Source: Fulvivirga marina (GTDB lineage Bacteria; Bacteroidota; Bacteroidia; Cytophagales; Cyclobacteriaceae). From it: a stretch of DNA of 64,000 nt. Made by a program: the position numbers and the translations under genes. Shown piece by piece: positions 1 through 64,000 of the stretch. Numbering within the stretch: the first letter of the stretch is position 1; each line of letters opens with the position of its first letter. Below the pieces are notes generated by a model. The model did not search any database. It was not told where the DNA came from and saw nothing but the letters and a program-made list of their open reading frames with translations. The stretch lies in NCBI RefSeq assembly GCF_016775155.1, contig NZ_JAEUGD010000042.1, positions 1 to 64,000 of the forward strand, in the 5' to 3' direction.

Positions 1-37
1 CAATTCTAAAAACATCTAAATCTGTTGAAAAAGAAAA

Positions 38-63
38 CCGTCCCAAAATGACTTTTGAGACGG
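38..63 (-). terminator. Terminator downstream of dnaK
   Basis: An inverted repeat has 11-bp arms (one mismatch) around a TGAC loop. Read on the minus strand it is followed by a T-rich tract (TTTTCTTTTT), so it fits an intrinsic terminator about 30 bases past the dnaK stop codon. Confidence 0.75.
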
Positions 64-92
64 CCTCCTTAACCTTAATTCAAGTAAGCAGA

Positions 93-2015
93 TTACTTTT
101 TATTGTTATCGTCTACTTCTTCAAATTCTACATCAGATACATCTCCTTCAGATCCTGCATCTGCCTGACCTTCAGCATTTGCTCCTGCTCCCCCAGCCTG
201 ATCAGCACCAGAAGCTGCATACATTTCCTGAGCCGCACCTTCCCAGGCTTTGTTTAGGTCTTCCATAGCTTTTTCTATGGCATCAACATCCTGAGCCTGA
301 TGTGCTTTCTTCAATTCTTCAAGAGCACCGTTGATTTTAGTCTTGTTATCATCAGAGAGCTTCTCTCCATACTCTTTCAACTGCTTCTCAGTTTGGAAGA
401 TCAATGAATCCGCAGCGTTGATCTTGTCGATCTTTTCTTTTGCTTGCTTGTCAGCTTCAGCGTTGGCCTGAGCTTCCTGCTTCATTTTTTCGATTTCTTC
501 ATCGGTCAAGCCTGAAGAAGCTTCGATTCTGATTTTTTGCTCTTTACCTGTACCTTTATCTTTTGCAGAAACATTCATGATACCATTAGCATCGATATCG
601 AACGTTACTTCAATTTGAGGCACACCTCTTGGAGCCGGTGGAATTCCGTCAAGATGGAATCTACCGATCGTTCTGTTATCTCTCGCCATTGAGCGCTCTC
701 CTTGTAGTACGTGAATTTCTACAGAAGGCTGATTGTCAGCGGCAGTTGAAAATACTTCAGATTTCTTTGATGGAATCGTAGTGTTCGCTTCTATTAATTT
801 GGTGAACACACCTCCCATAGTTTCGATACCTAAAGAAAGTGGAGTGACATCAAGGAGAAGTACATCTTTAACTTCACCAGTAAGTACACCACCTTGGATT
901 GCAGCACCAATAGCTACTACTTCGTCAGGGTTCACGCCTTTTGAAGGTTTTTTCCCGAAGAACTTCTCAACCTCTTCCTGGATTTTTGGGATTCTTGTTG
1001 AACCACCTACCAAGATTACTTCATCAATGTCAGAAGGGCTAAGGCTTGCATCTTTAAGAGCGACCTTACAAGGCTCCATGGATCTTTTGATCAGATCATC
1101 AGCAAGCTGCTCAAATTTTGATCTTGTTAGTTTCCTTACCAAGTGTTTTGGCACACCGTCAACGGGCATGATGTATGGTAAGTTGATTTCAGTTTCAGTA
1201 GAGCTTGATAACTCTATTTTAGCTTTTTCTGCAGCTTCTTTCAATCTCTGAAGAGCCATAGGGTCTTTTCTAAGATCTACATTCTCGTCATTTTTGAATT
1301 CGTCTGCCAACCAGTTGATAATTACCTGGTCAAAATCATCCCCACCCAAGTGAACATCACCATTGGTTGATTTCACTTCAAATACGCCATCACCAAGCTC
1401 AAGGATTGAGATATCAAAGGTACCACCACCAAGGTCATACACAGCGATCTTCATATCCTTATCTTTCTTGTCAAGACCATAAGCTAAAGCAGCAGCCGTA
1501 GGCTCGTTAATGATCCTTTTTACTTCAAGTCCGGCAATTTGACCAGCTTCTTTAGTGGCATGACGTTCAGCATCATTAAAATAAGCAGGTACGGTAATTA
1601 CCGCCTCTTTAATTTCTGTTCCCAGGTAATCTTCAGCAGTAGACTTCATTTTCTGAAGGATCATTGCTGATATTTCCTGAGGTGTATAGTGTCTGTCTCC
1701 TATCTTAACTCTTACGGTATCATTGTTACCTTTTTCAAGAGAGTATGAAACAGCTTTGCGCTCTTCGCTTACCTCAGTGTACTTTTTACCCATAAATCTC
1801 TTTACAGAGCTGATGGTGTTATGAGGGTTAGTAATAGCTTGCCTTTTCGCAGGATCTCCCACCTTTCGCTCACCTTTTCCATCGTCAAGAAAAGCGACAA
1901 TCGAAGGAGTTGTTCTTCTACCTTCGCTATTTGGGATTACCACAGGCTCATTTCCCTCCATCACGGCAACGCAAGAGTTGGTTGTTCCTAAGTCAATTCC
2001 AATAATTTTTCCCAT
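93..2015 (-). CDS. dnaK: Chaperone protein DnaK (Hsp70)
   Basis: DnaK is the ATP-dependent cytoplasmic Hsp70 chaperone that works with DnaJ and GrpE. The 640-residue length is normal. The N-terminal phosphate-binding motif [10 protein letters not shown], the second phosphate loop [10 protein letters not shown] near residue 195, the adenosine motif VGGSTRIP near 337 and the linker-proximal [10 protein letters not shown] near 390 are all present. A Gly/Ala-rich tail ends in the acidic segment [11 protein letters not shown], which resembles the EEVD-type tail of bacterial DnaK. It is a single transcription unit here: grpE and dnaJ lie about 11 kb away on the same strand. A terminator follows it and a strong hairpin separates its upstream region from the next gene. 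Confidence 0.98.
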
Positions 2016-2132
2016 GATAAATTCTTATTTATTAATATTCAGTTTCAAAAGATTTTATTCGTTATCAATAGTTTATCAATGGTTATGCCAAATGAAATAA
2101 TGTGACAGATTGGCAGTGTTGGCGGTGAATAT

Positions 2133-2180
2133 TAATTAAAAAAGCCCTGCTCAAATATTTGAGCAGGGCTTTTTTAATTA
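2133..2180. terminator. Long perfect palindrome, terminator-like
   Basis: This 48-bp perfect palindrome has 24-bp arms with a GC-rich core (GCCCTGCTC) flanked by A and T runs. It sits between the 5' region of dnaK and the 3' end of the collagen-like lipoprotein gene. On the minus strand it follows the lipoprotein stop by about 12 bases and is followed by a T-run, so it most likely terminates that gene and insulates dnaK. Confidence 0.8.
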
Positions 2181-2191
2181 TGTTTCTTGAT

Positions 2192-2839
2192 TTATAGTTT
2201 TTCAAAAACTATAACATCTACCTCTCCTGAAACATTAAGCGCGTTACCGGTTTCGTTAGATGCAGCAGCCATAGTAAAAGAAAATTTGAATTTTAAATTA
2301 TTTGTGGTTTCATCAAAGTTGTAGTCAGTAATTTCAGCAGTTGTTGGAGTTCTGAAAATTTGCTGAAATACTTTCAGATCAGTAGTGACAATATTTTTAC
2401 GGAAGTAGAATGAAGATATCTTAAATGTTTTGCTTTCACTTTGCGCATCCGTTACATCAAAACTTATTTGCATATATGAGTCTTGATAAACATCGTCTGG
2501 AGCGCTTAAAAAGCGTTCAACTTTAAAATTGTAGTCAGTGCCTTTGGTAACAATATTATAGCTTGCAAGGTCATCCACCGCAGTAAATTTGAAGTCGGAT
2601 GTATCTTTAAATGCAATCTCATCTGAGCGGGTTCCATCCAGAAATACCCTGATATTGCCATATTTAACAAGCTCATCAAACCCTACACCATTTTCGCCAT
2701 CCACACCGTTTTCGCCATCTACTCCGTTAGTGCCATCAGCTCCATCTGTCCCGGCAGGGCCGGGTTCCCCATCTTCGGCACAATTAACCAGTGAAATGCT
2801 CATTATTACAACAAAAAATAAATAGAATAACTTTTTCAT
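2192..2839 (-). CDS. Lipoprotein with short collagen-like repeat
   Basis: The function is not known. The 215-residue protein starts with a lipoprotein signal peptide whose lipobox cysteine is in SLVNCAED near residue 20. About ten Gly-X-Y triplets rich in GEN, GVD and GTD follow immediately (residues about 24-53), resembling the collagen-like stalk of many Bacteroidota surface proteins. The remaining 160 residues look like a beta-rich globular domain with no motif I recognise. The triplets are encoded by near-identical DNA repeats, so repeat number could vary by slippage. It appears monocistronic, with a perfect palindrome just downstream. Confidence 0.75.
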   Translation of the reverse strand: MKKLFYLFFVVIMSISLVNCAEDGEPGPAGTDGADGTNGVDGENGVDGENGVGFDELVKYGNIRVFLDGTRSDEIAFKDTSDFKFTAVDDLASYNIVTKGTDYNFKVERFLSAPDDVYQDSYMQISFDVTDAQSESKTFKISSFYFRKNIVTTDLKVFQQIFRTPTTAEITDYNFDETTNNLKFKFSFTMAAASNETGNALNVSGEVDVIVFEKL

Positions 2840-3055
2840 AAAGTAATTAATTAAAAAATTAGAAAAAAACTTACTTGATTAGATGTAATATGGGGGCTGC
2901 AAATTTAAATAAAAATAGAGAAAAATATAGATGACTTAACTTTTTTGAATGTCCATAACAGATTATTTGGCTGAAAGTCATTAATATATGGAAGGATATT
3001 GGCAATTGAGATGCTTAGAAATTCTTTCAGAAACCTAAACTTAAAAGTAAACATG

Positions 3056-3063
3056 TAACTTTG
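3056..3063 (+). promoter_or_regulatory. Bacteroidota -7 promoter box for prfC
   Basis: TAACTTTG matches the Bacteroidota primary-sigma -7 consensus TAnnTTTG and lies 19 bases before the prfC ATG, implying a very short leader. No good -33 TTTG is visible at the expected distance. Confidence 0.5.
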
Positions 3064-3082
3064 CAGCTTCGAAATTTATAAT

Positions 3083-4663
3083 ATGGCATTAAAAGAAGAA
3101 ATAGCAAAGCGAAGGACATTTGGGATTATCAGTCACCCGGATGCAGGAAAGACAACACTAACAGAAAAACTGCTGCTTTTTGGAGGAGCGATACAAACTG
3201 CCGGGGCGGTGAAGTCAAATAAAATAAAAATGCATGCCCGTTCTGACTGGATGGAGATAGAAAAGCAGAGAGGTATATCAGTGGCTACTTCCGTCATGGG
3301 CTTTAACTATAATGGGAAAAAGATAAACCTGCTGGATACCCCTGGTCACCAGGATTTTGCCGAGGATACTTACCGTACGCTAACTGCTGTTGACAGTGTG
3401 ATCATGGTAATTGATTGCGTAAAGGGTGTGGAGATCCAGACAGAAAAGTTAATGGAGGTTTGTCGTATGCGTAAAACCCCCGTGATATGCTTTATTAATA
3501 AGCTCGATAGAGAAGGGCGTGATCCATATGATTTGCTTGATGAGATTGAGGAGAAACTTGATATTAAGGTAAGACCTTTAAGCTGGCCAATCAGTATGGG
3601 TAAGACTTTTAAGGGTGTTTATAGTCTATATAATAAAACGCTACATCTTTTTCAACCTAGTAAAACTAAGGTGGAAGGGGATGGTATGACCATAAAAGAT
3701 ATCAATGACCCATTTATTGATAAGGAAGTAGGGGAGAGCTATGCTAATCAGCTTCGAGAAGATGTAGAGCTGATAGAAGGTGTCTATCCTGAGTTTGATG
3801 TTGATGAATATTTGGCAGGAAATGTTGCCCCCGTGTTTTTTGGGAGTGCAGTTAATAATTTTGGAGTTAAAGAACTTTTAGATTGTTTTATTGACCTAGC
3901 TCCGGCTCCAAAATCAAGGGAGACCGAAGAAAGAGTTGTCGCTCCTGATGAAAACAAATTTTCAGGTTTCATTTTCAAGATCCATGCAAACATGGATCCA
4001 AATCACCGGAATAGAATTGCCTTTATTCGAGTGTGCTCTGGAAAATTTGAAAGAGGGACTAATTATTATCATGTGCGGGCTGATAAAAAAATCAGATTTT
4101 CGAATGTAACGGCTTTTATGGCTCAGGAGAAGGAATTGGTAGATGAGGCGTGGCCGGGAGATATCGTTGGTTTGTATGATACCGGTAACCTAAAAATAGG
4201 TGACACTATTACGGAAGGAGAGAAGGGAGTTTATAAAGGTATACCCAGTTTCTCACCAGAGATATTCAAAGAAGTGGTGAATAAGGATGCTATGAAAACC
4301 AAACAGTTGGAGAAGGGTCTTAATCAATTGATGGAGGAAGGTGTAGCTCAATTGTTTTCATATGAGCTAGGGTCCAGAAAGGTTGTGGGAACTGTTGGAG
4401 CACTTCAATTTGAGGTAATTCAGCATCGCTTGAAGCACGAGTATGGTGCCTCTTGCGATTTTATGCCTATGAACTTGTACAAGGCTTGTTGGATAAGTAG
4501 CAAAGATAAAAAGGCGCTCAATGCATTTGTTGATTCCAAATACAGACACATTGCCAAAGATAAAGATGGAAAACTTGTCTTTATGGCAGAGTCACGTGCC
4601 TGGCTTACCATGGTGCAGGACAATTTCCCTGATATAGAGTTTCATTTTACATCGGAGTTTTAA
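3083..4663 (+). CDS. prfC: Peptide chain release factor 3
   Basis: RF3 is a translational GTPase that recycles RF1/RF2 from the ribosome after peptide release. The GTPase motifs are clear: P-loop HPDAGKTTL at residues 18-26, switch [10 protein letters not shown] near 85 and the guanine-specificity motif NKLDRE near 139. The 526-residue length is typical of PrfC rather than EF-G. The ATG is preceded by a TAACTTTG promoter box. The pseudouridine synthase gene follows after only 20 bases and is probably cotranscribed. Confidence 0.96.
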
Positions 4664-4683
4664 ATAAATTAGAGAAGAGGTTC

Positions 4684-5364
4684 ATGCTTACCAAAAAAGA
4701 TATATTATATGAAGACAATCACCTGTTGGTTGTTAATAAACCAGCAGGACTGCTCGTTCAGGGAGATAAAACAGGGGATGTAACACTTGCTGAAGAAGGT
4801 AAGGCCTATATTAAAAAAGAATACAATAAGCCTGGAGCGGTTTTTCTAGGCGTTATTCATCGGCTTGACCGCCCAGTAAGTGGTACTGTAGTAATGGCCC
4901 GAACCTCTAAAGCCCTTGAAAGAATGAATAAGGCTTTTAAGGAACGACAAATAGAAAAAACCTATTGGGCAATAACAACACACCGCCCTCCCAATACTCA
5001 GGGAGAGCTTGTTCATTGGCTAAAAAAGAACACAAAGATTAATAAAGCGGTTGCCTCTAATAAGCAGGTCAGTGGCTCACAAAAGGCCATATTGAATTAT
5101 AAGTTGATCGGTCGTATTGCTGAATATTATCTACTCGAGATTAAGCTGATGACTGGGCGGCCACACCAGATTAGGGTACAATTGGCGAAAATCGGCTGCA
5201 CTATTATGGGAGATGTGAAGTATGGAGCTAGTAAACCCAGCAAGGATGGTAATATTTATTTACATTCCAGATCAGTTTCTTTTGAGCATCCTGTGAAGAA
5301 GGAAAAAATGTCCTTTACCGCGCCGGTGCCAAATGATCAGATTTGGAAACTATTTGATAACTAA
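4684..5364 (+). CDS. RluA-family pseudouridine synthase
   Basis: This enzyme isomerises uridine to pseudouridine in rRNA or tRNA. The catalytic-aspartate motif HRLDRPVSG is near residue 60 and the family motif GRPHQIRVQLA near 158. At 226 residues it is a short form lacking an S4 RNA-binding domain, so the exact target (RluA, RluC, RluD or TruC class) cannot be told. It follows prfC by 20 bases, and its stop overlaps the next start (TAATG), which suggests translational coupling. Confidence 0.92.
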   Translation: MLTKKDILYEDNHLLVVNKPAGLLVQGDKTGDVTLAEEGKAYIKKEYNKPGAVFLGVIHRLDRPVSGTVVMARTSKALERMNKAFKERQIEKTYWAITTHRPPNTQGELVHWLKKNTKINKAVASNKQVSGSQKAILNYKLIGRIAEYYLLEIKLMTGRPHQIRVQLAKIGCTIMGDVKYGASKPSKDGNIYLHSRSVSFEHPVKKEKMSFTAPVPNDQIWKLFDN

Positions 5365-5663
5365 TGAGGAAACCCGGCTGGTTAGATAAGTTGGAAAGGA
5401 GATGGAATGTGACAACAATCCAGGCTATTGTTATTTTAATTGTTTTTGCGTGCACTGGCTTTACTGTATTGTTTTTAAAGGAACCCATTTTATCACTAAT
5501 AGCAGAAAAGGAAGATAGAAATTGGGTCTTTACCTTGTGCTATTATTTACTTATCCTGCCTGTTTATAACACCATTCTACTGGTTTATGGATTTCTGTTT
5601 GGTCAGTTTAACTTTTTCTGGGAGTTTGAGAAACGAATGTTCCGCAGAATGTTTGGGAAGTAG
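5364..5663 (+). CDS. Small two-helix membrane protein (DUF6787-like)
   Basis: This 99-residue protein of unknown function has a positively charged N-terminus (KLERRW) followed by two hydrophobic segments, at about residues 18-42 and 53-80, and a basic C-terminus. It resembles a small Bacteroidota family that I recall as DUF6787, without a known role. Its start overlaps the stop of the pseudouridine synthase gene by one base, placing it last in the prfC unit. Confidence 0.7.
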   Translation: MRKPGWLDKLERRWNVTTIQAIVILIVFACTGFTVLFLKEPILSLIAEKEDRNWVFTLCYYLLILPVYNTILLVYGFLFGQFNFFWEFEKRMFRRMFGK

Positions 5664-5822
5664 AGACTCTTCTGGTATTGCGGTTCAATAAGGTCGGCTC
5701 ATGGTGTATGGGGCTGTTTTTTATGTGCTTCTTCTGGGTAGAACTTAAAAAGTTATTAGGTTTGGTGATTTCGCTGAGAAAACAATTAATGCCTCCATGT
5801 AAGGACTGATGCTTTGTAAATA

Positions 5823-5864
5823 AAAAGGCTGTTTAGATGTTTCTCAACTTCTAAACAGCCTTTT
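5823..5864. terminator. Bidirectional terminator hairpin
   Basis: A 15-bp perfect stem (AAAAGGCTGTTTAGA and its complement) with a 12-base loop is flanked by A and T runs. It lies between the converging prfC and atpDC units, 20 bases from the atpC stop, and can serve both. The 160 bases between it and the plus-strand gene show no ORF or RNA I recognise. Confidence 0.75.
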
Positions 5865-5884
5865 CAAAGCTTTATATTAAAAAT

Positions 5885-6133
5885 TTACTCTCCAATCAAA
5901 CCGTCGGCGAGTAAAACTATTTTATTATTAAGCACCTCGACAACACCCCCGGATATTTCCACGTTGTGTTTCCCTTCTTTGTTTTGATAAGTCACAGTAC
6001 CCTTGCCTAGGCTACTTACTAAAGGGGCATGGTCATTTAAAACTTGAAATGAGCCGTCAACACCTGGAAAAGCAATAGCATTGACTTCTCCTTCATATAC
6101 TTTTTTAGCAGGTGTAACTATTTCTAAAAACAT
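5885..6133 (-). CDS. atpC: F-type ATP synthase epsilon subunit, short form
   Basis: Epsilon belongs to the central stalk of F1 and couples rotation to the F0 ring. The 82 residues cover only the N-terminal beta-sandwich (MFLEIVTPAKKVYEGEV, then the FPGVDGSFQVLNDHAP motif). The C-terminal helical hairpin that inhibits ATP hydrolysis in longer epsilon subunits is absent. Short epsilon subunits are usual in Bacteroidota, so this is not a truncation artefact. It lies downstream of atpD, but a terminator-like hairpin sits between the two genes. Confidence 0.95.
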   Translation of the reverse strand: MFLEIVTPAKKVYEGEVNAIAFPGVDGSFQVLNDHAPLVSSLGKGTVTYQNKEGKHNVEISGGVVEVLNNKIVLLADGLIGE

Positions 6134-6177
6134 ATGACAAAATTTGGTTTAATGGTCCGTTAAAAGACCTGATAAAA

Positions 6178-6204
6178 AAGTGTGAGGTTAATCACCTCAC
6201 ACTT
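6178..6204 (-). terminator. Hairpin between atpD and atpC
   Basis: An 11-bp perfect stem (AAGTGTGAGGT and its complement) with a 5-base loop is followed on the minus strand by six T. It has the form of an intrinsic terminator but lies inside the atpD-atpC unit, 9 bases past the atpD stop. It may attenuate atpC or protect the 3' end of the atpD message. Confidence 0.7.
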
Positions 6205-6212
6205 ACCAGAAT

Positions 6213-7724
<1,512 letters not shown>

Positions 7725-7770
7725 TTATTGTTTTATAGAAATGATTTAGTGCCTCGATAATTTCAGTCCG

Positions 7771-7802
7771 CAAACCTACACGTAAATTATCCATAAAGCA
7801 AA
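7771..7802 (-). promoter_or_regulatory. Bacteroidota promoter of atpDC
   Basis: On the minus strand TTTG (7799-7802), a 20-base spacer and TAGGTTTG (7771-7778) match the Bacteroidota consensus -33 TTTG and -7 TAnnTTTG exactly. The predicted leader to the atpD ATG is about 43 bases. This is the best-scoring promoter seen in the window. Confidence 0.75.
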
Positions 7803-7849
7803 GCTAAGGTGCCTTTTTTAAGTCTAAAGTTAATCTAATGGCTTTTGGC

Positions 7850-9064
7850 TCAGGTGTGTAATACAATACGGAAGGTAGTGCCTTGGTTTTCTTCTGATGA
7901 TTTGACAAAAATCTTTCCTTGGTGATAAATTTCAATGATCCTTTTTGCAAGTGTCAGGCCCAAACCCCAGCCGCGTTTTTTTGTGGTAAAACCTGGGCTA
8001 AAGACTTGTCTTATTTTAGATTTTGGTATTCCTTTTCCAGTGTCTGTTATATCCACAAACACACGATGGTCACTACCTTTTAATATATAGATGTTGATTG
8101 ACCCTGAACCACTCATAGCATCAACGGCATTTTTGCATAAATTTTCGATTACCCACTCAAAAAGAGGGGGGTTGATCATAGCAGTGATCTGTGGTGTTAA
8201 TGAGTCAACAGTCATGTTGACTTTTGGGGAGATTCTGGGCTTTAAGTAATCAATGATATTTTTGATCAGTACTTCAACATTTTCCTCAGAAAGCACTGGT
8301 GTGGAGCCAATGTTGGAAAACCGCTCAGTAATTACCTGCAATTTTTTTATGTCTTTATCTAGTTCGTCAAACAGATTCTTATCTTCTATCTGAGCCTGAT
8401 CTTTGAAGTATTCTACCCAGGCCATTAGAGATGAAATAGGGGTGCCTAGCTGATGGGCGGTCTCCTTAGCCAGGCCAACCCATACGCGATTTTGCTCAGC
8501 GGCTTTGGAGTAGTTGAATATTAAATATACTATAAATGCAAATAACGAAATGACTGATAGCTGTACATAAGGGTAATAGATTAGTTGGGTAAGTAGAAAT
8601 GAGTTTTTATAGTAGACATACTGGACTTCGTATATTTCATTGGTATTCGGGTCTTTTAACCTGACCTCTATGGGATCATAAGTGTCTCTCATTTCTTCCA
8701 ACTCTTCATACAATTGTTGATTCATTTGCACCTGAGATGCAGAAGAATCAATTTCTATATTACGATGTCCTGTAATTTCTCCATTTTCAGTAATTAGTAT
8801 AGTAGGGATGGAGTTATTTTCAAATAATATCTGGTCAGTGATAAAGTATATGTTATTATCAAGGCTTTCATTTGCTGTATATTCCAGCGCCTTAGCAAAA
8901 AGTTCGATTTGTTTTCGCTCTCGTTCCTTTAACTGGTCAACTAGTATGTCTGTATAATATATGGAGGCAACGCTTATAAGTACAGACACTACTAAAACGA
9001 TCCACTTGATCTTGGATTTATTGTAATAGATATCAATGCCAGTTGCTTTGTTTGTTTTAGCCAT
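7850..9064 (-). CDS. Orphan membrane sensor histidine kinase
   Basis: This is a two-component sensor kinase of 404 residues. TM1 lies at about residues 20-40, followed by a periplasmic sensor region of about 125 residues and TM2 near 165-185. Then come the H-box (AHQLGTPISS, the conserved His), the N-box NLCKNAVDAM, and G-boxes DTGKGIP and GWGLGLTLAKRI. The phosphoacceptor motif ETAHQLGTP is the variant seen in the Bacteroidota HAMP-less kinases. No response regulator is adjacent, so its partner is unknown. A terminator separates it from the ABC exporter genes upstream. Confidence 0.9.
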   Translation of the reverse strand: MAKTNKATGIDIYYNKSKIKWIVLVVSVLISVASIYYTDILVDQLKERERKQIELFAKALEYTANESLDNNIYFITDQILFENNSIPTILITENGEITGHRNIEIDSSASQVQMNQQLYEELEEMRDTYDPIEVRLKDPNTNEIYEVQYVYYKNSFLLTQLIYYPYVQLSVISLFAFIVYLIFNYSKAAEQNRVWVGLAKETAHQLGTPISSLMAWVEYFKDQAQIEDKNLFDELDKDIKKLQVITERFSNIGSTPVLSEENVEVLIKNIIDYLKPRISPKVNMTVDSLTPQITAMINPPLFEWVIENLCKNAVDAMSGSGSINIYILKGSDHRVFVDITDTGKGIPKSKIRQVFSPGFTTKKRGWGLGLTLAKRIIEIYHQGKIFVKSSEENQGTTFRIVLHT

Positions 9065-9100
9065 AGATGCCCCTAAAGTTGATCAAAATAAAATAAAAAA

Positions 9101-9124
9101 ACCGGATAATAAACATTATCCGGT
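9101..9124 (-). terminator. Terminator after the ABC exporter genes
   Basis: A 10-bp perfect stem (ACCGGATAAT and its complement) with an AAAC loop is followed on the minus strand by seven T. It ends the ATPase-permease unit and separates it from the sensor kinase gene. Confidence 0.8.
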
Positions 9125-9177
9125 AACGACAGGCTGTCTTTGCAATTGTTCTGGTTGGTGTAGTTCATTGATATTTG

Positions 9178-10455
9178 TTAGTTCTTCATCATGAACCACT
9201 TGGCCAGGGTTTTGTAATTTACCTTAACACCATGCATAAGGATACCTACCCTGTAAATCCTGCCAGCCATCCAGGTGGTGAATATAAATCCAAGCACCAA
9301 CAAAACCATGGATAGTGCCAGTTCCCAGGCAGGAACACCAAATCCGATACGGCCCATCATAGCGATAGGTGAAGTGAATGGAATAATAGATAGCCAGAAG
9401 CTAACGTTCCCATCGGGATTGGTAATAATGCTTTGCATACCTATGATGCCCGCAATGAGCGGTATCATGATTGGAAACATGAATTGCTGCGCTTCTGAAG
9501 GGGAGTCTACAGCAGAACCGGCAGCAGCAAATAAAGCGCCGTATAACATATACCCCCCGATAAAGTAAAAAATAAAGGTGAGGATAATCTTTGTAAACGG
9601 AATATTAGCAAGCAAACGCAAAAATTTTTCTGATGTTTCGACATCTGCTCCTTGTATGGCAGCCTCATGAGGTATTTCTAAGCCCAGCAGGCCTAATACT
9701 GTTGTAGATAAAATAGCTATGAGTACTACCCAAATTAGCACCTGGAAAAGGCCTACTGACGCTACTCCCAATATTTTGCCAAGCATCAACTGGAAAGGTT
9801 TGACAGTTGAAATGATTACTTCTACAATTTTGCTGCTTTTTTCTTCAATTACGCCTTGCATTACCTGTCCCCCATAGGCAAACATGAAAATGTAAATTAG
9901 AAATCCTGTAAAATAACCTATGGCAAATGAAATTCCAGCATCGCTTTCCTTTTCCTCTCCTTCTGCGATGTTTACAGATCGCAGGTCTACCTTGGTTTTT
10001 AGTTTGTCAAGTACTTCTTTGTCAATATTGTAAACTTGGAGCTTGTCATCCTTTATTGCATCCTCTATCTCATTTTCAATATCTCCAATGGTGGAGAAGC
10101 TCGGGTTACTTTTGGCATAAAGAACGAAGCCTTTCGGGGACTCAATGTTAAACTCAGGTATATATAATAGACCGTAATCTTCAGATTCAGCAAAGGCTGT
10201 TTTTGCTGTTTCCAGATCTCCGGTGACTTTAACGAACTCATACTTATCTGTGTTTTCAAAATTGAATGAGCCTTGTTGGTCCAAAACATGGATTACCTGA
10301 GCATTTGCATTCTCAGATTCTTTTTTCATCACATAACCTATCCCACCTATTAATGCAGGAAAAATCAGAGGAACAAGAATGGTTGCTATTAGAAATGACT
10401 TTTTCTTAACTCTGCTCAGGAACTCTCTTTGTATAATTAGAAACGTTTTGTTCAT
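9178..10455 (-). CDS. ABC-2 type exporter permease (NatB-like)
   Basis: This is the membrane subunit of an ABC-2 type exporter, and the substrate is unknown. The 425-residue protein has an N-terminal TM (about 18-40), a periplasmic region of about 130 residues, and five or six TM segments from about residue 175 on, including the family motif IEEKSSKIVEVIISTVKPFQ near 205. This layout matches NatB/ABC2_membrane_3 permeases of sodium-efflux-like systems. Its start overlaps the ATPase stop by 4 bases (ATGA), so the two are translationally coupled. Confidence 0.88.
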   Translation of the reverse strand: MNKTFLIIQREFLSRVKKKSFLIATILVPLIFPALIGGIGYVMKKESENANAQVIHVLDQQGSFNFENTDKYEFVKVTGDLETAKTAFAESEDYGLLYIPEFNIESPKGFVLYAKSNPSFSTIGDIENEIEDAIKDDKLQVYNIDKEVLDKLKTKVDLRSVNIAEGEEKESDAGISFAIGYFTGFLIYIFMFAYGGQVMQGVIEEKSSKIVEVIISTVKPFQLMLGKILGVASVGLFQVLIWVVLIAILSTTVLGLLGLEIPHEAAIQGADVETSEKFLRLLANIPFTKIILTFIFYFIGGYMLYGALFAAAGSAVDSPSEAQQFMFPIMIPLIAGIIGMQSIITNPDGNVSFWLSIIPFTSPIAMMGRIGFGVPAWELALSMVLLVLGFIFTTWMAGRIYRVGILMHGVKVNYKTLAKWFMMKN

Positions 10456-11363
10456 TTGTTACCTCCTACTTTAGAAATGAATATTTCGCTGATACTTGGA
10501 ATTTTCTCAACAAATGAGTGAACTTCCGTGACTGCAACAAGGCTTTTGAGTAATTCATTTGGGCTTGTTTCACCAGCTATTTTCACAATGCTTTTATAAA
10601 AATTTTCATGTAGTAAGTTGTTGTCGAGTACTTTAAAGCTATCAGGAAGTGACCCATTGAGTGCTCCCTGATGTTCCACTATGTATGTGTTTGATTTGTA
10701 GGAGTGCTTGATATCCTTTTTAGAGCCTTCCAGTATTAACTTTGAGTTATTGATCAGGGCTATATGGTCGCAAAGCTCTTCTACTGACTCCATTCGGTGA
10801 GTTGAAAATATAATAGTACTACCTTTATCACGAAGTTCGAATATTTCTTCCTTTATCAGGTTGGCATTTACCGGATCAAAACCTGAGAATGGTTCATCGA
10901 GAATAATAAGTTTTGGCTCATGAAGTACAGTTGAAATAAATTGTATTTTTTGTGCCATACCTTTTGAAAGATCTTCCACTTTCTTGTCCCACCATTCGTA
11001 AATTCCGAGCTTTTTAGTCCATGCCTTGCTTCGGAGGATAGCCTCCTTTCTGGTTAGGTTTCTGAGTTGGCCAAGATACACCAACTGTTCACCAACCTTC
11101 ATTTTTTTATATAGACCCCTTTCTTCAGGCAGGTATCCTATGATAGAAATGTGTTCTGGGCTTAGTTTTTTTCCATTAATGAGAACTTCCCCCTCATCAG
11201 CATCTATGATCTGGTTGATAATCCGAATCATAGTTGTTTTTCCTGCACCGTTGGGGCCTAATAACCCAAAAATGCTTTGAGAGGGAATACTCAGGCTTAC
11301 ATTATCGAGAGCGGTATGATTGGAGTACCGCTTAGTGATATTTTTTGCAATAAGTGCTTCCAA
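10452..11363 (-). CDS. ABC exporter ATP-binding protein (NatA-like)
   Basis: This is the ATPase subunit paired with the ABC-2 permease directly downstream. Walker A GPNGAGKTTMIRI is near residue 36, the signature is the variant LSKGMAQK near 133, and Walker B LIILDEPFSGFDP near 152 is followed by the H-loop STHRM near 187. A C-terminal extension of about 80 residues is typical of the NatA/DrrA class. The transported substrate cannot be inferred. Confidence 0.92.
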   Translation of the reverse strand: MEALIAKNITKRYSNHTALDNVSLSIPSQSIFGLLGPNGAGKTTMIRIINQIIDADEGEVLINGKKLSPEHISIIGYLPEERGLYKKMKVGEQLVYLGQLRNLTRKEAILRSKAWTKKLGIYEWWDKKVEDLSKGMAQKIQFISTVLHEPKLIILDEPFSGFDPVNANLIKEEIFELRDKGSTIIFSTHRMESVEELCDHIALINNSKLILEGSKKDIKHSYKSNTYIVEHQGALNGSLPDSFKVLDNNLLHENFYKSIVKIAGETSPNELLKSLVAVTEVHSFVEKIPSISEIFISKVGGNK

Positions 11364-11537
11364 AATTCTTGTGGTTTAGTTTCTGTTTCAGAATCAATGC
11401 TTTACAAACAGTGAATATATCCATAGATAAGATGAATCCAATGACGAAGCTATCACAAATGGGTAAGAAGGTGAAAGTAAACTATAGGGAGCGGTTATAT
11501 ACTCTGCTAAAAAAATATAAATGGGAGGTGAAAATTT

Positions 11538-12431
11538 TTATTTCTTTTCTTTGAAAACAATGCTGCCCATGCTTACATCCAAGTTGAAAGACAGCAGGTT
11601 GTCTGCATTTTCATCATAGGCCTCATTCACGAATACATTGTCGGAAAGCTTCTTGAAGGATTTGGTGAGTTTTACTTTGCAGAGCCAGGAGTCATTTACA
11701 GATACTATAACGGGGATTTCATCTTCTGGGAGCATAATCATCAGGTTGCCGGCTCCAACGCTGCCCTTTATTTCACTTCTTACCTGGGGTTTGTCACTGA
11801 AATCAAGAAGGAGATTGCCAAAACCAATATCTGCAACAACGTGCTTGGACTTTGAAAGATTAAGCTTTTTTACATTTACCGAGCCGAGATCAACCTTTAC
11901 ATAAAAGGTATCCATTACTATCTGATTCTTGACGCCCGATAAGTACCCAATATTAACATCTGCACTACCTGTATGTATTTTTAACTTTCCTATGGAAAGC
12001 CCTGAAAGGTCTATATCGGCTTCTCCAATCCCGTATTTGAGATTTAAATTGTAACTTTTATTATCGGTAAGATAAACCTTCCAAAGCTTTTTGGTAGACT
12101 CATTTGATGAACCAAACATGCGATAGGAGATGGACTGACTAAGCCCTTCTGATTTGTCATCTTCAAGAGCCAGTTTTATTGTGCAGGTTTTATTTCTTAT
12201 AGATTTATCAAAAGAGTGAGAATAATTGTCATAATTCTGATCACTATATACGTTGAGAAGCTCAGTGCTTTTACTTGGCTTTAATAAGCAGGAGCCGCTA
12301 TTGACACTAAAGTGAAGATCAACTCGCTCTACGGTTTTAATATCTTCAACCGAAAACTGTTTTTTAACCTGTGAAAACGAAAGGGTAGTACTGATGATCC
12401 CTGCACCCAGTAAAAAAATTCTTCTCCGCAT
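11538..12431 (-). CDS. Exported beta-rich protein (DUF4097-like)
   Basis: The function is unknown. I start at the ATG giving MRRRIFLLGAGIISTTLSFSQ, a good signal peptide with a cut after FSQ. A longer in-frame start at 12512 would add an implausible N-terminus. The mature protein of about 275 residues has short beta-strand repeats rich in Gly, Asp and Asn, such as KLKIHTGSADVNIGYLSG and VDLGSVNVKKLNLS. These recall the DUF4097/DUF2807 adhesin-like solenoids of Bacteroidota envelope proteins. It lies between the dnaJ terminator and the ABC genes and seems monocistronic. Confidence 0.7.
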   Translation of the reverse strand: MRRRIFLLGAGIISTTLSFSQVKKQFSVEDIKTVERVDLHFSVNSGSCLLKPSKSTELLNVYSDQNYDNYSHSFDKSIRNKTCTIKLALEDDKSEGLSQSISYRMFGSSNESTKKLWKVYLTDNKSYNLNLKYGIGEADIDLSGLSIGKLKIHTGSADVNIGYLSGVKNQIVMDTFYVKVDLGSVNVKKLNLSKSKHVVADIGFGNLLLDFSDKPQVRSEIKGSVGAGNLMIMLPEDEIPVIVSVNDSWLCKVKLTKSFKKLSDNVFVNEAYDENADNLLSFNLDVSMGSIVFKEKK

Positions 12432-12495
12432 AGTGTGTGTAAATACGGTATTTGTTTTTGTTGAGTTACAAGACATTAGAAAATTATCAATAAAA

Positions 12496-12524
12496 AAAGC
12501 GACAAATAGCAAATTTGTCGCTTT
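12496..12524 (-). terminator. Terminator after dnaJ
   Basis: A 12-bp perfect stem (AAAGCGACAAAT and its complement) with a 5-base loop is followed on the minus strand by a run of T. It lies 20 bases past the dnaJ stop. Confidence 0.8.
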
Positions 12525-12543
12525 CTTCCAATTTCATCTTTTT

Positions 12544-13656
12544 TTATTCAAAAAACTCTCTCATTTTTCCGAAAATACTTTTTTCGCTTTTTCCGGGTTT
12601 TGGGTGGAAATTAGCAGAGTCACGCATACTTTCAAGTTTTGCTTTCTCATCTGAGGAGAGGTGTTTTGGGGTCCATACATTTACATGTATAAGCTGATCA
12701 CCTTTGCCATACCCGTTAAGGTCTTTAATACCTTTACCTCTTAGCCTCAGTATTTTTCCGCTCTGAGTTCCAGGTTCTATTTTAATACGTGCTTTGCCGG
12801 ATATTGTAGGAACTTCTACAGATGTGCCTAAAGCAGCGTCAATAAAGCTGACATAAAGGTCATAAACTACATTGTTTCCCTCGCGGATCAGCTGATCATT
12901 TTCCTTTTCTTCTATTACGATAAGGAGGTCTCCAGCTAAACCACCTCCTGGGGCCTCATTACCTTTGCCAGACATGGAAAGCTGTATTCCGTCAGATACG
13001 CCACCAGGTATTTTTACACTGATAACTTCTTCTTTAGGTACGAGTCCAGAACTATCAACACCAGGAGGTCTGTGATCTATAATCTGCCCTGACCCGTTAC
13101 ATGAAGGACATGTGCTGGTTGATACCATTTGTCCGAGCATTGTGTTTACGGCCTTACGTACCTGGCCACTACCATGACAGGTAGAACAGTTTTTGAAAGT
13201 AACACCCTCGGCTCTAACGAGCCTGTTTACCTTTATTTTTTTCTCAACACCCTCAGCTATCTCTTCCAGTGTGAGTTTTAGTTTAATACGAAGGTTTGAT
13301 CCTTTCCGCTGCCTTCTGCGGCCGCCACCGCCACCGAAGAAACTCTCAAACGGGCTGCCACCACCACCAAAGATATCTCCGAATTGAGAGAAAATATCAT
13401 CCATGTTCATGCCGCCGCCGAAGCCACCGCCGTTCATGCCTGCATGACCAAATTGATCATATCTCTGTCTTTTCTCAGGGTTGCTTAGTATTTCATAGGC
13501 TTCAGCAGCTTCCTTAAATTTATCCTCAGCCTCAGCATCATCTGGGTTTTTGTCTGGGTGGTACTTGATGGCCACCTTTCTGTAAGCCTTTTTTATTTCT
13601 TCCTGAGAAGCGGATTTATCCACTCCTAAAATCTCATAAAAATCTCTTTTCGCCAT
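12544..13656 (-). CDS. dnaJ: Chaperone protein DnaJ
   Basis: DnaJ is the Hsp40 co-chaperone that stimulates the DnaK ATPase. The J-domain covers residues 1-70 with HPD in YHPDKNPD. A Gly/Phe-rich linker (about 73-115) follows, then a zinc region. Only two CxxCxGxG-type motifs are visible, CSTCHGSG and CPSCNGSG, where canonical type-I DnaJ has four. The protein is therefore a reduced-zinc form, and the 370-residue length is near normal. It follows grpE by 20 bases in one unit. Confidence 0.95.
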
Positions 13657-13676
13657 AAACTTGAATTTTCTCGCTC

Positions 13677-14303
13677 TTAGTTTCCTATAACTACTTTGGC
13701 GTATCTGATAACTTTATCCTTTAACATATAGCCTTTTTCTATAACATCTACCACCTTGCCTTTCAGGTTCTTTTTAGGTGCTGGTATTTGGGTGATGGCC
13801 TCATGGTATTCTGAGTCAAAGTCCATTCCCTCTTTACCTTCCATTGCTTTCAGGCCTTTTTGCTCTAAAACTTTTTTAAATTTATTCTGTATGAGTTTTA
13901 CACCCTCCTTAACAGCATTAAGGTCAGTGCTTTTATCTTCAAATGATTTTTCAGCTCTTTCGAAGTCGTCAATCACAGGTATCAAAGCAGTCATCAGGTC
14001 CTCATGAGCTGTTTGTACCATGTCCAGCTTTTCCTTCGCTGTTCTTCTTCTGAAATTTTCAAATTCAGAGTAAAGGCGTAGGTACTTGTCTTTGCTTTCT
14101 GCCAATTCGTCTTTTAGACGTTTCAGTTCATTGTCAGCAGTATCACCTTCACTTGAATTTTCTTCTTCAGGCTGGTTCTCGACTTGCTCTTTTGTTTCAT
14201 CAACATTTTCAGGTTTTTCACCCATTTCAGCAGCTTTTGCATCTTGCTGAGTTGATTCCGTGGTATCTTTCACTTCGTTTTCTTCTATATTCTCCTTGTT
14301 CAT
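13677..14303 (-). CDS. grpE: Nucleotide exchange factor GrpE
   Basis: GrpE drives ADP release from DnaK. The first 60 or so residues are a disordered, Glu-rich segment. A long coiled-coil follows (about 62-110, containing [19 protein letters not shown]), then the C-terminal beta domain with the family motif near ALTQIP-type EAITQIPAP and the end [18 protein letters not shown]. Length is 208 residues. It is the first gene of grpE-dnaJ, and a promoter box with an overlapping palindrome lies about 65 bases upstream. Confidence 0.95.
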
Positions 14304-14367
14304 AGCTAGTTATATACCTTTACCTTGTACATTATTCAAATTGATTGACAATTACTCTGCCAAAACA

Positions 14368-14389
14368 CAAAGTTATGTCAAAATGACAT
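14368..14389 (-). promoter_or_regulatory. grpE promoter box with overlapping palindrome
   Basis: On the minus strand TAACTTTG (14368-14375) fits the Bacteroidota -7 box, and TTTC lies 20 bases upstream of it (14396-14399) as a weak -33. In the spacer, touching the -7 box, is a perfect 15-bp interrupted palindrome ATGTCA-AAA-TGACAT (14375-14389), well placed for an operator. Confidence 0.5.
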
Positions 14390-14420
14390 CCTATTGAAAT
14401 TAACTATCTGTTGATTGTGG

Positions 14421-15413
14421 TTATTTGTTCAAGTGCTTCCAGAGGAGGTCCTTCAATTCTACAAGTCCGGTTTGAGTAACAGCAGAAATGAAAACGTGTG
14501 GAAGCTCCACGGGTAATTCCTCCTTCATTTCACTCATTAGCTCTTCATCCAGAAGATCTGATTTAGATATGGCCAGTATTCTGTCCTTATCGAGCAACTC
14601 TGGATTATATTTTTTTAACTCTCCCAAGAGTATCTGATATTCTTTAATGATGTCTTTAGCATCAGCAGGTATCAAGAAAAGTAGTAGGGAGTTACGTTCG
14701 ATATGTCGCAAAAACCTAATTCCAAGACCTTTTCCTTCTGCCGCTCCTTCGATAATACCAGGTATGTCAGCCATGACAAAGGACTTGTAGTCACGGTAGC
14801 TCACTACTCCCAGGTTTGGGGTTAATGTAGTAAAAGGGTAATCAGCAATTTCAGGTTTGGCGGCAGAAAGCACAGAGAGCAATGTTGATTTTCCTGCATT
14901 TGGAAAGCCCACAAGGCCTACATCTGCAAGAAGCTTTAATTCTAAAACTATCCATTCTTCTTTTCCTGCTTCTCCTGGTTGAGCAAAGCGAGGGGTTTGG
15001 TTGGTGGCTGTTTTGAAATTTTCATTGCCCAGGCCTCCACGGCCTCCCTCGGTAAGAATTACTTCCTCACCATCCCCGGTAATTTCAAACAGTTTTTTCC
15101 CGCTTTCGAAATCTTTGACTACGGTACCTAAGGGAACTTCCAGAATAATGTCTTCTCCCTGGGCACCACTTCGCCGTCCTCCTTCACCAGGCTTGCCATT
15201 TCCGGCAATAACATGCTTTTGGTATTTAAGATGCAATAATGTCCATAGTTGAGTATTTCCTTTGAGGATAATATGGCCACCACGACCGCCATTACCACCA
15301 TCAGGGCCACCTTTGGGAACATGTTTTTCACGCCTGAAATGGACGGAGCCAGCGCCTCCAGCTCCTGATCTCGAGCAGAACTTTACGTAATCAATAAAGT
15401 TAGATGAAGACAC
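14421..15413 (-). CDS. obgE: GTPase Obg/CgtA
   Basis: Obg is a ribosome-assembly and stress GTPase. The N-terminal glycine-rich Obg fold occupies residues about 1-160 (GGNGGRGG and similar runs). The G domain follows with P-loop [11 protein letters not shown] near 166, switch [14 protein letters not shown] near 192, [16 protein letters not shown] near 212 and SKSDLL near 280. The 330 residues lack the variable C-terminal acidic tail of E. coli ObgE. It follows adk by 8 bases on the same strand. Confidence 0.96.
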
Positions 15414-15421
15414 TCGCTTGT

Positions 15422-16009
15422 TTACTTTTCTATTTTGAGGGAATCAATGACATCACAGATGTTATTAAAGATATCATCAATAGACCCTACGCCATGTATG
15501 CCGTTAAATTTATTCTGATTCTTGTAGTATTGAGAAACAGGTAAAGTTTCTTTTAGGTAAACCTGGATACGATTATCTATTTTTTCTTCGTTCTGGTCAT
15601 CGACCCTTCCTGAAATCTTTCCTCGCTCCAATAATCTTTTCTTAAGCTCTTCAAAAGGAACCTCCAAGGAAATCATGCCTGAAATAGGGTTGCCTTTGCC
15701 ATTCATTAGCTTATCAAGTGCTTCTGCCTGATTGATTGTACGGGGAAAGCCGTCAAAGATAAAACCGTTAGCCTCAGAGCTATTTTTGATCTTATCATCT
15801 ACCATGCCTATTACCACTTCATCAGGTACCAGAAAGCCGTCGTCCATATATTTTTGGGCGCTTTTTCCTAATTCTGTACCTTCGTTTAGGTGCTTTCTGA
15901 ATAAATCTCCGGTTGAGATATGCTCAAGATTATATTTACTAATGAGCTTTTCACTCTGGGTGCCTTTTCCAGCTCCGGGAGGGCCAAATAGTACTATGTT
16001 TAGCATCAC
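15422..16009 (-). CDS. adk: Adenylate kinase
   Basis: Adk interconverts ATP plus AMP with 2 ADP. The P-loop [10 protein letters not shown] is at about residues 8-17, the AMP-binding FDGFPRT near 86 and the LID region [15 protein letters not shown] near 137. At 195 residues it is the short-LID form without the zinc-finger insertion. I use the second Met ([10 protein letters not shown]) as equally possible; the first gives only one extra residue. It sits between hpt and obgE with an 8-base gap to obgE. Confidence 0.96.
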
Positions 16010-16052
16010 ATGTTTTTTTAAAAGGGTTTAAATATAATGGAAAATTAGGGGA

Positions 16053-16580
16053 TTACTCCTTGAGTTGGTAAATGTCTTTTAAATTTCTCCCCAATCCATC
16101 ATAATCCAAGCCATAACCTACAACAAATTTTTCAGGAATGTCAAAGCCTATGTACTTTAACTTTTCTCCTGATACATTTGTCTTGGGCTTTTGAAGAAGT
16201 GTAATCACTTCAGTGGAACTTGCCCCAAGGGACCTGAATTCCTCAAGTATTTTTGCTATTGTCCGGCCCGTATCGATAATGTCTTCAATGATGATTACGT
16301 CCTTGTTGAAAATATTTTCATTGAGGCCGATCAATTGCTTAACATTACCACTACTCTCCATTTCTTCATAAGAAGCAACTTTAACAAATGATATCTCGCA
16401 GGGAATATTAATTTCTTTCATTAGGTCAGCGGCAAACATAAATGACCCGTTTAGAATTGCTACGAAAAGGGGCTTCTTGTCTTTATAATCACTATTGACC
16501 CTGGTCGCAAGATCCTGGATTCGTGCAGTGATTTCTTCGCTGCTGATAAATTTTACAAACTCTTTGTCTTTGACTACCAT
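16053..16580 (-). CDS. hpt: Hypoxanthine phosphoribosyltransferase
   Basis: Hpt salvages hypoxanthine (and probably guanine) with PRPP to form IMP/GMP. The PRPP-binding motif VIIIEDIIDTGRTIA is near residue 95 and the C-terminal family motif KFVVGYGLDYDGLGRNL near 152. The chosen start MVVKDKEFVKF matches the usual family N-terminus, whereas an upstream start at 16622 would run through the terminator hairpin of the preceding gene. It is followed by adk after 43 bases. Confidence 0.93.
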   Translation of the reverse strand: MVVKDKEFVKFISSEEITARIQDLATRVNSDYKDKKPLFVAILNGSFMFAADLMKEINIPCEISFVKVASYEEMESSGNVKQLIGLNENIFNKDVIIIEDIIDTGRTIAKILEEFRSLGASSTEVITLLQKPKTNVSGEKLKYIGFDIPEKFVVGYGLDYDGLGRNLKDIYQLKE

Positions 16581-16593
16581 AAGTAAAATAAAA

Positions 16594-16618
16594 ATGCCTT
16601 CTGTAGAACAAAAGGCAT
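16594..16618 (-). terminator. Terminator after the M42-like peptidase gene
   Basis: A 7-bp stem (ATGCCTT and its complement) with an 11-base loop is followed on the minus strand by TTTTTATTTT. It lies between the peptidase stop and the hpt start. Confidence 0.55.
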
Positions 16619-16663
16619 GCAAATATAAAAATTATATTGGAATAGGAACTGAAAAAGCAAAAA

Positions 16664-17596
16664 TCAAAGATTCTTCATAAGTACTTTGTAAAGTTCAAGC
16701 ATACAAACGATGTCATGTTTATGTACTTTTTCTTCTGGAGAGTGTACGTTTTCTTCTGGGGCACCTATGAAGCACCAGTCAAAAGGGTAAGGCGATATTT
16801 GAAGCTCTCGTCCATCACTAGAGCCACTTGCTTCCACTTCCAGTTGATAAGGAATTTTTGAGTCGTTTGCTATTTGTACAATACGCTTAATGTAAGATTT
16901 TCTAGGTATGTTTCGGTCTCGAATAGAGATCACTACACCCTCTCCCGGGTAAACCCCATCGGTTACCCAGGTGATGTCTGAGATCAAGCCTTGAGTTATC
17001 TGCCACTTTTCATAAATAAATCTAACTAAAAAAGGAATGGACCCTCCGCCATGCTCTTCCCAGCAGCTAAATACCAATACTCCATTTTCTAGTGTTTCAG
17101 CAAGCTTTAATAGGTTGTATACTCCAAGCCTGTTGTCGAGGTAGCAACTAGTAACTTCAGTTTTGGTCTCTTCAAATTCACACTTGAAAACAAGGTCCGT
17201 TCCTCGGTCAATTGCACGGGCAAATTTATAAAATAGCTGATGGTCTTTATTTACTTCCAGTTCGCACTCAATTGGCCCAAGGCTATCTTCCCCAACAAGT
17301 TTATAACCACTATGAGCTTCCGGGCCACCAATGGCTACTAACTGGTTTTGATAACGAACTGTAAAACCAATGGAATCCATGTGAGCAAATGCAGCTGTTT
17401 TAGGCGTTCCAAACTTTAAGATAATACAGTCCTGGAGCCCGTGACCATGAAAAATTTCGGGCTGGCAAACCCATTTATCTTTTTCGCGATCTACAAAGTC
17501 CAGGATAAAATCTTTCATTCCTAATTCATTTCCTGATGGAGCATGTATTTGACATAGTTGTTTCAGCAAATTGATGTCAGATAAATGGGGCTTCAT
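16664..17596 (-). CDS. M20/M42-family metallopeptidase
   Basis: This is a probable zinc/cobalt aminopeptidase of the M42/M28 type in the cytoplasm. Candidate metal ligands and catalytic residues are visible in order: FAHMDSIG near 70 (HxD), CYLDNRLG near 150 (D), CWEEHGGG near 181 (EE), the SDITWVTDG region (D) and GAPEENVHSPEEKV near 278 (H). The length of 310 residues suits the family. The specific substrate is unknown. It is oriented with hpt-adk-obgE but separated from them by a terminator. Confidence 0.8.
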   Translation of the reverse strand: MKPHLSDINLLKQLCQIHAPSGNELGMKDFILDFVDREKDKWVCQPEIFHGHGLQDCIILKFGTPKTAAFAHMDSIGFTVRYQNQLVAIGGPEAHSGYKLVGEDSLGPIECELEVNKDHQLFYKFARAIDRGTDLVFKCEFEETKTEVTSCYLDNRLGVYNLLKLAETLENGVLVFSCWEEHGGGSIPFLVRFIYEKWQITQGLISDITWVTDGVYPGEGVVISIRDRNIPRKSYIKRIVQIANDSKIPYQLEVEASGSSDGRELQISPYPFDWCFIGAPEENVHSPEEKVHKHDIVCMLELYKVLMKNL

Positions 17597-17709
17597 TAAA
17601 TATTGCTATTAAAAGATTGGAATCTATTGTTATTTTTTAATTTTCGTTAAATTTAGATTTAAAATTAACTTAGGCCTAATTTTTTTCGAATCCTGCTTCT
17701 TTATTTTTA

Positions 17710-18354
17710 ATGTTAAAAGTACTCAATCAGTCCAATTCAGCTGCTAATCATTTCCTGTTTGAAATGAGGCATATAGATACCCAGAAAGATCGCGCGAAAT
17801 TTAGAAATAACCTCAGAAGGTTAGGAGCGGTGATGGCATATGAAATATCAAGGACATTAAAATATGCTAAGACAACAGTGACAACACCTCTTGATACCAT
17901 GGAGGTTGAGTTATTGGCCGAACAGCCTGTTTTAATCTCCATATTAAGAGCGGCCCTGCCCTTTTCTGACGGTTTTGTAGAAATGTTTGATCAGGCTGAT
18001 GTAGGATTTGTAGGAGCCTACAGGAAGGGGGGAGGAGAGGAGATTGTGGTTAATTTTGAATATATGGCTACCCCGTCGTTGGATGGCAGAGTAGTTATCG
18101 TGGTGGACCCCATGCTGGCAACAGGTAAATCTGCTGTGGAATCGATAGATCATTTACTCAATAATGGCAAGCCAAGTCATATTCATATAGCAGCCGCTGT
18201 TGCTGCACCGGAAGGAATTGATTATCTTTCAAGGATGTTGAAGGTTGAACATACCATTTGGACCGGTGCTTTGGATGAAAAGCTCAACAGTAAATCCTAC
18301 ATTGTGCCCGGGCTTGGTGATGCCGGAGATTTGTGTTTCGGACCGAAATTATAA
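17710..18354 (+). CDS. upp: Uracil phosphoribosyltransferase
   Basis: Upp salvages uracil with PRPP to UMP. The PRPP loop VDPMLATGKSAVESID is near residue 134 and the uracil-binding C-terminus GLGDAGDLCFGPK is at the end. Length is 214 residues, as expected. It is divergent from the peptidase gene and 8 bases upstream of the exchanger gene. Confidence 0.96.
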   Translation: MLKVLNQSNSAANHFLFEMRHIDTQKDRAKFRNNLRRLGAVMAYEISRTLKYAKTTVTTPLDTMEVELLAEQPVLISILRAALPFSDGFVEMFDQADVGFVGAYRKGGGEEIVVNFEYMATPSLDGRVVIVVDPMLATGKSAVESIDHLLNNGKPSHIHIAAAVAAPEGIDYLSRMLKVEHTIWTGALDEKLNSKSYIVPGLGDAGDLCFGPKL

Positions 18355-18362
18355 ATTAACAC

Positions 18363-19316
18363 ATGCTGCTGAATATATTAATGTTAGTTGTGGGCCTGTT
18401 TGTCCTCATAATAGGGGGTGACTTTCTTGTAAAAGGCGCATCAAGTATAGCATTAAGGGCTCATATATCTCCATTGGTGGTGGGGCTTACCATAGTGGCT
18501 TTTGGCACATCTGCACCTGAGCTTCTTATTAGTATAAAGGCAGCTTTGGATGGCAGTCCGGATATGACCATGGGAAATGTGGTAGGGTCAAATATTTGCA
18601 ACCTTGCGCTTGTGCTTGGTGTGACTGCTACTATTGGTGTAATCAAAGTCAACTCTGATAGTATCAAGATTGATTGGCCGGTAACCATGGGGAGTTCATT
18701 GCTGCTCTACTTTGTGGTGAAGGAAGATGCTGCCATGATCAAAACTTATGAGGGGATCATATTCATTGTACTTCTTGTTGTGTATACAGTCTTTATTATA
18801 AGAAAATCACGCAAAGAAACTAAGGCAAGAAAAGCTTTGGAAGAAGAAATGGAGGACGTTGCCCCATCCAGTTATATTGGGAAAGATGCATTTTCTATTT
18901 TAGTAGGGTGTGCAGGGTTATATTTTGGCGCAGATTGGTTTGTGGGAGGAGCAAAAAACCTAGCGTTGTTTTTGGGAGTAAGTGAGCGTGTTATAGGTAT
19001 AACAGTGCTTGCATTGGGAACAAGCCTGCCCGAGTTAGTTACCTCTATAGTTGCCTCAGTTAAAAAGGAGACTGACCTTGCTTTGGGTAATTTAATGGGA
19101 TCGAATATTTTTAATATTCTTTCTATCCTTGGCATAACGAGTATCATCAAAGATATACATGTTAGCGGTGAGATAATAAAACATGATATGGTGGCTATGA
19201 TAGGGGTTACACTTCTTGTGCTACCCATGATGCTTTATAAAAGGAAAATGGGTAGAGTCTCTGGGGCCATTTTGCTCGCGATTTATATTTTTTACACTTA
19301 TACGGTTATAACATAA
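18363..19316 (+). CDS. Calcium/sodium antiporter (YrbG-like)
   Basis: This is an inner-membrane cation exchanger of the CaCA family. The two inverted alpha repeats are clear: FGTSAPELLISI with GNVVGSNICNLALVLG in the first half, and LGTSLPELVTSI with GNLMGSNIFNILSILG in the second. About ten TM segments are expected in 317 residues, with a charged cytoplasmic loop near residues 140-170. It begins 8 bases after upp and is probably cotranscribed, though no functional link is evident. Confidence 0.92.
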   Translation: MLLNILMLVVGLFVLIIGGDFLVKGASSIALRAHISPLVVGLTIVAFGTSAPELLISIKAALDGSPDMTMGNVVGSNICNLALVLGVTATIGVIKVNSDSIKIDWPVTMGSSLLLYFVVKEDAAMIKTYEGIIFIVLLVVYTVFIIRKSRKETKARKALEEEMEDVAPSSYIGKDAFSILVGCAGLYFGADWFVGGAKNLALFLGVSERVIGITVLALGTSLPELVTSIVASVKKETDLALGNLMGSNIFNILSILGITSIIKDIHVSGEIIKHDMVAMIGVTLLVLPMMLYKRKMGRVSGAILLAIYIFYTYTVIT

Positions 19317-19343
19317 TTTACTGAAGCCAGGTTGATTTTTGCA

Positions 19344-19799
19344 ATGGAAGAATTGGTATTGAAGGCCCTTACGATTATCTTATTAACCATGCTGAAGTTT
19401 ATTTTCGGCCCTACACTTGGGTATGCCGGGGGATTTAGTTTATTATCTACAATTCTTATCACTATTGTGGGTATGATGTGTAGTGTTTTGTTGTTTACTT
19501 TCCTAGGGAAAATTTTGCGTGAAAAGGTACTTGTTAAACTATTTGGGAGTAGGAAAAAATTCACCAAGAGAAACAGGCGGTTTGTTGCGATCTGGAAAAA
19601 ATACGGTTTGCCAGGTGTAGCTTTTCTTACCCCTCTACTTCTTACCCCAATAGGGGGAACACTACTCTTGGCCAGTTTTGGTAGTTCTAAGCGAGAAATT
19701 GTGATTTCTATGTTTCTGAGTGCAGTATTTTGGTCATCCTTCTTTTCTATATTGATCTATACCCTAGGCCCTGAAGTTATGTCGATTTTTTCCCGTTAG
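19344..19799 (+). CDS. Small integral membrane protein, unknown
   Basis: I do not recognise this protein confidently. It has 151 residues and four hydrophobic segments (about 8-25, 30-52, 85-110 and 120-147), separated by a very basic loop (KLFGSRKKFTKRNRRF). The Pro/Gly-rich stretch LPGVAFLTPLLLTPIGGTLL recalls COG2426-like small export proteins or DedA-type re-entrant loops. I chose the ATG; the frame is open slightly upstream from a TTG. It follows the antiporter by 27 bases and its stop codon overlaps the stop of convergent sdaA. Confidence 0.7.
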   Translation: MEELVLKALTIILLTMLKFIFGPTLGYAGGFSLLSTILITIVGMMCSVLLFTFLGKILREKVLVKLFGSRKKFTKRNRRFVAIWKKYGLPGVAFLTPLLLTPIGGTLLLASFGSSKREIVISMFLSAVFWSSFFSILIYTLGPEVMSIFSR

Positions 19800-20710
19800 T
19801 TCTTTTTGTCGTTGTCTTCGTCAGGAAGCATTTCAATATCTTGTATCAAAACACTTTTTGATATATTTTTTCCGGTAATAGTTGCTGCTAACCCTCCAAG
19901 AGCGGTTTCTTTATAGCGGTTTTCCATACTTTGTCCAACCTCAGCCATTGCATCTACACATTCATCCACTGGAATAACACCACTCACGTTGGCCAGTGCA
20001 ATTTGTGCCGAAGAGTTCGCGATGGCTGCTGCACTTGCATTTCGCACTACACACGGCACCTCTACAAGGCCGGCAACGGGGTCACAAACTAGTCCCAGCA
20101 TACATTGTATAGTAATGGCAACCGCATTGAAAACCTGATTTATATTACCTCCAAGGCAGTATACAATAGCTCCTGCTGCCATGGCGCCGGCACTGCCGGT
20201 TTCTGCCTGGCAGCCACCTACTGCACCTGCCAGCGATGCCTTTTGCTCTATAACCAGAGCGATGCCTGCCCCAACCAATAGGCCTTCAAGTATTTTGCGG
20301 TCTGGCAGGTTATGGATTTCCTGTAAAGTATATAGTGTGCCAGGTAATATGCCTGATGCTCCGGCAGTAGGAGCAGCTACAATTCTGCCCATACATGAAT
20401 TCACCTCTTTTGCGGCAAGAGCCCTGGAAATAAGGTTTTGAAACTCTTTCGAGAGTACAGCCAAGTCGTGTTTGAATACTTTTTTTGCCCCGTTGTTGAT
20501 CATTCCCGACCGAGAGGTCATATCCTCTTGCAAGCCAGTCTCAACTGCGTTTTTCATAACTTCATAGGCTTTGCCTAGTCCTTCCCATACCTGTTGCTCA
20601 CCCCGGCCTTTCTGTTCCTTTTCATATTCAAGTACAGGCTCAAAAAGATTCATATCGTGCTCTTCGCAATAGGCTTTCCAACCATTAAAATCTGAAAATA
20701 AGAAACTCAT
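19796..20710 (-). CDS. sdaA: L-serine ammonia-lyase, iron-sulfur type, alpha chain
   Basis: The enzyme deaminates serine to pyruvate and ammonia using a 4Fe-4S cluster. Conserved cysteine motifs are present: NSCMGRIVAAPTAGASG, GGCQAETGSAGAMAAG and LVCDPVAGLVEVPC. The 304 residues correspond to the alpha (catalytic) domain, and no beta-chain gene is adjacent. It converges on the small membrane protein gene with a 4-base overlap of the stop codons. A TAACTTTG box lies just upstream. Confidence 0.92.
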   Translation of the reverse strand: MSFLFSDFNGWKAYCEEHDMNLFEPVLEYEKEQKGRGEQQVWEGLGKAYEVMKNAVETGLQEDMTSRSGMINNGAKKVFKHDLAVLSKEFQNLISRALAAKEVNSCMGRIVAAPTAGASGILPGTLYTLQEIHNLPDRKILEGLLVGAGIALVIEQKASLAGAVGGCQAETGSAGAMAAGAIVYCLGGNINQVFNAVAITIQCMLGLVCDPVAGLVEVPCVVRNASAAAIANSSAQIALANVSGVIPVDECVDAMAEVGQSMENRYKETALGGLAATITGKNISKSVLIQDIEMLPDEDNDKKN

Positions 20711-20727
20711 AATTCGCGTGTTTTTTC

Positions 20728-20735
20728 AAAGTTAA
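20728..20735 (-). promoter_or_regulatory. -7 promoter box of sdaA
   Basis: On the minus strand TAACTTTG lies 17 bases upstream of the sdaA ATG. A partial -33 match (TCTG, three of four bases) is 20 bases further upstream. Confidence 0.5.
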
Positions 20736-20778
20736 TCAGTAACTCCAACAAAAACAGAATTTGAAAACAAAAGGTTTT

Positions 20779-21585
20779 TTAGCCCCAAAGCTCAAACACT
20801 TTCCGAAGGAGGACTAGTGATATAACAATGGTAAAGACTATGGAAATAGTTCGGGATGATAGCCGATCACTAAGACTCGTGCCCAAGGGAGAGGATATTA
20901 TTACGCCGATAGATAGGGGAATAGCAACGGGAAGTAAAATATAGCCCAGGTGGGCATAGGGTATATTTGAAGATGGTGTATTTAACAGGTTTAGTATAGT
21001 AAGCATAAAGGCAATGCCAAATATAGCTCCAAAAGATATAGATTTAGCCTTTTTTATATCCATTTTGAGCCATAAATTAAGCATAGGGATGATTATAGAT
21101 CCGCCACCCAGGCCTGTTATTGAGGATACTATTCCAGCCGTAATGCCTGTGATGGTTAATCGGGCCTTGCTCTGAACCTCGTCGTAATGAAAAGGCTTAC
21201 GAAGTTTGTAGATGGTTCTGAAAATGATATATGCCAGAAATATAATAATTATAAAATTGTAAGTGTCTTTGGAATACTCTTCGCGTAACACAAAAAAATG
21301 TAGTACAAGTGATGCAGAAATAACAGCAGATACTGTCACCCATAACATGTCTTTAGGGTATACCTGTTTTTTCCTCCACATGGTAAGGTTATTCACAAAT
21401 GCGGAGCACATGGTGGCAAAAATGGTGTTAGCGATGGTGAACCGTACCATTTCTTCATCCGGCATGTTCATATATTGAAGTGCCAGAGGAATGACTACAA
21501 TCATAAGAAAGCCTGTGCCAATACCCGTAAGACCTGCTATAAAACCACCTACTAGTCCGGCAAGAGATAGAAGAAAGTAAACCAT
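20779..21585 (-). CDS. TauE/SafE-family membrane transporter
   Basis: This is a predicted sulfite/organosulfur or related anion exporter. The 268-residue protein has about eight TM segments arranged as two repeats with the typical Gly-rich motifs GLVGGFIAGLTGIGTGFLM near residue 10 and ITGLGGGSIIIPML near 157. Substrate cannot be assigned from sequence. It lies downstream of rho on the same strand, separated by a 12-bp-stem hairpin. Confidence 0.85.
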   Translation of the reverse strand: MVYFLLSLAGLVGGFIAGLTGIGTGFLMIVVIPLALQYMNMPDEEMVRFTIANTIFATMCSAFVNNLTMWRKKQVYPKDMLWVTVSAVISASLVLHFFVLREEYSKDTYNFIIIIFLAYIIFRTIYKLRKPFHYDEVQSKARLTITGITAGIVSSITGLGGGSIIIPMLNLWLKMDIKKAKSISFGAIFGIAFMLTILNLLNTPSSNIPYAHLGYILLPVAIPLSIGVIISSPLGTSLSDRLSSRTISIVFTIVISLVLLRKVFELWG

Positions 21586-21610
21586 GAACTTTTTCTGACT
21601 GATTATAAAT

Positions 21611-21644
21611 TAAGATGCCATCTCGTGTACGTGATGGCATCTTA
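21611..21644 (-). terminator. Hairpin between rho and the TauE-like gene
   Basis: A perfect 12-bp stem (TAAGATGCCATC and its complement) has a 10-base loop. The T-tract after it on the minus strand is weak (TTAATTTATAATC), so it may be a poor intrinsic terminator or a 3'-end stabilising stem for the rho message. Confidence 0.55.
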
Positions 21645-21698
21645 ATAAAATTTAGGATTTACTTAAAACCCGGTAGTTTGATATTTGGGCAATGAATA

Positions 21699-23369
21699 TT
21701 ATCCATTCATTGAAATAAGGAACTCTTCATTGTTTCGAGTGCCTTTCATTTTAGAAAGTAAGAATTCCATAGCCTCGTTAGAGTTCATGTCAGACATAAA
21801 CTTGCGTAGAATCCATACTCTTTGAAGTTCTTCCTCAGACATGAGAAGGTCTTCTCTACGAGTACCAGAAGCCGGTACATCAATGGCAGGGTAAACACGT
21901 TTGTTAGATAGTTTTCTATCCAGCTGAAGTTCCATGTTACCTGTTCCTTTGAATTCTTCAAAGATAACTTCATCCATTTTAGATCCTGTTTCTATCAGGG
22001 CCGTAGCAATAATAGTTAAAGATCCACCATTTTCTACATTTCGTGCCGCTCCAAAAAACCTCTTAGGTTTGTGAAGTGCATTAGCATCAACACCACCCGA
22101 CAATATTTTTCCAGATGAAGGTACTGTAGTGTTGTACGCACGTGCCAGTCTGGTAATAGAGTCTAACAAGATCACCACATCATGACCGCATTCTACCATT
22201 CTTTTTGCTTTTTCCAGTACCATGCTGGATACTTTTACATGCCTTTCCGCTTGCTCGTCAAAAGTTGATGCTACAACTTCAGCTTTTACGCTCCTTGCCA
22301 TATCAGTTACCTCTTCAGGGCGCTCATCGATCAAAAGTATGATCAGGTAGCACTCAGGATGGTTTTCTGCAATGGCATTAGCAATTGTTTTCAAAAGCAC
22401 TGTTTTACCTGTTTTGGGCTGTGCTACAATCATACCCCTTTGGCCTTTTCCAATTGGTGCGAAAAGATCCAAAATTCTGGTAGAGTAGTTATCAGGGCGT
22501 GTGCTTAGGTTTATTTTTTCTTCAGGGAAAAGTGGGGTAAGGTATTCAAAAGATACCCGGTCGCGAATTTCTTCAGTAGTTTTTCCATTTACACTTACTA
22601 CTCTAAGCAGGGCAAAATACTTTTCGCCTTCTTTGGGAGGTCTGATCTGACCTTTTACGGTATCTCCTGTTTTGAGACCAAACAGTTTGATTTGAGAAGG
22701 AGAAACATAAATGTCGTCTGGGCTGGCTAGATAGTTATAGTCAGAAGAGCGAAGGAAACCATAGCCATCTTGCATGATTTCGAGTACACCTTCGTTTTCT
22801 ATTACGCCATCAAAATCCTTGACATTATTTTCTTTTCTTTTATTTCTGTCGTCTTTTCTTCTGTCGTCTTCGCCTCCTCTTTCAGGTTTATCCTTTGCCT
22901 TGGTATCGCGAGAACTCTCCTTATCTTCTTTTCTTTCTCTCTTTCTCTCTGGCTTTTCAGGCTTATCACCTTTAGCCTCTTTTTTGCCCTTGTCAGAGTC
23001 AAAAGAAGTTACGCTTTCATCAACTTCAATATTGAAGGATTCCAATAGCTCCTCAGAAGATAGCTCTTCTTCTTTTTTATTGTTTTTCACTTTTACATTC
23101 TCTCTTTTTGGAGGTCTGCTGGGTGCTTTATCTTCTTTCTTTTGATCTACTTTTGATCTGCTATCCTTAGATTCCTTAGGTTGCTCAGGTTTCGATTCGG
23201 GTGTTTTCTTTTTGGGAAGCTGGTTTTCTGGTGTGACGGCTTGTTGGTCGAGTATTTTATAGATTAGCTCCTGTTTGGCTAGCTTCTTGTAATTTTTCAG
23301 GCCTAGTTCCTCTGCTATCTCCTTCAATTCTGAAAGAAGCCTAACATTCAATTCTTCAATCGTGTACAT
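21699..23369 (-). CDS. rho: Transcription termination factor Rho
   Basis: Rho is the RNA-dependent ATPase hexamer that terminates transcription. It starts with the Rho N-terminal helix domain (residues about 1-45). A low-complexity region of about 140 residues rich in Lys, Glu, Asp, Arg and Pro follows (about 48-190). Then come the cold-shock RNA-binding domain ([24 protein letters not shown]) and the ATPase with Walker [14 protein letters not shown] near 318 and DERPEEVTD near 346. At 556 residues it is about 135 longer than E. coli Rho. Such insertions are usual in Bacteroidota. Confidence 0.97.
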
Positions 23370-23694
23370 AAATTGTCAATTGTGAATTCCTTAATATTTT
23401 AATTGAATTATAACTTTGATTAACATGATGCGTATTAATACGAGATATATGCATATCCCTTTTGCCTAAGAGTGGCTCGCTGTCTATTCAAGATGGTGTT
23501 TGATTATGAAATAAAGGCTTAAATGAATCGGAATGAGTCTAAAGCCTTCTTTTAAATATTATTTGATATTGCAATAATATATGAACCGTTGGCAATAGTC
23601 AAACTTTTGCTTATAAATAATCATTAACCGGTTTAAAAAGTTCAGTTTTACTTCAAAAATACATTATTTTGCATCGATTTTAACGAAAACGGAT
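23370..23694. other. Divergent rho-serS intergenic region
   Basis: This 325-base AT-rich region has no credible ORF. It holds TAACTTTG on the plus strand (23411-23418) and TATTTTTG on the minus strand (23654-23661), both of the TAnnTTTG form. They point away from nearby starts and imply long leaders if used. A 7-bp inverted repeat AAGGCTT/AAGCCTT (about 23514-23549, loop near 22 bases) is the only secondary structure noticed. No known riboswitch or leader RNA is recognised. Confidence 0.5.
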
Positions 23695-24969
23695 ATGCTA
23701 CAACTTGCTTATATAAGAGATAACAAAGAAAAAGTGGTTGACGGCCTTAATAAAAGGCGATTTGCCAAGGCTGCCGAAATCATTGAGGAGGTAATTGCTC
23801 TGGATGATCAAAGGAAAAGTACACAAGCTAAACATGACCAGGTGCTTTCGGAATCAAATGCTCTTTCTAAGCAAATTGGCATGTTGATGAGAGAAGGGAA
23901 GAAAGAGGAAGCGGAAGGAGTTAAAGCTAAGACGGCAGACCTGAAAACTGAAGGTAAAGAGCTGGGTGAAATTTTAAGCAACTGTGAAGACAAGCTTAAA
24001 GAACTGCTATATCTAATCCCTAATGTTCCTAATAATAATGTGCCAGAAGGTGGTGGTGCCGATGACAACGTAGTGGTATATGAGCATGGAACTACCCCTG
24101 AGCTGCCAGAAAATGCTGTACCACATTGGGAGCTTATAAAAAGCTACGATATCATAGATTTTGATCTCGGTAACAAAATTACGGGAGCGGGTTTTCCTGT
24201 TTATAAAGGTAAAGGAGCAAGGCTTCAGCGTGCTATGATTAATTTTTTCTTAGATGAAGCTATTAAGGAAGGGTACGTGGAAGTGCAGCCACCGATTGTG
24301 ATTAATGAAGATAGTGGATATGGTACAGGGCAGCTTCCAGATAAGGACGGTCAGATGTACCATATAGGAGAGGAGAATTTCTTTTTGATTCCTACAGCGG
24401 AAGTGCCTATTACTAATATGTATAGGGATGTGATTGTGGATGTAAAAGATTTACCGGTTAAACATGTGGGTTTTACTCCTTGTTTCAGGAGAGAGGCTGG
24501 TTCTTGGGGTGCACATGTGCGTGGGCTTAACCGTCTTCATCAGTTTGATAAAGTTGAAATAGTTGAGATTCATCATCCGGATAATTCATATGATGCGTTG
24601 GACAGAATGTGCAAGCATGTTCAGGGTCTTTTAGAAAAGTTAGGGCTGCAATATAGGGTGTTGAACTTGTGTGGAGGAGATATGGGATTTACATCTGCAC
24701 AGACATTTGATATGGAGGTTTACTCTGCAGCTCAGAAAAAGTGGTTAGAAGTAAGCTCTGTGAGTAACTTTGAAACCTTTCAGGCAAGCAGGCTTAAGCT
24801 AAGGTATCGCGGAGATGATAAAAAGATGCATTTACTACATACATTGAATGGTAGTGCTCTTGCTTTGCCAAGAATACTGGCTGCAATACTGGAGAACAAC
24901 CAAAGTGAGGAAGGGATTAGGATACCTGAAGTTCTTGTGCCTTACACGGGTTTTGATATGATCAGGTAA
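23695..24969 (+). CDS. serS: Seryl-tRNA synthetase
   Basis: SerS charges tRNA-Ser. An N-terminal helical hairpin (coiled coil, about residues 30-105) is followed by the class II core: motif 2 FTPCFRREAGSWG near 260 and motif 3 LNGSALALPRILAAILENNQ near 383. Length is 424 residues, normal for the family. Its last 8 bases overlap the 3' end of the convergent TspO-like gene. Confidence 0.97.
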   Translation: MLQLAYIRDNKEKVVDGLNKRRFAKAAEIIEEVIALDDQRKSTQAKHDQVLSESNALSKQIGMLMREGKKEEAEGVKAKTADLKTEGKELGEILSNCEDKLKELLYLIPNVPNNNVPEGGGADDNVVVYEHGTTPELPENAVPHWELIKSYDIIDFDLGNKITGAGFPVYKGKGARLQRAMINFFLDEAIKEGYVEVQPPIVINEDSGYGTGQLPDKDGQMYHIGEENFFLIPTAEVPITNMYRDVIVDVKDLPVKHVGFTPCFRREAGSWGAHVRGLNRLHQFDKVEIVEIHHPDNSYDALDRMCKHVQGLLEKLGLQYRVLNLCGGDMGFTSAQTFDMEVYSAAQKKWLEVSSVSNFETFQASRLKLRYRGDDKKMHLLHTLNGSALALPRILAAILENNQSEEGIRIPEVLVPYTGFDMIR

Positions 24970-25696
24970 GTGTCTTTTTATAGCGGTAGTGCAGTGCTAC
25001 CCAAGCATCGAAAATGATAGCAAGGATACATGCAATTATAATTGGTTGAAAGACTGGTTCGATGTCTGTTCTTTTTATGATGATGCCAATCAATGCCCAT
25101 ATCATAACAAGAGCAAAGGCAATATCCTGGTATTTTTTACTGATCAAATATACAAGAAGTTGGGTGGCAATAATCATAGCGATAACCCAGTTTTCGGGGG
25201 ATGTCGATGAAAAGCCATAGGCTGATAGCAAAGCTGCAGTATTGGCAATGGTGGCAACGCTTATCCAGGCGAGGTAAATACTAAAAGGTTTGTGTACGAG
25301 CCATTTTTCTCTTGTTGAGTTTGGAGGCTTGGTGTGGATTTTTACATATATCATAGAAAGTATTACCAAGAGAAGGATCATGATGATTAGGGACCACTCT
25401 ATAAGTAGATGGTGCCAGGTCAGTATCCACGAGCTATTAAGCAGGCATGTTATTAAAAACAGCCTTGAGATAGACTCTGCTTTTTTACTATCTCTTGAAA
25501 TAAAGGGGGAAATGCAAAAACCTGTTAGAAGTAAGTAAATAACAGTCCATATAGAAAAAGTAATACTGGCTGGAGTAAAAAGGTTCGGGTACATAGATGC
25601 TACCTGTCCTGTACTCATGCCATTAATGGGAAGAATGTTAGCGAGTGCATTGACTGTTATGACAGTTACTAAGCCTAAAATATTAAGCCATTTCAT
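24962..25696 (-). CDS. TspO/MBR-related membrane protein
   Basis: This is a polytopic membrane protein of 244 residues with about seven hydrophobic segments. The NxLANxLPxNGxxTGxxSxxYPNxFTPAxxTFSIWTVIY-type N-terminal pattern (residues about 15-60) is that of bacterial proteins annotated as tryptophan-rich sensory/TspO-like, but it is longer than classical five-helix TspO (about 160 residues). The ligand is unknown; TspO proteins bind porphyrins and sterols. It converges on serS with an 8-base overlap. Confidence 0.65.
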   Translation of the reverse strand: MKWLNILGLVTVITVNALANILPINGMSTGQVASMYPNLFTPASITFSIWTVIYLLLTGFCISPFISRDSKKAESISRLFLITCLLNSSWILTWHHLLIEWSLIIMILLLVILSMIYVKIHTKPPNSTREKWLVHKPFSIYLAWISVATIANTAALLSAYGFSSTSPENWVIAMIIATQLLVYLISKKYQDIAFALVMIWALIGIIIKRTDIEPVFQPIIIACILAIIFDAWVALHYRYKKTLT

Positions 25697-25939
25697 AGCG
25701 TGTCCCTTTGCTTTAATTTAAATATACTCAAATATTTTGGTGATAGACGATGAAGTCCGATATAACATATATACCTTTTATCATTTATTTAAGGCGCTGA
25801 TATTGCAATTATTTTAATTTAGCAATGGATGCATCTAGCATTACACTCAGCCTTACCGAAATAAGTACTGAATAATGGTGCTGGTTAAGAAACCAGACAG
25901 CAAACTGATGTAAGAAGTCGCCTAAAATGAATTTAAACC

Positions 25940-28084
25940 ATGAAAAACCTATTTAATATTATAGTTTTAATGAGCGTTCTGATTTCATGTTCTAAAGAGG
26001 AGGAGGGAAAAGAAAGCTCTCTGCCTTACCCTGAAACTGCAAAAGTCGATACTGTGGATGTCTACTTTGGAATGGAGGTTCCAGACCCTTATCGCTGGTT
26101 GGAGGACGACAGGTCTGAACAAACAGCTCAATGGGTTAAAGCACAGAATAATGTGACCTTTTCATATCTCAACAACATTCCGTTTAAGAATAAGGTAAAG
26201 CAAAGGCTGGAAGAACTTTTCAATTATGAAAGGCTATACGCACCTGCTAAGCATGGTGAGTACTATTATTTTTATAAAAATGATGGACTTCAAAATCAAA
26301 GTGTTCTATATAGGAAAAAAGGTATGGATGGGGAGCCGGAGATCTTTATAGATCCTAATACCTTTACGAAAGATGGTACGATTTCTTTGGCAGGTACCAG
26401 TTTTTCAAAGGATGGGTCTTTGTTTGGCTATTTGATTTCTGAAGGAGGGTCTGACTGGAGAAAAGCAATTGTCATTGATACTGAAACAAAACAGCAGATA
26501 GGTGACACATTGAGAGATATTAAATTTAGCGGTATTGCCTGGAGTGGTAATGAGGGATTCTATTATAGCAGCTATGATAAACCTAAGTCTGGTTCATTGC
26601 TTTCAGGTAAAACACAGTACCACAAACTATTCTACCATAAAATGGGGACCCCCCAAAGTGAGGATAAGATGATTTTTGGAGGGGATGAGCAGCCCAGAAG
26701 ATATATAGGATCTTATCTGACCGAGGATGAGAGGTTTCTTGTAATCACAGCTGCACAAAGTACGAGTGGAAATGAGCTTTATATCAAAGACCTTTCTGAT
26801 CCTAATTCAAGCATTGTTACAATTATTGATAATTTCGATAATAACCATTACGTTTTGGATAATGAAGGTTCGCGCCTTTTGATACAGACTAACCTTGCGG
26901 CGCCTAATAATAGACTGGTAGAAACCGATATCGCCAACCCTACTTCTGAAAACTGGAAAGATGTTATTCCTGAGACTAAAAATGTATTGTCAACTTCAAA
27001 GGCTGGAGGTAAAATCTTTGCTGACTATATGGTTGATGCAAAAACTGAGGTAAAACAATATGATATGTCAGGGAAGCTTGAACGTAATGTGCAACTTCCG
27101 GGGATAGGAACGGCACGGGGGTTTAGAGGTAGAGAAGATGAGACCGAGTTATATTATACATTTACATCATTCACCTACCCATCAACTATTTTTAGCTATA
27201 ATATTGCTACCGGAGAATCAGTATTGTATGAGCAACCGGAGGTAGACTTTAACCCGGAAGACTACGAAACAAAACAGGTCTTTTATGAAAGTAAGGATGG
27301 TACGAAAGTTCCGATGTTTATTGTTCATAAAAAGGGTATAGAGCTAAATGGTAAGAATCCTACATACCTGTATGCTTATGGTGGCTTTAATGTGAGCCTT
27401 CAGCCAAGTTTCAGTACATCTCGTATTGTTTGGTTGGAAAATGGAGGGGTATATGCACAGCCCAATATTAGAGGAGGAGGAGAATACGGAGAGAAGTGGC
27501 ACAAGGCAGGAACTAAATTGCAAAAACAGAATGTATTTGATGACTTTATAGCGGCAGGGGAGTACCTGATTAAAAGCAAGTATGCTTCTAATGATTATTT
27601 AGCCATTGCAGGAGGGTCTAACGGAGGGCTCCTGGTGGGGGCTACTATGACCCAGCGCCCGGATTTAGCTAAGGTTGCATTTCCGGCAGTAGGTGTGATG
27701 GACATGCTCAGGTATAACAAGTTTACAGCAGGAGCTGGCTGGGCTTCTGATTACGGTACAGCGGAAGACTCTAAGGAAATGTTTGATTATCTGTACGGCT
27801 ATAGCCCTGTACATAATGTTAAAGAAGGAGTTGCGTATCCTGCGACACTGGTAACTACTGCTGACCATGATGACAGGGTTGTTCCGGCTCATTCCTTTAA
27901 GTTTATAGCAAACTTACAGAAGAAACATACGGGAGATAACCCAGTTTTGATAAGGATCGAAACAGATGCAGGTCATGGTGCAGGAACTCCAATTACTAAA
28001 ACTATTGAACAGCAGGCTGACATTTATTCTTTCGCTTGGTACAATATGGGAGTAATCCCACCTTTAGAGAAATCAAACCAATAA
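25940..28084 (+). CDS. Prolyl oligopeptidase family S9A, lipoprotein
   Basis: This is a serine peptidase cutting after proline in short peptides, exported and lipid-anchored. The signal peptide ends in the lipobox MSVLISCSKE (Cys near 17). The beta-propeller spans about residues 95-440. The catalytic alpha/beta-hydrolase domain has Ser in GGSNGGLLVG near 562, Asp in TADHDDRVVP near 645 and His in DAGHGAGTP near 683, so the triad is intact. The 714-residue length matches S9A enzymes. It is followed by an acetyltransferase gene after 46 bases. Confidence 0.94.
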   Translation: MKNLFNIIVLMSVLISCSKEEEGKESSLPYPETAKVDTVDVYFGMEVPDPYRWLEDDRSEQTAQWVKAQNNVTFSYLNNIPFKNKVKQRLEELFNYERLYAPAKHGEYYYFYKNDGLQNQSVLYRKKGMDGEPEIFIDPNTFTKDGTISLAGTSFSKDGSLFGYLISEGGSDWRKAIVIDTETKQQIGDTLRDIKFSGIAWSGNEGFYYSSYDKPKSGSLLSGKTQYHKLFYHKMGTPQSEDKMIFGGDEQPRRYIGSYLTEDERFLVITAAQSTSGNELYIKDLSDPNSSIVTIIDNFDNNHYVLDNEGSRLLIQTNLAAPNNRLVETDIANPTSENWKDVIPETKNVLSTSKAGGKIFADYMVDAKTEVKQYDMSGKLERNVQLPGIGTARGFRGREDETELYYTFTSFTYPSTIFSYNIATGESVLYEQPEVDFNPEDYETKQVFYESKDGTKVPMFIVHKKGIELNGKNPTYLYAYGGFNVSLQPSFSTSRIVWLENGGVYAQPNIRGGGEYGEKWHKAGTKLQKQNVFDDFIAAGEYLIKSKYASNDYLAIAGGSNGGLLVGATMTQRPDLAKVAFPAVGVMDMLRYNKFTAGAGWASDYGTAEDSKEMFDYLYGYSPVHNVKEGVAYPATLVTTADHDDRVVPAHSFKFIANLQKKHTGDNPVLIRIETDAGHGAGTPITKTIEQQADIYSFAWYNMGVIPPLEKSNQ

Positions 28085-28130
28085 TTTTTCAGGGTCTGAG
28101 TTTTCGGACCCTAATCAAAAACTAAATGAA

Positions 28131-28592
28131 ATGACGATAAGAGAAGGAAAGAAGGAAGATCTCCCGAGAGCTCTCGAACTTATAAAAGAATTAGCCGATT
28201 ATGAAAAGGCCCCGGATGAGGTGACTAATACAGTTGAACAGATGGAAAAGGATGGGTTTGGCGATAACCCTATATATGGAATATTTGTTGCAGAGAATGA
28301 CAACCAAGAGATTGTGGGTATTGCTATCTATTATTATAGGTACTCTACCTGGAAGGGAAAGAGGATTTACCTGGAAGATATTGTCGTAACTGAGAGCGAG
28401 AGAGGAAAAGGTACAGGTAAGCTATTATTTGACAGGATCATTCAACAGGGAAAAAAAACAGAATGCTCGGGAATGGTATGGCAGGTGCTAGACTGGAATG
28501 AACCAGCGATTAACTTTTACAAAAAATATTATAGTGCCACTCTTGATGGAGAATGGATAAATTGCAGCATTAGCTTTTCAGAAATCTCTTAA
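28131..28592 (+). CDS. GNAT acetyltransferase, diamine-acetyltransferase-like
   Basis: This 153-residue GNAT-fold enzyme transfers acetyl from acetyl-CoA. The CoA-binding motif A ESERGKGTGKLLFDRI is near residue 86. The surrounding IYLEDIVV and VLDWNEPAINFYKK motifs are those of spermidine/spermine N1-acetyltransferase-like (SAT) proteins, so a polyamine or thialysine substrate is a reasonable guess. Its stop overlaps the stop of the convergent SiaC-like gene by 4 bases. Confidence 0.85.
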   Translation: MTIREGKKEDLPRALELIKELADYEKAPDEVTNTVEQMEKDGFGDNPIYGIFVAENDNQEIVGIAIYYYRYSTWKGKRIYLEDIVVTESERGKGTGKLLFDRIIQQGKKTECSGMVWQVLDWNEPAINFYKKYYSATLDGEWINCSISFSEIS

Positions 28593-28966
28593 ACTAAGAC
28601 GCCAAATTCAAATGGAATGTCCACCATTTCTTCGAGTTCGTGTCCCATATCTTCCATATCTTCGTCATATTGGTTGTATTTCCACTTAACAGTGACATCA
28701 TTGCCAAATATGTAAAACTTGTTCAACTCAAAAAGTATCTCAATGAGCATTTTAAAAGAAGATGTGTTAAGATAGTCTATCTCAAGCTCAAGAACGGTTT
28801 TATTGCTAGGTTCCTGAAAATAATTTCTTAGCCAACCAGTCATTGCTTGATGAAAAGGCATTGTATCTTCCATGAAAGATCTTCCCTCTATCAGCAATCG
28901 ACCGGAATCACCATCGAAAAAGATCTTTGGTGAGTCTTCTGTTCTTTCGAAATATAGAGCTTTCAT
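28589..28966 (-). CDS. SiaC-like regulatory phosphoprotein (DUF1987)
   Basis: This 125-residue protein matches the SiaC/DUF1987 family. The pattern is a beta-rich N-terminus (TEDSPKIFFDGDSGRLLIEGRSF), then WLRNYFQEP, then LDYLNTSSFKML, where the Ser/Thr segment is the site phosphorylated in Pseudomonas SiaC. In Pseudomonas it acts with the SiaA phosphatase, SiaB kinase and the SiaD diguanylate cyclase. None of those partners is adjacent here. On the minus strand TACATTTG (28972-28979) just before the ATG could be a -7 box giving an almost leaderless message. Confidence 0.8.
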   Translation of the reverse strand: MKALYFERTEDSPKIFFDGDSGRLLIEGRSFMEDTMPFHQAMTGWLRNYFQEPSNKTVLELEIDYLNTSSFKMLIEILFELNKFYIFGNDVTVKWKYNQYDEDMEDMGHELEEMVDIPFEFGVLV

Positions 28967-29100
28967 AACCTCAAATGTATAATTCTTATAAGCATGCGAA
29001 GTTACCGCATAAGCTAAAGTAGCATATTTAAAGATAATATGCTTAAAAACTCTTTATTTTAACTATTATTGTTTCTAAGTTGGCGAAAAGATTGAGAGTA

Positions 29101-29403
29101 TTAGACTTCTTCCAGTAGTGTCCTAAATGCCACATGCTTGTCTTTGTATCTGGCACGATGCTCCTCAACAAGCTTTGGTGCATGATTATCAAGATACTCA
29201 ACTACTTTGTCGACTGTGTGAGCAAAGTATTGTACAGAGTACGATACACTTTGCTCTTGTTCATGGCTTAATACTTTAAATATCTTGTACTCAACAAATA
29301 TACCAGTATCCATAACAGCGGGAATATGTGTGCTTTTCATCCAGTTAAGCCATTCTTCCTCTACATCTATATCGATACCTATTGTTACATTATATAAAAC
29401 CAT
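29101..29403 (-). CDS. DUF4286 family protein
   Basis: This 100-residue cytoplasmic protein resembles the Bacteroidota DUF4286 family (MVLYNVTIGIDIDVEEEWLNWM, then HIPxVMDTGxF). It probably has a ferredoxin-like alpha/beta (dimeric alpha-beta barrel) fold. No function is known. It is divergent from the lytic transglycosylase gene, 105 bases away, and apparently monocistronic. Confidence 0.8.
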   Translation of the reverse strand: MVLYNVTIGIDIDVEEEWLNWMKSTHIPAVMDTGIFVEYKIFKVLSHEQEQSVSYSVQYFAHTVDKVVEYLDNHAPKLVEEHRARYKDKHVAFRTLLEEV

Positions 29404-29508
29404 TAGTATTTTTTTTCGTGTACAATATCTGCTAAAGCCTATTCAGGTTAATGCGGTAGATCAACCTAAGCTTTTATTGTAGCAAAATTATCATTATTTT
29501 CATTAATC

Positions 29509-30984
29509 ATGATCTTTCAAATAGATAAAACCAGATTGGTATTACGTATTTCAATGCTTTTAGCTTCATGCTTACTAATATTTGCATGCCATAGATCTGG
29601 AAATGAAAGTACAGGTCCCAAACCTTCTGAAGAGCCCATTGTACAAGTGGTTGATTTTGACCTTAAAAAAATCAAGGAACGCGGCTCACTAGTAGCTATT
29701 GTTGATAATAGCTCCACAGGGCTTTTTTTGTACAAAGGGCAACCAATGGGATATGAGTATGATCTATTAGCTCTTTTTGCGAAGAAAATAGGAGTGACCC
29801 TTGAAATAAAGTCGACAACTAGCATTGATAAAGCTTTTGAAATGCTAAATGCAGGCGAGGGCGATGTAATTGCTTATTCACTTACTGTAACCAAGGCCAG
29901 AAAGAAAATTGTAGCTTTTACTGAAAACCACTACACTGCAAGGCAGGTGCTTATACAGAAAAAGCCAAGAGGCTGGCGAAAAATGACCCGGGAGCAGCTT
30001 GAAAAGTCGCTGGTTAGAAATCAGGTGGAGTTGATAGGAAAGGAAGTGCACGTGAGGAAAAGCTCGTCATATGAAGAGCGATTACAGAACCTTTCTCAGG
30101 AGATTGGCGGGGATATCATCATTATTGAAGATCAGGATAGTGCAGAAACAGAGGAATTGATCCGCCGAGTGGCGCAGGGCACTATTAAGTATACCGTAGC
30201 GGATGAAACCGTAGCTTTTGTAAATGCTGCTTACTACCCCCAAATTGATGTAAGAACCCCTATAAGCTTCCCTCAGCAAATAGCTTGGGCGGTGCGAAAA
30301 AATGCCCCTGAGCTCCTGAATGAGATTAATGCATGGATGAAGCAGTTAAAAAAACAGGCCACCTTTAATGTTATTTATAAAAAATACTTTAAAAGCCCTC
30401 GTGCTTCTCTAAAAAGAGCGAAAAGTGATTTTTCGTCTCTCGGGGGTGAAAAGATCAGCGTTTATGATGACATAATCAAAGAAGCTGCTGATAGGCTGGG
30501 GTGGGATTGGAGACTGCTCGCTTCACAAATTTATCAGGAGTCTCATTTTAATCCAGAGGCAAAATCATGGGCTGGAGCTATTGGATTAATGCAACTTGTG
30601 CCAGAGACTGGACATAGGTTTGGTGCTGATGACCTCTATGACCCTGAACAAAGTATAAGGGCAGGGGTTAGTTATCTGAGGTTTTTAGATAAGTTGTGGG
30701 CCAAGACAGTTGAAGACGAAAGCGAACGTGTAAAGTTCGTTTTAGCCAGTTATAATGTGGGATTAGGGCATGTTGTAGATGCCAGAGAATTAGCCAAAAA
30801 ACATGATAAGAATCCTCAAAAGTGGGATGGTAATGTTGAGTATTATTTGTTAATGAAGTCCAAACCTGATTTTTTTCGTGATCCGGTGGTTAAATCAGGG
30901 TACTGCAGGGGTGAGGAACCTGTTAATTACGTTCGTGAAATTTTAAGTAGGTTTGATCAGTACAAACAACTAATTTCTAGTTGA
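29509..30984 (+). CDS. mltF: MltF-like lytic murein transglycosylase lipoprotein
   Basis: The protein cleaves peptidoglycan at the MurNAc-GlcNAc bond. The N-terminus is a lipoprotein signal (LASCLLIFACHRSG). Residues about 50-300 form a solute-binding-protein-like domain. The C-terminal SLT domain (about 310-470) has the catalytic Glu in IYQESHFNPEAKSWAGAIGLMQLVP and the family motif LASYNVGLGHV. The two-domain order and 491-residue length match MltF. It is probably anchored in the outer membrane facing the periplasm. A small acidic-protein gene follows after 43 bases. Confidence 0.9.
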   Translation: MIFQIDKTRLVLRISMLLASCLLIFACHRSGNESTGPKPSEEPIVQVVDFDLKKIKERGSLVAIVDNSSTGLFLYKGQPMGYEYDLLALFAKKIGVTLEIKSTTSIDKAFEMLNAGEGDVIAYSLTVTKARKKIVAFTENHYTARQVLIQKKPRGWRKMTREQLEKSLVRNQVELIGKEVHVRKSSSYEERLQNLSQEIGGDIIIIEDQDSAETEELIRRVAQGTIKYTVADETVAFVNAAYYPQIDVRTPISFPQQIAWAVRKNAPELLNEINAWMKQLKKQATFNVIYKKYFKSPRASLKRAKSDFSSLGGEKISVYDDIIKEAADRLGWDWRLLASQIYQESHFNPEAKSWAGAIGLMQLVPETGHRFGADDLYDPEQSIRAGVSYLRFLDKLWAKTVEDESERVKFVLASYNVGLGHVVDARELAKKHDKNPQKWDGNVEYYLLMKSKPDFFRDPVVKSGYCRGEEPVNYVREILSRFDQYKQLISS

Positions 30985-31027
30985 GATGTCGTGAAAATTT
31001 TTATATTTAGGATAAGCAATTCGTCAA

Positions 31028-31486
31028 ATGAAAAATATGGATAAGTCAAAGATGGATGATCTCTATACTGAGTATACCCAGGTTCGTTTTCTGGATATTA
31101 ATAAAGAGCAATTCATCTATATCGCTCATTTGTTGCCCTCGTGTCTTATCGTGATGAGCGATGGCTTGTTAGATAGGGAAGAGTGGGTTACATTAAAACG
31201 GCTTTCTAAGATTTTGGGAGATGAATTTGCCACTGAAGATCTTGGTCTGGAAGAGAAGGAAGAGAACCTTATGCTTATCTACAAGGCTGAGATCAGGTAT
31301 CTGCTTAAAAATAGAGAAAAGTGGGAAGCAAAGTTTATTGCTGCCTTAAGAGATTATTTGGCCAATAACGATGCCTCCAAAGAGTTTTTAAATGAAACTA
31401 TGGAATTGTTTGCTTCTCAGGAGCAGGATACTGAAAAGGCTGAATATCGCACCTACAAAAGATTGAAAGAGGAGTTAAACCTCTAG
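31028..31486 (+). CDS. Small cytoplasmic helical protein, TerB-like
   Basis: This 152-residue, all-alpha, charged protein has no signal peptide. The segment LPSCLIVMSDGLLDREEWVTLKRLSKILGDEF resembles the TerB/DUF533-type helical fold, where an acidic SDG-x-x-D motif is conserved. I cannot assign a function. It follows mltF by 43 bases, and its last 12 bases overlap the 3' end of convergent kmo. Confidence 0.6.
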   Translation: MKNMDKSKMDDLYTEYTQVRFLDINKEQFIYIAHLLPSCLIVMSDGLLDREEWVTLKRLSKILGDEFATEDLGLEEKEENLMLIYKAEIRYLLKNREKWEAKFIAALRDYLANNDASKEFLNETMELFASQEQDTEKAEYRTYKRLKEELNL

Positions 31487-32812
31487 TTTTTCAACAATAT
31501 TTTTAAAGTCCAACTCCTCCCAGGTGTTTTCAATGTCGGGAGATCTCATCACCTCATCCATTATCTCTTTTTGCCTTCTGCCAATATTTAGTGCTTCTGA
31601 ATAGCGTATATCCTCATTAAATGTAACCATGGAGTATAAAGGAGTCCATTTTTCCGGATAAAGCTCATGTAGCCTAGCCTCGATCTTTTTTCTGAGTAAA
31701 AAGTCTTCGTCAGCTACGAGATCCCTCATTTCAATAAAATTCTGAAGAGCAAGGTCGGAAATAGCATCGACATCTGGTTTTCTGGTTTCATTAAACTTTT
31801 GTAAGACTACATCCCAATTATCCTGATGTTGATCCAACAGTGCATTCAGGATACGACAGTCTTCGAAGCCACTATTCATACCCTGACCGTAGAATGGTAC
31901 TATTGCATGTGAGGCATCACCTATAATTAATGTCTTGTTTTTAACCCAGGGATAGGATTTTACGGTAACGAGAGATGAGGTAGGGTTAGTCTGAAAGTCA
32001 TCAGCTAATGTTGGCATTAACTCGTAGGCATCCGGGAACACTTCTTTGAAAAATTGCTCTACATCATCACGGGTTTGCAAAGTGTCAAATGACGGCTGCC
32101 CGTTGAATGGGAAAAATAAAGTAACGGTAAAGCTGCCATCCAGATTAGGTAGAGCGATAAGCATATAATTACCTCGAGGCCAGATATGTAAGGCATTCTT
32201 ATCAATTTTAAAGCCATTGTTGGGTGCAGGAGGTATGCTTAACTCCTTGTACCCATGCTCTATATAGTATTGAGAAAAATTGAAGCGATCAGTACGCTGC
32301 ATAAAACCTCTCACCACGGAGAATGCTCCGTCTGATCCTATGATTATATCTGCACTTTGTTCAATTTCTTTTCCATTGACATCAAATGAAAGGAGGTTTT
32401 TCTCAAAATCTATTCCTGTACACAAATGATCAAAGTGTATTTTGACTCCGAGTTTTTCTGCTTCATTCATCAATAATTCATTGAGGCCACCTCTTGAAAT
32501 AGAGTTAATAGCCTGGCCCAGCCGTCCATAGGGTTGAAAAGTAAGGGAGCCTTTATGGTCGTGCATCATCCTGCCTTGCATGGGAATAACCATTTTTTTT
32601 GCAGCCTCATTTAAACCAACCTCTTTCAGAGGTCGAAGTCCACGATTGCTTAATGCAAGGTTGATGGAGCGGCCTGCATCAGCACTGCCTTTGCGCATAT
32701 CTCTACGGCGCTCATATAGGTCTACCTTATATCCTCTTTTAGCCAGGTAAATAGCCATTAATGAACCAACAAGCCCGGCGCCAACGAGGGCTATCTTTTC
32801 TACATTTTGCAT
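31475..32812 (-). CDS. kmo: Kynurenine 3-monooxygenase
   Basis: Kmo hydroxylates L-kynurenine to 3-hydroxykynurenine with FAD and NADPH. The FAD dinucleotide fold IALVGAGLVGSLMAIYLAKRGY is at residues 7-28, followed by RSINLALSNRG, and the second FAD motif IIGDASHAIVPFYGQGMNSGFEDC is near 298. Length is 445 residues. It is the last gene of the haaO-ogt-kynU-kmo unit and starts 2 bases after kynU. Eukaryotic Kmo has a C-terminal membrane anchor that is absent here. Confidence 0.96.
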   Translation of the reverse strand: MQNVEKIALVGAGLVGSLMAIYLAKRGYKVDLYERRRDMRKGSADAGRSINLALSNRGLRPLKEVGLNEAAKKMVIPMQGRMMHDHKGSLTFQPYGRLGQAINSISRGGLNELLMNEAEKLGVKIHFDHLCTGIDFEKNLLSFDVNGKEIEQSADIIIGSDGAFSVVRGFMQRTDRFNFSQYYIEHGYKELSIPPAPNNGFKIDKNALHIWPRGNYMLIALPNLDGSFTVTLFFPFNGQPSFDTLQTRDDVEQFFKEVFPDAYELMPTLADDFQTNPTSSLVTVKSYPWVKNKTLIIGDASHAIVPFYGQGMNSGFEDCRILNALLDQHQDNWDVVLQKFNETRKPDVDAISDLALQNFIEMRDLVADEDFLLRKKIEARLHELYPEKWTPLYSMVTFNEDIRYSEALNIGRRQKEIMDEVMRSPDIENTWEELDFKNIVEKLEV

Positions 32813-32814
32813 GA

Positions 32815-34083
32815 TTAAAATATTACTTTTTTTAAGATGTCATAAAAGTTAAAAACATCTTCAAATGTGTTATACAAGGGGACAGGTGCTACACGAATAA
32901 CATTAGGCTCCCTCCAGTCAGCTACTACACCTGATTGGGTGAGATGTTCAAAAATGGCTTTTCCGTTATGGGTTACAAGCAATGACAATTGACATCCTCT
33001 GGCATTGGGTTCTGTGGGGGTTATCATTTGCAGAAAACCCTCATCTTGTAATTCTTTAAGTAGTGATTCGAGATAGCCTGTCAGTTTAAGACTTTTTTCA
33101 CGAAGTGCCTCCATGCCCGCTTCATTGTATATCTCAAGGGCGGCTAAGTGGGCAGCGCTGCTAAGTACATTAACATTACTCAACTGCCAGCCATCTGCTC
33201 CTTCCATAGGTTTAAAGCCTTTTTCCATTTTAAACCTTTCCTCTTCATTGTGACCCCACCAGCCTGCGAATCGAGGTATATCCGGATTGTTGCCATGCTT
33301 CTCATGTACAAAAATACCACTCACTCCTCCAGGGCCAGAGTTAAGATACTTGTAGCTACACCATGCAGCGAAGTCCACCTCGTGTTTGTGAAGTTCGAGA
33401 GGAACATTGCCGGCCGCATGAGCAAGGTCAAAACCCACAAAAGCACCAGCTTGGTGACCTGCCTCAGTAATTTTTTGGATATCGAAAAACTGACCTGAAT
33501 AATACTGTACACCGCTAAGCATTACAAGTGCCAGGCTGTCTTTATGTTCTTCAATTTTGCTTATTATATCTTCTGTCCTTAGCGTGTGTTCACCTTTACG
33601 AGGTGAAATCTCTACCAGTGCCTCATTGTAGGGCAGTTTGTGAAACTTTATTTGACTTTCCACAGCATACTGGTCTGAGGGGAAAGCTCCGGATTCGATA
33701 AGTATTTTGTGCCTGGTTTTGGTTGGGCGATAAAATGAAACCATCATCAGGTGTAAGTTTGAGGTGAGGCTATTCATAGAGACCACTTCTGAAGGGAGAG
33801 CACCTACTATTTTTGCCAACGCCTCTTTACTGAATTTATGATAATGAAACCAAGGGCGCTTTTGAGAGTGAAAATGCCCTTCCACACCTAGGGTAGCCCA
33901 ATCATCAAGCTCTTCATTTATATAAGTTTTTGTGCTTTTGGGTTGAAGCCCTAAAGAGTTGCCCGTGAAATAAATGACGTCTTTCCCTTTGAGCTTTGGG
34001 ATATGAAATCTGTTTCTAAATGCTTTGAGAGGATCTTCGTTGTCCAATTGCTGTGCGTAAGCCAGCGTATTTTTATTGCTCAT
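32815..34083 (-). CDS. kynU: Kynureninase
   Basis: KynU is a PLP enzyme that splits 3-hydroxykynurenine (or kynurenine) to 3-hydroxyanthranilate (or anthranilate) and alanine. The PLP-lysine segment CSYKYLNSGPGG is near residue 240 and GFDLAHAAGNVPL near 215. The start giving MSNKNTLAYAQQLD fits homologous N-termini. An upstream ATG at 34119 would add 12 residues and overlap the methyltransferase gene by 8 bases. It lies between the methyltransferase and kmo. Confidence 0.95.
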   Translation of the reverse strand: MSNKNTLAYAQQLDNEDPLKAFRNRFHIPKLKGKDVIYFTGNSLGLQPKSTKTYINEELDDWATLGVEGHFHSQKRPWFHYHKFSKEALAKIVGALPSEVVSMNSLTSNLHLMMVSFYRPTKTRHKILIESGAFPSDQYAVESQIKFHKLPYNEALVEISPRKGEHTLRTEDIISKIEEHKDSLALVMLSGVQYYSGQFFDIQKITEAGHQAGAFVGFDLAHAAGNVPLELHKHEVDFAAWCSYKYLNSGPGGVSGIFVHEKHGNNPDIPRFAGWWGHNEEERFKMEKGFKPMEGADGWQLSNVNVLSSAAHLAALEIYNEAGMEALREKSLKLTGYLESLLKELQDEGFLQMITPTEPNARGCQLSLLVTHNGKAIFEHLTQSGVVADWREPNVIRVAPVPLYNTFEDVFNFYDILKKVIF

Positions 34084-34111
34084 TTGAAAATTGAAATCGT
34101 TTGCGTCAATA

Positions 34112-34591
34112 TTAGGCAAAAATTTTCATCTGTTCACTGCGTATAATACCTTCGTGTTTTAAGAGCCATTCCTTTTTCTCTAAACCTCCGGCAAAACCTA
34201 CTAAACTCCCGTCTTTTCCTATAACCCTGTGGCAAGGTACTATTATGGGGATCTTATTTTTGCCATTGGCAGTACCTGCAGCCCTAATACATTTGAGATC
34301 GCCAAGGCGGATGGCCAGTTCGCTGTAGGAAATGGTTTTTCCAAAAGGAATCTTTAGTAATTCTGACCATACTCGGTTCTGAAAATCAGTCCCAGTTAGT
34401 TTTATTGGAATAGAAAATTGTTTGAGATTTCCCTGAAAATACGCATCCATTTCGTTTATGCACTGATTGATTAATGCATTTTCAGAGTAATCATTCCGAT
34501 TGTCTTCTGTAAAGCAGGCCTCTGTAATGGCTGCATTATCTACCGATATCTTGATCCCACCTATAGGAGATTGGTACACGGCAGTTTCCAT
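34112..34591 (-). CDS. ogt: Methylated-DNA--cysteine S-methyltransferase
   Basis: Ogt repairs O6-alkylguanine by transferring the alkyl group irreversibly to its own cysteine. The active-site motif VPCHRVIG is near residue 128, with the DNA-binding arginine helix around LKCIRAAGTANGKN. I start at the ATG giving METAVYQSPIGG (159 residues). This ATG shares one base with the haaO stop (TAATG). It is embedded in the kynurenine unit although it is a DNA-repair gene, so it is presumably cotranscribed and translationally coupled to haaO. Confidence 0.92.
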   Translation of the reverse strand: METAVYQSPIGGIKISVDNAAITEACFTEDNRNDYSENALINQCINEMDAYFQGNLKQFSIPIKLTGTDFQNRVWSELLKIPFGKTISYSELAIRLGDLKCIRAAGTANGKNKIPIIVPCHRVIGKDGSLVGFAGGLEKKEWLLKHEGIIRSEQMKIFA

Positions 34592-35118
34592 TAAACAAAG
34601 CGTTCGTCTACCTCCATAACATGGCCGCAACTATCGCAGGTCCGCATTTCTTTAGAGCTATAAAACTCTTTAAAGCGCGAAAGGAAATCCTTCTCAATGT
34701 TTTTTAACGGAAAATATGTTTCGTGTAGTTTGTGATTGCAGTTGTCACAAAACCACATGAGTCCATCAGTGTGTTGCTCCTCTCGAACTCTTTCAATGAC
34801 TAACCCAACTGAGTTGGCAGGTCTGATGGGGGAATGAGGTACCTTAGCTGGGTGTAAATAGATATCTCCAGCCTTTATAGGCACTTCAACAGCTTTTCCA
34901 TTTTCCTGTATTTTGACAATGATGTCACCCTCCAGTTGATAAAAAAACTCCTCGGTTTCATTATAGTGATAGTCTTTTCTGGCATTTGGCCCGCCGACTA
35001 TCATTACTATAAAATCGTCAGCTTCAACATAAAGGTTCTTATTCCCAATAGGTGGTTTTAGGATATCACGGTTATCCTCAATCCACTTTTGAAGGTTAAA
35101 AGGTCTTTTTATAGCCAT
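34591..35118 (-). CDS. haaO: 3-hydroxyanthranilate 3,4-dioxygenase
   Basis: This cupin dioxygenase opens the ring of 3-hydroxyanthranilate to 2-amino-3-carboxymuconate semialdehyde, the branch point to quinolinate/NAD or to degradation. The cupin metal-binding histidines and glutamate are visible in YHYNETEEFFYQLEG near 50. The bacterial C-terminal rubredoxin-like iron site CDNCNHKLHE...CDSCGHVM is near 125-165. Length is 175 residues. It is the first gene of the minus-strand kynurenine unit. Confidence 0.95.
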   Translation of the reverse strand: MAIKRPFNLQKWIEDNRDILKPPIGNKNLYVEADDFIVMIVGGPNARKDYHYNETEEFFYQLEGDIIVKIQENGKAVEVPIKAGDIYLHPAKVPHSPIRPANSVGLVIERVREEQHTDGLMWFCDNCNHKLHETYFPLKNIEKDFLSRFKEFYSSKEMRTCDSCGHVMEVDERFV

Positions 35119-35283
35119 AAAGTAATTTTTAAAATTATGCGTATCTGGTTATTAAGCCTAATTGATTAAATGTCATTAACTATTTGAGTGTTCATCTCAG
35201 CCAAATAACTGACATTATGGACATTTCTCTTTAAATTTAGCGAAAATTAAAACGATACAGATACAGGATTCTAACAAAATCAA

Positions 35284-36072
35284 ATGGATTTAAAGCTAAA
35301 GGATAAAAGAGCAATAGTATGTGGCAGCACTCAGGGTATAGGCAAGGCAATCGCATTTGAGCTAGCCTTATTGGGAGCAAGTGTTACCTTGGTTGCCAGA
35401 AGTGAAGAGAAACTACAAAAAGTACTGGATCAGCTTCCATTGACTCAAGGGCAGGAGCATCACTACATATGTGCGGATTTTGATGATCCAGATAGACTTA
35501 AAACGGCCATTGATCAATATCTGATCAAGGGGAATAATGTTCAGATACTGGTAAATAATACAGGAGGCCCTGCAGGTGGCAAGGCAATCGATGCAAAACT
35601 TGAGGAGTTTGAAGCTGCGTTCAGGAGGCATTTGATCTGTAATCAAATTCTTACTCAGGCAGTAACGCCATTTATGAAACAAGTTGGTTATGGTAGGGTA
35701 ATCAATATTATTTCTACTTCAGTAAAATCACCACTGCCTGGGCTTGGGGTATCTAATACAATTCGAGGCGCTGTAGCAAACTGGGCCAAAACACTGGCTA
35801 CGGAGCTTGCGCCATATGGAATTACAGTTAATAATGTTTTGCCGGGTGCTACCAGCACAGTAAGGTTGGAGAGTATTATTCGAAGCAAAGCGAAAAAAAC
35901 AGATGTTACTGAAGAGGATGTGATGAAAGCCATGAAGAAGGAGATTCCGGCAGGTAGGTTTGCAACTCCTGAGGAGATAGCAGCTGCAGCCGCTTTTCTG
36001 GCTACACCGGCAGCTGCATATATTAATGGGATAAACCTACCGGTTGATGGTGGCAGATTGAGCTGTCTGTAA
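35284..36072 (+). CDS. SDR-family oxidoreductase
   Basis: This is a classical short-chain dehydrogenase/reductase of 262 residues. The cofactor motif CGSTQGIGKAIA is at residues about 13-24, NNTGG near 95 replaces the usual NNAG, and IISTSVKSPLPGLGVSN near 140 lies where the Ser-Tyr-Lys centre is expected. The usual catalytic Tyr-x-x-x-Lys is not obvious: the segment reads VSNTIRGAVANW. It is therefore a divergent SDR of the kind seen beside kynurenine-pathway genes, possibly not a standard dehydrogenase. It is divergent from haaO and 43 bases upstream of the dehydrogenase gene. Confidence 0.85.
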   Translation: MDLKLKDKRAIVCGSTQGIGKAIAFELALLGASVTLVARSEEKLQKVLDQLPLTQGQEHHYICADFDDPDRLKTAIDQYLIKGNNVQILVNNTGGPAGGKAIDAKLEEFEAAFRRHLICNQILTQAVTPFMKQVGYGRVINIISTSVKSPLPGLGVSNTIRGAVANWAKTLATELAPYGITVNNVLPGATSTVRLESIIRSKAKKTDVTEEDVMKAMKKEIPAGRFATPEEIAAAAAFLATPAAAYINGINLPVDGGRLSCL

Positions 36073-36115
36073 TTATCACTGCGGAAGAAAGTTTCTTATT
36101 TACAGAATTACAACA

Positions 36116-37558
36116 ATGAAAACAATACAGAACTATATCAACGGGGAGTTAGTGGAGCCTAAGTCAGGGCAGTATTTGGATAATTACAACCCTGCTGAGG
36201 GAAAAGTATATAGTTTAATACCCGATTCTGACAAATCAGATGTTGAGGAGGCTGTTAAAGCTGCTAAAGCGGCGTTTCCCGAATGGTCTTCCATGCCCAT
36301 ACAGAAGCGCTCTGATATCCTCAACAAAATTGCTGATCTCATTGATAAGAATCATGACCGTCTGGCTGAAGCCGAATCGGTCGATAATGGAAAACCATTA
36401 AAACTTGCTCAGCGAGTAGATATACCTCGAGCATCCAGCAATATGCGTTTTTATGCAACGGCTATTTTGCACTTTGCTTCCGAGTCGCACCACATGGATG
36501 GAGAGGCTGTTAACTATACCACCAGAACCCCGGTGGGTGTGGCAGGCTGTATTTCTCCATGGAATTTGCCTTTATATCTGTTCACCTGGAAAATCGCTCC
36601 GGCACTAGCTGCTGGTAATACTGTTGTGGCTAAGCCTTCCGAGGTAACACCTATGACGGCTTATCTATTTTCAGAACTGTGTATTGAAGCAGGACTGCCC
36701 AAAGGCGTGTTAAATATTGTTCATGGCCTGGGTGCCAAGGCTGGTCAGGCCATTATTGAGCACCCGGACGTACCCATTATATCCTTTACCGGAGGTACGA
36801 CTACTGGTAAAAACATTGCAGCTACGGCAGCTCCAATGTTTAAGAAACTTTCTCTAGAACTGGGAGGCAAGAACCCTAATATCATTTTTGAGGATTGTGA
36901 CTTTGAACAGGCGCTCAATACTTCGGTACACTCTTCTTTTGCTAATCAGGGGCAGATATGTCTTTGTGGATCCCGTATTTTTGTTCAGGAAACTATTTAT
37001 GAGAAGTTTTTAAATGCCTTCGTAGAAAAAGTAAAAGCATTGACAATAGGAGATCCTTTGGAGGACGGCACAAAAGTGGGAGCGGTAGTTTCAGAATCTC
37101 ACATGGAAAAGGTAATGTCATATATTAAGCTGGCTCAGGAAGAAGGAGGGAAAGTTGTAGTTGGAGGCAATAGAAAAAAGCTTGAAGGCCGATGTTCCGA
37201 GGGGTATTTTTTGGAGCCGACGATCATTACCGGTTTGAGTCATCAATGCCGGACAAATCAGGAGGAGATTTTTGGGCCCGTGGTAACCATCATGCCTTTT
37301 AAAGAGGAGAGTGAGGTACTTGAGTATGCCAATAGTACGGCTTATGGACTGGCAGCGACCATTTGGACAGAGAATCTTAAACGAGCACACCGTGTGGCAC
37401 ATCAACTTAAGAGTGGCATCATATGGGTAAATTGCTGGTTGGTTAGAGACCTGCGAACACCTTTTGGAGGAATGAAACAATCAGGTGTAGGGCGTGAAGG
37501 AGGGTGGGAGGCTCTCAGGTTTTTCACCGAACCGAAAAATATTTGCATCAAATTATAA
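36116..37558 (+). CDS. Aldehyde dehydrogenase, aminomuconate-semialdehyde type
   Basis: This NAD-dependent aldehyde dehydrogenase of 480 residues has the catalytic glutamate motif LELGGKNPN near 248 and Cys in NQGQICLCGSRI near 282. The N-terminal WNLPLYLFTWK and the C-terminal INCWLVRDLRTPFGGMKQSG are characteristic of 2-aminomuconate/2-hydroxymuconate semialdehyde dehydrogenases (ALDH8 type). That fits oxidation of the semialdehyde formed downstream of HaaO after decarboxylation. It is cotranscribed with the SDR and divergent from haaO-kmo. Confidence 0.88.
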   Translation: MKTIQNYINGELVEPKSGQYLDNYNPAEGKVYSLIPDSDKSDVEEAVKAAKAAFPEWSSMPIQKRSDILNKIADLIDKNHDRLAEAESVDNGKPLKLAQRVDIPRASSNMRFYATAILHFASESHHMDGEAVNYTTRTPVGVAGCISPWNLPLYLFTWKIAPALAAGNTVVAKPSEVTPMTAYLFSELCIEAGLPKGVLNIVHGLGAKAGQAIIEHPDVPIISFTGGTTTGKNIAATAAPMFKKLSLELGGKNPNIIFEDCDFEQALNTSVHSSFANQGQICLCGSRIFVQETIYEKFLNAFVEKVKALTIGDPLEDGTKVGAVVSESHMEKVMSYIKLAQEEGGKVVVGGNRKKLEGRCSEGYFLEPTIITGLSHQCRTNQEEIFGPVVTIMPFKEESEVLEYANSTAYGLAATIWTENLKRAHRVAHQLKSGIIWVNCWLVRDLRTPFGGMKQSGVGREGGWEALRFFTEPKNICIKL

Positions 37559-37576
37559 GGTTATAAGGGAGCCGGT

Positions 37577-38326
37577 CTAGTTACCGAGTTCCCTATATAA
37601 TACTTCCGCCTGAGATTTAAACATGTGATCTGGGTGTTGGGTAATTAGAGTAAGTTGCTCCTGAGCTTTTTTACTCTCACCTAATTTGAGATATGTTAAA
37701 GCCAGGTACCACTCTGAAACTTCCCTATATAATCCAGTTGCATTTTTAGATGTTTCTTTAAGCCATTTCTCTGCTTGTTCAGCTTCACTAACTGCTAGAT
37801 AGGAAATCCCGAGGTATGTTTTTATGGCATTGTCCTGAAGGTTTTCATCGATATGGCTTTCAAAGTAAGCTATGGCTGCCCTATAGTTTTGCTGATTGTA
37901 TGCGCTAAGGCCCTTTTCTTGTAAGCTTTGCGCATCAGACCTTTGAGAAATTATATCCTCATAAGGTTGGAAGTAGGTAGCAAATAGTTCTTCGTTATTT
38001 GGTTGTGCTACATTTTGTAAAACCAGATAGCCTATTGGGATCATTAGAACTAAAATAACTGCTGCGACAGAGAGTATACGTTTTATAGGAATAACCTTAG
38101 CAGATTTCCTTCCTGAGATTTCTTCCTCCCAGGTTCCTAGTTTTTTCATAAACTCCTGCTCACCAAATGATCTGACTTCTGACATTACATGCAGATAATC
38201 TTCTACCTGTTTATTAAACTCAGCATCATCGGCTCTTCTTTTGTCGAACTCTTCTATCTCATGAGTGCTGAGTTTTCCCTTATGGTAGGCATCTATTAAT
38301 TCTATATCTTTTTCTTCCTGCTCCAT
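37577..38326 (-). CDS. Membrane anti-sigma-like protein with periplasmic TPRs
   Basis: This 249-residue protein has a cytoplasmic N-terminus (about 1-82), a single TM segment (about 84-105, RILSVAAVILVLMIPIGYLV) and a C-terminal periplasmic region of about 140 residues. The N-terminus has the DAYHKGKLSTHEIEEFDKR motif seen at the start of Bacteroidota anti-sigma factors. The periplasmic region carries TPR-like helices (YNQQNYRAAIAYFESH, YLGISYLAVSEAEQAEKWL, WYLALTYLKLGESKKAQEQL). It lies one base after the sigma factor gene and is probably its inhibitor. The TPRs may sense a periplasmic partner. No zinc-binding ZAS motif is apparent. Confidence 0.8.
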   Translation of the reverse strand: MEQEEKDIELIDAYHKGKLSTHEIEEFDKRRADDAEFNKQVEDYLHVMSEVRSFGEQEFMKKLGTWEEEISGRKSAKVIPIKRILSVAAVILVLMIPIGYLVLQNVAQPNNEELFATYFQPYEDIISQRSDAQSLQEKGLSAYNQQNYRAAIAYFESHIDENLQDNAIKTYLGISYLAVSEAEQAEKWLKETSKNATGLYREVSEWYLALTYLKLGESKKAQEQLTLITQHPDHMFKSQAEVLYRELGN

Positions 38327-38327
38327 A

Positions 38328-38906
38328 TTAATGACCTGTTTTGGCCTCTATTAGCTCTTCACGAATTTTTTTCAGACAAAGGCATTTTTTCTTTTTTACT
38401 ACCCCTTCATTCTTGTATCCAAGGTTGGAAGCAATGCTCTCCATTGAAAAATTTTTAAAGTAATACATGAGTAGAATAGACTTGCATGGCTCTCCCAGCT
38501 TCTCAAGGATTTTCTTTACTATCCCCCGCTGATGAGCCTCTTCCTCAACCCTTAAAAGGTCACTACCTGCAGTCTCTATTTCCGGGATTTCATCCAATTG
38601 CACCTTGTGTTTACGCTCTCGAAACAGTTCTCTGACCAGGTTTTTACCTATGCCAAACAGGTAGGTGCTTATGTTGCTTTTTAATGCAGTTATTTTTTCA
38701 TCTTTCACATTAAAGTAGAAAATGGTAAAACTCTTTTGGTACAAATCTAAAGCTTCGTCTTTTGTGATGCGGTGGTGGGCCATGAACCATTTTAGGAAAC
38801 CAGGCCTGTTGATCTCATAAAGCTGGCGAAGAAAATGATCGTCTCCCTGCTTTACCAGCAGAATAGCATCATCTGTTGCTGTGCCATTAGTTTGTACTTC
38901 TTCCAT
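38328..38906 (-). CDS. ECF-type RNA polymerase sigma factor
   Basis: This is an extracytoplasmic-function sigma-70 family protein of 192 residues. Region 2 includes FLKWFMAHHRITKDEALDLYQKSFTIFYFNV, and region 4 has GEPCKSILLMYYFKNFSMESIASNLGYKNEGVVKKKKCLCLKKIRE. The region 4 helix-turn-helix ends in an unusually basic KKKKCLCLKK. It precedes the anti-sigma-like gene by one base and is divergent from the C1 peptidase/CHAT cluster, which it may control. Confidence 0.9.
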   Translation of the reverse strand: MEEVQTNGTATDDAILLVKQGDDHFLRQLYEINRPGFLKWFMAHHRITKDEALDLYQKSFTIFYFNVKDEKITALKSNISTYLFGIGKNLVRELFRERKHKVQLDEIPEIETAGSDLLRVEEEAHQRGIVKKILEKLGEPCKSILLMYYFKNFSMESIASNLGYKNEGVVKKKKCLCLKKIREELIEAKTGH

Positions 38907-39183
38907 CCGTTAGTGCGTACCGGTATAAAAAGGTTACCATACTTCAAGAGGCCAAGATAGACAAACTTTACTTCCTTGAAAAGAGGATAAATCCCCAAAG
39001 GCAAGATACCCATCTTGTAAATACTTTCCTATGCCCAATCTATAGGGCATATTGCCGAACTTTTCATCACTCACAAGGATGCATCTGGGAGATTAATAGC
39101 TTGTTAAGATAGTTTTTCAAAAATTTAGCAAAAGTGGTAACCGATTTTGATTTGAACTCACCAATGACTAAAAATCAAATATT
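38907..39183. promoter_or_regulatory. Divergent sigma factor / C1 peptidase regulatory region
   Basis: This 277-base intergenic region separates the minus-strand sigma/anti-sigma genes from the plus-strand exported-protease cluster. No convincing TAnnTTTG box is present on either strand, which would fit use of the adjacent ECF sigma rather than the primary sigma. No specific site can be named. Confidence 0.35.
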
Positions 39184-40875
39184 ATGAAAAAAATAAATGA
39201 ATTTCTTTATTTAATTATAGTTGTTGCTTTTCTTCTGTTTTCGTGTGATGAAGAATTTGAAACTCCGCCGGATGTCACTACATCAGAAAACTTTGTTGAT
39301 TTAAGGCCTCAACAGTCATCCCTTAAAGATCAGGGAAATAGAACTACATGCATTGTTTTTGCAGGTGTTGCGGCAACGGAAGCTGCATACAAGCGTATTG
39401 GCTATGGCGAAGTGGACCTGTCAGAAGAGTTCATAAATTTTACCAGGAAGAGTTTTTATCTACATCCTATTTGGAGCGACATTGTTGGTCGTGGAGAAGA
39501 TGCTATAGAAACCCAACTTGGTCATACTGGTGGTGGAGGAGGCACTGGAGTAGTGGCCGAACTGACTAAAGGCTTCAAGATCCCTATTGAATCAACAATG
39601 CCCTACCAGTCTTCAAATACTTATTATCAGAATAATTATCAAACCCTTGGAGATATAACAGCCAAATCTGAGGCTGGGGAGGTTCTAAAGCAGCGAGACT
39701 ATAGCAATTTCAATCTTGACCCAGAAATACTTACAGATACTCAGTTGAGAGCTGAAAAATATTACAGTGTAGCACAGTACCGGGACATTGATGATCCAAA
39801 AGATCCTGCAAAAATAGAAGCCGTTCTGAAGCGAGGTAATGAGGTAGTTTGGGACTTTGCAGGAGCGGTGCCATGGGAAACCGGAGGTATAGATGAAGAT
39901 GGAATATGGCAGGCATGCAGTTCCTGCACGCTGATGGGACACTCTATGCTTATTGTGGGTTTTGATAAACGTGATGCTGATCCGGATAACCATTATTTTA
40001 TAGTAAAGAATTCCTGGGGTGCCGGATGGACAGCAACCGGAGGTGAGGGATATACCTATATATCATATGATTATTTGAGAAACTATGGTGTGGCAGCTAG
40101 TTACATCGTATTGGCGAACCCACCCTCCAAATGGCCGGAAATAGCGTTTATTGGTCGTTGGAAACTTGATTATGATGGATTTAAAGGGGAGCTTGATATT
40201 TATCATCTTCCAGGTATGGCGCAGTACACGTTTGAGTATAACGCAGGGGCAGGGGTGATACCAGAGGTATATGATGATTATAGAATTGGAACTTTCTATG
40301 ATAGTGAAGGAAAGGCATACAAGGTTAACGGAGCAGTCTCGGGCAATCGTATTGAGTTCTATTTTGATCTGGCTACACCACTTCAAAAGTGGGATGAAAA
40401 GCTGGGGCGTAAATTTGTCTATTACCTTGACCAAAACAATTTTATGGCAGGTCAGCATACTGATGGTGATGGCAAAACTTATGGTGGGTATGCCCGAAAG
40501 ACTGGTTTTATAAGTGGAGGGAATAAAACCCCCAGACCTTTCGAAGTTCAGTCTTACATAGATAGTCAATGGGATTTTTATTATGAGAAGGCAACGGGGG
40601 TAATTGAGTTTACAGAAGATGTTTCTAACCAAGAAGCAGATTTCTACTTGCTCAATGGAACTTATACTTCGTCTGATGGAAGTATTGTTTCCGCTGCTCA
40701 AATCAAAATACCTAAGGCTGAGACTAATCGTGCTTACATACAGGTTGCCAATATTGGAAATGGAGAAGGAGCGGAAAGTTTCATTGGTAAACACTTAAGC
40801 TGGGAAGCCGGATTGATAACTGGAAATACACCAGAGACAGGCAACGCACTGCCCTTCTATATGATCAGAAAGTAA
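39184..40875 (+). CDS. Papain-like C1 peptidase lipoprotein
   Basis: This exported cysteine protease has 563 residues. The lipobox is VVAFLLFSCDEE (Cys near 21). The C1 fold occupies about residues 35-310. The oxyanion Gln and catalytic Cys are in LKDQGNRTTCIVFAG near 51-60, His in LMGHSMLIVGFD near 257 and Asn in IVKNSWGAGW near 277, so all key residues are present. The canonical GSCW around the Cys is replaced by RTTC. The C-terminal 250 residues are beta-rich and unrecognised, perhaps two related modules. Lipid anchoring suggests a surface or periplasmic role. It is the first gene of the four-gene exported cluster. Confidence 0.85.
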   Translation: MKKINEFLYLIIVVAFLLFSCDEEFETPPDVTTSENFVDLRPQQSSLKDQGNRTTCIVFAGVAATEAAYKRIGYGEVDLSEEFINFTRKSFYLHPIWSDIVGRGEDAIETQLGHTGGGGGTGVVAELTKGFKIPIESTMPYQSSNTYYQNNYQTLGDITAKSEAGEVLKQRDYSNFNLDPEILTDTQLRAEKYYSVAQYRDIDDPKDPAKIEAVLKRGNEVVWDFAGAVPWETGGIDEDGIWQACSSCTLMGHSMLIVGFDKRDADPDNHYFIVKNSWGAGWTATGGEGYTYISYDYLRNYGVAASYIVLANPPSKWPEIAFIGRWKLDYDGFKGELDIYHLPGMAQYTFEYNAGAGVIPEVYDDYRIGTFYDSEGKAYKVNGAVSGNRIEFYFDLATPLQKWDEKLGRKFVYYLDQNNFMAGQHTDGDGKTYGGYARKTGFISGGNKTPRPFEVQSYIDSQWDFYYEKATGVIEFTEDVSNQEADFYLLNGTYTSSDGSIVSAAQIKIPKAETNRAYIQVANIGNGEGAESFIGKHLSWEAGLITGNTPETGNALPFYMIRK

Positions 40876-40987
40876 TGTTGAATGCTCACTTTCAGTCTGT
40901 TATTGTTATATGCAGGCTTAAATAATTGCATTCAATAAACCGTTAAGCTATTTTAAGATAATTAAACCAACTAAAACAACTAAACCA

Positions 40988-41533
40988 ATGCGTATTTATT
41001 CTTTGTTATTCCTGCTACTTATGATTTTTGCAGGATGCGAACCGGAAGCACAACAAATAGAAAACCAGCTTTTTGTGCATAATTGTACTGTAGACGATAA
41101 ATGTAATACCGATGATGATCCTTATTGCGATTGTGGAGGCTCTCCCGAATGTGACAGATATTGTCAGCGCCTGGATCCTGCCCTCTTTTCTATAGTACGA
41201 GGAGGTAGGATATGCGGTAAAATATTGGGGTGTATTCCTCCAATAGATGCCCGGCAGTTAAGAATAATATTCTTCACTACCAATCCGGCTGAGTCAATTA
41301 GCTATATAAGAACTGTTGCTGCAAAAAATAATGAGATTTTTGCCAAAGGAGAGTTAGAATCATTTGATAAACAAAGAAACGAAGCTACTTTTAGATATAA
41401 CATAGCGGCAGAGGAGCTAATGGAACAGGAGCTTGTAGTTAGCATAACGGCCTTTACAAAAGAAAAAGAAGGTGAGCTAAGTATGACTATGGAGTCAGAA
41501 CCATTCCCAAAAGGTCACTTTGCATTTAAATGA
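40988..41533 (+). CDS. Cys-rich lipoprotein, unknown function
   Basis: This 181-residue protein has a lipoprotein signal (LLLMIFAGCEPE, Cys near 18). A Cys-rich segment follows (about residues 30-80) with ten further cysteines, including the pattern CDCGGSPECDRYCQRLDPAL. The C-terminal 100 residues look like a beta-sandwich. No family is recognised. The Cys segment shares the ECxRY...LDPxxL pattern with the lipoprotein encoded at 44582-45643. It lies 112 bases after the C1 peptidase gene and just before the CHAT gene. Confidence 0.65.
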   Translation: MRIYSLLFLLLMIFAGCEPEAQQIENQLFVHNCTVDDKCNTDDDPYCDCGGSPECDRYCQRLDPALFSIVRGGRICGKILGCIPPIDARQLRIIFFTTNPAESISYIRTVAAKNNEIFAKGELESFDKQRNEATFRYNIAAEELMEQELVVSITAFTKEKEGELSMTMESEPFPKGHFAFK

Positions 41534-41540
41534 TTAGATC

Positions 41541-44480
41541 TTGATTTTAGAGAAAGTAATTTTATTAGTTAAAAAGTCCGTCATGTGCGGACTTTTTATG
41601 TTATCAAGCGTGCTTACAGTTTATGGACAGGAAGCCCGATTAGATTTCATGGGGCAGGTTGATTCTACCATGGATAGGTATTATTTTGAAAATGCTGATA
41701 GTGCATTGTATTATCTGAATAAGCTTTATCGTAAAGCAGTAGATAATAGGTGGAGTAGTGGAGTTCTCTATGTACTATTGAATAAGGCTTATGTAGCGGA
41801 GCATCATTTTATGATAGATTCGCTGGATATATTTTTGGATCAGGGGGACAGCATATGTAACCAGTATCGCAATGACACGGAAACTATAGACCCGGATAAT
41901 AATTTAATAGCTGAAGTATCCTACATGAGGGGGATGTATTATTATTACCAGGGAGATTTTCTTAATGCTTTACTTAGTTTTAAGAAGACCATTTTTGATA
42001 AGGATATTCTCCAAATCTCGGATTCGCTACAAACGTTTAACGGTCTTGTCAATATTAGCCAGTTAGCTATATTCAATTCAGACTATGGAAGGGCGATGCA
42101 GTTTGCCAATATGGCAAGTAAAACACTTCCTATGCAGTACCCCTCTTATACTTCGGTAAGGGACTATGATTATCAACGGGCCTTTATTGATGCAGTGAAA
42201 TCAAGAATACAGTTTTTACAAAACCAGCCAGGTAAGAATATCAATATCTACAGGGGGATAAAAAGTAGCTTAAAACAATCCATTGAGAGGATAAAACATA
42301 AGGAAAATGAAGCCGGTACTCATAATTTGTTTCTTAAGCTCTATACACAATTGGCAGACGTATATGTTGCGCTTGAAGATTACGATAGTGCTTTAGTGCA
42401 TATAAATAAAGGTATGCTGTTAAGCAAAGGGGCGGATAAAGAGCAACAAATAAAGTTTCTTTATGAAGCTGCCAATGTTCATTTAAAAAAAGGTGATGAT
42501 AAGACGGCAACTAAACTGGTAAGGGAAGGGCAGGATATTGCTTTAAGGGATTTTGATGAGCGAAATAGGTTTATTGCACGAGCCTATTATGAAATGGGAA
42601 ATATACATGCTTCAAGAAGTGAATGGACCAGGTCACTATCAGCTTATCAACAGTCTCTGCTTCAATTGGTAGATTCTTTTTCAAATCATGATGATCTCTT
42701 TGCGTTACCACTGTTGCAGGGTAATATGCTTGAAAGCGAAGTGCTGAAGGTTCTTTTGCTTAAAGCCCAAACGTTTTATCGATGGTATAATGATAAACCT
42801 GATAATAAAAAAGCCTTGTTTGCAGCAGTTGAGACATATGAAAAAGCTGTCGAACTGATTGATAAGATAAGGATGAGCTTTCAGGATGCCGACTCCAAGC
42901 AATTCCTTTCTTCAGTTACTTTATCATCATATGAAGAGGGTATACAAGCAGCAACACTGGCTTATCAGGTTACATCAGATACAAAATACTTTGAAAAGGC
43001 ATTCTATTTTGCAGAGAAAAGTAAGGCCAATCAGTTGGTTCAAGTGGTGAAAGATATATCATCAAAATATTTTGCGGGTATTCCCAAAGACATAATTGAA
43101 CATGAGAACCAACTTAAGGGGCGGGTATACTACTGGAAGCACACTTTGCAGGATTCAGATGATGCCGATTTTAAAGTAAAGGCTCAGAAAAATCTGCTTG
43201 AAAGTAAAGAAAGATATGAAAAGTTTATAAAAGGTCTGGAGAAGGAGTATCCTGAATATTATCAGGTGAAGTATACCTCAAAAACCATTGGTATTCATGA
43301 TATAAGAAGTGAGCTGGCTAAGGGTGAGGTGTTGATAGAATACTTTTATGGAGATCAACACCTATATGTTTTTGCGATTTCAGCTAACGATACTTTCCTT
43401 GAGTTAGTGCCTGTTGATTACAGTATGCACAAGAAGCTTTATTCTTTTCTTGACCTGTTAAAAAAGCCAGGTGTAGAAAAGTACGATTTGGAACAATATG
43501 AAATTAAAGCGAAAGAGCTTTATGCTATTCTGCTGAAGCCTGTAGAGAAGGCCATGCCTAAAGAAAATGGACATTTACTTATTGTAGCTGATGGCCCCTT
43601 AGGATATTTACCCTTTGAAGCGTTGATAGCATCTGAAATTTCTAACGAGAGTTTAGATTTTGTAATTAACAAGTACAGTGTTTCATATGATTATTCAGCG
43701 ACGCTCAGACATGAAAAGAAACGTATTCAAAGAGATGGAGAAAACAGGCGCTACGTTGGGTTCAGCCCGAGTTATAATTCAAAAGAGTCTTTTTTAAGTG
43801 ACTTAAAGTTTAACCATATGGAAGTAAAGCAAGCTCAAAGTTACTTAGGAGGGGAGGTTTTTGATGGAGAAAATGCAACTGAGTATAATTTTTACAATAG
43901 CTCATCTGAAGCATCTGTTATACACCTTTCTTTACATGCCAAAGTTGATGACGATCACCCATCAGCGTCAGCACTTTATTTTTATAATGCCTCTGTTTCG
44001 GGGCAGACAGGGGCAGATGAGGATAATATTCTATACCTGTATGAGCTTTATAGTATATCATTAAAGGCCAGACTAGCTGTTTTAAGCGCGTGCGAAACAG
44101 GCACAGGCTTATATGCAAGAGGTGAGGGTATTATGAGTTTAGGGCGGGCATTTCAGTATGCCGGATGCCCAAGCGTTGCTATGAGTTTATGGCAGGTTAA
44201 TGATAAATCTACCGCATCCATTATGGGCGAGTTTTTCCAAAACCTGGAAAGAGGAATAAGCAAAAGTGAGGCGTTAAGAAAGGCCAAGCTATCATTTATC
44301 AATGATCCTAAAAATAAATACTTCACCCACCCATACTATTGGTCGGGATTTGTTTTGATGGGCGATGATCAGCCCATTTCTTCTCCATCACGGCTAATGG
44401 AAGTTTTGCTTGTATTTGTGGTGCTGATAGCTACAACCTTGATAGTTTACATCAAAAAATACAGAAAAGGATCTGCCTGA
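41541..44480 (+). CDS. TPR-CHAT (caspase-like) protein, exported, membrane-anchored
   Basis: This 979-residue protein combines about 500 residues of TPR-like helices with a C-terminal CHAT protease domain (about 630-930). The CHAT catalytic His is in SVIHLSLHAKVDD and the Cys in LAVLSACETGTGL, both intact. The N-terminus KVILLVKKSVMCGLFMLSSVLTVYGQEA is a Sec signal peptide, and the extreme C-terminus has a TM helix (LLVFVVLIATTLIVYI) followed by KKYRKGS. The catalytic part is therefore predicted periplasmic. I use the TTG at 41541 because it supplies the basic n-region; an ATG at 41583 would leave none. It is 7 bases after the Cys-rich lipoprotein gene. Confidence 0.85.
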   Translation: MILEKVILLVKKSVMCGLFMLSSVLTVYGQEARLDFMGQVDSTMDRYYFENADSALYYLNKLYRKAVDNRWSSGVLYVLLNKAYVAEHHFMIDSLDIFLDQGDSICNQYRNDTETIDPDNNLIAEVSYMRGMYYYYQGDFLNALLSFKKTIFDKDILQISDSLQTFNGLVNISQLAIFNSDYGRAMQFANMASKTLPMQYPSYTSVRDYDYQRAFIDAVKSRIQFLQNQPGKNINIYRGIKSSLKQSIERIKHKENEAGTHNLFLKLYTQLADVYVALEDYDSALVHINKGMLLSKGADKEQQIKFLYEAANVHLKKGDDKTATKLVREGQDIALRDFDERNRFIARAYYEMGNIHASRSEWTRSLSAYQQSLLQLVDSFSNHDDLFALPLLQGNMLESEVLKVLLLKAQTFYRWYNDKPDNKKALFAAVETYEKAVELIDKIRMSFQDADSKQFLSSVTLSSYEEGIQAATLAYQVTSDTKYFEKAFYFAEKSKANQLVQVVKDISSKYFAGIPKDIIEHENQLKGRVYYWKHTLQDSDDADFKVKAQKNLLESKERYEKFIKGLEKEYPEYYQVKYTSKTIGIHDIRSELAKGEVLIEYFYGDQHLYVFAISANDTFLELVPVDYSMHKKLYSFLDLLKKPGVEKYDLEQYEIKAKELYAILLKPVEKAMPKENGHLLIVADGPLGYLPFEALIASEISNESLDFVINKYSVSYDYSATLRHEKKRIQRDGENRRYVGFSPSYNSKESFLSDLKFNHMEVKQAQSYLGGEVFDGENATEYNFYNSSSEASVIHLSLHAKVDDDHPSASALYFYNASVSGQTGADEDNILYLYELYSISLKARLAVLSACETGTGLYARGEGIMSLGRAFQYAGCPSVAMSLWQVNDKSTASIMGEFFQNLERGISKSEALRKAKLSFINDPKNKYFTHPYYWSGFVLMGDDQPISSPSRLMEVLLVFVVLIATTLIVYIKKYRKGSA

Positions 44481-44581
44481 TAATCTATGTCTTAGGTGTT
44501 TTGATTGAAAAGATACTGTTAAGTTGGTAACCTATGGTTTTGCGGCTTCACTAACCACCAAATCATTAAATCAACTTAATT

Positions 44582-45643
44582 ATGAAAAAACCTAAAATTA
44601 AATCAACATGTAACATTTCCATTTTAGTAATGGGGGTATTATTTTTCTCCATGATATCGTGCCGAGAGGATGTATTGAATGATCAGACTCAGAATAGTAA
44701 TCAATTTGCTCAAAACCTGTCTGGAGAAAAGCAGAATCAAAGTGCTCGTTTGGGCAAGGGTATATGTTTCCCCGTGGTTGATCCTGGTAGAATTGTAAGG
44801 AGAACTTTAGTCTTACGCTGCGATGACACATGGGGTGAATGCAACCGCTATTATACCGAGTGCTTACCTTGGCTTGATCCTTGTGCTTTGATTCCTTGCG
44901 GAATCGAATGGAGAGACCCCTGGATTATATATGATAAGTTCAGAGAAACGCCTGAGGTTTTCGATTCATTTCGGGATGCCGGTCAAATTAAAATTGACCC
45001 CTCCACTACCAGAGCTTATTTCCCTGTAAATGGAAGTGTGCTGGGTATGCAGTTTTACCAGGAATGGGAGCATTCACTATCCAAAGACAAACTGCATTTA
45101 CGCACTGCCCTTTTACTTGATGAAGAAACGGCCAATGATTATGGCTTAGAGGGTGATGTTTTACCAGCGGGTATTTATCCGGTTATTTACAACGAGAAGA
45201 ATAATACATTTAATGCTTTTGCTGCAGTTAGTAAATTCCCTGTTGAATATGACAGGCCAATTAATCAGATCATTCCAGCATACTTTGATGGTACTTTAAA
45301 TTCGCTTCTCAAAGACTTTTATATTAAAGAACAACCCGAATCCGTATTAATTGAAACGGACCTGGAGAAGTATACGGTTGAACCAAACATTTCCAAAAAC
45401 ATTGCCGGAGTATATGCAGCCTCATCAAACCTTTATGATCTGAGCCTGATATTCAAAGGTGACCCAAACCCACAGTCGAGTAAATACGGCACGCCAACGA
45501 AAATTTTGGTTGAAGGAGAAATTTGGTTGAATGAAGAGATAGCTAAACTTTTAAATATTGAGCCATTCTTAATTAGACCTGAAAATGTTCATCAGGCGTA
45601 TGATGAGAAGGAGGATGTTTTAAGAGTGACTATTTTAAGATAA
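44582..45643 (+). CDS. Second Cys-rich lipoprotein, unknown function
   Basis: This 353-residue protein has a lipoprotein signal ending in VLFFSMISCRED (Cys near 27). Residues about 60-115 are Cys- and Trp-rich (RCDDTWGECNRYYTECLPWLDPCAL). The C-terminal 240 residues are mixed alpha/beta without a motif I know. The Cys-rich segment resembles that of the lipoprotein at 40988. It lies 101 bases after the CHAT gene, in the same orientation, and closes the cluster before a bidirectional terminator. Confidence 0.65.
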   Translation: MKKPKIKSTCNISILVMGVLFFSMISCREDVLNDQTQNSNQFAQNLSGEKQNQSARLGKGICFPVVDPGRIVRRTLVLRCDDTWGECNRYYTECLPWLDPCALIPCGIEWRDPWIIYDKFRETPEVFDSFRDAGQIKIDPSTTRAYFPVNGSVLGMQFYQEWEHSLSKDKLHLRTALLLDEETANDYGLEGDVLPAGIYPVIYNEKNNTFNAFAAVSKFPVEYDRPINQIIPAYFDGTLNSLLKDFYIKEQPESVLIETDLEKYTVEPNISKNIAGVYAASSNLYDLSLIFKGDPNPQSSKYGTPTKILVEGEIWLNEEIAKLLNIEPFLIRPENVHQAYDEKEDVLRVTILR

Positions 45644-45652
45644 GGTAAATAA

Positions 45653-45702
45653 TAAAGATGCCACTCTTTAACCGGAAAAACCGGATTGGAATGGCATCTT
45701 TA
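45653..45702. terminator. Bidirectional terminator between the CHAT cluster and ndk
   Basis: Perfect 11-bp outer arms (TAAAGATGCCA and its complement) enclose an inner CCGG-A5-CCGG stem. It lies 10 bases after the lipoprotein stop and 17 bases from the convergent ndk stop, so it can end both units. Confidence 0.75.
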
Positions 45703-45718
45703 TTATTCTTAGTAATGC

Positions 45719-46138
45719 TTAAAACTTCTCAGTCTCAGCAAAGAAGAAGTTTCCTTCAATAGTTGCATTTTCATCAGAGTCGGAGCCATGAATAGCATTA
45801 GCTTCGATTGACTCAGCAAATAATTTTCTGATGGTGCCTTCAGCAGCTTCTTTAGGGTTAGTAGCTCCGATTAGTTTTCTAAAGTCCTCAACAGCATTGT
45901 CTTTTTCAAGGATCATAGGCACTATAGCGCCTGAAGACATGTAGTTAGTAAGGTCTTCATAAAAAGGACGCTCTTTGTGAACGGCGTAAAACTGTCCCGC
46001 TCTTTCTTTTGACATGTAGGTTTTTTTCATTGCTACAATTTTAAAACCTGCCTCTTCTATCATTTTGATGATAGCTCCAGTGTTGCCGGCACCTACGGCA
46101 TCAGGTTTTATCATTGTGAAAGTTCTTTTTCCAGCCAT
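45719..46138 (-). CDS. ndk: Nucleoside diphosphate kinase
   Basis: Ndk equalises NTP and dNTP pools by phosphate transfer through a catalytic histidine, seen in [12 protein letters not shown] near residue 117. The N-terminal [17 protein letters not shown] is typical. I start at the ATG giving [13 protein letters not shown] (139 residues); an upstream in-frame ATG would add ten atypical residues. A TACTTTTG box (46166-46173, minus) precedes it. Confidence 0.96.
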
Positions 46139-46165
46139 AATTTTCTTCTGATTTTGAATTTGCCG

Positions 46166-46173
46166 CAAAAGTA
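46166..46173 (-). promoter_or_regulatory. -7 promoter box of ndk
   Basis: On the minus strand TACTTTTG matches TAnnTTTG and lies 27 bases before the chosen ndk ATG. It overlaps the alternative upstream start, which supports the shorter protein. No clear -33 element is visible. Confidence 0.45.
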
Positions 46174-46329
46174 GTAGAATATTTCTTATTAAATGATCTT
46201 AAAAGTGTTAAATGTTATGCATTCCGATAATCAGAGAGAGGTATTTTGTATTTGACCGATTTTATTATCAATTTTGCCGTTTATTAAAATATTAGCCCCA
46301 TTATCAAAGAGAGGGCGAATTTAGAAGGA

Positions 46330-47358
46330 ATGCAGAATCTGGAAGCTTTTAAAACGGTCATCAGTAGTCCAAAGAAGGTGGTAATTACCACTCATCATAA
46401 GCCTGATGCTGATGCACTTGGGTCCTCGTTAGGATTAGCAGGGTATTTGAAAAAGAAGGGACATGAAGTGTCGGTCATTACACCTACCGATTATGCTGAC
46501 TTCCTTACCTGGATGAATGGCAATGGTGAGGTCATCATATTTAATCAGGGTAATGAGGAAAAATCTGAGCGACTGATCAAAGAAGCCGATATGGTTTTTT
46601 GTCTGGACTTCTCAAGTTTGAACAGGATCAATGAGCTTGGTGAAATGGTGAGAGAGTCAAAGTCTATTAAGGTACTCATAGACCACCATCTTGAACCGGA
46701 GGAATTTGCTGATTTCGTTTATTGGAGTACCCAAGCTGCAGCTACTGCAGAACTTGTATATGATCTGATTTGCGATTTAGGAGACAGACAGCTTATAGAT
46801 AAGCACATTTCAGAAAGTCTTTATGCGGGAATAATGACAGATACTGGTAGCTTCAAACACCCTAACACCACCAAAAATGTATTTAATGTTTGTGCACAGT
46901 TGGTGGAGCTTGGTGCGGACACAGCTAAAGTTTCCAAGCTGGTTTATGATACCAATTCGCTGGATAAAGTGAAGTTCCTTGGATATGCTTTAAACGAAAA
47001 ACTTAAAGTACTTGATGGGTTTAATACAGCTTATTTTGCTATTTCTGCGGATGAGTTAAAAAGATTTAACTCGAAAACCGGAGATACTGAAGGTCTGGTT
47101 AATTATGCTTTGTCTATTGAGGGGATAAAGTTTGCCGCAGTGATCATAGATAGGACGGAAGCTGTGAAAATGTCTTTCCGTTCCATAGGTGATTTTTCTG
47201 TTAATGAATTTGCAAGAAAGCATTTTGAAGGTGGTGGGCATAAAAATGCTTCAGGAGGAAAATCAGACCTTTCTTTTGAAGAAACAGTGAAGAAATTTGA
47301 GAATGTTCTCAATGAATATAAAGACGAATTAAGTACAAAAATTAAAACCTACGCTTAA
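46330..47358 (+). CDS. nrnA: DHH phosphoesterase (NrnA-type oligoribonuclease/pAp phosphatase)
   Basis: NrnA-type enzymes degrade nanoRNA and hydrolyse 3'-phosphoadenosine-5'-phosphate. The DHH motifs are HHKPDADALGSS near residue 22, the LIDHHLEPEEF motif near 119 and DTGSFKH near 176. The C-terminal DHHA1 motif FEGGGHKNASGG is near 298. Length is 342 residues. The FKBP lipoprotein gene follows with no intergenic bases, so the two are cotranscribed. Confidence 0.93.
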   Translation: MQNLEAFKTVISSPKKVVITTHHKPDADALGSSLGLAGYLKKKGHEVSVITPTDYADFLTWMNGNGEVIIFNQGNEEKSERLIKEADMVFCLDFSSLNRINELGEMVRESKSIKVLIDHHLEPEEFADFVYWSTQAAATAELVYDLICDLGDRQLIDKHISESLYAGIMTDTGSFKHPNTTKNVFNVCAQLVELGADTAKVSKLVYDTNSLDKVKFLGYALNEKLKVLDGFNTAYFAISADELKRFNSKTGDTEGLVNYALSIEGIKFAAVIIDRTEAVKMSFRSIGDFSVNEFARKHFEGGGHKNASGGKSDLSFEETVKKFENVLNEYKDELSTKIKTYA

Positions 47359-48306
47359 ATGATTAATACATTCAAAACCCTAGTGGCATTATTGGTAGTA
47401 GTGGCTTTACAATCATGCAATGACCCAGAAAAGAAAACTGCTTCCGGGATGACCTACAGCCTCGTAAAGGAAGGCGATGGTCAGCCTATTGAGGATGGTC
47501 AGTACTTGCTGATGAATATGGAATACAAAGATGATAAGGATTCTGTATGGATGACCACTGCAGAGCAGGGTGTTCCTATTGTGGTGCCTAAGAATGACTC
47601 TGTATGGAGTAGCAGCGAGGGTAGTATTGAGCAAATTTTTAATGAGCTTTCAAAAGGTGATAGCGTTACCTTCACTATTTCAATTAAAGACTTTTTTGAC
47701 AAGACAGTAAAAGCTGAGATGCCCGCCGAAGTAAGTAAAGAGGGAAGCCTGACTTTCAAAGTAGGTGTGCAAAATGTGCTTAGCCAGGAAGAGTTCATGA
47801 CATGGCAGCAGGAAATGATGGCTAAGCAGCAGAAAAAGCGTGAAGAGGAAGCGGAAGAGCAATTAACTGCTGACGTTGCAGCTATCGAAAGCTTTCTTAA
47901 AGAGAATAATATTGAGGCTGAAAGAACGGAGTCAGGTATATTCTATGTTATGAAGGAAGAAGGTGCAGGGGAGCAGGCAGCATCTGGTGATACCGTAAAA
48001 GTGAACTATGCAGGACACGTATTGAATGGTGCATTTTTCGATACCAATGATGAGGCTTTGGCCAAAGAAAAAGAATTGTTTAATGAGCAGCGAGCAGCAC
48101 AGGGTGGATATGATCCTTTAGAGTTTGTGCTTGGACAGGGAAGAGTGATCAAAGGCTGGGATGAAGGTATAGCATTGCTTAAAGAAGGTGGTAAAGCCAC
48201 ATTATATATTCCATCACCATTGGCATATGGCCCACGTCAGAGAAGTGCTGAAATCGTTGCTAATTCCATTCTCGTATTTGATGTGGAGTTGGTAGAAGTT
48301 AATTAA
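47359..48306 (+). CDS. FKBP-type peptidyl-prolyl isomerase lipoprotein
   Basis: This is an exported proline isomerase of 315 residues. The signal peptide ends at a lipobox (VVVALQSCND, Cys near 20). Residues about 30-140 form a first, degenerate FKBP-like domain, then a charged coiled coil (EEFMTWQQEMMAKQQKKREEEAEEQ). The C-terminal canonical FKBP domain (about 195-313) has VKVNYAGHVLNG, VIKGWDEGIALLKEGGKATLYIP and ILVFDVELVEV. It resembles the periplasmic FKBPs linked to gliding (GldI) in flavobacteria, but I do not claim orthology. Another FKBP gene follows after 3 bases. Confidence 0.9.
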   Translation: MINTFKTLVALLVVVALQSCNDPEKKTASGMTYSLVKEGDGQPIEDGQYLLMNMEYKDDKDSVWMTTAEQGVPIVVPKNDSVWSSSEGSIEQIFNELSKGDSVTFTISIKDFFDKTVKAEMPAEVSKEGSLTFKVGVQNVLSQEEFMTWQQEMMAKQQKKREEEAEEQLTADVAAIESFLKENNIEAERTESGIFYVMKEEGAGEQAASGDTVKVNYAGHVLNGAFFDTNDEALAKEKELFNEQRAAQGGYDPLEFVLGQGRVIKGWDEGIALLKEGGKATLYIPSPLAYGPRQRSAEIVANSILVFDVELVEVN

Positions 48307-48309
48307 TAA

Positions 48310-48786
48310 ATGAATAGATATTTAATTTACCTAGTAACACTGCTGGTTATTGCCGGCAGTGTTTTCAGTTGTTCAGATGATGATGAACAGGGGCTTTCTG
48401 TTCAGGAGCAGTTTGAAAAAGAAACAGCTGAGATTGATCAGTACCTGACTGAAAATGGTATAAAGGCCCTTGTGGATTCTGCATCAGGGCTTCGTTACGT
48501 TTTGAAAAATGATACCATTAGCGAGCACCCACAGCCAAAAGATGTTATAGTGTTTAACTATGCAGGACGGTTTTTGTCTGATGAGGTATTTGAGGAGGGT
48601 GATTCTCTAGAGGTTACGTTGGGTAGTCTTATACCCGGTTTTCAGAGGGGGTTACAGTTATTTTCCGAGGGGACTTCAGGTACATTATTTATACAATCAT
48701 ATTATGGTTATGGTAAAACAGGTCAGGGGCCTGTTCCGCCAAATACGCCCTTGATATTTGAAGTTGACCTAATAGAGGTAAAATAG
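48310..48786 (+). CDS. Short FKBP-type isomerase lipoprotein
   Basis: This 158-residue exported protein has a lipobox at AGSVFSCSDD (Cys near 21) and one FKBP domain (about 60-157: IVFNYAGRFLSDEVFEEG, LIPGFQRGLQLFSEGTSGTLFI, LIFEVDLIEVK). The segment GYGKTGQGPVPPNTPLIFEVDLIEV is typical of the family. It is the second of two consecutive FKBP lipoprotein genes, perhaps arising by duplication, and ends 6 bases before the HAM1-type gene. Confidence 0.88.
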   Translation: MNRYLIYLVTLLVIAGSVFSCSDDDEQGLSVQEQFEKETAEIDQYLTENGIKALVDSASGLRYVLKNDTISEHPQPKDVIVFNYAGRFLSDEVFEEGDSLEVTLGSLIPGFQRGLQLFSEGTSGTLFIQSYYGYGKTGQGPVPPNTPLIFEVDLIEVK

Positions 48787-48792
48787 ACAGTT

Positions 48793-49377
48793 ATGGAAAT
48801 CTGTTTTGCCACTAATAACACCAATAAAATTAATGAAATAAAACGTCTGCTCCCCGACCACATAAAGTTGGTGGGTTTGCAGGACATAGGCTGCACTGAA
48901 GAGTTACGAGAAGATCAAAAGACTCTTGAAGGTAACTCTCATCAAAAGGCGGACTATATTTATAAGAACTATAAAGTGCCATGCTTTGCAGATGATACTG
49001 GCTTGGAAGTGTTTGTATTGGATGGTGAACCTGGTGTCCGGTCGGCACGGTATGCAGGGGATGCCCGAAGTAATGAGGACAACATCAACCTGCTGCTTAA
49101 GAACCTGAAAGGGCAGGAAAACAGGAATGCTCAGTTCAGAACAGTAATTACACTTATCCTTAATGGTAAAATCAGGCAATTTGAGGGAATAGTGAAGGGT
49201 GATATTATTGAAGAAAGAGTTGGCAACGAGGGCTTTGGTTACGATCCGGTCTTTATACCCAAAGGGTATAAAAAAACCTTTGCTCAAATGACAATTGAGG
49301 AAAAGAATCAAATCAGCCATAGAGGTATTGCTATCAGAAAACTTATTGAGTACTTATCAACGCATATAAAAGACTAA
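48793..49377 (+). CDS. Non-canonical purine NTP pyrophosphatase (RdgB/HAM1)
   Basis: The enzyme hydrolyses dITP/ITP and XTP to keep them out of DNA and RNA. It has the SHR-type motif MEICFATNNTNKINE at the N-terminus, FADDTGLEVFVLDGEPGVRSARYAG near residue 60, GFGYDPVFIPKGY near 145 and ISHRG near 175. Length is 194 residues. It lies in the nrnA-fkb-fkb-HAM1-udk series with 4 to 6 base gaps on each side. Confidence 0.94.
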   Translation: MEICFATNNTNKINEIKRLLPDHIKLVGLQDIGCTEELREDQKTLEGNSHQKADYIYKNYKVPCFADDTGLEVFVLDGEPGVRSARYAGDARSNEDNINLLLKNLKGQENRNAQFRTVITLILNGKIRQFEGIVKGDIIEERVGNEGFGYDPVFIPKGYKKTFAQMTIEEKNQISHRGIAIRKLIEYLSTHIKD

Positions 49378-49381
49378 TTTT

Positions 49382-49999
49382 GTGAATCCGTTTATTATAG
49401 GCATTACCGGGGGAAGCGCCTCAGGCAAAACCTTATTTTTAAATAGCCTGTTGCGCGAGTTTGAGAAAAAGGATGTATGTCTTATCTCGCAGGATAATTA
49501 TTACCTGCCCCGAGACCAGCAACCACTTGATGAGAACGGGGTGAAGAATTTTGATACCCCTCAGTCCATTGATGCCAAGGCTTTTGCCGCTGACATTAGA
49601 AAAATAAAAGCTGGAGAAGGGTTTTCAAGGCTTGAATACACTTTTAATAATCCTAATGTAGTGGCACAGATGTTACACTTTGATGCTGCACCTATAGTGG
49701 TTATTGAAGGGCTTTTCGTTATGCACTTTCAGGAAATTAATGATCTTCTCGATCTTAGATTGTTTATCTCCGCGAAAGATCACGTAAAGCTTAAGCGTAG
49801 GATTGTCAGAGATAAAGTGGAAAGAGGTTATGACTTGGATGATGTACTTTACCGGTTTGAGAAGCATGTTATGCCTACCTATGAAAGATACCTGGAACCC
49901 TTAAAAGATGAGGCAGATCTGATTATACCAAACAACAAAAGCTTTGATAGTGCGCTGAATGTGCTTTCAGGCTTTTTTAGGTCTAGGTTGAATATGTAA
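49382..49999 (+). CDS. udk: Uridine kinase
   Basis: Udk phosphorylates uridine and cytidine to UMP/CMP. The P-loop GITGGSASGKTLFLNSLL is at residues 7-24, QDNYYLPRDQQP near 36, and KLKRRIVRDKVERGYDLDDV near 137. The 205 residues start with a GTG, 4 bases after the preceding stop, which is the only start giving the complete P-loop N-terminus. Confidence 0.92.
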   Translation: MNPFIIGITGGSASGKTLFLNSLLREFEKKDVCLISQDNYYLPRDQQPLDENGVKNFDTPQSIDAKAFAADIRKIKAGEGFSRLEYTFNNPNVVAQMLHFDAAPIVVIEGLFVMHFQEINDLLDLRLFISAKDHVKLKRRIVRDKVERGYDLDDVLYRFEKHVMPTYERYLEPLKDEADLIIPNNKSFDSALNVLSGFFRSRLNM

Positions 50000-50029
50000 G
50001 CCTCTTCTTGTTTTATAAGGTATAATCAT

Positions 50030-50037
50030 TACTTTTG
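50030..50037 (+). promoter_or_regulatory. -7 promoter box upstream of the small TM protein
   Basis: TACTTTTG fits TAnnTTTG and lies 17 bases before the ATG at 50054. CTTG (50007-50010) is a partial -33 at 19 bases. Confidence 0.45.
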
Positions 50038-50053
50038 TGGGTCCTGAAAAAGA

Positions 50054-50419
50054 ATGAATAAGCAACGCCACATATCAAATTACAAGCAAACCATCGGGAT
50101 TGTTATTGGCATTGTAGCTGCTATTGTGATACTTGTATCACAATCATTCTACTACGATTATATGGCAAGCACCGAGGGAGGTGTTAAAACCGAAATTGGT
50201 AGTGAACCCACGGGTGAACAGCAGCCGGATATCCTAACTATAGGGAAGGATGCTGTTACAACCGTAGTACAGTTCACTATTACGCAGGTGCTTCAGTTTA
50301 TTGCTGACTTACAGCTGGCCAATAGTGATGAAGTACAGATAGAATTTGATCAGAAGGTAGAGCTCAATACCTTCTTTAAGACACTTTTTCGTTTAATTAT
50401 ATCCCCAAACGCCCCGTAG
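50054..50419 (+). CDS. Single-TM protein of unknown function
   Basis: This 121-residue protein has a basic N-terminus, one TM helix (about residues 13-33, IGIVIGIVAAIVILVSQSF) and a short extracytoplasmic, helix-rich C-terminal domain. I recognise no family. It sits between udk and secDF, 93 bases before the latter, and has its own likely promoter. Confidence 0.6.
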   Translation: MNKQRHISNYKQTIGIVIGIVAAIVILVSQSFYYDYMASTEGGVKTEIGSEPTGEQQPDILTIGKDAVTTVVQFTITQVLQFIADLQLANSDEVQIEFDQKVELNTFFKTLFRLIISPNAP

Positions 50420-50512
50420 ACTAGTTGGCGTACTTCTATTTTTATTTATCACATTCTAGCAATGTGATACTTTCATAATTCTTAAAAAACCTAACTATAA
50501 ATATTTATTACA

Positions 50513-53500
50513 ATGCGAAATAAAGGTGCAGTAGTATTTTTAACTATCATTATTACGTTGTTGTGCGTCTATTATCTGTCGTTCACATTTGTGGCGAGAA
50601 ATATTCAACAAGACGCTATTGACTTTGCAACGGACGAGTCTGGCATCGTTGATCTTAGCAAGAAGCAGTCATATCTGGATTCGGTTTATAATTTGCCTGT
50701 TTATAATCTGTTTGGTGCAGAGTTTACTTATAAAGAAGTAAAAGACACTGAGTTAAGCCTTGGATTGGACTTGCAAGGTGGTATGCATGTGACTTTGGAG
50801 GTTTCTCCAGTTGACATCATTAAAGGTCTAAGCGGAAATAGCCAAGACCCGGCTTTCCTTTCAGCCATAGAGAAAGCCAAGGAAAAGCAGAGAAACAGCC
50901 AGGAAAGATTCTCGGATCTTTTCTACGAATCTTATCAGGAAACCACAGAGAAGCCACTGGCTGATATATTTGCAACAGCGGCCAACCGTGGAAGAATTAG
51001 TCGAAGTGACAGTGATGATGCTGTAATGGGTATCATTTCAAAAGAAATTGAGGATGCTATTGACAGGTCATTCATCATTTTAAGAACAAGGATTGACCAG
51101 TTTGGTACTTCACAGCCTAACATCCAAAGGTTGCAAGGTACAGGTAGGATCCAGATTGAAATACCGGGTGCAGATAACCCTGAGAGAATCAGAAAACTTC
51201 TACAAGGTGTAGCTAAATTGGAGTTCTGGGAAGTGGCAGAACTAAGTGAAATTAACAACTCACTAGTAGCTATTAACGATATGCTTGTTAAGGAGCAGAA
51301 AGCCAAAGCGGAACTAAATGCTTCTGACTTGAAATCTGAAGTAAATGAAAGTGATGTAACTGAGCAGGAAGATCTTGGTGATGCACTGGCTGCGGATTCA
51401 ACAGAGGAAGTGGCGAGTGATCTTGATGCAGCTCTTAGTGGTGATACCACAGCTACTGATCAACTAGACTCATTAGTTAACAATGAAGTATCTCCATTAT
51501 TTGCCTTAATTAAAGCTCGTGACGGACTAGTTTATGATGTAAGTGATACTACTGTAATTGGAAAAATATTAAGAAGGGATGATGTTCAGTCTATTCTTCC
51601 AAGAACCGTGAAGCCACTATGGGAGGTAAAACCCACAGTCAATGAACAAACAGGAGAAGAGTTTCTTCAGTTGTATTTTGTTAGAAAGGGACGTGGAGGT
51701 AATGCAAAGCTGACTGGTGAAGTAATTACAGATGCGCGTCAGGACCTTGACCAGTTTAGCCGTCCGGCGGTAAGCATGCAGATGAATGCTTTAGGTACAA
51801 GAGTTTGGGCTAAAATGACTGCTGATGCTGCTAATCAGACTCCAAAAGGAAGGATCGCTATTGTATTGGATAACCTTGTATACTCAGCACCTTATGTAAA
51901 CGGAGAGATCCCTAACGGTAGCTCTCAGATATCTGGTAACTTTTCTATTGAGGAGGCTAAAGATTTGGCCAACATTTTGAAGGCGGGTTCATTACCTGCA
52001 CCAACTCGTATAGTTGAGGAGGCTATTGTTGGACCTACACTAGGTAAAATTGCCCGCGATCAGGGTATCATTTCTATAGTTTCAGGTTTGGTTATCGTGG
52101 TACTTTTCATGATTGCATACTATGCTAAAGGTGGTTTTGTGGCCAATATAGCTTTGGTTTTCAATGTGTTCTTTATTTTGGGTATTCTGGCTCAATTTAA
52201 TGCTTCATTAACCTTACCTGGTATGGCTGGTATACTTTTAACCATTGGTATGTCGATAGATGCTAACGTACTTATTTTTGAGCGTATCAGAGAGGAATTG
52301 AATAATGGTGTGACGCTGAAAGCGGCCATTACTGATGGATACAAGAAGGCATTTAGCTCTATTGTGGATGCCAACGTGACTACTTTGCTTACTGCAGTTA
52401 TTCTATATGTGTTAGGGCAAGGGCCAGTTAAAGGGTTTGCCATCACCTTGATGATTGGTATAGTTTGTTCATTCTTCTCGGCAGTATACATAACCAGAGT
52501 TATTATTGAGTGGATGGTGAGAAAAGGTGACGAGAGCAAAGTATCGTTTAAAACACCGTTGTCAAAAAATATGCTTGCTGACTTTGGGATAGATTTTATG
52601 GGGAAAAGAAGATTGGCTTACCTTGTTTCGGGAGCCGTCATTGTAGTTGGTTTGGCTATTGTTACCGTGCAGGGACTTAACCTTGGTGTTGACTTCAAGG
52701 GTGGTCGTTCGTACATCGTTAACTTCGAGAATCCGGTGGCTGCTACTGATATGAAGCTATCACTATCAGAATCACTTGCAGGAGCAGGTACAGAGGTTAA
52801 AAACTTTGGTAGCAACAATATAATGAAAGTGACTACATCATACATGGTAGATGATGAGTCCGATACAGCTGATGAGGAAGTGAAAAATGCGGTTATTGGC
52901 GGTATAGAATCATTTACCGGCCAGAAGTATGTGGCTAATAGCTCACAGGTAGATGCTGAACACTTTACCATTTCAGGGTCATCAAAAGTGGGGGCTACTA
53001 TAGCTGATGACATCAAGAGTTCTTCGTACGAGGCAGGTATATTCTCTATCGTTATCATTTTCCTTTACATTTTGATCAGGTTTAGAAAGTGGCAGTTCAG
53101 TACAGGTGCTATAGTGGCTGTTGTTCATGATACTCTGTTTGTTTTCGCCATGTTTGGTATAGCAGGCCTATTTGGTATTCGTTTCGAAGTAGATCAGGTA
53201 TTTGTTGCAGCTTTGCTGACGGTTATTGGTTACTCCATTAACGATACCGTGGTTGTATTTGACAGGATTCGTGAATACCTGAACTTGGGAACAAGTAATG
53301 ATAGAATTAAAGTATTTAACTCAGCGATAAACACTACACTAAACAGAACCTTAATGACATCTATCACCACCTTAATTGTGGTATTAATATTGTTCATTTT
53401 TGGAGGTGAAGTATTAAGAGGGTTCTCCTTTGCCTTATTAGTAGGTATAATCGTGGGTACGTACTCTTCAATCTTTATTGCATCTCCAGTAGTAGTTGAT

Positions 53501-53524
53501 CTGGATAAGAAGAAGATTGGGTAA
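50513..53524 (+). CDS. secDF: Fused protein translocase subunit SecDF
   Basis: SecDF uses the proton motive force to complete Sec-dependent export. The single 1003-residue chain combines SecD (residues about 1-640) and SecF (about 680-1000). Twelve TM segments are expected. SecD has LGLDLQGGMHVTLEV near 81 and the D5-type motif GMSIDANVLIFERIREEL near 580, and SecF has LGVDFKGGRSYIV near 727 and GYSINDTVVVFDRIREYL near 905. An acidic low-complexity stretch (about residues 255-330) lies in the large periplasmic domain. A terminator follows. Confidence 0.96.
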   Translation: MRNKGAVVFLTIIITLLCVYYLSFTFVARNIQQDAIDFATDESGIVDLSKKQSYLDSVYNLPVYNLFGAEFTYKEVKDTELSLGLDLQGGMHVTLEVSPVDIIKGLSGNSQDPAFLSAIEKAKEKQRNSQERFSDLFYESYQETTEKPLADIFATAANRGRISRSDSDDAVMGIISKEIEDAIDRSFIILRTRIDQFGTSQPNIQRLQGTGRIQIEIPGADNPERIRKLLQGVAKLEFWEVAELSEINNSLVAINDMLVKEQKAKAELNASDLKSEVNESDVTEQEDLGDALAADSTEEVASDLDAALSGDTTATDQLDSLVNNEVSPLFALIKARDGLVYDVSDTTVIGKILRRDDVQSILPRTVKPLWEVKPTVNEQTGEEFLQLYFVRKGRGGNAKLTGEVITDARQDLDQFSRPAVSMQMNALGTRVWAKMTADAANQTPKGRIAIVLDNLVYSAPYVNGEIPNGSSQISGNFSIEEAKDLANILKAGSLPAPTRIVEEAIVGPTLGKIARDQGIISIVSGLVIVVLFMIAYYAKGGFVANIALVFNVFFILGILAQFNASLTLPGMAGILLTIGMSIDANVLIFERIREELNNGVTLKAAITDGYKKAFSSIVDANVTTLLTAVILYVLGQGPVKGFAITLMIGIVCSFFSAVYITRVIIEWMVRKGDESKVSFKTPLSKNMLADFGIDFMGKRRLAYLVSGAVIVVGLAIVTVQGLNLGVDFKGGRSYIVNFENPVAATDMKLSLSESLAGAGTEVKNFGSNNIMKVTTSYMVDDESDTADEEVKNAVIGGIESFTGQKYVANSSQVDAEHFTISGSSKVGATIADDIKSSSYEAGIFSIVIIFLYILIRFRKWQFSTGAIVAVVHDTLFVFAMFGIAGLFGIRFEVDQVFVAALLTVIGYSINDTVVVFDRIREYLNLGTSNDRIKVFNSAINTTLNRTLMTSITTLIVVLILFIFGGEVLRGFSFALLVGIIVGTYSSIFIASPVVVDLDKKKIG

Positions 53525-53542
53525 GTAAATTAGATAATAATG

Positions 53543-53577
53543 AAAAAGCGGATGCCTGAACAAGACATCCGCTTTTT
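53543..53577 (+). terminator. Terminator after secDF
   Basis: A 12-bp stem (AAAAAGCGGATG and its complement) with an 11-base loop is followed by a T-run. It lies about 18 bases past the secDF stop. Confidence 0.85.
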
Positions 53578-53682
53578 TGATTTTAATGGGTTTCTTTCCA
53601 TACTTGGATTACTTACTTGTCTCTGAAGGTTAGCAATAACTTATCCAGTGATGGAAATACGGTATGTTTATTAACTTACAAA

Positions 53683-54207
53683 ATGCAAGAAATCAAATTA
53701 TATAAATCCCCCTGGAAAGCTATAAAGCTTCTTCTGTTGTCATCAGTTTTTGTGATAGGAGGCATATGGCTCTTAACTTCAACTTCAGCTCCAAAATGGG
53801 TTGGGTGGGTGTCTGTTTGCTTTTTTGGTTTAGGTTACCCGATTGGAGTGTTCCATTTATTTGACAGAAGACCTCAAATCATAATCAATGAAATTGGCAT
53901 TTATGATAGAACGACCAATCAAGACTCCATCAATTGGGAAATAATACAAAATGCTTATATGACTAATGTTCATGGACAAAAGTTTATTTGTTTGCAAGTG
54001 GATGAGTCTTATGAACCTTCAAAGAAGAAAGGGAAATGGCATAAAAACTTTGCTCAACTCAATAAATCTTTGGGGTTTCAGGAAATAAATATTTCACTGG
54101 GGCAAATAAAAATAGATGAAACAAGGTTGATGGATTTTATCAATGCAATGGCTTGTGTAGATAAGACCGAGAGAGTAAAAAAGATAAAAATGATCGAGAA
54201 ACTCTGA
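53683..54207 (+). CDS. Two-TM membrane protein (STM3941-like)
   Basis: This 174-residue protein has two hydrophobic segments near the N-terminus (about 15-33 and 40-60) followed by a cytoplasmic PH-like domain (RRPQIIINEIGIYDRTTN...INWEIIQNAYM). The layout resembles the STM3941/PH-domain family of unknown function. I start at MQEIKLYKSPWKAIKLL; a TTG 66 bases upstream is less likely. It is isolated between the secDF terminator and its own hairpin terminator. Confidence 0.65.
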   Translation: MQEIKLYKSPWKAIKLLLLSSVFVIGGIWLLTSTSAPKWVGWVSVCFFGLGYPIGVFHLFDRRPQIIINEIGIYDRTTNQDSINWEIIQNAYMTNVHGQKFICLQVDESYEPSKKKGKWHKNFAQLNKSLGFQEINISLGQIKIDETRLMDFINAMACVDKTERVKKIKMIEKL

Positions 54208-54273
54208 AGAACTTTACTCAAAAGCCTTAGGCTACGTTATTCATCAAGCGGTTCGATTCGATGAGGCGCTACG

Positions 54274-54299
54274 AAAACCGATCAGCAATGATCGGTTTT
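54274..54299 (+). terminator. Terminator after the STM3941-like gene
   Basis: An 11-bp perfect stem (AAAACCGATCA and its complement) with a GCAA loop is followed by further T. It lies 66 bases past the stop codon. Confidence 0.75.
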
Positions 54300-54327
54300 T
54301 TGTTTTATGCCATTCTAAAACTACAGC

Positions 54328-54400
54328 GTCATCCTGAACGAATCCCGATGAAAACCAGAATCTTTAATGCATTGTGACTGTCCCCTTGAGGGAGGTGGCA
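54328..54400. repeat. Fragments resembling dispersed Bacteroidota intergenic repeats
   Basis: GTCATCCTGAACGAA (54328-54342) and CCCCTTGAGGGAGGTGGCA (54382-54400) look like cores of short interspersed repeats that I recall from many Bacteroidota genomes. Only one copy of each is in this window, so repetition itself is not shown here. Confidence 0.4.
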
Positions 54401-54424
54401 ATGCTATTAAGTTAAGGAAAAAAA

Positions 54425-54449
54425 GCCGATCAAGCTGGACTTGATCGGC
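54425..54449 (-). terminator. Terminator-type hairpin on the minus strand
   Basis: A perfect 10-bp stem (GCCGATCAAG and its complement) with a 5-base loop is followed by seven T on the minus strand. No minus-strand gene ends nearby: the nearest is trkH, 2.4 kb away across the IS DNA. It may be the ancestral trkH terminator or part of the IS4 remnant end. Confidence 0.55.
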
Positions 54450-54489
54450 CGTCTCTTTTATCTTCGAGACATAATAAATATATCGAGAT

Positions 54490-55043
54490 ATGAATTTAAA
54501 GAAAGAAAATGAGATGGTGAAGAACTCTGGAGGTTCTTCAAAAAAAAACTCTTTGATTTTTTACGAGACCCCGAGAAAATTTCTCTCTATAAACAATCTT
54601 CCGGGGATTTTAGCAGGTTATCAGCTTTATCCTTTGAAGTAGTTGTAGGCAGCATCCTTAATTTGTTCAAAGAGTCTGTAGAATTTAACCTTCAGAATAT
54701 ATTGCCCTCGCTCTCTGTCAGAGCAGTTACAGGTAGTGCTTTTTCGCAGGCGCGTTACAAGGTCAAACCTGAAGTTTTTCGTGACCTTCTGGAGTTTTTC
54801 AAAGAACCATACTGTGGTTTGGAAAAGAAACTTTGGAAAGGCCACATTCTTCTGGCCGGAGATGGAAGTACATTAAATTTACCTGCATCCAAGGATATTG
54901 AAGCTTACTTTGGGGTTCATTCAGTCAACCAATTAGGAACCAAAAGATATTTGGCGCGGGCTCTGCTTATCTATGATGTCCTTAACAACTTTATAGTCAG
55001 CGGACATATCTCCTCAATGAAAACCGGTGAAAAAACCTTCTAA
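54490..55043 (+). pseudogene. Truncated IS4-family transposase remnant
   Basis: This is the N-terminal part of an IS4-type transposase. The reading frame from about 54517 reads FFKKKLFDFLRDPEK, then SSGDFSRLSALSFEVVVGS, then LPSLSVRAVTGSAFSQARYK, and reaches the first catalytic Asp in LLAGDGSTLNLPAS. It stops after KTGEKTF. The remaining two thirds, with the other DDE residues, is absent both here and beyond the next IS. The natural-looking ATG at 54490 is in a different frame and would need a -1 shift in the A9 run at 54540-54548. It cannot encode an active transposase. Confidence 0.8.
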
Positions 55044-55095
55044 GGGAGTGGTTGTCCACTGCTTTAATAAATGATAACCCCCCATCTAGCGCAAG

Positions 55096-55101
55096 CGTCC
55101 G
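55096..55101. repeat. Target-site duplication, left copy
   Basis: CGTCCG directly abuts the left inverted repeat of the IS element. The same six bases are found at 56716-56721 directly after the right repeat. Confidence 0.75.
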
Positions 55102-56715
55102 TGGCTGTTGCACAACTCAAACTTAGCATAAAAAGTCACTGGTCATTTCATAAAATGGGGCTATTTTAATGCATGCAAGGACGAAAAAGCTATCAAGAGA
55201 AATTATTTACCTCTTTTCAACTCTCTGATCGAATTCCGGAAGAAAATCTTTACCGTCAAATATTAAAACTGATTGACTTTCAGTTTTTGTATCGTAAAAC
55301 TGCTAAATACTATGGTAAGGAAGGACAGGCCAGTATTGATCCCGTGGTTTTCTTTAAACTGATGTTGGTTGGATATCTGGAAAACCTTTCCTCTGACCGA
55401 AAAATAATCCAATCGGCCTCCATGCGGATGGATGTTTTATTTTTTCTAGGTTATGATATAGATGAACCTCTTCCCTGGCATAGTACGCTTAGCAGGACGA
55501 GAAAACTTTACGGGGATGATGTTTTTTTGAGTCTTTTTCAAGAAGTATTTAAAACAATGTATTCATAAGGGGATGCTCTCAGGAAGAAGACAAGCCGTAG
55601 ACAGTATGCTAATCAAAGCCAATGCATCCATGGAAAGTCTAATTGAGAAAGAAATCATGGCCGATGCGGCCACATATAGTGCTGAATTGAGAGATAATGA
55701 AGAGGATGACACCGACAAAATTAAAACCATGCCCATTACTAAGACTAAAGACGATCGATTTGGAAAAGACAAAAAGCGCAACAACAAAACCCACTACAGC
55801 CCCACTGATCCTGACTCTCGTATAGCAACCAAACCAGGTAAGCCTTACCAACTAAACTATTTAGGCCAGGTTTGTGTGGATACAGAAAGCCACGTAATCA
55901 CACATGCACAAGCTTTTCATGCAGATAAAAGGGATAGCCAATGCTTGGAAGAAGTTCTTCTCCAAACAAGGAAGAACCTTAAAAAGAAGGCTTAACTATG
56001 GAGGAAGTTCTGGCAGACACTAACTATAGCAGCACCGAAACGCTTGAAATGCTGTTAAAAATGGGGCTGACAGGCTATATTCCCAATTTTGGAAGGTTTA
56101 AACCGGACAGGGCAGGGTTTACTTACATTGAAAAACACGATCATTACATTTGTTCTCAGGGCAAGCTACTGAAATACAAAGGGTTAAAAAAGAGCCATTC
56201 TCTTAGTAAGCAGTATATAAGTAGTACATCAGATTGTAAAGATTGTCCCATTCGCTCATCTTGCATAGGAAAGTCAAACCAGAAAATGATCACTGAAACG
56301 CTTTCCAGACCATTGTTTCAACAAATGGATCAACGTGTTAAAAGTCGAAAAGGCCAGCGAATGAAAAAGAAACGGCACAGCTCAGTTGAGCCCGTCATAG
56401 GCACGTTGGTGAATTACTTAAACATCAAACAGCTGAAAACCATAGGATTACTAAGTGCTAATAAATGTCTTATCATGTCCGCCATCGCTTACAATCTTAA
56501 AAAGCTTATCAAGTTCAAACAACCCTCACCTCCTGATTGGGCAGCTATGATAATAGCTAATTTGTCAGAAAAAAAATGCTGCAGTATTTATACAAGATTT
56601 TAATGGATCACAGATCATACTATCTGTTAAATGCAGCAATTTAATAAACTGTAGAAGCGAAACTCACTTATCTCACGCATACCGAATCATAGCAGTACCA
56701 GTTGTGCAACAGCCA
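55102..56715 (+). mobile_element. IS1182-like insertion sequence, 1614 bp, complete ends
   Basis: The element is bounded by perfect 16-bp terminal inverted repeats TGGCTGTTGCACAACT (55102-55117 and complement at 56700-56715) and flanked by CGTCCG on both sides. It encodes one transposase, now in three frames. Removing the element and one CGTCCG rebuilds an imperfect palindrome of 22 bases (AGCGCAAGCGTCCG joined to CTTGTGCT), which appears to be the target. Perfect ends suggest recent insertion. The family call rests on the transposase, which looks IS1182-like. Confidence 0.85.
55173..56603 (+). pseudogene. IS1182-type transposase broken by two frameshifts
   Basis: Three consecutive reading frames (55173-55568, 55573-55995, 55998-56603) join into one DDE transposase of about 475 residues. 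The first has the DUF772-type N-terminal domain (GQASIDPVVFFKLMLVGYLENLSSDR). The second carries RQAVDSMLIKANAS (candidate first Asp) and a charged linker. The third carries LADTNYSS (candidate second Asp), a CxxCxxxxxC-like motif (CKDCPIRSSC) and HSSVEPVIGTLVNY (candidate Glu). The first break is repaired by removing one A from AAAA near 55552, and the second by adding one A to AAAAA near 55982. As written it is inactive. Confidence 0.85.
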
Positions 56716-56721
56716 CGTCCG
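56716..56721. repeat. Target-site duplication, right copy
   Basis: CGTCCG follows the right inverted repeat of the IS element directly and equals the left copy at 55096-55101. The 187 bases from here to trkH contain no gene I can support. Confidence 0.75.
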
Positions 56722-56908
56722 CTTGTGCTTTATTGTAATAGCTATTTATTGAAGCGAATTTACCTGCTCCTTACTATTCCAACTTTTCAAAAACCTCAAT
56801 TACACCCAAATCAGCTAGTAAAAGGTTCGATATTTATCCTCATGGGGCTTGAACTTAGAAAACACCATGATTTTAATGGAATAAGTTGCGTTGATGACGG
56901 AGTTCATC

Positions 56909-58363
56909 CTAATACTTCTGCCAGAAATTCATATTGAAGAGCATTAATACCGTGAACAGCTCTAACCTGCCCAATAGCATCAGGAATGACAGTACCCATT
57001 TGCCAAAAGGGGTGATACTATAGAAATTGTCTACGGGACCTACCTCTCCTAAACCAGGTCCAATATTACCTAGTGAAGTGGCTACTGCACCAAGGGCCGT
57101 ATCAAATTCCACTCCGGTAAAGGAGAGCAAGAATACTCCTACTGCATAAACCAGCATGTATATCATGACGAAGGCTAACACATTGTAAGTAATGCTCCGA
57201 CTTACAGCAGCACCGTTGAGCCTTACTGGGATGACGGCTGAGGGGTGGAGTTGTCTGCGCATTTCCAGGAAACTGTTTTTAAATAATAAGGTATGTCTTA
57301 CCACTTTAATGCCACCTGCTGTGGAACCAGTTGATCCCCCCACAAACATCAATAAAAAGAATACTATAGTCAGGAATGGCGCCCACTGAGTATAATCAGC
57401 GGTAACGTATCCCGTAGTGGTTATGATAGATACTACTTGAAAAAGAGAGTCACGGAATGATTTTTCAAACCCCTCCCATTTAGAAGAAAAGACAAAAAAG
57501 GAAATAGAAAGAGAAAGTAACAGGACTAGAATCAAATAGTTTCTAAACTCCTCGTTGGCCCACGCTTTTTTGAACTTTCCTTTTAGACCAAAGTAGGTAA
57601 TGGTAAAGTTTGTGCCTGCCAAAAACATAAAAACGATGATCACATACTGAATATAGGCAGAGTCATAATAGGCTACACTGGCATTTTTGGTCGAAAATCC
57701 GCCTGTGGCCATAGTTGTTAGCGAATGGTTTAGAGCATCGTAGAAAGTCATGCCCCCAAACATGAGAAGTACAGTTTCTATTAGTGTCAGCCCCAGGTAG
57801 ATGAACCATAATCTTTTGGCCACCTCTTTGATCCTTGGCTTCATTTTATCTGGCGAAATACCCGGTGCTTCTGCTACGAATAGCTGCATGCCCCCAATGC
57901 CCAGAATAGGCAATATGGCTACAGCCAATACGATTATACCCATACCACCTATCCATTGCGTAAGGCTTCTCCAAAAAAGAACACCTTTTGGAGCACTCTC
58001 TATATCTGTCATCACTGAGGCTCCTGTAGTGGTATAGCCAGAGATGGTTTCGAAAAAAGCGTTGGTGAAGTCAGGAATAGTGCCAGATAAAATGTAGGGC
58101 AAAGCACCAAAACACGACATGCATAGCCACCCCAGAGTCACAATAAGATAGCCGTCCTTTTTCTTTAGTTCCTTATTTTGTTCATTTCTGGTTGCCAACC
58201 AAGTGATACCTCCAACGATAATGGAAACAGCCCCTGATGTGGTCAAATGCCAGATATCTTCCCTGAAGTAGAGGGAAAAGGGGAGGCATAACAACATAAA
58301 AATACCGTTGATTACAAGCAGTAGCCCAAGTATGTTGGTTATTAACCAGAAGTTAAACCTCAT
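56909..58363 (-). CDS. trkH: Trk potassium uptake protein TrkH
   Basis: TrkH is the K+-conducting membrane subunit of the Trk uptake system. The 484-residue protein has about ten TM segments and the four selectivity-filter loops: TISGYTTTGASVMT near 113, TMATGGFSTKNASV near 218, IITTTGYVTADYTQW near 312 and ATSLGNIGPGLGEVG near 430. It follows trkA by 5 bases on the minus strand. Its downstream region is occupied by IS DNA, so its native terminator is not adjacent. Confidence 0.95.
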   Translation of the reverse strand: MRFNFWLITNILGLLLVINGIFMLLCLPFSLYFREDIWHLTTSGAVSIIVGGITWLATRNEQNKELKKKDGYLIVTLGWLCMSCFGALPYILSGTIPDFTNAFFETISGYTTTGASVMTDIESAPKGVLFWRSLTQWIGGMGIIVLAVAILPILGIGGMQLFVAEAPGISPDKMKPRIKEVAKRLWFIYLGLTLIETVLLMFGGMTFYDALNHSLTTMATGGFSTKNASVAYYDSAYIQYVIIVFMFLAGTNFTITYFGLKGKFKKAWANEEFRNYLILVLLLSLSISFFVFSSKWEGFEKSFRDSLFQVVSIITTTGYVTADYTQWAPFLTIVFFLLMFVGGSTGSTAGGIKVVRHTLLFKNSFLEMRRQLHPSAVIPVRLNGAAVSRSITYNVLAFVMIYMLVYAVGVFLLSFTGVEFDTALGAVATSLGNIGPGLGEVGPVDNFYSITPFGKWVLSFLMLLGRLELFTVLMLFNMNFWQKY

Positions 58364-58368
58364 AATGA

Positions 58369-59715
58369 TTATTTGAAGAATTTTTCAACTGCGTGAATAC
58401 ATTCCGGACGACATAATACTACTGCCCGATCCTTCGGTCTGAACTGGAAGTCTCCCATGGTGGTATACCCCACCCCATTTCGCACAACTCCTCCGATTAT
58501 GGCCCCTTTTGGGAACTTCAAGGACCTTATTTCTTTTTCTGTTATTTTAGACCCTGCTTTTACAATAAATTCAAGAATCTCGGCATCAACACCATGGATA
58601 CTGGTAAGTGAAATAACATCTCCCTGGCGGATATAGCGGAAAATAAAGTTGGCAGCAATGAGCTTTTTGTTGATCATGGTGTCAACCCCGATATTTTGAG
58701 ATAAGTGGATGTAGTCTATGTTTTCGACTAAGGCCACCGTTTTCTTAACGTTATTATTCTTCGCTACAAGACATGAGATAATATTTGTTTCAGAGTTGCC
58801 TGTTACAGCAATGAAGGCATCCATTTCCTCAATACCTTCTTCCTGAAGCAGCTCCACGTCACGCCCATCTCCATTGATGATCATAACATTTCTAAGCTGG
58901 TCAGCCAATTCAAAACACTTATCCTTATCGCTTTCAATAAGCTTCACATTGAATTTTCTACTGAGCCTTCTGGCAGCATGAAAACCAACCTTGCTTCCTC
59001 CCAGGATCATGATATTTCTGATTTCCTGCTTTTGCTTGCCAGAGAGCTGAAGCACACTGTCAACTCCATCAGGCTGAGCGATGAAATAGGCGTGGTCACC
59101 TTCTACAAACCTGTTTTCTCCATGCGGAATAATGGTATTGTTCTGGCGGAGAATGGCAACGGTGAGGAAATTTTGATTAGGGTTAAGGTGGGCAACTTCT
59201 ATCATTGATTTGTTGCACAACTTACTGTTTTCATCTATTGTAACTCCTACAAGCGACAATTTACCCTGATCAAAGTCAAAGGTGTCAGTTAAGGCTACTT
59301 CCTTTAAGAGTCTTTTGATTTCTTTTGCTGCAAGCGATTCTGGCGAAATGATTTCATCTATCCCCAGGTCTTTCAGGTCAAGCTTCTCTTTATCCAGCAA
59401 GTATTCAAGATTCTGTATTCTTGCAACGGTCTTTTTAGCTCCAAGGTGCTTGCCAATCATTGCCGTTGTTAGGTTGGTTTCCTCTGAAGAAGTTACTGCT
59501 ATTAGTAGGTCGGCATTTTCTACATCCGCTTCTTCTAGTATTTTATAGGAGGTGGAACTACCTTTGATTATGCCTACATCCAAACTACTGGAGGCTTGCC
59601 TGAGTGTGTCACCATCTTTGTCTATCAGTATAATATCCTGTCTTTCGTAGGCTAGCAGCTTGGCTAAGTGAAAGCCAACATCTCCAGCTCCTGCGATAAT
59701 GATCCTCATGCCCAT
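58369..59715 (-). CDS. trkA: Trk system regulatory subunit TrkA
   Basis: TrkA is the cytosolic NAD(H)/ATP-binding gating subunit of Trk. Two RCK modules are visible: IIAGAGDVGFHLAKLLAYE at residues 5-23 and MILGGSKVGFHAARRL near 233. Each is followed by a TrkA-C domain, ending near residue 448. The length is that of the double-RCK TrkA. It precedes trkH by 5 bases. Confidence 0.95.
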   Translation of the reverse strand: MGMRIIIAGAGDVGFHLAKLLAYERQDIILIDKDGDTLRQASSSLDVGIIKGSSTSYKILEEADVENADLLIAVTSSEETNLTTAMIGKHLGAKKTVARIQNLEYLLDKEKLDLKDLGIDEIISPESLAAKEIKRLLKEVALTDTFDFDQGKLSLVGVTIDENSKLCNKSMIEVAHLNPNQNFLTVAILRQNNTIIPHGENRFVEGDHAYFIAQPDGVDSVLQLSGKQKQEIRNIMILGGSKVGFHAARRLSRKFNVKLIESDKDKCFELADQLRNVMIINGDGRDVELLQEEGIEEMDAFIAVTGNSETNIISCLVAKNNNVKKTVALVENIDYIHLSQNIGVDTMINKKLIAANFIFRYIRQGDVISLTSIHGVDAEILEFIVKAGSKITEKEIRSLKFPKGAIIGGVVRNGVGYTTMGDFQFRPKDRAVVLCRPECIHAVEKFFK

Positions 59716-59747
59716 TTTAGTCCTTTAACCATTTTGTTTTGAAATAA

Positions 59748-60233
59748 TCATTCTACCTGGCCACTAGCATCTTCAACTCTGACTCCTACTGAAAGAATTT
59801 CAGGGAGAGAGTCCCTTCTCATAAATTGTTCGAGCTTTAGTCTATAAGTTCCCGCTTGTTCAAACTGGAAACTCTTGAGGAGAGGAAATCTATGATCAAA
59901 AATATCACCCAGTCCATCTCCATAGGGTTTTCCTGTTTTAGGATGAAAAAGGTCTTTATTTACCAGTTCTGTTGAAATTTGGTTTCCTAACGTATCTTCC
60001 AAAGTATAATTAACATATATGTTTTGGAAAGGGTAAGAAACTGAATTTCTGAGATTGTAATATAAGTTGTATTTTCTTTCCTGGTTTTTTATCTGGAATT
60101 GGAACGTCAGACTAGAGTCAGCGATCCATGTTTTGTTTTCCAGATCTATATTTTCTTCATATATTCTATTGCTATCGCATGCAGTGAGTCCTGAGATCAG
60201 GAAAAGAAGAATTATTAACACCTGCTTTGTCAT
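59748..60233 (-). CDS. gldH: Gliding motility lipoprotein GldH
   Basis: GldH is a lipoprotein required for gliding in flavobacteria, where it belongs to the Gld machinery tied to type IX secretion. The 161-residue protein has a lipobox SGLTACDSN (Cys near 19) and the family pattern WxxDSSLTFQFQI, followed by YNLYYNLRNSVSYPFQNIYVNY, and then DGLGDIFDHRFPLL. Its start overlaps the ricT-like stop by 4 bases (ATGA). Presence of gldH suggests gliding ability, but the other gld genes are not in this window. Confidence 0.9.
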   Translation of the reverse strand: MTKQVLIILLFLISGLTACDSNRIYEENIDLENKTWIADSSLTFQFQIKNQERKYNLYYNLRNSVSYPFQNIYVNYTLEDTLGNQISTELVNKDLFHPKTGKPYGDGLGDIFDHRFPLLKSFQFEQAGTYRLKLEQFMRRDSLPEILSVGVRVEDASGQVE

Positions 60234-61396
60234 TTACTCTGGTTGCTTTGATTGTTTTTTTTACGATTTCTGAAGTTTTTGCGCTTCTTGTTTCTGCTTT
60301 TCTTTTTCTTGTTTCCTGTTTTGCTTTTAAACTTACGATCCATTTTTTCCAGATCACTGTTTAGTGCTACGTGATCATCTTTGCCAGGAACGTCATTTTC
60401 AAGCAGGGAGGCTGGTTTTTTGCCTGCTTTGTTAAGTTTAATAATTTCATTAACACGTCTAACGCCAATAGGGTGCCAGGTGTTTTCATCGTCATAGCCA
60501 AACCACATCACTTTTCTGAAAATATCTGTTTTCTGAAGTTTCGCTACGCCTTTTTCAGTAATTAGTGGTTTTTCAAGCTCTGGAATGTCTTTCAGAGCTT
60601 CCATATAAGTTTCGAGTTCATAATTGAGACAACACTTTAGCCGTCCACACTGACCTGATAGCTTACTGGGGTTTAATGAAAGGTTTTGGTACCTCGCAGC
60701 ACTTGTGGAAACACTTTTGAAGTCAGAGAGCCAGGTAGAACAACATAATTCGCGGCCACATGAACCTATACCCCCAAGTCTGCCTGCCTCTTGTCGCAGG
60801 CTGATCTGGCGCATTTCTACTCTGATTTTGAATTCTGCAGCAAGCAGTTTAATTAGCTCTCTGAAATCGACTCTGTCGTCTGCTGAGTAATAAAATGTAG
60901 CTTTACTATTGTCCGCTTGATACTCTACGTCAGAAAGCTTCATGTCAAGCTTCAGATCATTGATGATCTGCCTGGTTTTGTAAAGCGTTGGCATTTCTCT
61001 TTTTCTGACCTCATCATATTTTTCGAGGTCTTTCTGGTGGGCTATACGGTAGATTTTTTTTACTTCATCGTCGTCATTGATTTTTTTCTTTTGCATCTGG
61101 AGTCTTACCAGTTCGCCCTGCAATGAGACATAACCGATATGGTGTCCATTGGGCACATCAACGACAATAGCATCACCAGTAGTAAGCTGAAGATTTTCGG
61201 TGTTTCTGAAAAAGTCCTTACGACCTCCCTTAAACCGTACTTCTACTACGTTAAATTTATCGACTACCGGCAAATCCATGTTGGAAAGCCAGTCAAAAAC
61301 ATTCATTTTATTGCATCCTCCGGTAAGGCATCCTCCATTGTTTTTACATCCTGCTACCTTTCCGTCCCCGGAGCTACAAGCACTACATCCCGCCAT
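60230..61396 (-). CDS. ricT: PSP1-domain protein (RicT/YaaT family)
   Basis: In Bacillus the homologue RicT (YaaT) is part of a Fe-S-containing complex with RicA and RicF that affects RNA processing and development. Here the N-terminus is Cys-rich (CSACSSGDGKVAGCKNNGGCLTG) and the PSP1 domain (about residues 45-270) has SCGRELCCSTWLSDF and SGQCGRLKCCLNYELE, the conserved cysteine motifs. The C-terminal 60 residues are a Lys/Arg/Asn-rich tail (KKKSRNKKRKNFRNRKK). Length is 388. It is coupled to gldH by a 4-base overlap. Confidence 0.88.
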   Translation of the reverse strand: MAGCSACSSGDGKVAGCKNNGGCLTGGCNKMNVFDWLSNMDLPVVDKFNVVEVRFKGGRKDFFRNTENLQLTTGDAIVVDVPNGHHIGYVSLQGELVRLQMQKKKINDDDEVKKIYRIAHQKDLEKYDEVRKREMPTLYKTRQIINDLKLDMKLSDVEYQADNSKATFYYSADDRVDFRELIKLLAAEFKIRVEMRQISLRQEAGRLGGIGSCGRELCCSTWLSDFKSVSTSAARYQNLSLNPSKLSGQCGRLKCCLNYELETYMEALKDIPELEKPLITEKGVAKLQKTDIFRKVMWFGYDDENTWHPIGVRRVNEIIKLNKAGKKPASLLENDVPGKDDHVALNSDLEKMDRKFKSKTGNKKKKSRNKKRKNFRNRKKNNQSNQSK

Positions 61397-61527
61397 AACT
61401 TACTTTTGTTTCATCCACACTAAAGATAAATAAATATCCATAAACACAACTATGCTATGAATAAATAAGGAGCTACTCCTGAGGCTGTTCAAACCAATAT
61501 TTGTATAGTGAATGAGGTTCAAGTGGA

Positions 61528-62826
61528 TTACTTTAGCTGATTTAATTGCAGAGCTAAAATATCTTTACCTATGTCCGTTCTATAATACAGGCCATCCCAT
61601 GAGATACACTGAGCTCCGTAGTACGATCTTTTCAGGGCTTCTTCCAAGGTTGTTCCCTGACCTGTAATGGCCAGTACTCTGCCACCGTTGGTGACAAACT
61701 TATAGCCTTCCTGTTTTGTTCCGGCATGGATAACCAATGCATCAGTAACATCTCCAAGTCCGTTGATTTCCTTGCCTTTTTCGTAGCCCTCAGGATAACC
61801 TCCTGCAACTAGTACAACTGTAGTAGCTACTTTATCGCTTACTTTAAGTTCTGTATTTTTTAGGTTTCCTGTAGCTGAGGCATACAGCAGATCAAGCACA
61901 TCACTTTCTATTCTGGGGAAGACCACCTGGGTTTCAGGATCTCCCATGCGTGCGTTGTATTCGATCACATAGGGTTCTCCATCTACATTCATCAAGCCTA
62001 TAAAAATAAAACCTTTGTAATCTATATTCTCCTTTTTTAGTCCTGCAATAGTAGGTTCTACTACTTTGCTCTTTACTTTGTTAATAAAATCTGTATTGGC
62101 AAAGCTTACAGGCGAAACAGCACCCATGCCGCCTGTATTTAGCCCAGTATCTCCTTCCCCAATACGCTTGTAATCTTTAGCTTCAGGTAAGAGCACATAG
62201 TCTGTGCCATCGGTAAGTACGAAAACCGATAACTCAATGCCTTTCAGAAATTCTTCTATCAACACCTTAGAACTAGCCTCTCCAAATTGCTTGTCGAGCA
62301 ACATAGATCTTAATGCGGCTTTTGCATCATCTTTGCTTTCGCTAATAATAACACCTTTACCTGCCGCCAGGCCATCTGCCTTAAGTACAATAGGTGTATT
62401 GCAGGTGTCGAGGTAAGACAGGCCTTCTTCTATATCTGCAGCCGTGAAGGTTTTTGATTTGGCTGTAGGTACACCGTACTTTTCCATAAAAGATTTGGAG
62501 AAGTCCTTACTTCCTTCCAACTGGGCGCCAACTTTACCAGGGCCAAGAATAGCAATTTCTTTCAGGTTTGTGTCAGCCTCAAAGTGGTCTCTGATACCAT
62601 TAACCAATGGGTCTTCAGGCCCCACTACCACCAAATCAATTTTTTCATCTAAAACGAACTTACCGATGGCTTCGAAATCACTGAGCTGCAATGCTACATT
62701 ATGAGCAATTTGGGCGGTGCCGGCATTTCCAGGTGCAACAAAAAGCTTGTCACACTTGTCACTCTCACCAATTTTCCAGGCAAGTGTAAACTCCCTTCCT
62801 CCGCTTCCCAGTATTAATATGTTCAT
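61528..62826 (-). CDS. purD: Phosphoribosylamine--glycine ligase
   Basis: PurD ligates glycine to phosphoribosylamine in step 2 of purine synthesis. The ATP-grasp protein starts MNILILGSGGREFTLAWKI, has VVGPEDPLVNG near 68, KADGLAAGKGVII near 145 and EYNARMGDPETQVVFPRI near 285. Length is 432 residues. The 5' leader is unusually long if the promoter box at 62972-62979 is used. The remaining purine genes are not adjacent. Confidence 0.97.
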   Translation of the reverse strand: MNILILGSGGREFTLAWKIGESDKCDKLFVAPGNAGTAQIAHNVALQLSDFEAIGKFVLDEKIDLVVVGPEDPLVNGIRDHFEADTNLKEIAILGPGKVGAQLEGSKDFSKSFMEKYGVPTAKSKTFTAADIEEGLSYLDTCNTPIVLKADGLAAGKGVIISESKDDAKAALRSMLLDKQFGEASSKVLIEEFLKGIELSVFVLTDGTDYVLLPEAKDYKRIGEGDTGLNTGGMGAVSPVSFANTDFINKVKSKVVEPTIAGLKKENIDYKGFIFIGLMNVDGEPYVIEYNARMGDPETQVVFPRIESDVLDLLYASATGNLKNTELKVSDKVATTVVLVAGGYPEGYEKGKEINGLGDVTDALVIHAGTKQEGYKFVTNGGRVLAITGQGTTLEEALKRSYYGAQCISWDGLYYRTDIGKDILALQLNQLK

Positions 62827-63053
62827 GTTTCAATATTTAGAATTAATATCTAGTTGAGCAGACTGAGAATCGAGTATTTCCTAAGCTATTACTCTGTTCA
62901 CTGTTGCTCAATGTCTGCGATTTAAAGACCGCATATCCACCCCGTGAATTTTGAATCACTCAGGTAAGAAGCAAAGTTAAAAATTTACTTATAAAATACA
63001 CCAGTACAAAAGGGGTATTGACCTCACTATTAGTTATAATCCTGAAACAAAAA
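62827..63053 (-). promoter_or_regulatory. purD promoter and leader region
   Basis: On the minus strand TAACTTTG (62972-62979) is a good -7 box, about 145 bases before the purD ATG. No matching -33 is seen. The resulting leader has no ORF and no riboswitch I recognise. Confidence 0.4.
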
Positions 63054-63086
63054 ATCCCGGCTTTCCAAATGAACGAAGGCCGGGAT
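63054..63086 (-). terminator. Terminator after the recQ-type gene
   Basis: An 8-bp GC-rich stem (ATCCCGGC and its complement), extended by weaker pairs, is followed on the minus strand by TTTTTTG. It lies about 20 bases past the helicase stop codon. Confidence 0.75.
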
Positions 63087-63105
63087 CTCTACAAGTTTTT
63101 GCTAT

Positions 63106-64000
63106 TTAATTGGCATATTCTGATAAAAATTTGATTCTCATGAGTCTTAACTCTTCTTCTGAATATTCCTCATTATCTTCGTCTTCTAATGCTACCTGGA
63201 TGTTATCTGTTTCCGCATTAAGGAAGTAATCATAGATGTCGTCTTGCTTATCATGATCCAGGACATCATTAATATAATAGTCCAGATTAAGTTTCGTTCC
63301 AGAATAGCAGATATTTTCGATTTCAGTAAGTAATTCGTCAAAAGATATTCCTTTGGCCTCGGCTATTTCATCCAGGTCAATCTTTCGATCAATCTGTTGA
63401 ATAATAAATATCTTCATTTTTGATTTGTTGACCGATGATTTGATTACAACTTCGGATGCCGTAACAATATCATTTTCTTCAACATACTCAGATATTTTCT
63501 TGATGAACTCAGTACCAAATTTCTTCACTTTTCCCATACCTACACCGTTGATCTGAGCCATTTCCTCTTCCGAAGTAGGGTAGGTGGTGGCCATTTCTTC
63601 GAGTGATGGATCCTGGAAGATTACGTATGGGGGCAGGTCTTTTTCATGGGCTATTTTCTTGCGAAGTGCTTTCAATAAAGCAAACAGATTTTCATCGTAA
63701 GATTTGGTCGAAACCGGGGTCCTTTCGCTACTTTCTTCCTCATCGCCTGTATCGACATATTCGTGATCAATAGCGAATTGTATAGAGTATGGCTTCTTCA
63801 GGAAATCATGACCTTTTTTGCTTACTTTTAGCACACCAATGTTGTCAATATCCTTTTCAAGCAACTCGTAGATCAGGGATTGTCTTACTACAGACTTCCA
63901 ATATTCTACGGAATCTTCATTTCCTTTTCCGAAGATGTCAAGGTCATGGTGGTTGTAGGACTTGACATATTGGTTCTCAACCCCCCTTATTACATCCACG
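63106..64000 (-). CDS. recQ: RecQ-type ATP-dependent DNA helicase, C-terminal part
   Basis: The window edge removes the helicase core and zinc domain, and only the last 298 or so codons are visible. The visible part has the RQC winged-helix domain (VIRGVENQYVKSYNHHDLDIFGKGNEDSVEYWKSVVRQSL). A HRDC domain follows (about visible residues 100-180: LFALLKALRKKIAHEKDLPPYVIFQD, MAQINGVGMGKVKKFG), then an acidic extension of about 110 residues. This order is that of RecQ helicases in recombinational repair. The frame is open to position 64000. The acidic C-terminal tail is longer than in E. coli RecQ. Confidence 0.9.
   Translation of the reverse strand, partial: VDVIRGVENQYVKSYNHHDLDIFGKGNEDSVEYWKSVVRQSLIYELLEKDIDNIGVLKVSKKGHDFLKKPYSIQFAIDHEYVDTGDEEESSERTPVSTKSYDENLFALLKALRKKIAHEKDLPPYVIFQDPSLEEMATTYPTSEEEMAQINGVGMGKVKKFGTEFIKKISEYVEENDIVTASEVVIKSSVNKSKMKIFIIQQIDRKIDLDEIAEAKGISFDELLTEIENICYSGTKLNLDYYINDVLDHDKQDDIYDYFLNAETDNIQVALEDEDNEEYSEEELRLMRIKFLSEYAN

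Follow-up and report, generated by a model that had tools for sequence, protein, structure and literature searches.

In this study, a 64,000-nucleotide stretch of the Fulvivirga marina genome (contig NZ_JAEUGD010000042.1, positions 1–64,000; hereafter the window) was analyzed around a cluster that a first-pass annotation had described as an exported protease system under ECF sigma control. An ORF listing confirmed the six annotated genes, and all six ORFs were present at 37577–45643 (Table 1). The layout proposed for them, with genes for a sigma factor and a transmembrane (TM) anti-sigma-like protein with TPRs divergent from four genes for exported proteins, agreed with the ORFs, the profiles, and the TM and lipobox predictions. 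The four exported products are called here C1, lipo1, CHAT, and lipo2. Their export signals were found as lipoboxes in C1, lipo1, and lipo2 and as an N-terminal hydrophobic stretch in CHAT. The annotated terminator at the end of the cluster was found as a strong hairpin, which a simple terminator scan did not list. An Rfam search at gathering thresholds gave no match within the 64 kb window.

Table 1. Features of the cluster, with positions in the window.
Feature	Position	Strand	Remarks
Anti-sigma-like gene	37577..38326	-	Short N-terminal domain, one TM stretch (residues 84–102), then TPRs
ECF-type sigma gene	38328..38906	-	TIGR02937 above cut-off; anti-sigma gene follows after 1 nt
Promoter motif GGTAACC-N16-CACTAAC, sigma/anti-sigma operon	38909..38938	-	Motif search and matrix scan
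Promoter motif GGTAACC-N16-CACCAAT, C1 (perhaps lipo1-CHAT via read-through)	39136..39165	+	Motif search and matrix scan
C1, papain-like protease lipoprotein with beta-rich C-terminal half; apparent payload	39184..40875	+	PF00112, catalytic residues, model
lipo1, small Cys-rich lipoprotein	40988..41533	+	Lipobox; 7 nt ahead of the CHAT ORF
CHAT, TPR-CHAT caspase-like protease with N-terminal hydrophobic stretch and C-terminal TM stretch (residues 953–971)	41541..44480	+	PF12770
Hairpin like an intrinsic terminator, within the first CHAT codons; may be an attenuator	41570..41598	+	Hairpin scan
Promoter motif GGTAACC-N16-CACTAAC, lipo2	44526..44555	+	Motif search and matrix scan
lipo2, Cys-rich lipoprotein, no family matched	44582..45643	+	ORF, lipobox
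Terminator hairpin, lipo2–NDK gap (NDK gene convergent)	45648..45707	.	-29.3 kcal/mol, z -7.8

The six-gene block was an insert between the ALDH and NDK genes, with only these six genes in between. The ALDH–NDK gap was 8160 nt in the window and 27–164 nt in eight of the eleven relatives without the module. Two further module-less relatives carried a single gene at this site, aldo-keto reductase-like by eye, and the remaining one (G027) had a different context.

The sigma factor scored 55.1 bits with TIGR02937 against a cut-off of 42.9; its Pfam region-4 match was below the cut-off. The anti-sigma-like protein had a single hydrophobic TM stretch. Searches of Pfam and NCBIfam assigned no anti-sigma family to it; only TPR-type models matched, each TPR match being below the Pfam cut-off. 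The TPR model matched six of six homologues at E ≤ 0.01, and a TM stretch was present in 44 of 47 homologues. The layout was that of a membrane anti-sigma factor, with a gene 1 nt after that of the sigma factor and one TM stretch between an N-terminal and a C-terminal domain. The TPR membrane protein is presumably an anti-sigma factor, and its membrane orientation is likewise presumed. This anti-sigma family was found in 188 of 390 genomes of the same taxonomic family at E ≤ 1e-10 (with up to 6 candidates scored per genome) and in 30 of 296 genomes of the phylum, own genome included, at E ≤ 1e-15.

The CHAT protein matched PF12770 (E 5.1e-57), and its listed ORF began with TTG. The histidine and cysteine reported for its CHAT domain were identified as His799 and Cys851, and both were invariant in 33 of 33 aligned CHAT sequences; we take His799 to be the catalytic histidine. 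Among 32 full-length CHAT proteins, 30 had a C-terminal TM stretch and 16 passed a simple test for an N-terminal export stretch. The F. marina genome (6.78 Mb) held 8 CHAT matches. Searched against the PDB by sequence, the whole protein had no match at 0.01, and its profile returned TPR-type chains (best 60 of 98 matches). The profile of the CHAT domain gave a weak match (E about 0.02) to chains named 'CHAT domain protein', e.g., 7x8a_D and 8d9h_E, which are presumably Craspase entries. To our knowledge, CHAT proteins of this sort are mostly without a known role.

C1 matched PF00112 (E 5.5e-11). The catalytic Cys, His, and Asn read from its sequence were borne out as Cys56, His253, and Asn276, which were invariant together with Gln50 in seven aligned sequences. 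The structure model of C1 showed a papain-like fold, in a fold comparison that barely covered the C-terminal half. C1 resembles the cathepsins of papain family C1 in the catalytic Gln, Cys, His, and Asn and in the modeled fold; it differs from them as a lipoprotein with a beta-rich C-terminal extension. This extension of about 250 residues had no Pfam match, and Foldseek searches with the modeled C-terminal half returned scattered, weak matches to lipocalin-like or beta-barrel proteins, from which nothing was inferred. The lipobox Cys of C1 was followed by an acid-rich stretch (C-DEEF). C1 is likely located on the cell surface, because this stretch is similar, though not identical, to the surface export signals of Bacteroidetes: in the accessible text of PMC5080379, the LES SDDFE resembles it, and C1 differs in having no polar or basic lead residue.

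The small proteins lipo1 and lipo2 had 9 and 8 Cys, respectively, with the lipobox Cys included, as well as one Cys within the lipo2 signal. A small lipoprotein gene stood ahead of CHAT in eight of eight orthologous loci (in L014, the frame following lipo1 ran to the end of the contig without closing and was unscored), and its sequence was poorly conserved (18–79% identity). For lipo2, neither Pfam nor NCBIfam gave a family, a PDB sequence search gave nothing at E ≤ 1, and the predicted structure had a mean pLDDT of 33.4. The hairpin at the start of the CHAT ORF occurred in strict form in four of the eight orthologous loci, against 20 of 400 background windows, and in imperfect form in a fifth (L014). 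Three of these hairpins were near-identical in letters; those of L015 and L014 differed. The hairpin may hold CHAT expression below that of lipo1.

The upstream regions of the two divergent units had been proposed for comparison in search of a common ECF promoter, and such a promoter was present: GGTAACC-N16-CACYAAY stood upstream of sigma, C1, and lipo2. These three sites were the only exact matches in the 6.78 Mb genome. Since the pattern was first derived from the window's own three sites, it was tested on other genomes. GGTAACC-N16-CACYAA had 32 matches in the eight genomes with a sigma/anti-sigma orthologue and 4 in the eleven without; the reversed pattern, as a control, had 6 and 7, respectively. 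All four matches in the sigma-less genomes were within ORFs. A matrix built from 15 sites of eight other loci ranked the window's three sites at the top of the 64 kb (31.1, 26.8, and 24.4; next 11.3). Across the orthologous loci, the exact motif stood ahead of sigma in seven of eight (degenerate in the eighth, L019), at the same place ahead of C1 in all six with both sigma and C1, and ahead of lipo2 in all four with lipo2, once with one mismatch. No site was found ahead of lipo1 or CHAT by the matrix scan of the window, so both are probably transcribed by read-through from the C1 promoter. The sigma factor was thus found, at the level of sequence, to have its own promoter ahead of its own gene and of its targets. 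The motif sites, the matrix scan, and the 32 versus 4 matches strongly support the proposed ECF control of the plus-strand genes. The reported lack of a primary-sigma box also held, as sigma-70 promoter-like matches in 37400–45900 were at chance (25 found, 25.5 expected).

Of the 32 matches in sigma-bearing genomes, 17 were inside the module and 15 outside. Twelve of these 15 were examined, and the export of downstream products was judged by eye. Nine sites lay 51–169 nt ahead of a gene, two were within genes, and one had no convincing gene. The nine genes encoded seven exported proteins or lipoproteins (including two orthologous pairs), one lanthipeptide precursor, and one small unknown protein. 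An OmpA-family protein and a G8-domain protein were among these targets, and the lanthipeptide precursor, from G002, belonged to the pinensin family. In the window, the CACTAA of the sigma promoter ended 3 nt ahead of the annotated sigma ATG, and it overlapped the ATG in L018 and L020; the transcript from that promoter is therefore leaderless or the true start is elsewhere. A GGTAACC promoter common to all anti-sigma loci was ruled out. The full GGTAACC-N16-CACYAA was found in only six of 44 sigma upstream regions, window excluded (L015, L018, L020, L080, L081, and L086), and most modules must therefore use other promoters. In the wider family, genes upstream of sigma were also examined for an excess of exported products, which was too weak for a claim (26/40 by a loose export test against 98/212 in the background).

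A search for conserved linkage of all six genes had been proposed in the first-pass annotation, and a strict six-gene unit was ruled out. lipo2 was identified only in G000, G002, G005, and G014 (the contig of G001 stops ahead of the lipo2 position), and C1 was accessory. Homologues of C1 (E ≤ 1e-20) occurred in 8 of the 390 family genomes, own genome included. Sigma and anti-sigma genes were close to C1 in five of the seven relatives; in the other two, G027 and G004, no sigma, anti-sigma, or CHAT was detected beside C1, with ORFs open at contig ends excluded. Ten loci with C1 homologues, four of which were weak matches, came from outside the family; none gave a sigma, anti-sigma, or CHAT match in the fetched DNA. 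C1 was missing from two of the eight orthologous loci, G014 and G002, whose module occupied the same site. The G002 locus had a split CHAT and, in place of C1, two different exported proteins, the nearer of which followed the same promoter. Gene content across the orthologous loci, where the cargo varies while CHAT stays, makes this look like a module with an exchangeable payload, and C1 looks like such a payload, not like a part of the conserved core.

The part of the linkage that stood was that of sigma, anti-sigma, and CHAT. Loci with anti-sigma homologues were chosen by hand from top- and mid-ranked matches, 40 from the family and 20 from the phylum, one per genome; two of the 40 family loci (L080 and L081) are orthologues of the window module. 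A TPR-CHAT gene was present in 31 of the 40 family loci (fetched DNA up to 20 kb), within 1 kb in 25 of the 31, and in 15 of the 20 loci from other families of the phylum, with 8 within 1 kb and all 15 within 5 kb. In the 46 CHAT-bearing loci combined, the CHAT and anti-sigma genes lay no more than 5 kb apart in 45 and no more than 1 kb apart in 33. In eleven control loci, 193 kb in total and all from the one ALDH–NDK site, CHAT was found in none. The remaining 14 of the 60 anti-sigma loci (9/40 family, 5/20 phylum) were without CHAT in the fetched DNA, at least three of them (L085, L091, and L092) being cut by contig ends. The sigma model found a sigma neighbor in 17 of the 20 loci from the phylum. 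The F. marina genome has three other anti-sigma loci, each near a sigma-sized gene and a CHAT gene (the sigma-sized neighbor in L047 was unscored by the sigma model). At L198, a distant locus that lacked CHAT, the anti-sigma homologue was adjoined by a caspase gene (PF00656), a trypsin-like gene, and a sigma-like gene unscored by the sigma model.

Within 5 kb, CHAT and anti-sigma genes were convergent in 19 of 37 loci, divergent in 11 (six of them orthologues of the window module), and on the same strand in 7. The linkage held in every orientation and is therefore not just co-transcription. Pairwise distances of anti-sigma and CHAT sequences were correlated (r 0.80, n = 33; 0 of 2000 permutations reached this r), which fits joint inheritance, with shared ancestry and contact not separated by the correlation. 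As read from these neighborhoods, the conserved core is the ECF sigma factor, the TPR anti-sigma-like protein, and the TPR-CHAT protease, and not C1.

The reading preferred here, at a probability of about 0.45, is that a membrane-anchored TPR-CHAT protease gates the anti-sigma factor and that the freed sigma factor switches on surface lipoproteins, including C1. With a presumed membrane anti-sigma factor, an ECF sigma factor, and a protease predicted at the outer side of the inner membrane, the arrangement matches that of regulated proteolysis. The membrane anti-sigma factor would keep the ECF sigma factor in the cytosol. An envelope trigger would be felt by the TPRs of a periplasmic, inner-membrane-anchored TPR-CHAT protease, which would make the first cut, in the periplasmic part of the anti-sigma factor. 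Other proteases would complete its breakdown and free the sigma factor. From GGTAACC-N16-CACYAA promoters, the sigma factor would then transcribe its own operon, lipo2, and C1-lipo1-CHAT, the last forming a positive loop; in relatives, it would also transcribe further surface proteins. Since the sigma factor probably drives the operon that holds CHAT, the circuit would amplify itself. In this lineage, its output would be a surface-anchored papain-like protease with Cys-rich lipoproteins, remodeling or attacking cell-surface material. Cleavage of the anti-sigma factor by CHAT is supposed by analogy, and the nature of the signal and what C1 cuts are presumed as well. The earlier idea that the TPRs sense and relay through the anti-sigma factor is compatible with the recurring sigma/anti-sigma/TPR-CHAT linkage. 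If CHAT proteins have the linked anti-sigma factor as their substrate, a testable function, that of opening a membrane gene switch, would be at hand for a large group of caspase-like proteases in bacteria, and the GGTAACC promoter is a ready-made reporter.

CHAT may instead be an output, because in the window it follows C1-lipo1 downstream of the sigma promoter. In that case, the TPRs of the sigma/anti-sigma pair itself would do the sensing, through binding only, and the products of the pair would be C1 and the lipoproteins as well as CHAT. The 14 of 60 anti-sigma loci without CHAT in the fetched DNA agree with this. However, CHAT is linked in all orientations, most often the convergent one, which offers no shared promoter, and it stays in the orthologous loci while the cargo varies; we regard CHAT as an effector as possible but somewhat doubtful. 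A C1-CHAT cascade, in which one protease activates the other, had been suggested earlier. The two are near neighbors in the window and probably have a common promoter, but C1 is absent from the otherwise orthologous G014 and G002 loci, and in G027, G004, and the ten loci outside the family it occurs with no sigma, anti-sigma, or CHAT found alongside. The suggestion is weakened by these cases: an obligate C1-CHAT processing was set aside because C1 is missing in two of the eight orthologous loci, and a cascade of any kind is highly improbable.

A conflict or defense module, in which the sigma factor answers attack by a phage, predator, or competitor with surface proteases and antimicrobial peptides, would explain the present-or-absent insert, the exchange of payload, and the G002 pinensin-family precursor that follows the motif. 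Neighborhoods with a caspase, an ECF sigma factor, and TPRs are also described in conflict systems in the accessible part of PMC8195603. None of the six proteins matched PADLOC, however, and several other motif targets, among them the OmpA-family and G8-domain proteins, resemble ordinary surface proteins; we consider this explanation unlikely.

The preferred reading, gating of the anti-sigma factor by CHAT, resembles DegS-RseA-sigmaE and RsiW-type proteolysis in its membrane anti-sigma factor, ECF sigma factor, envelope signal, and proposed periplasmic first cut (described in part in PMC10028731). The first protease proposed here is a CHAT protein with TPRs, whereas that of DegS-RseA-sigmaE is a PDZ serine protease. 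The neighborhoods of a caspase, an ECF sigma factor, and a DUF1822 TPR protein likewise bring a caspase-superfamily protease, an ECF sigma factor, and a TPR protein together; these are conflict systems linked to EACC2/TRADD-N with another TPR family, and the accessible text of PMC8195603 describes no membrane anti-sigma layout for them.

A close likeness in composition is that to the Craspase/CASP module. There, CASP-sigma is inhibited by Csx30 and is relieved when the TPR-CHAT protease Csx29 cleaves this inhibitor; CASP-sigma has three matches to its own promoter in its own locus (accessible text of PMC10028731). The window shares with it the triad of a TPR-CHAT protease, a sigma inhibitor (presumed in the window), and an ECF sigma factor, with the protease and the ECF sigma factor in one locus, and the three own-locus promoter matches. 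It differs in the predicted export and membrane anchoring of CHAT, in a likely inhibitor that is a TPR protein of the membrane, and in a payload made up of lipoproteins. A Cas7-11 effector was absent from the ALDH–NDK insert, in which none of the six proteins had a PADLOC match. A second precedent, with a different protease, is Calp (CalpL-CalpT-CalpS), which as described in the accessible text of PMC12751052 depends on a Lon/SAVED protease triggered by cA4 and is not an envelope system. A literature search, with most subscription papers outside its coverage, found no description of an envelope unit of sigma, TPR anti-sigma, and TPR-CHAT. What is new here is this recurring unit, not the papain protease, as an envelope counterpart of the CRISPR-locus triad. 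It is conceivable, though more speculative than the reading of the window itself, that non-CRISPR, protease-gated sigma signaling at the envelope is widespread in Bacteroidota: the inner-membrane TPR-CHAT would be the first-cut protease for TPR-type membrane anti-sigma factors, copies of the module would drive interchangeable surface payloads, and Csx29/Csx30/CASP-sigma would be a captured relative of this older unit. If the linked anti-sigma factor is the CHAT substrate, the CRISPR-linked triad of TPR-CHAT and sigma gains a plausible wider family.

The second element of the proposed sigma promoter (GGTAACC-N16-CACYAA(Y)) ended 3 nt upstream of the annotated start codon of the ECF sigma gene in the window. 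In the orthologous loci L018 and L020, the second element overlapped the annotated start codon itself. Judged from these positions, either the sigma transcript is leaderless or the annotated sigma start is wrong.

The motif was also found elsewhere. In L086 (G099), an anti-sigma locus that is not among the eight orthologous loci, it lay ahead of the sigma gene, and a version whose spacer is 17 nt long stood before a divergent gene for a 775-aa lipoprotein. In G002, a GGTAACC-N16-CACTAA site began 61 nt ahead of the start of a pinensin-family lanthipeptide precursor gene (L133, G002:C10:66276). An OmpA-family gene lay downstream of the motif in L122 of the same genome; its charged N-terminal region resembled that in L034 (Sinomicrobium), where an OmpA-family gene follows a C1 homologue.

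A terminator-like hairpin at the CHAT start was present in all five Fulvivirga loci inspected (the window, L080, L081, L015, and L014). Its letters differed in L015 and in L014, and the L014 form was imperfect.

Positions of the promoter and hairpin features in the window
Feature	Position	Strand	Basis
Proposed sigma promoter, up to the annotated sigma start codon	38906-38938	-	sequence positions
Terminator-like hairpin, first codons of CHAT ORF	41570-41598	+	sequence

The CHAT gene was split into two ORFs in both L020 (G170) and L081 (G002), and the C1 gene of L020 was short; relatives carry intact copies. At L198 (G492), a locus without CHAT, the anti-sigma homologue was adjoined by a caspase (PF00656) and a trypsin-like gene. 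The left flank of the module (32815-37558) resembles a tryptophan/kynurenine catabolism cluster.
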